Source: Candidatus Odinarchaeota archaeon
Lineage (GTDB): Archaea > Asgardarchaeota > JAGGXT01
Length of the DNA stretch: 12,143 nucleotides
Reading direction: 5' to 3'
Assembly (NCBI GenBank): GCA_021162905.1
Contig: JAGGXT010000220.1
Location: 1-12,143, forward strand
Below are positions 1 through 12,143 of the stretch, one piece after another. Made by a program: the position numbers and the translations under genes. Position 1 is the first letter of the stretch, and every line of letters begins with the position of its first letter. The notes beneath the pieces were generated by a model. It did no database searches. It had not been told where the DNA came from and saw only the letters and a list, made by a program, of their open reading frames with translations.

Positions 1-2
1 CA

Positions 3-167
3 AATATCTATAAGAAGAAACTGTATGATATGGGACTCCTTGATAACATAAACCCAGAGTATGCACAGCTTGCAAAAATATTTCTAGAAAAACTAAAAAG
101 CGGAGACTTCCCCAACTTGATAGACCTTGTACTGGAAATGGGCCGTATAAGAGGATTCCTAGGCTAA
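3..167 (+). CDS. C-terminal 54 codons of an unidentified protein (5' end outside window)
   Basis: The third plus-strand frame is open from the left edge to a TAA at 165-167; the other two plus frames hit stops early. The translation is a charged, mainly helical tail that ends in MGRIRGFLG. Lys/Glu/Leu/Ile-rich composition and AT-rich codons fit the rest of the window, so this is probably the true end of a gene. I do not recognise the family from this fragment. There is no strong T-run straight after the stop, so the transcript end is unclear. Confidence 0.6.
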   Translation, partial: NIYKKKLYDMGLLDNINPEYAQLAKIFLEKLKSGDFPNLIDLVLEMGRIRGFLG

Positions 168-392
168 GATAAATAAAAATAAAGTGCTATCCATTCCTTC
201 ATTCCCTAATCTATATATTAAATAAATCACTTTGACCCTATTTCGCAGTAAACTATCTATCTACCGAATTTGACAATATAAAAGATAAACTGCCAGTTCT
301 CTTAAATCAAAACCATACACGATCAAGATACTCATCCCACTGATAACCATGATACATTTAAAATTACAATAGAATGCCTCAACTCAAGTAGT

Positions 393-400
393 AAATATTA
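393..400 (+). promoter_or_regulatory. Candidate TATA box of the receptor kinase gene
   Basis: The A/T octamer aaatatta lies about 54-61 bases before the ATG. With archaeal spacing, transcription would start near 423-428 and give a leader of about 30 bases that includes the ribosome-binding site. Other AT patches nearby, for example around 357-364, could serve instead. Confidence 0.3.
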
Positions 401-443
401 AATATTCGCAAATCTACATACATAATTATGCCGCACGCTAAGC

Positions 444-450
444 GGTGGTG
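444..450 (+). promoter_or_regulatory. Ribosome-binding site GGTGGTG deciding the kinase start
   Basis: GGTGGTG ends three bases before the ATG at 454 and resembles the archaeal anti-SD partner GGAGGTG. It supports translation beginning at 454, immediately before the hydrophobic membrane segment. Its first two bases are also the 3' arm of a possible small hairpin (431-445). Confidence 0.6.
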
Positions 451-453
451 TGA

Positions 454-3400
454 ATGAAGGGGAGAACAACAATACTACTGATATCAGTAGCTCTGATCCT
501 AATAATACTAATGACCGCTCCAACAGAAAAAATTATTTCTACTCACAATAATAGAAGAAAAAATATTATTATAATCTCAGAAGATTCTAATATAGTGCTA
601 CTCTGGCTATACGCAACTGGAAGTAACGTGGTTTCATCGCCAGCACTCGGAGATATAGATAGCGACGGGAAACTGGAAGTCATCATTGGGAGCTATGACT
701 CTAAGGTGTATGCGTTGAATAGCGAGGACGGCTCGCTCCTCTGGTCCTACATAACTGAAGGCGGGATATACTCGTCGCCAGCACTTGGAGATATAGATAG
801 CGACGGGAAGTTAGAGGTTGTCGTGGGAAGTAATGATTATAAGGTGTATGCGTTGAACGGCGAGGACGGCTCGCTCCTCTGGTCCTATACAACTGGATAT
901 ACTATACCTTCATCGCCAGCACTTGGAGATATAGATGACGACGGGAAGTTAGAGGTTGTCGTGGGAAGTAATGATTATAAGGTGTATGCGTTGAACGGCG
1001 AGGACGGCTCGCTCCTCTGGTCCTATACAACTGAAGGCGGGATATACTCGTCGCCAGCACTTGGAGATATAGATAGCGACGGGAAGCTGGAGGTCGTCGT
1101 GGGAAGTGATGACTCTAAGGTGTATGCGTTGAACGGCGAGGACGGCTCGCTCCTCTGGTCCTATACAACTGAAGGTCAAGTATCTTCATCGCCAGCACTT
1201 GGAGATATAGATAGCGACGGGAAGCTGGAGGTTGTCGTGGGAAGTTATGACTCTAAGGTGTATGCGTTGAATGGCGAGGACGGCTCGCTCCTCTGGTCTT
1301 ACGCAACTGGTAGTGGGGCATATGGAAGTGGAGTACATTCGTCGCCGGCGCTTGGGGATGTAGATAGCGACGGGAAGCTGGAGGTCGTCGTGGGAAGTTA
1401 TGACTCTAAGGTGTATGCGTTGAATGGCGAGGACGGTTCGCTTCTCTGGTCTTACGCAACTGGTGATGTAGTATACTCGTCGCCGGCGCTTGGGGATGTA
1501 GATAGCGACGGGAAGCTGGAGGTCGTCGTGGGAAGTTGGGATGGTAAGGTGTATGCGTTGAACAGCGAGGACGGCTCGCTTCTCTGGTCTTATGCAACTG
1601 AAGGTGGGGTATACTCATCGCCGGCGCTTGGGGATATAGATGGTGACGGGAAGCTGGAGGTCGTCGTGGGAAGTGGTGATCAAAATGTGTGTGCGTTGAA
1701 CCCAATAGTTTCTGGTGTCATTAGCGCGTGGCCTTGTTTTAGAGGAGAGGCTAAACATAGTGGGAACTTAGAGATTATTGATGCTGATAAAGATGCTCTC
1801 TCATATTACTCGGAGGAGCTTCTTGGCACTGATCCGAATGATAATGATACCGATGATGACAATCTGCCAGATGGCTGGGAAGCAACATATGGTCTTGATG
1901 CAATGAATTCCAGCGATGCACTACTTGACAATGACAATGATGGTCTTACAAACTTGGAGGAGTATCAATATGCTACCTCACCTATAGATAACGATACCGA
2001 CAATGATGAGATGAGTGACGGATGGGAAATCGACTACGGTTTAGATCCAAAAAATGCCAGTGATGCTGATCTTGACAACGATAATGACAATCTCACAAAC
2101 GTGCAAGAGTACCTGCATGGAACATCTCCCATAAATAATGACACGGATAGCGATGGGATGCCAGATGGATGGGAAATCTCATATGGTCTAAATGCTACAT
2201 TTGATGACTCCAACTTAGATAATGACAACGATGAACTTACAAACTTTCAAGAATACCAATACGGCACGTCTCCCGTGAATGACGATACCGACAGCGATGA
2301 ACTAACCGATAGATGGGAAATCGATAATGAATTAAACGCAACAAACCCTGATACCGACGGTGACGGGATGTGGGACGGATGGGAGGTAACATACGGATTC
2401 AATGCAACCAATCCGGGTGATGCATTGCTTGATGCGGATGGTGACGGTCTAACGAATCTTGAGGAGTTTCAGCACGGAACGAAGCCCAACAGCACCGATA
2501 CCGACGGTGACGGGATGTGGGACAAGTGGGAAATCGATTATGGTCTGAACGCTACATTTGATGATGCATTGCTTGATGCGGATGGTGACGGTCTAACGAA
2601 TCTTGAGGAGTTTCAGCACGGAACGAAGCCCAACAGCACCGATAGCGACAGCGATGGGCTCAGCGATGGTTGGGAAATTTCGGAGGGACTGAATGCTACG
2701 AATGTGGATAGTGATTATGATGGGCTTGATGATAAGTGGGAGGTGGATCATGGCTTAAATGCAACAAGTGGTGATACAGACGGAGATGGTATGCCAGATG
2801 GTTGGGAGGTTGCTTATGGCTTAAATGCCTCGAATGATGACTCCTTTTTTGATAGTGATAATGATGGTTTAACGAATTTACAAGAGTACCAATATGGTAC
2901 AAAGCCCAACAACAAAGACAGTGACAACGACGGAATGTGGGATGGTTGGGAGGTAACATATGGTTTAAATGCTACCAATCCAGACGATGCCTCACTGGAT
3001 GCCGATGGAGATGGTCTCACAAATGTTCAAGAGTTTTCATATGGTACGAATCCAAATAGTGACGATACCGATAATGATGGCATGCCGGATGGTTGGGAAA
3101 TAGAGTTCGGCCTTAATGCAACATATGCTGGTGACTCATCTCAAGATAATGATAATGACGGTCTCACAAACTTAGAGGAGTATCAACATGGGACTGATCC
3201 CATAGATGAGGATACAGATGGTGATAACATGCCTGATGGCTGGGAGGTTGCTTACGGTCTTAACGCTACATATGCTGGCGATTCGTCCGAGGATAATGAT
3301 GGAGATGGCCTTACAAACTTAGAGGAGTACCAGCATGGAACCGATCCAACAAGTTCAGATACCGATAGCGATGGCATGCCAGATGGTTGGGAGGTAAGTT

Positions 3401-5529
3401 ATGGTCTTGATCCGACAAGCGATGATGCATTGCTGGACGGTGATGGAGACGGGCTTACGAATCTTCAGGAATATCAATATGGAACCGATCCACGGGTCTC
3501 TGACAGTGATGGTGACGGTATACCAGATGGCTGGGAGGTGCAGTTTGGTTATAATCCTAGGAGTTATGGCTTTATGGAGATTGTTCACTACTATTGGTTT
3601 GCGGAGGTTATTTCCGTTGCAGCTGTAGTGACGAGTGTTATGGCTTACAGAAAAGTGAAGTTCAGCAGGATTCTGAAAGAGGTTGAGAGGATTGTAAACA
3701 AGTATGGAGTCGTTTTGGTTGATGAGGTTGCGAACATTGTAAATATTAGTAGGGAGACCGCGCTGAAGGCGATTAGCCATATTCCAGGGTGTATTTTAAT
3801 AAGAGGCAATAAGTTTGCGGTAACTGAGGCAAAAGTTAGCTGGATAGTGGATGGAATCAAGAACCTTGTTTTCTCTGGCAAACAGCTGTACTACAGGTTA
3901 GAAGATTTCTCTGCATTGCGGGTTCCTACAGAGGTGCTGGAAGAGATTTTAACCATGAGAGGAAAGCAACTTTTGGATGAGGGAATTTATGTTGGCAGGG
4001 CATTTGGTGTCTACAATCTTGCTGTGCTGGATGAGATAATTGAGGAACTCAAAGAGAAAGCCAGTGAAGAAATTATACAGTTTGATGAGTGGGTTACCCA
4101 GCTTGGTGTACCTTTCGAGGATAAGGATTACATAAAGTCCTATTTAAGCCGTAAGAATATAAGGCTTGTTAACGGCTATGTAGTTACAGATAAATTGCTA
4201 CAGAAGCTTTCTGGGTTTGTGCGTGAAAAAGTTTTTGAGACTGGCGTTATGTCTATAGATGATTTGAACATACCAGCTCAAATCATTAGTGCTTTAAATC
4301 TCAGAGAGCTCGGGCTTTTAGTATCAAAGGATGGGAAGGTGCTTTATTCACAGGGATATCTGGTTGACGAGTTAAAGAAGTTGGCCAGTAGATATTCTAC
4401 TACGAGGTTAAGTGACATAGCTAAGATTTACAATGTAGACATAGATGGATTGAAGAGGTTTATAGGTGATATAGCATCTCAAGGGCTACTAAACATCGAG
4501 CTTGTTGGAGATACAATTATATTTAGTGATACGATGACTTTACATTTAACTAATGAACTTAGGCGGATATCTGCAACCAGACCTACTGTCAGGATTGATG
4601 AAGTTGCGAAAATCTTCAGTTTGAGCGAGGATGCGATTAGAAGATATCTTGAAGCTGTTGAGAGAAGAGGTCTTATTGGGATTGAGATAAAGGAAGATTT
4701 AGTTGTATTCAAAGAAGCTGTGGCTCCAGCTTTGCCTACACCTGTTGCCGAAACTGTTAAAGCAGTGATTCCAGGATATGTGACTCTTGATCTTATTGGG
4801 GCTGGAGGGTTCTCAACTGTTTTCAGAGCAAGAGATGAAGAAGGGAACATTGTTGCTTTAAAGATCATGAATATAACTGATAAAGACACAAAGAAGGTTT
4901 TCATGAGGGAAATATCGTTCTGGAAACCTTTAGAGCATCCGAACATTGTTAAATTGTTAGATTACGGAATAGAGCCGGTACCATTTATTGCAATGGAGTT
5001 GATGGACGGAACATTAAGAGATAAGCTAAAAGAGGGCCCCTTACCAGTAAAAGAAGCCCTAAAGATAATTCTAAATATCGCAATGGCATTGGAATATGCT
5101 CATAAGGAGTTCGCTCTTGTGCACAGAGATATAAAGCCTGAGAATGTGCTCTTTAAGGGTGAAGTATACAAATTGAGTGACTGGGGATTAGCCGGTGTAC
5201 AGACGATGTTAACAGCATCTGGGTATACTGGTACTATATTTTACTCGGCTCCAGAGCAATTCGACAAAAGTTTTGGTTCGATATCATTTTGGACTGATGT
5301 GTGGCAGCTTGGTGCAATGTTCTACGAAATGATAACTGGGGAGTTACCATTTGGGAAGGAACTTGGTGAAGTTATTAAGAATGTTCTTTATGGTGAGCCA
5401 AAGAAGCCAGAGGGAATAGACAAAGAGGTCTGGGAACTAATTAAGGCAATGCTGAATAAGAAACCGTCTGAAAGAATAACATTATCGGAACTTATTTTCA
5501 GAATAAAAGAGCTAATTGAAAAATTGTAA
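454..5529 (+). CDS. Receptor-like Ser/Thr protein kinase: beta-propeller, TSP3-like Ca2+ stalk, TM helix, tandem winged helices, kinase domain
   Basis: This 1691-residue protein probably spans the membrane and phosphorylates Ser/Thr in the cytoplasm in response to an outside cue. Residues 5-22 are a hydrophobic signal or anchor. Residues 61-415 are eight blades of about 46 residues, each with SSPALGD, a DxDxDG loop and a PQQ-like VYALN..DGSLLWSY strand; WPCFRG (426-431) may help close the propeller. Residues 440-1037 are Asp-rich TSP3-like repeats with 18 N-glycosylation sequons. Residues about 1043-1065 are a membrane helix followed by RKVKFSR, placing the C-terminus inside. Residues 1071-1422 look like about six winged-helix modules. 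The kinase (about 1443-1691) has the glycine loop GAGGFSTV (1449-1456), Lys1470, Glu1486, HRDIKPEN (Asp1559, Asn1564), DWG (1576-1578) in place of DFG, APE (1599-1601), Asp1615 and Arg1674, so it should be active. Ligand and substrate are unknown. The start is fixed by GGTGGTG at 444-450. Confidence 0.93.
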   Translation: MKGRTTILLISVALILIILMTAPTEKIISTHNNRRKNIIIISEDSNIVLLWLYATGSNVVSSPALGDIDSDGKLEVIIGSYDSKVYALNSEDGSLLWSYITEGGIYSSPALGDIDSDGKLEVVVGSNDYKVYALNGEDGSLLWSYTTGYTIPSSPALGDIDDDGKLEVVVGSNDYKVYALNGEDGSLLWSYTTEGGIYSSPALGDIDSDGKLEVVVGSDDSKVYALNGEDGSLLWSYTTEGQVSSSPALGDIDSDGKLEVVVGSYDSKVYALNGEDGSLLWSYATGSGAYGSGVHSSPALGDVDSDGKLEVVVGSYDSKVYALNGEDGSLLWSYATGDVVYSSPALGDVDSDGKLEVVVGSWDGKVYALNSEDGSLLWSYATEGGVYSSPALGDIDGDGKLEVVVGSGDQNVCALNPIVSGVISAWPCFRGEAKHSGNLEIIDADKDALSYYSEELLGTDPNDNDTDDDNLPDGWEATYGLDAMNSSDALLDNDNDGLTNLEEYQYATSPIDNDTDNDEMSDGWEIDYGLDPKNASDADLDNDNDNLTNVQEYLHGTSPINNDTDSDGMPDGWEISYGLNATFDDSNLDNDNDELTNFQEYQYGTSPVNDDTDSDELTDRWEIDNELNATNPDTDGDGMWDGWEVTYGFNATNPGDALLDADGDGLTNLEEFQHGTKPNSTDTDGDGMWDKWEIDYGLNATFDDALLDADGDGLTNLEEFQHGTKPNSTDSDSDGLSDGWEISEGLNATNVDSDYDGLDDKWEVDHGLNATSGDTDGDGMPDGWEVAYGLNASNDDSFFDSDNDGLTNLQEYQYGTKPNNKDSDNDGMWDGWEVTYGLNATNPDDASLDADGDGLTNVQEFSYGTNPNSDDTDNDGMPDGWEIEFGLNATYAGDSSQDNDNDGLTNLEEYQHGTDPIDEDTDGDNMPDGWEVAYGLNATYAGDSSEDNDGDGLTNLEEYQHGTDPTSSDTDSDGMPDGWEVSYGLDPTSDDALLDGDGDGLTNLQEYQYGTDPRVSDSDGDGIPDGWEVQFGYNPRSYGFMEIVHYYWFAEVISVAAVVTSVMAYRKVKFSRILKEVERIVNKYGVVLVDEVANIVNISRETALKAISHIPGCILIRGNKFAVTEAKVSWIVDGIKNLVFSGKQLYYRLEDFSALRVPTEVLEEILTMRGKQLLDEGIYVGRAFGVYNLAVLDEIIEELKEKASEEIIQFDEWVTQLGVPFEDKDYIKSYLSRKNIRLVNGYVVTDKLLQKLSGFVREKVFETGVMSIDDLNIPAQIISALNLRELGLLVSKDGKVLYSQGYLVDELKKLASRYSTTRLSDIAKIYNVDIDGLKRFIGDIASQGLLNIELVGDTIIFSDTMTLHLTNELRRISATRPTVRIDEVAKIFSLSEDAIRRYLEAVERRGLIGIEIKEDLVVFKEAVAPALPTPVAETVKAVIPGYVTLDLIGAGGFSTVFRARDEEGNIVALKIMNITDKDTKKVFMREISFWKPLEHPNIVKLLDYGIEPVPFIAMELMDGTLRDKLKEGPLPVKEALKIILNIAMALEYAHKEFALVHRDIKPENVLFKGEVYKLSDWGLAGVQTMLTASGYTGTIFYSAPEQFDKSFGSISFWTDVWQLGAMFYEMITGELPFGKELGEVIKNVLYGEPKKPEGIDKEVWELIKAMLNKKPSERITLSELIFRIKELIEKL
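634..1698 (+). repeat. Eight tandem beta-propeller repeats, period 138 bp
   Basis: SSPALGD recurs at residues 61, 107, 153, 199, 245, 296, 342 and 388, with spacing of 46 residues except for small insertions around blades five and six. Near-identity extends to the DNA: positions 801-895 and 939-1033 are 95 identical bases. The units therefore look recently duplicated or homogenised rather than merely conserved in protein. Confidence 0.9.
1828..3564 (+). repeat. Asp-rich TSP3-like tandem repeats, main period 144-147 bp
   Basis: Each full unit has a D.DxDGMPDGWE..YGLNAT part followed by LD.DGDGLTNLEEYQ.GT.P. The Trp of the WE motif falls at residues 475, 524, 573, 621, 643, 692, 740, 762, 784, 832, 881, 930, 979 and 1027. 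Ten spacings are 48 or 49 residues and three are 22, where the GLTN half is missing. Positions 2418-2500 and 2562-2644 are 83 identical bases. Such repeats are known calcium-binding stalk elements; calcium binding here is inferred from the aspartates. Confidence 0.88.
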
Positions 5530-5560
5530 TTTTCCTTTACTTATCTTTTTTATTTATTTT
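5530..5560 (+). terminator. T-rich terminator of the receptor kinase gene
   Basis: The 31 bases straight after the stop are almost all pyrimidine, with a run of six T and further T4 tracts. This is the usual form of archaeal intrinsic termination, with no hairpin needed. Confidence 0.55.
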
Positions 5561-5591
5561 CGACTTGAAATGCCTTCCTTTTCATTTACTA

Positions 5592-5624
5592 TATTCTTAG
5601 GTATTCTCAAAAGGAAGAATCATG
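5592..5624 (+). repeat. Left copy of an imperfect direct repeat flanking the mntA/hepT pair
   Basis: The core TTCTCAAAAGGAAGAATCATG (5604-5624, one base over 20 in total) matches the right copy at 6159-6181 apart from a two-base gap and one substitution; the preceding 13 bases match at about nine positions. Its role is unknown. The region 5561-5682 otherwise contains no gene that I can support. Confidence 0.4.
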
Positions 5625-5682
5625 TGGATATCCTGCCAAATTACGAGAAAACAAGAAATATACTGTAAGGAAAAATTACATT

Positions 5683-5994
5683 ATGGTGATAAAAATAACA
5701 ATAATTACAAAAGAGAAAGTCTTAGAAATATTGCGTAAGGAACTGCCTTACCTAAGGAAAAAGTACAAAGTGAAGAGAATCGGTGTCTTTGGTTCGTTTG
5801 CTAGGGACGAGCAAACCATTAAGAGCGATATAGATATATTAGTAGAATTTGAAAAGCCAATAGGGCTCTTTAAATTTATAGAGCTTGAGATGTATCTAAG
5901 TGAAAAATTGGGACGGAAAGTCGATTTGGTTACGCATAATGCACTAAAGCCCCTAATAAAAGACAAGGTGCTGAGGGAGCTCATATATGTCTAA
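5683..5994 (+). CDS. mntA: MntA-type minimal nucleotidyltransferase (antitoxin of a HEPN/MNT module)
   Basis: This 103-residue protein belongs to the minimal nucleotidyltransferase (MNT) family. In characterised MntA/HepT systems the MntA partner neutralises the HepT RNase by adding AMP groups to a tyrosine. The polymerase-beta-like signature is complete: GSFARDE at residues 37-43, then SDIDILVEF with the metal-binding Asp49 and Asp51, and a third acidic residue at Asp81 (KVDLVT). The length is normal for the family. The ribosome-binding site is weak (AAGG at 5667-5670, about 12 bases upstream), and GTG at 5686 is an alternative start. The last 8 bases overlap the hepT remnant, the usual translationally coupled arrangement. 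Because that toxin is truncated, this protein may now act as an orphan. Family assignment is firm; its present role is not. Confidence 0.85.
   Translation: MVIKITIITKEKVLEILRKELPYLRKKYKVKRIGVFGSFARDEQTIKSDIDILVEFEKPIGLFKFIELEMYLSEKLGRKVDLVTHNALKPLIKDKVLRELIYV
5973..5979 (+). promoter_or_regulatory. Strong ribosome-binding site for the hepT remnant
   Basis: GAGGGAG lies inside the end of the nucleotidyltransferase gene, seven bases before the ATG at 5987. It is a better site than the one before the antitoxin itself and indicates that the toxin frame was, and perhaps still is, translated. Confidence 0.5.
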
Positions 5995-6145
5995 AAAGAG
6001 GAATGTAATGTTTTTTCTTAACGATATATTAATTGCTATTGATAAAATAAAGAGATATACGAAAAATATGACTTTTGATGAATTCTTGTATGACGAAAAA
6101 ACGATTTTTAATGTTTTCTTCAGCAAAGATCGGGTAAGTAAATAA
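5987..6145 (+). pseudogene. hepT: Truncated HepT (DUF86/HEPN) toxin, 52 codons
   Basis: The frame starts with an ATG that overlaps the end of mntA by 8 bases and encodes FLNDILIAIDKIKRYTK followed by MTFDEFLYDEKTI. This matches the first two helices of HepT family HEPN toxins as I know them (pattern YLeDILeaI.kIeeYtkgmsfeeFl.d..t). Full-length HepT is about 110-145 residues and its RNase site, R-x4-6-H, sits in the C-terminal half. Here the reading frame drifts into an unrelated tail (FFSKDRVSK) and stops, so the catalytic part is absent. The next 150 bases hold no recognisable remainder, which points to a deletion rather than a single frameshift. It should be non-toxic; a short regulatory peptide is possible but not supported. 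Confidence 0.7.
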
Positions 6146-6148
6146 ATA

Positions 6149-6182
6149 TCATTAGATGTTCTCAGAAAAGGAAGAGTCATGA
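6149..6182 (+). repeat. Right copy of the imperfect direct repeat flanking the mntA/hepT pair
   Basis: It begins just beyond the stop of the truncated toxin and contains TTCTCAGAAAAGGAAGAG then TCATGA, matching the left copy at 5592-5624. About 29 of 34 aligned bases agree, with a two-base gap. It also contains a ribosome-site-like AAGGAAG before an ATG (6179), but that frame has only 13 codons. Confidence 0.4.
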
Positions 6183-6247
6183 GTCTGATCAAAAATCATT
6201 TTTCAGTACTTCCGCACTAATTAGAGAAAGATTTTTAATACTTAAGG

Positions 6248-6254
6248 TATAAAT
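6248..6254 (+). promoter_or_regulatory. TATA box of the archaeal ATPase gene
   Basis: TATAAAT lies 45 bases before the ATG at 6293. Transcription would start near 6275-6280, inside the palindrome/direct-repeat element, giving a very short leader that still contains the GGTG site at 6283-6286. Confidence 0.5.
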
Positions 6255-6256
6255 TT

Positions 6257-6280
6257 TTACGGTAATAATTATTACGGTAA
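6257..6280 (+). promoter_or_regulatory. Putative operator: direct repeat TTACGGTAA overlapping a 14-bp perfect palindrome
   Basis: TTACGGTAA occurs at 6257-6265 and 6272-6280, 15 bases apart, and GTAATAATTATTAC at 6262-6275 is a perfect palindrome. The element lies between the TATA box and the ribosome site and covers the expected transcription start, the right place for repressor binding, possibly autoregulation by the ATPase. The function is inferred from position and symmetry only. Confidence 0.5.
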
Positions 6281-6282
6281 AA

Positions 6283-6286
6283 GGTG
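6283..6286 (+). promoter_or_regulatory. Ribosome-binding site GGTG pointing to an ATG at 6293
   Basis: GGTG is followed after six bases by ATG (6293-6295). That ATG reads M-T-F-F-R then a stop, one base out of frame with the ATPase. No comparable site precedes the in-frame GTG at 6330, so initiation most likely occurs at 6293. Confidence 0.55.
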
Positions 6287-6329
6287 TTACCTATGACCTT
6301 TTTTCGTTGATAGAGAAAATGAGTTAGAA

Positions 6330-7712
6330 GTGCTTAGAAGGGTATGTCTAACTAATGGAAAGGCAGTTATAAAGGGGCTTAGAGGTATAGGGAAAACAAC
6401 AATCATGAAAAGATTGTGTGATGAGTTTAAGGGGATTTATATTGATTTTCAAAACATTCTAAGGCCAAAACATCTTGCTATGGTGATAAGAGAATTAACT
6501 GGTAGAACAATAAATTGCGAGAATCCCCATGCTTGTCTAGAAGAAATGTTTAAGGTGGCTTATGAACTGAAGAAACCTCTTTTTCTTGATGAGTTCATAG
6601 ATTTAATAGCAAGATTTGGATTGATGATGCCTTATCGTGGTTCTGGTGGATCAGATGCCGTGGCAATGCACTTTAGGAGTCTATTACAGAAATATGATAT
6701 TCCTATAATTATATCTGCGACATCCCTTAAGACTCTTAGTGAAATTACTGGACGTTATACTAAACCGCTTGCAAGAGCGTTTGATGTTATACTAACTCTT
6801 CATCCATTGAAATTACATGATGCTGTTAAACTGGCATATCAAATAGCTGAAAGTTTAGGCATATCAATATCTGATGATGTGGCTCTTAAGATTGCAGAGA
6901 TATCTGGAGGAAACCCTGATTATATAAAGGCCATAATTTACAAACTTCCAAAAGTTGTGAATAGTGTGGATATTCTGTTAGAATATTTTGAACGGGAGTT
7001 AAGAGAGGGTTACTTTGCAGCTTTGTTCTCTGGGTTAAGGAAGGAATTATCACCATCTGAGTTTGAAGTTTTAACCATAATCTCAAGAGGCAACAATAGG
7101 TATTCCGAAATCAGCCGATTGACAACTGGGATAAATCTTAATGAAACCTTAACTTCGCTTCTCGATCGTGGTCTCGTAGAAAAAGTAATCCTTAGTAAAA
7201 AAGATAGTAGATACATAATTACAGATAAGACATTCGAGGCTTGGTTAGCTTTATTAGAATTCCCTGGCTTAAAAAGGATTTCAATGAAAAGGTTGCAAGT
7301 TTCCACTTTATCATTTGAGGCGTTAATCAGAGAATTATTTATGACAATAGACAAGACGATAGAACTTAAAGATTTCACTGGAAAGCCATTGACAATAGAC
7401 AAAGTTTCAAAGGTTTATCGATATTCGGGAGCCCTAGGAGAAATAGATGCCATTGTTATAACAAAAACTCAAAAAATTGTTTTAGAGATTTATTTTGGAA
7501 ACAAATGCCCAGAGGAAAAGCTAAATCAACTCCTAAAAAATATAGCTATTGCAGAAAAAGTCGAGGGGGCTGTGGATATCGGGATACTTATATCATACTT
7601 TGGCTTCTCAAAAGAACTTGTGCAAAAGTCTAAGGGCTTCAAAAACATTTTTCTACTTTCTGAACGTGAAATAAATTTGATTGCCTCAAAAACAAAGTAT
7701 AGACAGATATAG
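6330..7712 (+). CDS. Archaeal AAA ATPase with C-terminal DUF234-like domain; 5' end apparently frameshifted
   Basis: This is a STAND-like archaeal ATPase (ATPase_2 family). From the GTG at 6330 it has Walker A GLRGIGKTT (residues 16-24), Walker B LFLDE (84-88), a sensor-1-like strand IIISATS (126-132), a winged helix at about 240-290, and a DUF234-like tail at about 325-460 containing GEIDAIV and LEIYFGNK. The DUF234 fold resembles PD-(D/E)xK nucleases, but its usual ExK is ExY here. Family members normally begin with F-V-x-R-E-x-E-L. That motif (FVDRENELEVL) is encoded in this frame at 6303-6335, yet a stop at 6294-6296 separates it from any start. Losing one T from the T6 run at 6299-6304 would join it to the ATG at 6293, which has a proper GGTG site. 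The true protein is thus probably about 472 residues, through slippage, a sequence error or a recent mutation. Cellular role unknown. Confidence 0.85.
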   Translation: MLRRVCLTNGKAVIKGLRGIGKTTIMKRLCDEFKGIYIDFQNILRPKHLAMVIRELTGRTINCENPHACLEEMFKVAYELKKPLFLDEFIDLIARFGLMMPYRGSGGSDAVAMHFRSLLQKYDIPIIISATSLKTLSEITGRYTKPLARAFDVILTLHPLKLHDAVKLAYQIAESLGISISDDVALKIAEISGGNPDYIKAIIYKLPKVVNSVDILLEYFERELREGYFAALFSGLRKELSPSEFEVLTIISRGNNRYSEISRLTTGINLNETLTSLLDRGLVEKVILSKKDSRYIITDKTFEAWLALLEFPGLKRISMKRLQVSTLSFEALIRELFMTIDKTIELKDFTGKPLTIDKVSKVYRYSGALGEIDAIVITKTQKIVLEIYFGNKCPEEKLNQLLKNIAIAEKVEGAVDIGILISYFGFSKELVQKSKGFKNIFLLSEREINLIASKTKYRQI

Positions 7713-7793
7713 CTCATATAAATTGTTCGAAAATGTTATAATTTTTAATTTTGAATGCATATATGGTTTAGTTTCAAAATTGTGGTGAATGTT
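7713..7793 (+). promoter_or_regulatory. Terminator/promoter region between the ATPase and the peptidase
   Basis: TATAAATT at 7717-7724 and TTATAATTTTT at 7736-7746 are both possible TATA elements; the second also contains T-runs that could end the ATPase transcript. GGTG at 7784-7787 is six bases before ATG 7794 and decides the peptidase start. Confidence 0.35.
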
Positions 7794-9245
7794 ATGAGTC
7801 AGGAGCTTCTAATAAAACTTTGTGAGCAGCTTGAGGATATCAGGGTTAGATTTAATGATGAATATTACAAGATGTATGCTGGTTTGGATTTCAGTAAAGA
7901 CACACTTAAGAAACTCTCTGAGGAAAAGTATAAAATTAGCATTGAGATACTAAAGAGATTTAATGAGCCCAGAAGACTATATTTGGCTATGATATACACT
8001 GTTGTAGAGCATGAACGGCTGGATATAGACTTGAAGCTTTATGAGGAGAAAGGGAAAAAGATAGTCGATGAGGAATATTTGATCGATGGGAAACCGGTAA
8101 ATTGGAATACTTGGCGACAGTTTAATGCCAGAACAGAGGACCATAAAGCCCGAAAACATGTTTTTGACACTTTCATTTCAAAAGTGCCTCTTATTTCACC
8201 TTTAGAGGAGAAACTATTCAATACTTCTAAAGAAATTATGGCAAGATATGGAACAAATCCGCTTGATGCATACTTAGAGTTTGAAGGTTTGAGTTACGAA
8301 AGCCTAATATCCCTTGTTGATAAGTTGGGTAGCTTCGCTAAGTCAGATTTCCAAAAAGCATTAGAGTATTACTCTATGGAGATTCTTAAAAAGCCAGCAG
8401 AATATTATGATGACCTCTATTTATTCAGAGGAAAGATATATAGGCCGATAAATAAATACTTCGAAGGAATAGACCCAATAAAGGTTGTCTCAAAAGTTTT
8501 GACCCGCCTTGGCTTTGATTTGACGAAAATCAAAGTTGATGGAGAAGATAGACCTAGGAAACATCCTTCAGCAATGTGTTGGGGAATTCAAATACCCAAT
8601 GATGTAAGAATCCTATTTAAGCCTGTTTCTCCGTTCACGGATATAACAAGTGTTTTTCACGAATTCGGGCATGGCATTCATGGTGCATCAGCAATTCCAA
8701 CGGATCCTTATTGGAAGAGATATCTAGTGAGTATGGGAGTTGCAGAAACTTTCTCAATATTAATAGAAACACTGATGGACACTCCAGAGTTTGTTAAACA
8801 GACATTTAAGCTTGACAATAAAATCGTGCAAGATGTTATAAACAGAAGGCATTTCATGAACCTCTTCTTCTTGACATTCTATGCGGCAAATTCAACAATG
8901 AAGCTCAAATTCTGGAAATACAATTACACTCTTGATGAAGCAAATAATGAGTATGAAGCATTGACAGAAAAGTATATGGGAATTAGAATACCGGGAAGAT
9001 ACTGGCAGCTACATCACGTAATGTCCGAATATGATTTGTATTCTCCAAGTTACTTAATTGCGGCAGTTAGAGTTGGTGAATTAGTCAATAAATTAGTGAA
9101 TGAGTATGGTACTGATTGGTGGCAAAATAAAGAAGCTGGCGAATTCATTAGAGAGCTAGCAAGCCAAAGGGCCGATATTGATTTATCCTGGTCAAAATTA
9201 GAGCCAAAATACTACATTAGCTATTTTGCTAAGGTAGACCTTTAA
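7794..9245 (+). CDS. M3-like zinc metallopeptidase (oligopeptidase)
   Basis: The product, 483 residues from the chosen start, is a predicted soluble zinc peptidase that cleaves oligopeptides in the cytoplasm. The zinc site is HEFGHGIH at residues 289-296 (His289, Glu290, His293), with the further His296 typical of the M3 motif HExGHxxH. Glu318 in SMGVAETFSILIE is the likely third zinc ligand. A Tyr/His-rich stretch near 400-425 (YWQLHHVMSEYDLYSPSY) resembles the substrate-binding region of M3/M32 enzymes. It is shorter than PepF (about 600 residues) and near M32 carboxypeptidase length, but M32 lacks the GHxxH pattern. I chose ATG 7794 over ATG 7755 because GGTG precedes it at ideal spacing and the 13 extra codons look like leader. 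There is no signal peptide. It meets the transporter gene tail to tail, so the two are not co-transcribed. Confidence 0.82.
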   Translation: MSQELLIKLCEQLEDIRVRFNDEYYKMYAGLDFSKDTLKKLSEEKYKISIEILKRFNEPRRLYLAMIYTVVEHERLDIDLKLYEEKGKKIVDEEYLIDGKPVNWNTWRQFNARTEDHKARKHVFDTFISKVPLISPLEEKLFNTSKEIMARYGTNPLDAYLEFEGLSYESLISLVDKLGSFAKSDFQKALEYYSMEILKKPAEYYDDLYLFRGKIYRPINKYFEGIDPIKVVSKVLTRLGFDLTKIKVDGEDRPRKHPSAMCWGIQIPNDVRILFKPVSPFTDITSVFHEFGHGIHGASAIPTDPYWKRYLVSMGVAETFSILIETLMDTPEFVKQTFKLDNKIVQDVINRRHFMNLFFLTFYAANSTMKLKFWKYNYTLDEANNEYEALTEKYMGIRIPGRYWQLHHVMSEYDLYSPSYLIAAVRVGELVNKLVNEYGTDWWQNKEAGEFIRELASQRADIDLSWSKLEPKYYISYFAKVDL

Positions 9246-9247
9246 TT

Positions 9248-10465
9248 CTATTTCTTTTTAGTAGCAGCTAAGAAATATATAAGAGCTAATATGATGACCA
9301 GAGCTGGTATTGAAAAGTAGATCGAGTATAATATCACGGTCACAACAAGCTCTCTTAATGGTAGCGCATGTAGTTGATATGTGAGATATAATAGAGCCAA
9401 TGACCCCATTAGTGAGCCTATAAACTCTGATGTGTGAAATATTGAAATAACACGACTTCTATTTTCATCACTGGTAAGATTCGAGATAACAATATATTGC
9501 GCGATGCTAAATCCAACATAAAATGGTATTGATACGAAGAAGAGAATAAGTATCGGGTCTTGAATATATATGATGCCAAGGTTATATAAATATAAAACTA
9601 TGAAAGAGTATAAAAAGACTGCAAGAAGTCCTAAAATTCCTCTTTCTGCAAATTTACCTAATACTGGAGATAGAATCGCAGCAATAAAGGAAACTGCAGA
9701 GTTTGATAGCCCATAAAGGAAATAGCTTCCTTTAAGTGAGCTCACATAGTAAACTCCAAAATATGACCAAGCGAATGCCGTTGAGATATTAAATACGATT
9801 GTTGATATAACGACAAGTAGAATTCTCTTATCCTTAAGCAGTTTAAAGTAGCCGCCTTTAATAGTCTCTCTAGGCGTAGCTTCAAAAGTTATAGTTTTCT
9901 CTGCTTTAGAAATCGGAAATAGTACAGGAATTGTTAAGAACCCGATTATTATTACGACGCTATATAAAAGTTTTAAAGAAGGATCAATAACGCTAGAAAA
10001 GCTGCCAATCATATTTCCTATGAAAGATGATAACGCATAAATTCCTGACATAAAGCCAACAGCTTCTCCGTGCTTTTCTTCTCTTAATAAAGTTCCTAGA
10101 GAGTTAGAGCTTACAATATACCCGCCTAAAAATGAAGTTGCAGTGGTGTATAATATTACTAACAGGTATGGCTCACGGACGATAAAGAATGAAAACAAAA
10201 GAGAAGTATAAAAGAAAGTAGCTATGATTGCAAGTAAACATCTTCTTTTTGTTATATCACCAAGATAACCCCAAATTGTTTCAACTATTATCCATAAGAT
10301 GCTTGACAGAACCCATATATAAGCCACAGCCAAAATATCTTTAGATACTTCGTAGATATATATTGAAAAGTAAAGCCACGAAGCTGATGAACTCACACTT
10401 AGCAAAAAGTTTGCAACTAGCAGCCGTTTAAACAACTTTATGAGCTGTGCACTCGAGCCACTCAT
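9248..10465 (-). CDS. Major facilitator superfamily (MFS) transporter, 12 TM helices
   Basis: This 405-residue integral membrane protein has about twelve hydrophobic segments (roughly residues 13-35, 45-63, 77-95, 99-120, 137-158, 165-184, 212-235, 246-268, 277-296, 303-325, 341-363 and 372-397). The loop between helices 2 and 3 carries a clear MFS motif A, GYLGDITKRR (66-75), with a degenerate echo LGKFAERG at 269-276, as expected of a duplicated six-helix fold. The central cytoplasmic loop is around 185-212. Length is typical for sugar or drug MFS members; the substrate cannot be told from the sequence. The start ATG has GGAG on the minus strand (10476-10479) ten bases upstream. It lies 3' of the threonyl-tRNA synthetase gene on the same strand but seems to have its own promoter. 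The C-terminus ends ATKKK. Confidence 0.88.
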   Translation of the reverse strand: MSGSSAQLIKLFKRLLVANFLLSVSSSASWLYFSIYIYEVSKDILAVAYIWVLSSILWIIVETIWGYLGDITKRRCLLAIIATFFYTSLLFSFFIVREPYLLVILYTTATSFLGGYIVSSNSLGTLLREEKHGEAVGFMSGIYALSSFIGNMIGSFSSVIDPSLKLLYSVVIIIGFLTIPVLFPISKAEKTITFEATPRETIKGGYFKLLKDKRILLVVISTIVFNISTAFAWSYFGVYYVSSLKGSYFLYGLSNSAVSFIAAILSPVLGKFAERGILGLLAVFLYSFIVLYLYNLGIIYIQDPILILFFVSIPFYVGFSIAQYIVISNLTSDENRSRVISIFHTSEFIGSLMGSLALLYLTYQLHALPLRELVVTVILYSIYFSIPALVIILALIYFLAATKKK

Positions 10466-10512
10466 ATTTTGAAGTCTCCATGAGAAAAATAATGAATGAG
10501 CACAAACTCTTC

Positions 10513-10518
10513 TTATAA
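10513..10518 (-). promoter_or_regulatory. Candidate TATA box of the MFS transporter gene
   Basis: Read on the minus strand, TTATAA lies about 48 bases before the ATG, predicting transcription start near 10488-10490 and a leader of about 24 bases that contains the GGAG site. The symmetric TTATAA does not fix its direction, but no plus-strand gene starts here. Confidence 0.4.
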
Positions 10519-10577
10519 TTAATAGGGTGCAAAAATAAAAATATCGGTTAACAGAATTTAAAATTCTAAATTCAATT

Positions 10578-10588
10578 AAAAAGAAAAA
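10578..10588 (-). terminator. T-rich terminator of the threonyl-tRNA synthetase gene
   Basis: On the minus strand this is TTTTTCTTTTT, beginning about 9 bases after the stop codon at 10597-10599, the usual form and place for an archaeal terminator. It separates the synthetase from the downstream transporter. Confidence 0.5.
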
Positions 10589-10596
10589 TGGAATAA

Positions 10597-12143
10597 TTAA
10601 TATTCTATGGATTTACTCTCAACCTTCTCCTTTACATAGTTTATGAAGTCGTCGATGCTCATTACTTCTTGTCCTTCTTTTCCTCTAATTCTAACGGCGA
10701 CTGTTCCAGAACTCTCTTCTCTCTTACCAACTACTAAGATGTATGGTATTTTGTTGGTGATATGTAATCTCACCCTATAGGAAACAGTTTCCTTTGAATC
10801 ATCAAGTTCAACTCGAATTCCTGCCTTCTTAAGTCTATCATAAACTTGTTTTGCATAACCCAATACTGGATCGCTAACTGGAATAATAACCGCTTGTACT
10901 GGTGCTACCCATAATGGTAAGGCACCACCATATTGTTCGACTAATAACCCAACGAAACGCTCTATCGAGCCTAGTAATGCTCGATGAAGCATAACAACAA
11001 GCTTCTCTTCATTGTTAACGTCTATGTAAGTTACTTTGAATCTCTGAGGCAAATTAAAGTCAACTTGTATAGTTGCGCATTGCCATAACCTATTAAGCGA
11101 ATCTCTAAAGTGAGCATCTATTTTTGGGCCGTAGAATGCAGCTTCACCAACTGCAATTTTGTACTTAATTCCCTTCTTCTCGAGGGCTGCTTTTAGCTTA
11201 GACTCAGCATGCTCCCAGATTTCGTCAGAACCCATAAATTCTTCTGGTTTATCTGGGTCTCTTGTAGATAAAACTGCCTCAAATTCCACAAAACCAAAGT
11301 CCCTATAAATATCCATCATGAGCTCAATTAAGCCTATTATCTCGTCTTCTAACTGATCGGGACGGCAGAATATATGAGCATCATCCTGGGTAAATCCACG
11401 GACTCTTAGAAGCCCTTTTAGTACACCAGATCTTTCATAACGATATACAGTTCCTAATTCGAAATACCTTACTGGCAAATCTTTATAGCTGTGAACCTTT
11501 CTCTTATAGATTAATATATGCATTGGGCAGTTCATAGGCTTTAGTGCATATTTTACACCCTCTATATCAAAAAGATACATGTTTTCTCTGTAAAATTCTA
11601 AATGCCCTGAGGTCTTATATAAATCGGATTTGGCAATATGCGGTGTTACAACGATCTCATACCCTCTGCTTAAATGTAGGTCAACAAGATATCTCTGGAT
11701 CAACTCTCTCAAAATAGCACCTTTTGGATGCCAAAGAACTAAACCCGCTCCAAGCAATTCATGGGTACTAAATAAATCTAATTGCACACCTAAGCGTCTA
11801 TGATCTCTCCTCTTAATTTCTTCAAGTCTTGTTAGGTATTCATCAAGCATTGACTTTTCTGGAAACGATATACCATAAATTCTTTGCATTACTGGCTCGC
11901 TTTCTAATCCATGCCAGTATGCCGATGCAGTTAAGGTTAATTTAAAATGCTTAACATATCCAGTATGTGGAAGGTGTGGTCCACGGCACAGATCAACAAA
12001 ATCTCCTTGCCAGTACACGCTTACAATTTCATCCTCAATTTCATCTAACAGACGTAGCTTAAATTCTTCATTTCTGTCCTTAAAAAGTCTTCTCGCTTCC
12101 TCTTTTGATATTTCTTTTCTAATGAGTGGTAGCTTTCTTGCAA
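10597..12143 (-). CDS. thrS: Threonyl-tRNA synthetase, bacterial-type (5' end outside window)
   Basis: The enzyme charges tRNA-Thr with threonine. The reading frame stays open to the right edge, upstream of GTG 12018, and encodes LPLIRKEISKEEARRLF, the linker typical of the bacterial-type editing domain, so the gene is cut by the window. Numbering from GTG 12018, the editing-site pair is Cys11 and His15 in VDLCRGPH. The class II core follows: motif 1 around GAGLVLWHPKGA (90-101), zinc ligands Cys164 (MNCPMH), His215 (DDAHIF) and His345, motif 2 near YRYERSGVLKGLLRVRGFTQ (192-211) and motif 3 HRALLGSIERF (345-355). The anticodon-binding domain runs from about 365 to the end. Most euryarchaeal enzymes carry a different, DTD-like N-terminal editing domain, so this version is notable. 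All visible key residues are intact, so it should be active. Confidence 0.95.
   Translation of the reverse strand, partial: ARKLPLIRKEISKEEARRLFKDRNEEFKLRLLDEIEDEIVSVYWQGDFVDLCRGPHLPHTGYVKHFKLTLTASAYWHGLESEPVMQRIYGISFPEKSMLDEYLTRLEEIKRRDHRRLGVQLDLFSTHELLGAGLVLWHPKGAILRELIQRYLVDLHLSRGYEIVVTPHIAKSDLYKTSGHLEFYRENMYLFDIEGVKYALKPMNCPMHILIYKRKVHSYKDLPVRYFELGTVYRYERSGVLKGLLRVRGFTQDDAHIFCRPDQLEDEIIGLIELMMDIYRDFGFVEFEAVLSTRDPDKPEEFMGSDEIWEHAESKLKAALEKKGIKYKIAVGEAAFYGPKIDAHFRDSLNRLWQCATIQVDFNLPQRFKVTYIDVNNEEKLVVMLHRALLGSIERFVGLLVEQYGGALPLWVAPVQAVIIPVSDPVLGYAKQVYDRLKKAGIRVELDDSKETVSYRVRLHITNKIPYILVVGKREESSGTVAVRIRGKEGQEVMSIDDFINYVKEKVESKSIEY

What the first reader, a model, noticed from the sequence alone, without database searches (positions are those of the whole stretch)
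454..5529. A complete receptor-type Ser/Thr kinase in an archaeal context
One gene joins an eight-blade calcium-loop propeller, a 14-unit TSP3-like stalk, one membrane helix, winged-helix-like modules and a kinase with all catalytic residues (Lys1470, Glu1486, Asp1559, Asn1564, Asp1576). Bacterial PknB-type kinases have the kinase at the N-terminus and the sensor outside at the C-terminus; this order is reversed, as in animal and plant receptor kinases. I know of no characterised archaeal protein with this layout. The ligand could be a glycan, the S-layer or a neighbouring cell.
Basis: partly seen in the sequence, partly recalled or inferred. Interest (0 to 1): 0.82.

Follow-up and report, generated by a model that had tools for sequence, protein, structure and literature searches.

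The report
Archaeal receptor kinase with UFL1-like modules
An archaeon whose closest named relatives are Asgard archaea carries one gene for a complete receptor-shaped protein kinase (outside sensor, calcium-loop stalk, membrane helix, inside kinase), and the segment joining membrane to kinase resembles parts of the human UFL1/DDRGK1 protein-tagging machine.

Summary
In detail: ORF 454-5529 (1691 aa) encodes an eight-blade propeller, 14 TSP3-like units, one membrane helix, six winged helices (WH) and a kinase with all named catalytic residues. Four other proteins have the same order, so it is no chimera. The reversed order is a group trait: among the best Halobacteriota matches 28 of 33 kinase ORFs have a membrane segment before the kinase, none after; in 79 bacterial loci 73 kinases are N-terminal, none C-terminal. 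Window family and archaeal matches share a DWG motif and lie on one side of a branch (100/96). Unexpected is the WH array: UFL1 (PF09743) or PCI models pass the curated cut-off in 5 of 5 members, and the five best PDB fold matches are UFL1 or UFL1-DDRGK1 chains (E 5.9e-11 to 1.0e-8). Threonyl-tRNA synthetase groups with an 'Asgardarchaeia' entry. A 2023 paper places the origin of UFL1 and DDRGK1 in Asgard archaea, before UFM1 (passages). Most likely a surface receptor kinase with a PCI/UFL1-type scaffold; activity, ligand and partners are untested.

The parts
454..5529 (+). whole receptor-kinase gene, 1691 aa
   Evidence: same order in P0001, P0002, P0003, P0005
454..543 (+). N-terminal hydrophobic segment, signal peptide or signal anchor (residues 1-30)
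   Evidence: Kyte-Doolittle 2.46; a like segment near the N-terminus of the 4 relatives
634..1758 (+). eight-blade FG-GAP/PQQ-type propeller with eight DxDxDG loops (residues 61-435)
1777..3561 (+). TSP3-like calcium-loop stalk, 14 DGWE-type units with interleaved DGLTNLEEY-type units (residues 442-1036)
   Evidence: last unit read directly
3589..3648 (+). membrane helix (residues about 1046-1065)
3649..3825 (+). winged helix 1 (1066-1124)
   Evidence: AlphaFold2 model of the array; coordinates
3826..4017 (+). winged helix 2 (1125-1188)
4018..4185 (+). winged helix 3 (1189-1244)
4189..4350 (+). winged helix 4 (1246-1299)
   Evidence: the PF09743 match begins in it
4351..4524 (+). winged helix 5 (1300-1357); weak PCI match, below cut-off
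4525..4710 (+). winged helix 6 (1358-1419)
4768..5526 (+). Ser/Thr kinase domain (residues 1439-1691): GAGGFSTVF, VALK, HRDIKPEN, DWG, APE, TDVWQ

Best explanation
A type-I surface receptor kinase of an Asgard-affiliated archaeon. The propeller at the tip of a long, acidic, calcium-loop stalk binds a ligand outside the cell. The signal crosses one membrane helix, probably by clustering or dimerising, so that the inside kinases phosphorylate each other. The PCI/UFL1-type winged-helix array between membrane and kinase is a protein-binding scaffold that sets the reach of the kinase and recruits partners or substrates. Shown here: the domain order, intact catalytic motifs, six predicted WH units with a UFL1/PCI-type sequence and fold signal, relatives with the same order, and placement in a mainly archaeal DWG kinase group. 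Inferred from family knowledge: outside/inside topology and kinase activity. Inferred only: ligand, clustering, partner binding.
Confidence: 0.72

Rival explanations
1. Membrane-tethered transcription regulator: the WH array binds DNA or RNA and the kinase switches it, as in membrane-bound one-component regulators.
For: Weak HTH models match WH6 (HTH_17, HTH_DeoR, HTH_11; all below cut-off). SelB WH domains, which bind RNA, are fold neighbours.
Against: Array net charge -2, pI 6.0; third helices measured net -3 to +1. Best sequence and fold matches are UFL1/PCI types. Against this argument, WH1 alone is basic (+6) and two relatives have basic WH regions (P0003 +5, P0002 +3).
Confidence: 0.12
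2. Surface adhesin first: propeller and stalk hold on to a matrix, S-layer or cell, and the kinase reports mechanical load or mere contact rather than a soluble ligand.
For: Long acidic repeat stalk (net -196 for residues 31-1040); the stalk differs in length among relatives. NCBIfam adhesion and motility models such as MtsD and CglD ring on the stalk, far below cut-off.
Against: Those matches are to the generic repeat. The propeller is present in all five members while the stalk shrinks to about 2-3 units in some (by eye).
Confidence: 0.3
3. The layout is an assembly or gene-prediction chimera of a surface protein and a downstream kinase.
For: Highly repetitive DNA; GC 0.54 in the propeller against about 0.35 in the flanks.
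Against: Four relatives with the same order and 36-48% identity over the C-terminal part; one uninterrupted frame.
Confidence: 0.02
4. Pseudokinase or constitutively active scaffold: DWG in place of DFG marks a kinase that does not switch.
For: DWG in all five family members. CK2alpha, a constitutively active kinase, has DWG (recalled).
Against: All catalytic residues present; DWG is shared by all 33 distinct Halobacteriota ORFs examined, so it is a group trait, not decay.
Confidence: 0.12

Closest known systems
Bacterial PknB/PrkC/StkP-type membrane Ser/Thr kinases
   Same: Hanks kinase motifs, single TM, outside sensor
   Different: Kinase N-terminal there (73 of 79 bacterial loci, 0 C-terminal); no PASTA hit here; mostly DFG there (96 of 107 ORFs, DWG in 0), DWG here
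Plant receptor-like kinases and animal receptor Ser/Thr kinases
   Same: Order ectodomain - TM - kinase
   Different: No closer sequence kinship seen in the 60 listed PDB matches; WH array not known there (recalled)
UFL1 (UFM1 E3 ligase) and DDRGK1
   Same: Tandem winged helices of a like type; DDRGK1 is an ER membrane protein in complex with UFL1 (PMC10183829 passage). Foldseek E 5.9e-11 to the UFL1-DDRGK1 chimera 8b9x
   Different: Fused to a kinase and an ectodomain; PF09743 positions 1-34 and 154-272 not in the window's matched stretch; no DDRGK model hit at E <= 0.1
PCI-domain proteins (CSN2, eIF3e, proteasome lid)
   Same: The last WH before the kinase matches the PCI model over cut-off in 3 of 5 members (P0001, P0002, P0005); CSN2 and eIF3e in the profile search
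   Different: In the window PCI stays below cut-off (17.4 against 22 bits); membrane receptor kinase context
Euryarchaeota-predominant kinase cluster 32 of Tyagi et al. 2010 (PMC2877116, passages seen)
   Same: An archaeal kinase subfamily; may overlap the DWG group (not tested)
   Different: Receptor order, DWG and WH array are not mentioned in the passages seen

Membership tests
Hanks-type (eukaryotic-like) Ser/Thr kinases | Catalytic Lys, aC Glu, HRD Asp, Asn, DxG Asp and APE; Pkinase model | tested here: met
PknB/PASTA bacterial receptor kinases | Kinase at N-terminus | tested here: not met
   Kinase at 1442-1680 of 1691
PknB/PASTA bacterial receptor kinases | PASTA repeats outside / NCBIfam PknB_PASTA_kin cut-off | tested here: not met
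   No PASTA hit; NF033483 149.5 bits against 450
Eukaryotic receptor Ser/Thr kinases / RLKs | Ectodomain - single TM - kinase order | tested here: met
Eukaryotic receptor Ser/Thr kinases / RLKs | Kinase domain nearest to TKL/Pelle or TGF-beta receptor kinases | tested here: inconclusive
   The 60 shown of 2466 PDB matches carry no such name; no tree with such kinases was built
UFL1 | PF09743 match over curated cut-off | tested here: met
   29.1 bits for the window WH piece, 23.4 for the whole protein, cut-off 23.2; 3 of 5 members over it as pieces; 0 of 294 Halobacteriota genomes and 0 of 14 controls over it
UFL1 | N-terminal UFC1-binding segment and full-length UFL1 profile | tested here: not met
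   Only positions 35-153 of 272 matched in the window; 103-233 or parts of it in P0001, P0003, P0005; the role of the first positions is recalled
UFL1 | UFM1/UFC1 present in the same genome | not testable with these tools
   No whole genome held
DDRGK1 | DDRGK Pfam family match | tested here: not met
   Not listed at E <= 0.1
DWG receptor-kinase group (defined here) | DWG motif and placement with the group when that residue is masked | tested here: met
   46 rows on one side of a branch, 100/96; 8 of the 46 were chosen because they have DWG, and only one of those 8 (P0021) bears an archaeal name
DWG receptor-kinase group (defined here) | Membrane segment before, not after, the kinase | tested here: met
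   28 of 33 Halobacteriota ORFs have TM before, 0 after; window

The most novel reading that the evidence does not exclude
UFL1/DDRGK1-type winged-helix scaffolds first served in membrane phosphosignalling. In Asgard-lineage archaea without UFM1 they linked surface receptors to Ser/Thr kinases, and eukaryotes later recruited the same membrane-anchored scaffold for UFMylation. The window gene would be a living example of that pre-UFM1 use, within a wider archaeal class of ectodomain-TM-kinase receptors that arose independently of animal and plant ones.
Probability: 0.15. Interest if true: 0.9.

Novelty: new variant of a known kind. Interest (0 to 1): 0.72.

Why it matters
Receptor Ser/Thr kinases with the sensor first and the kinase last are best known from animals and plants (recalled). 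Here the same order appears as a group trait of DWG kinases of archaea, with different ectodomains (propeller-stalk, NosD beta-helix, PKD/Ig-like). The window's member also joins such a receptor to UFL1/PCI-type winged helices in a lineage close to a named Asgard entry. A 2023 paper (PMC10183829, passages seen) inferred that UFL1 and DDRGK1 are older than UFM1 and may have had another function. This gene gives that question a concrete, expressible candidate.

Tried and rejected
Whole-genome search in the window's own assembly: none held, so UFM1, UFC1, standalone UFL1 and phosphatases of the host could not be looked for. It therefore says nothing about Asgard genomes and could not be repeated. 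The listing of the full C-terminal model in Foldseek (50 shown) held kinases only, so the WH array was predicted alone. A WH model built from the window's own six units finds the other members only weakly (one hit under E 0.001, in P0001; P0121 apart), so WH counts in relatives rest on spacer length and alignment, not on that model. N-glycosylation of the stalk: 18 sequons in residues 31-1040 against a shuffled mean of 11.5 and maximum of 22, so not strong. Defence-system reading: the 25 PADLOC rows shown of 33 hit the kinase domain with many generic kinase models, not taken as evidence. DNA-binding reading: kept as a rival, not favoured. Papers: ten answered searches listed no paper whose title, abstract start or passages read describe this layout in archaea. 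The library lacks most subscription papers, so this is not proof of absence.

Selection to keep in mind: DWG counts in Halobacteriota are from the 33 distinct ORFs of the best-scoring loci, not from all matches in 80 of 294 genomes; 3 of the 33 (L085, L086, L091) do not fit the pattern HxDxK[PA]xN. 'Halobacteriota' is my name for the phylum of G001, the genome of the Methanomicrobiales locus L001; the tool gives no group names for these genomes. DWG was seen in 12 of 120 proteins of the list, 0 of 120 of the list and 0 of 107 ORFs of L002-L080; 12 of these 347 had none or only part of the motif aligned. Trees: one search used 25 hand-picked non-DWG proteins (one, P0016, from a eukaryote source) and the 14 best of 105 bacterial ORFs, and dropped rows under 190 aa or identical; one search left out P0016 (long branch). 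One search used 66 of 120 threonyl-tRNA synthetases (fragment P0259 and the rows P0300-P0360 other than eight named ones left out). One search left out P0079. Layout thresholds are my own (kinase start within 120 aa, end within 60 aa, Kyte-Doolittle 1.8), and many Halobacteriota ORFs are cut at the 5' end of the locus.

Full report
CHECK. The gene is real and as described. ORF 454-5529 (+) is one uninterrupted frame of 1691 aa. Pfam finds propeller models (Beta-prop_ACSF4 228.5 bits against a cut-off of 133, best stretch 213-416; FG-GAP_3; PQQ_2), TSP3_bac in 13 stretches and Pkinase at 1442-1680 with E 1.3e-46. Eight blade motifs and eight DxDxDG loops are present. Fourteen stalk units: 13 by pattern and one more at residue 1017 seen directly. 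The membrane helix at about 1046-1065 is weak on its own (best 19-mer 1.48) but lies where all four relatives have clear helices; in the window the flank is acidic outside (-3) and basic inside (+4). A further hydrophobic segment at the N-terminus is a signal peptide or anchor.

NOT A CHIMERA, BUT RARE. A search of 5.8 billion clustered proteins with residues 1075-1691 scored 7991 candidates and found 765 matches. In four of the 120 listed (P0001, P0002, P0003, P0005; 983-1404 aa) the full order propeller, TSP3-like stalk, TM, WH and kinase recurs; in P0001 and P0002 the stalk is short and was recognised by pattern and by eye, not by a TSP3 model. C-terminal identity to the window is 36-48%. 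A search with the C-terminal alignment for shorter proteins added one near-copy fragment, P0121 (88% identical, 244 aa). Both searches scored only the candidates sharing most words, so more relatives may exist.

HOST. No genome is held. The threonyl-tRNA synthetase at 10597-12141 has as closest named entries 'Candidatus Asgardarchaeia archaeon' (66%), 'Thermoprotei archaeon' (61%) and 'Candidatus Njordarchaeales archaeon' (59%). In a tree of 66 rows the window groups with the Asgardarchaeia entry (SH-aLRT 100), and Njordarchaeales joins next (97). This is one gene, of a bacterial-like type, with few names; whether Njordarchaeales belong to Asgard is disputed (recalled). I call the host Asgard-affiliated, not proven Asgard.

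ORDER OF DOMAINS. A profile of the five members was run on 294 genomes of the phylum of a Methanomicrobiales locus (Halobacteriota, my naming): 80 have a match at E <= 1e-10. Among 33 distinct kinase ORFs from the best loci, 28 have a membrane segment before the kinase, 22 of these with the kinase at the C-terminal end, and none has one after it. Among 79 bacterial loci from the genome scan, 73 kinases are N-terminal (60 with TM after) and none is C-terminal. Five of nine Halobacteriota ORFs examined with Pfam carry a NosD beta-helix before TM and kinase. P0009 (beta-helix) and P0012 (PKD/Ig-like) show the same with other ectodomains; P0048 has a PQQ propeller and a C-terminal kinase, but no membrane segment passed the threshold in it. 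So the reversed order is a trait of a group, not a singularity of this gene.

THE DWG GROUP. All 33 Halobacteriota ORFs examined and all five window-family members have DWG instead of DFG. In the comparison sets DWG is in 12 of 120 (one search list, four of them the window family's own relatives), 0 of 120 (one search list) and 0 of 107 (bacterial loci). With the variable residue masked, the 46 DWG rows fall on one side of a branch with support 100/96 (unmasked). The window family is a clade of its own inside (100). DWG is known from the active kinase CK2alpha (recalled), so it need not mean loss of activity.

VARIATION. The spacer between TM and kinase is 372, 270, 106, 296 and 329 residues in the window, P0001, P0002, P0003 and P0005. 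In P0121 it is 80: the first half of WH1 runs straight into the second half of WH6 (by eye). The array thus grows and shrinks by whole units, or P0121 is an assembly collapse.

MECHANISM. Best reading: ligand binding by the propeller on a calcium-loop stalk, signal through one TM, kinase activation by proximity, and WH scaffold for partners. Shown: anatomy, motifs, kinship. Inferred: topology, activity. Conjecture: ligand and partners.

AGAINST THE KNOWN. Not a PknB/PASTA kinase (order and PASTA not met). Like eukaryotic receptor kinases in order; closer kinship was not found but not properly tested. Not a UFL1 or DDRGK1 protein: the profile match is partial and there is no DDRGK hit. The EMBO J. 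[quoted passage not shown] The MBE 2014 paper PMC4327156 (passages seen) states that Ufm1 was absent from archaea and bacteria in its sampling. The BMC Genomics 2005 survey PMC1262709 (passages seen) describes archaeal multidomain kinases with an N-terminal glycoprotease domain, and names Deinococcus and Streptomyces for PQQ-repeat kinases. Ten literature searches listed no report of this layout in archaea (see Tried and rejected).

VERDICT. A true and complete receptor-type kinase gene, a new variant of a known kind.

Noticed in passing
window 5683-6145 (+): MntA-like nucleotidyltransferase (103 aa; NF047752 54.5 bits, cut-off 60; PDC-S09 in PADLOC) followed by a 52-aa ORF that looks like the start of a HepT/HEPN partner cut short (by eye, from recall of that family): perhaps a decayed HepT-MntA toxin-antitoxin pair.
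   Followed up: partly
window 10597-12141 (-): Threonyl-tRNA synthetase of the bacterial-like type (TIGR00418 650 bits, over its cut-off; PRK03991 231 bits, below its cut-off of 484), shared with the archaeal entries in the tree.
   Followed up: partly
window 1001-1500: GC rises to 0.54 in the propeller against about 0.35 in most of the window; four of the five other copies of a 300-base blade stretch are 82-87% alike in DNA to the reference, suggesting recent repeat homogenisation or expansion.
   Followed up: no
window 1777-3561 (stalk): 14 N[AS][ST] tripeptides, many at the same place of the stalk units (GLNATN); P0001 and P0002 have no NA[ST], P0003 and P0005 have 1 and 3. Possible N-glycan sites; total sequon number not beyond the shuffled maximum.
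   Followed up: partly
P0121 (244 aa): Near-copy of the window's TM-to-kinase part with the six WH units reduced to one WH1/WH6 hybrid, joined at a shared DEVA stretch: natural unit deletion or assembly collapse.
   Followed up: partly
L109, L112, L114, L001, L096: Halobacteriota receptor-shaped kinases with a NosD beta-helix ectodomain, 279-318 residues between two membrane segments and a C-terminal DWG kinase.
   Followed up: yes
L085, L086, L088, L091, L097, L099, L100, L102, L106, L110, L111: A second Halobacteriota type: three or more membrane segments before a DWG kinase.
   Followed up: no
window 6330-7712 (+): Archaeal-type ATPase (AAA_14 and ATPase_2, both below cut-off) with a GTG start that may be called too late.
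   Followed up: no
window 7755-9245 (+): M3/M32-like metallopeptidase of unusual sequence: Peptidase_M3 35.3 bits (cut-off 27), NCBIfam M3_fam_3 far below cut-off.
   Followed up: no
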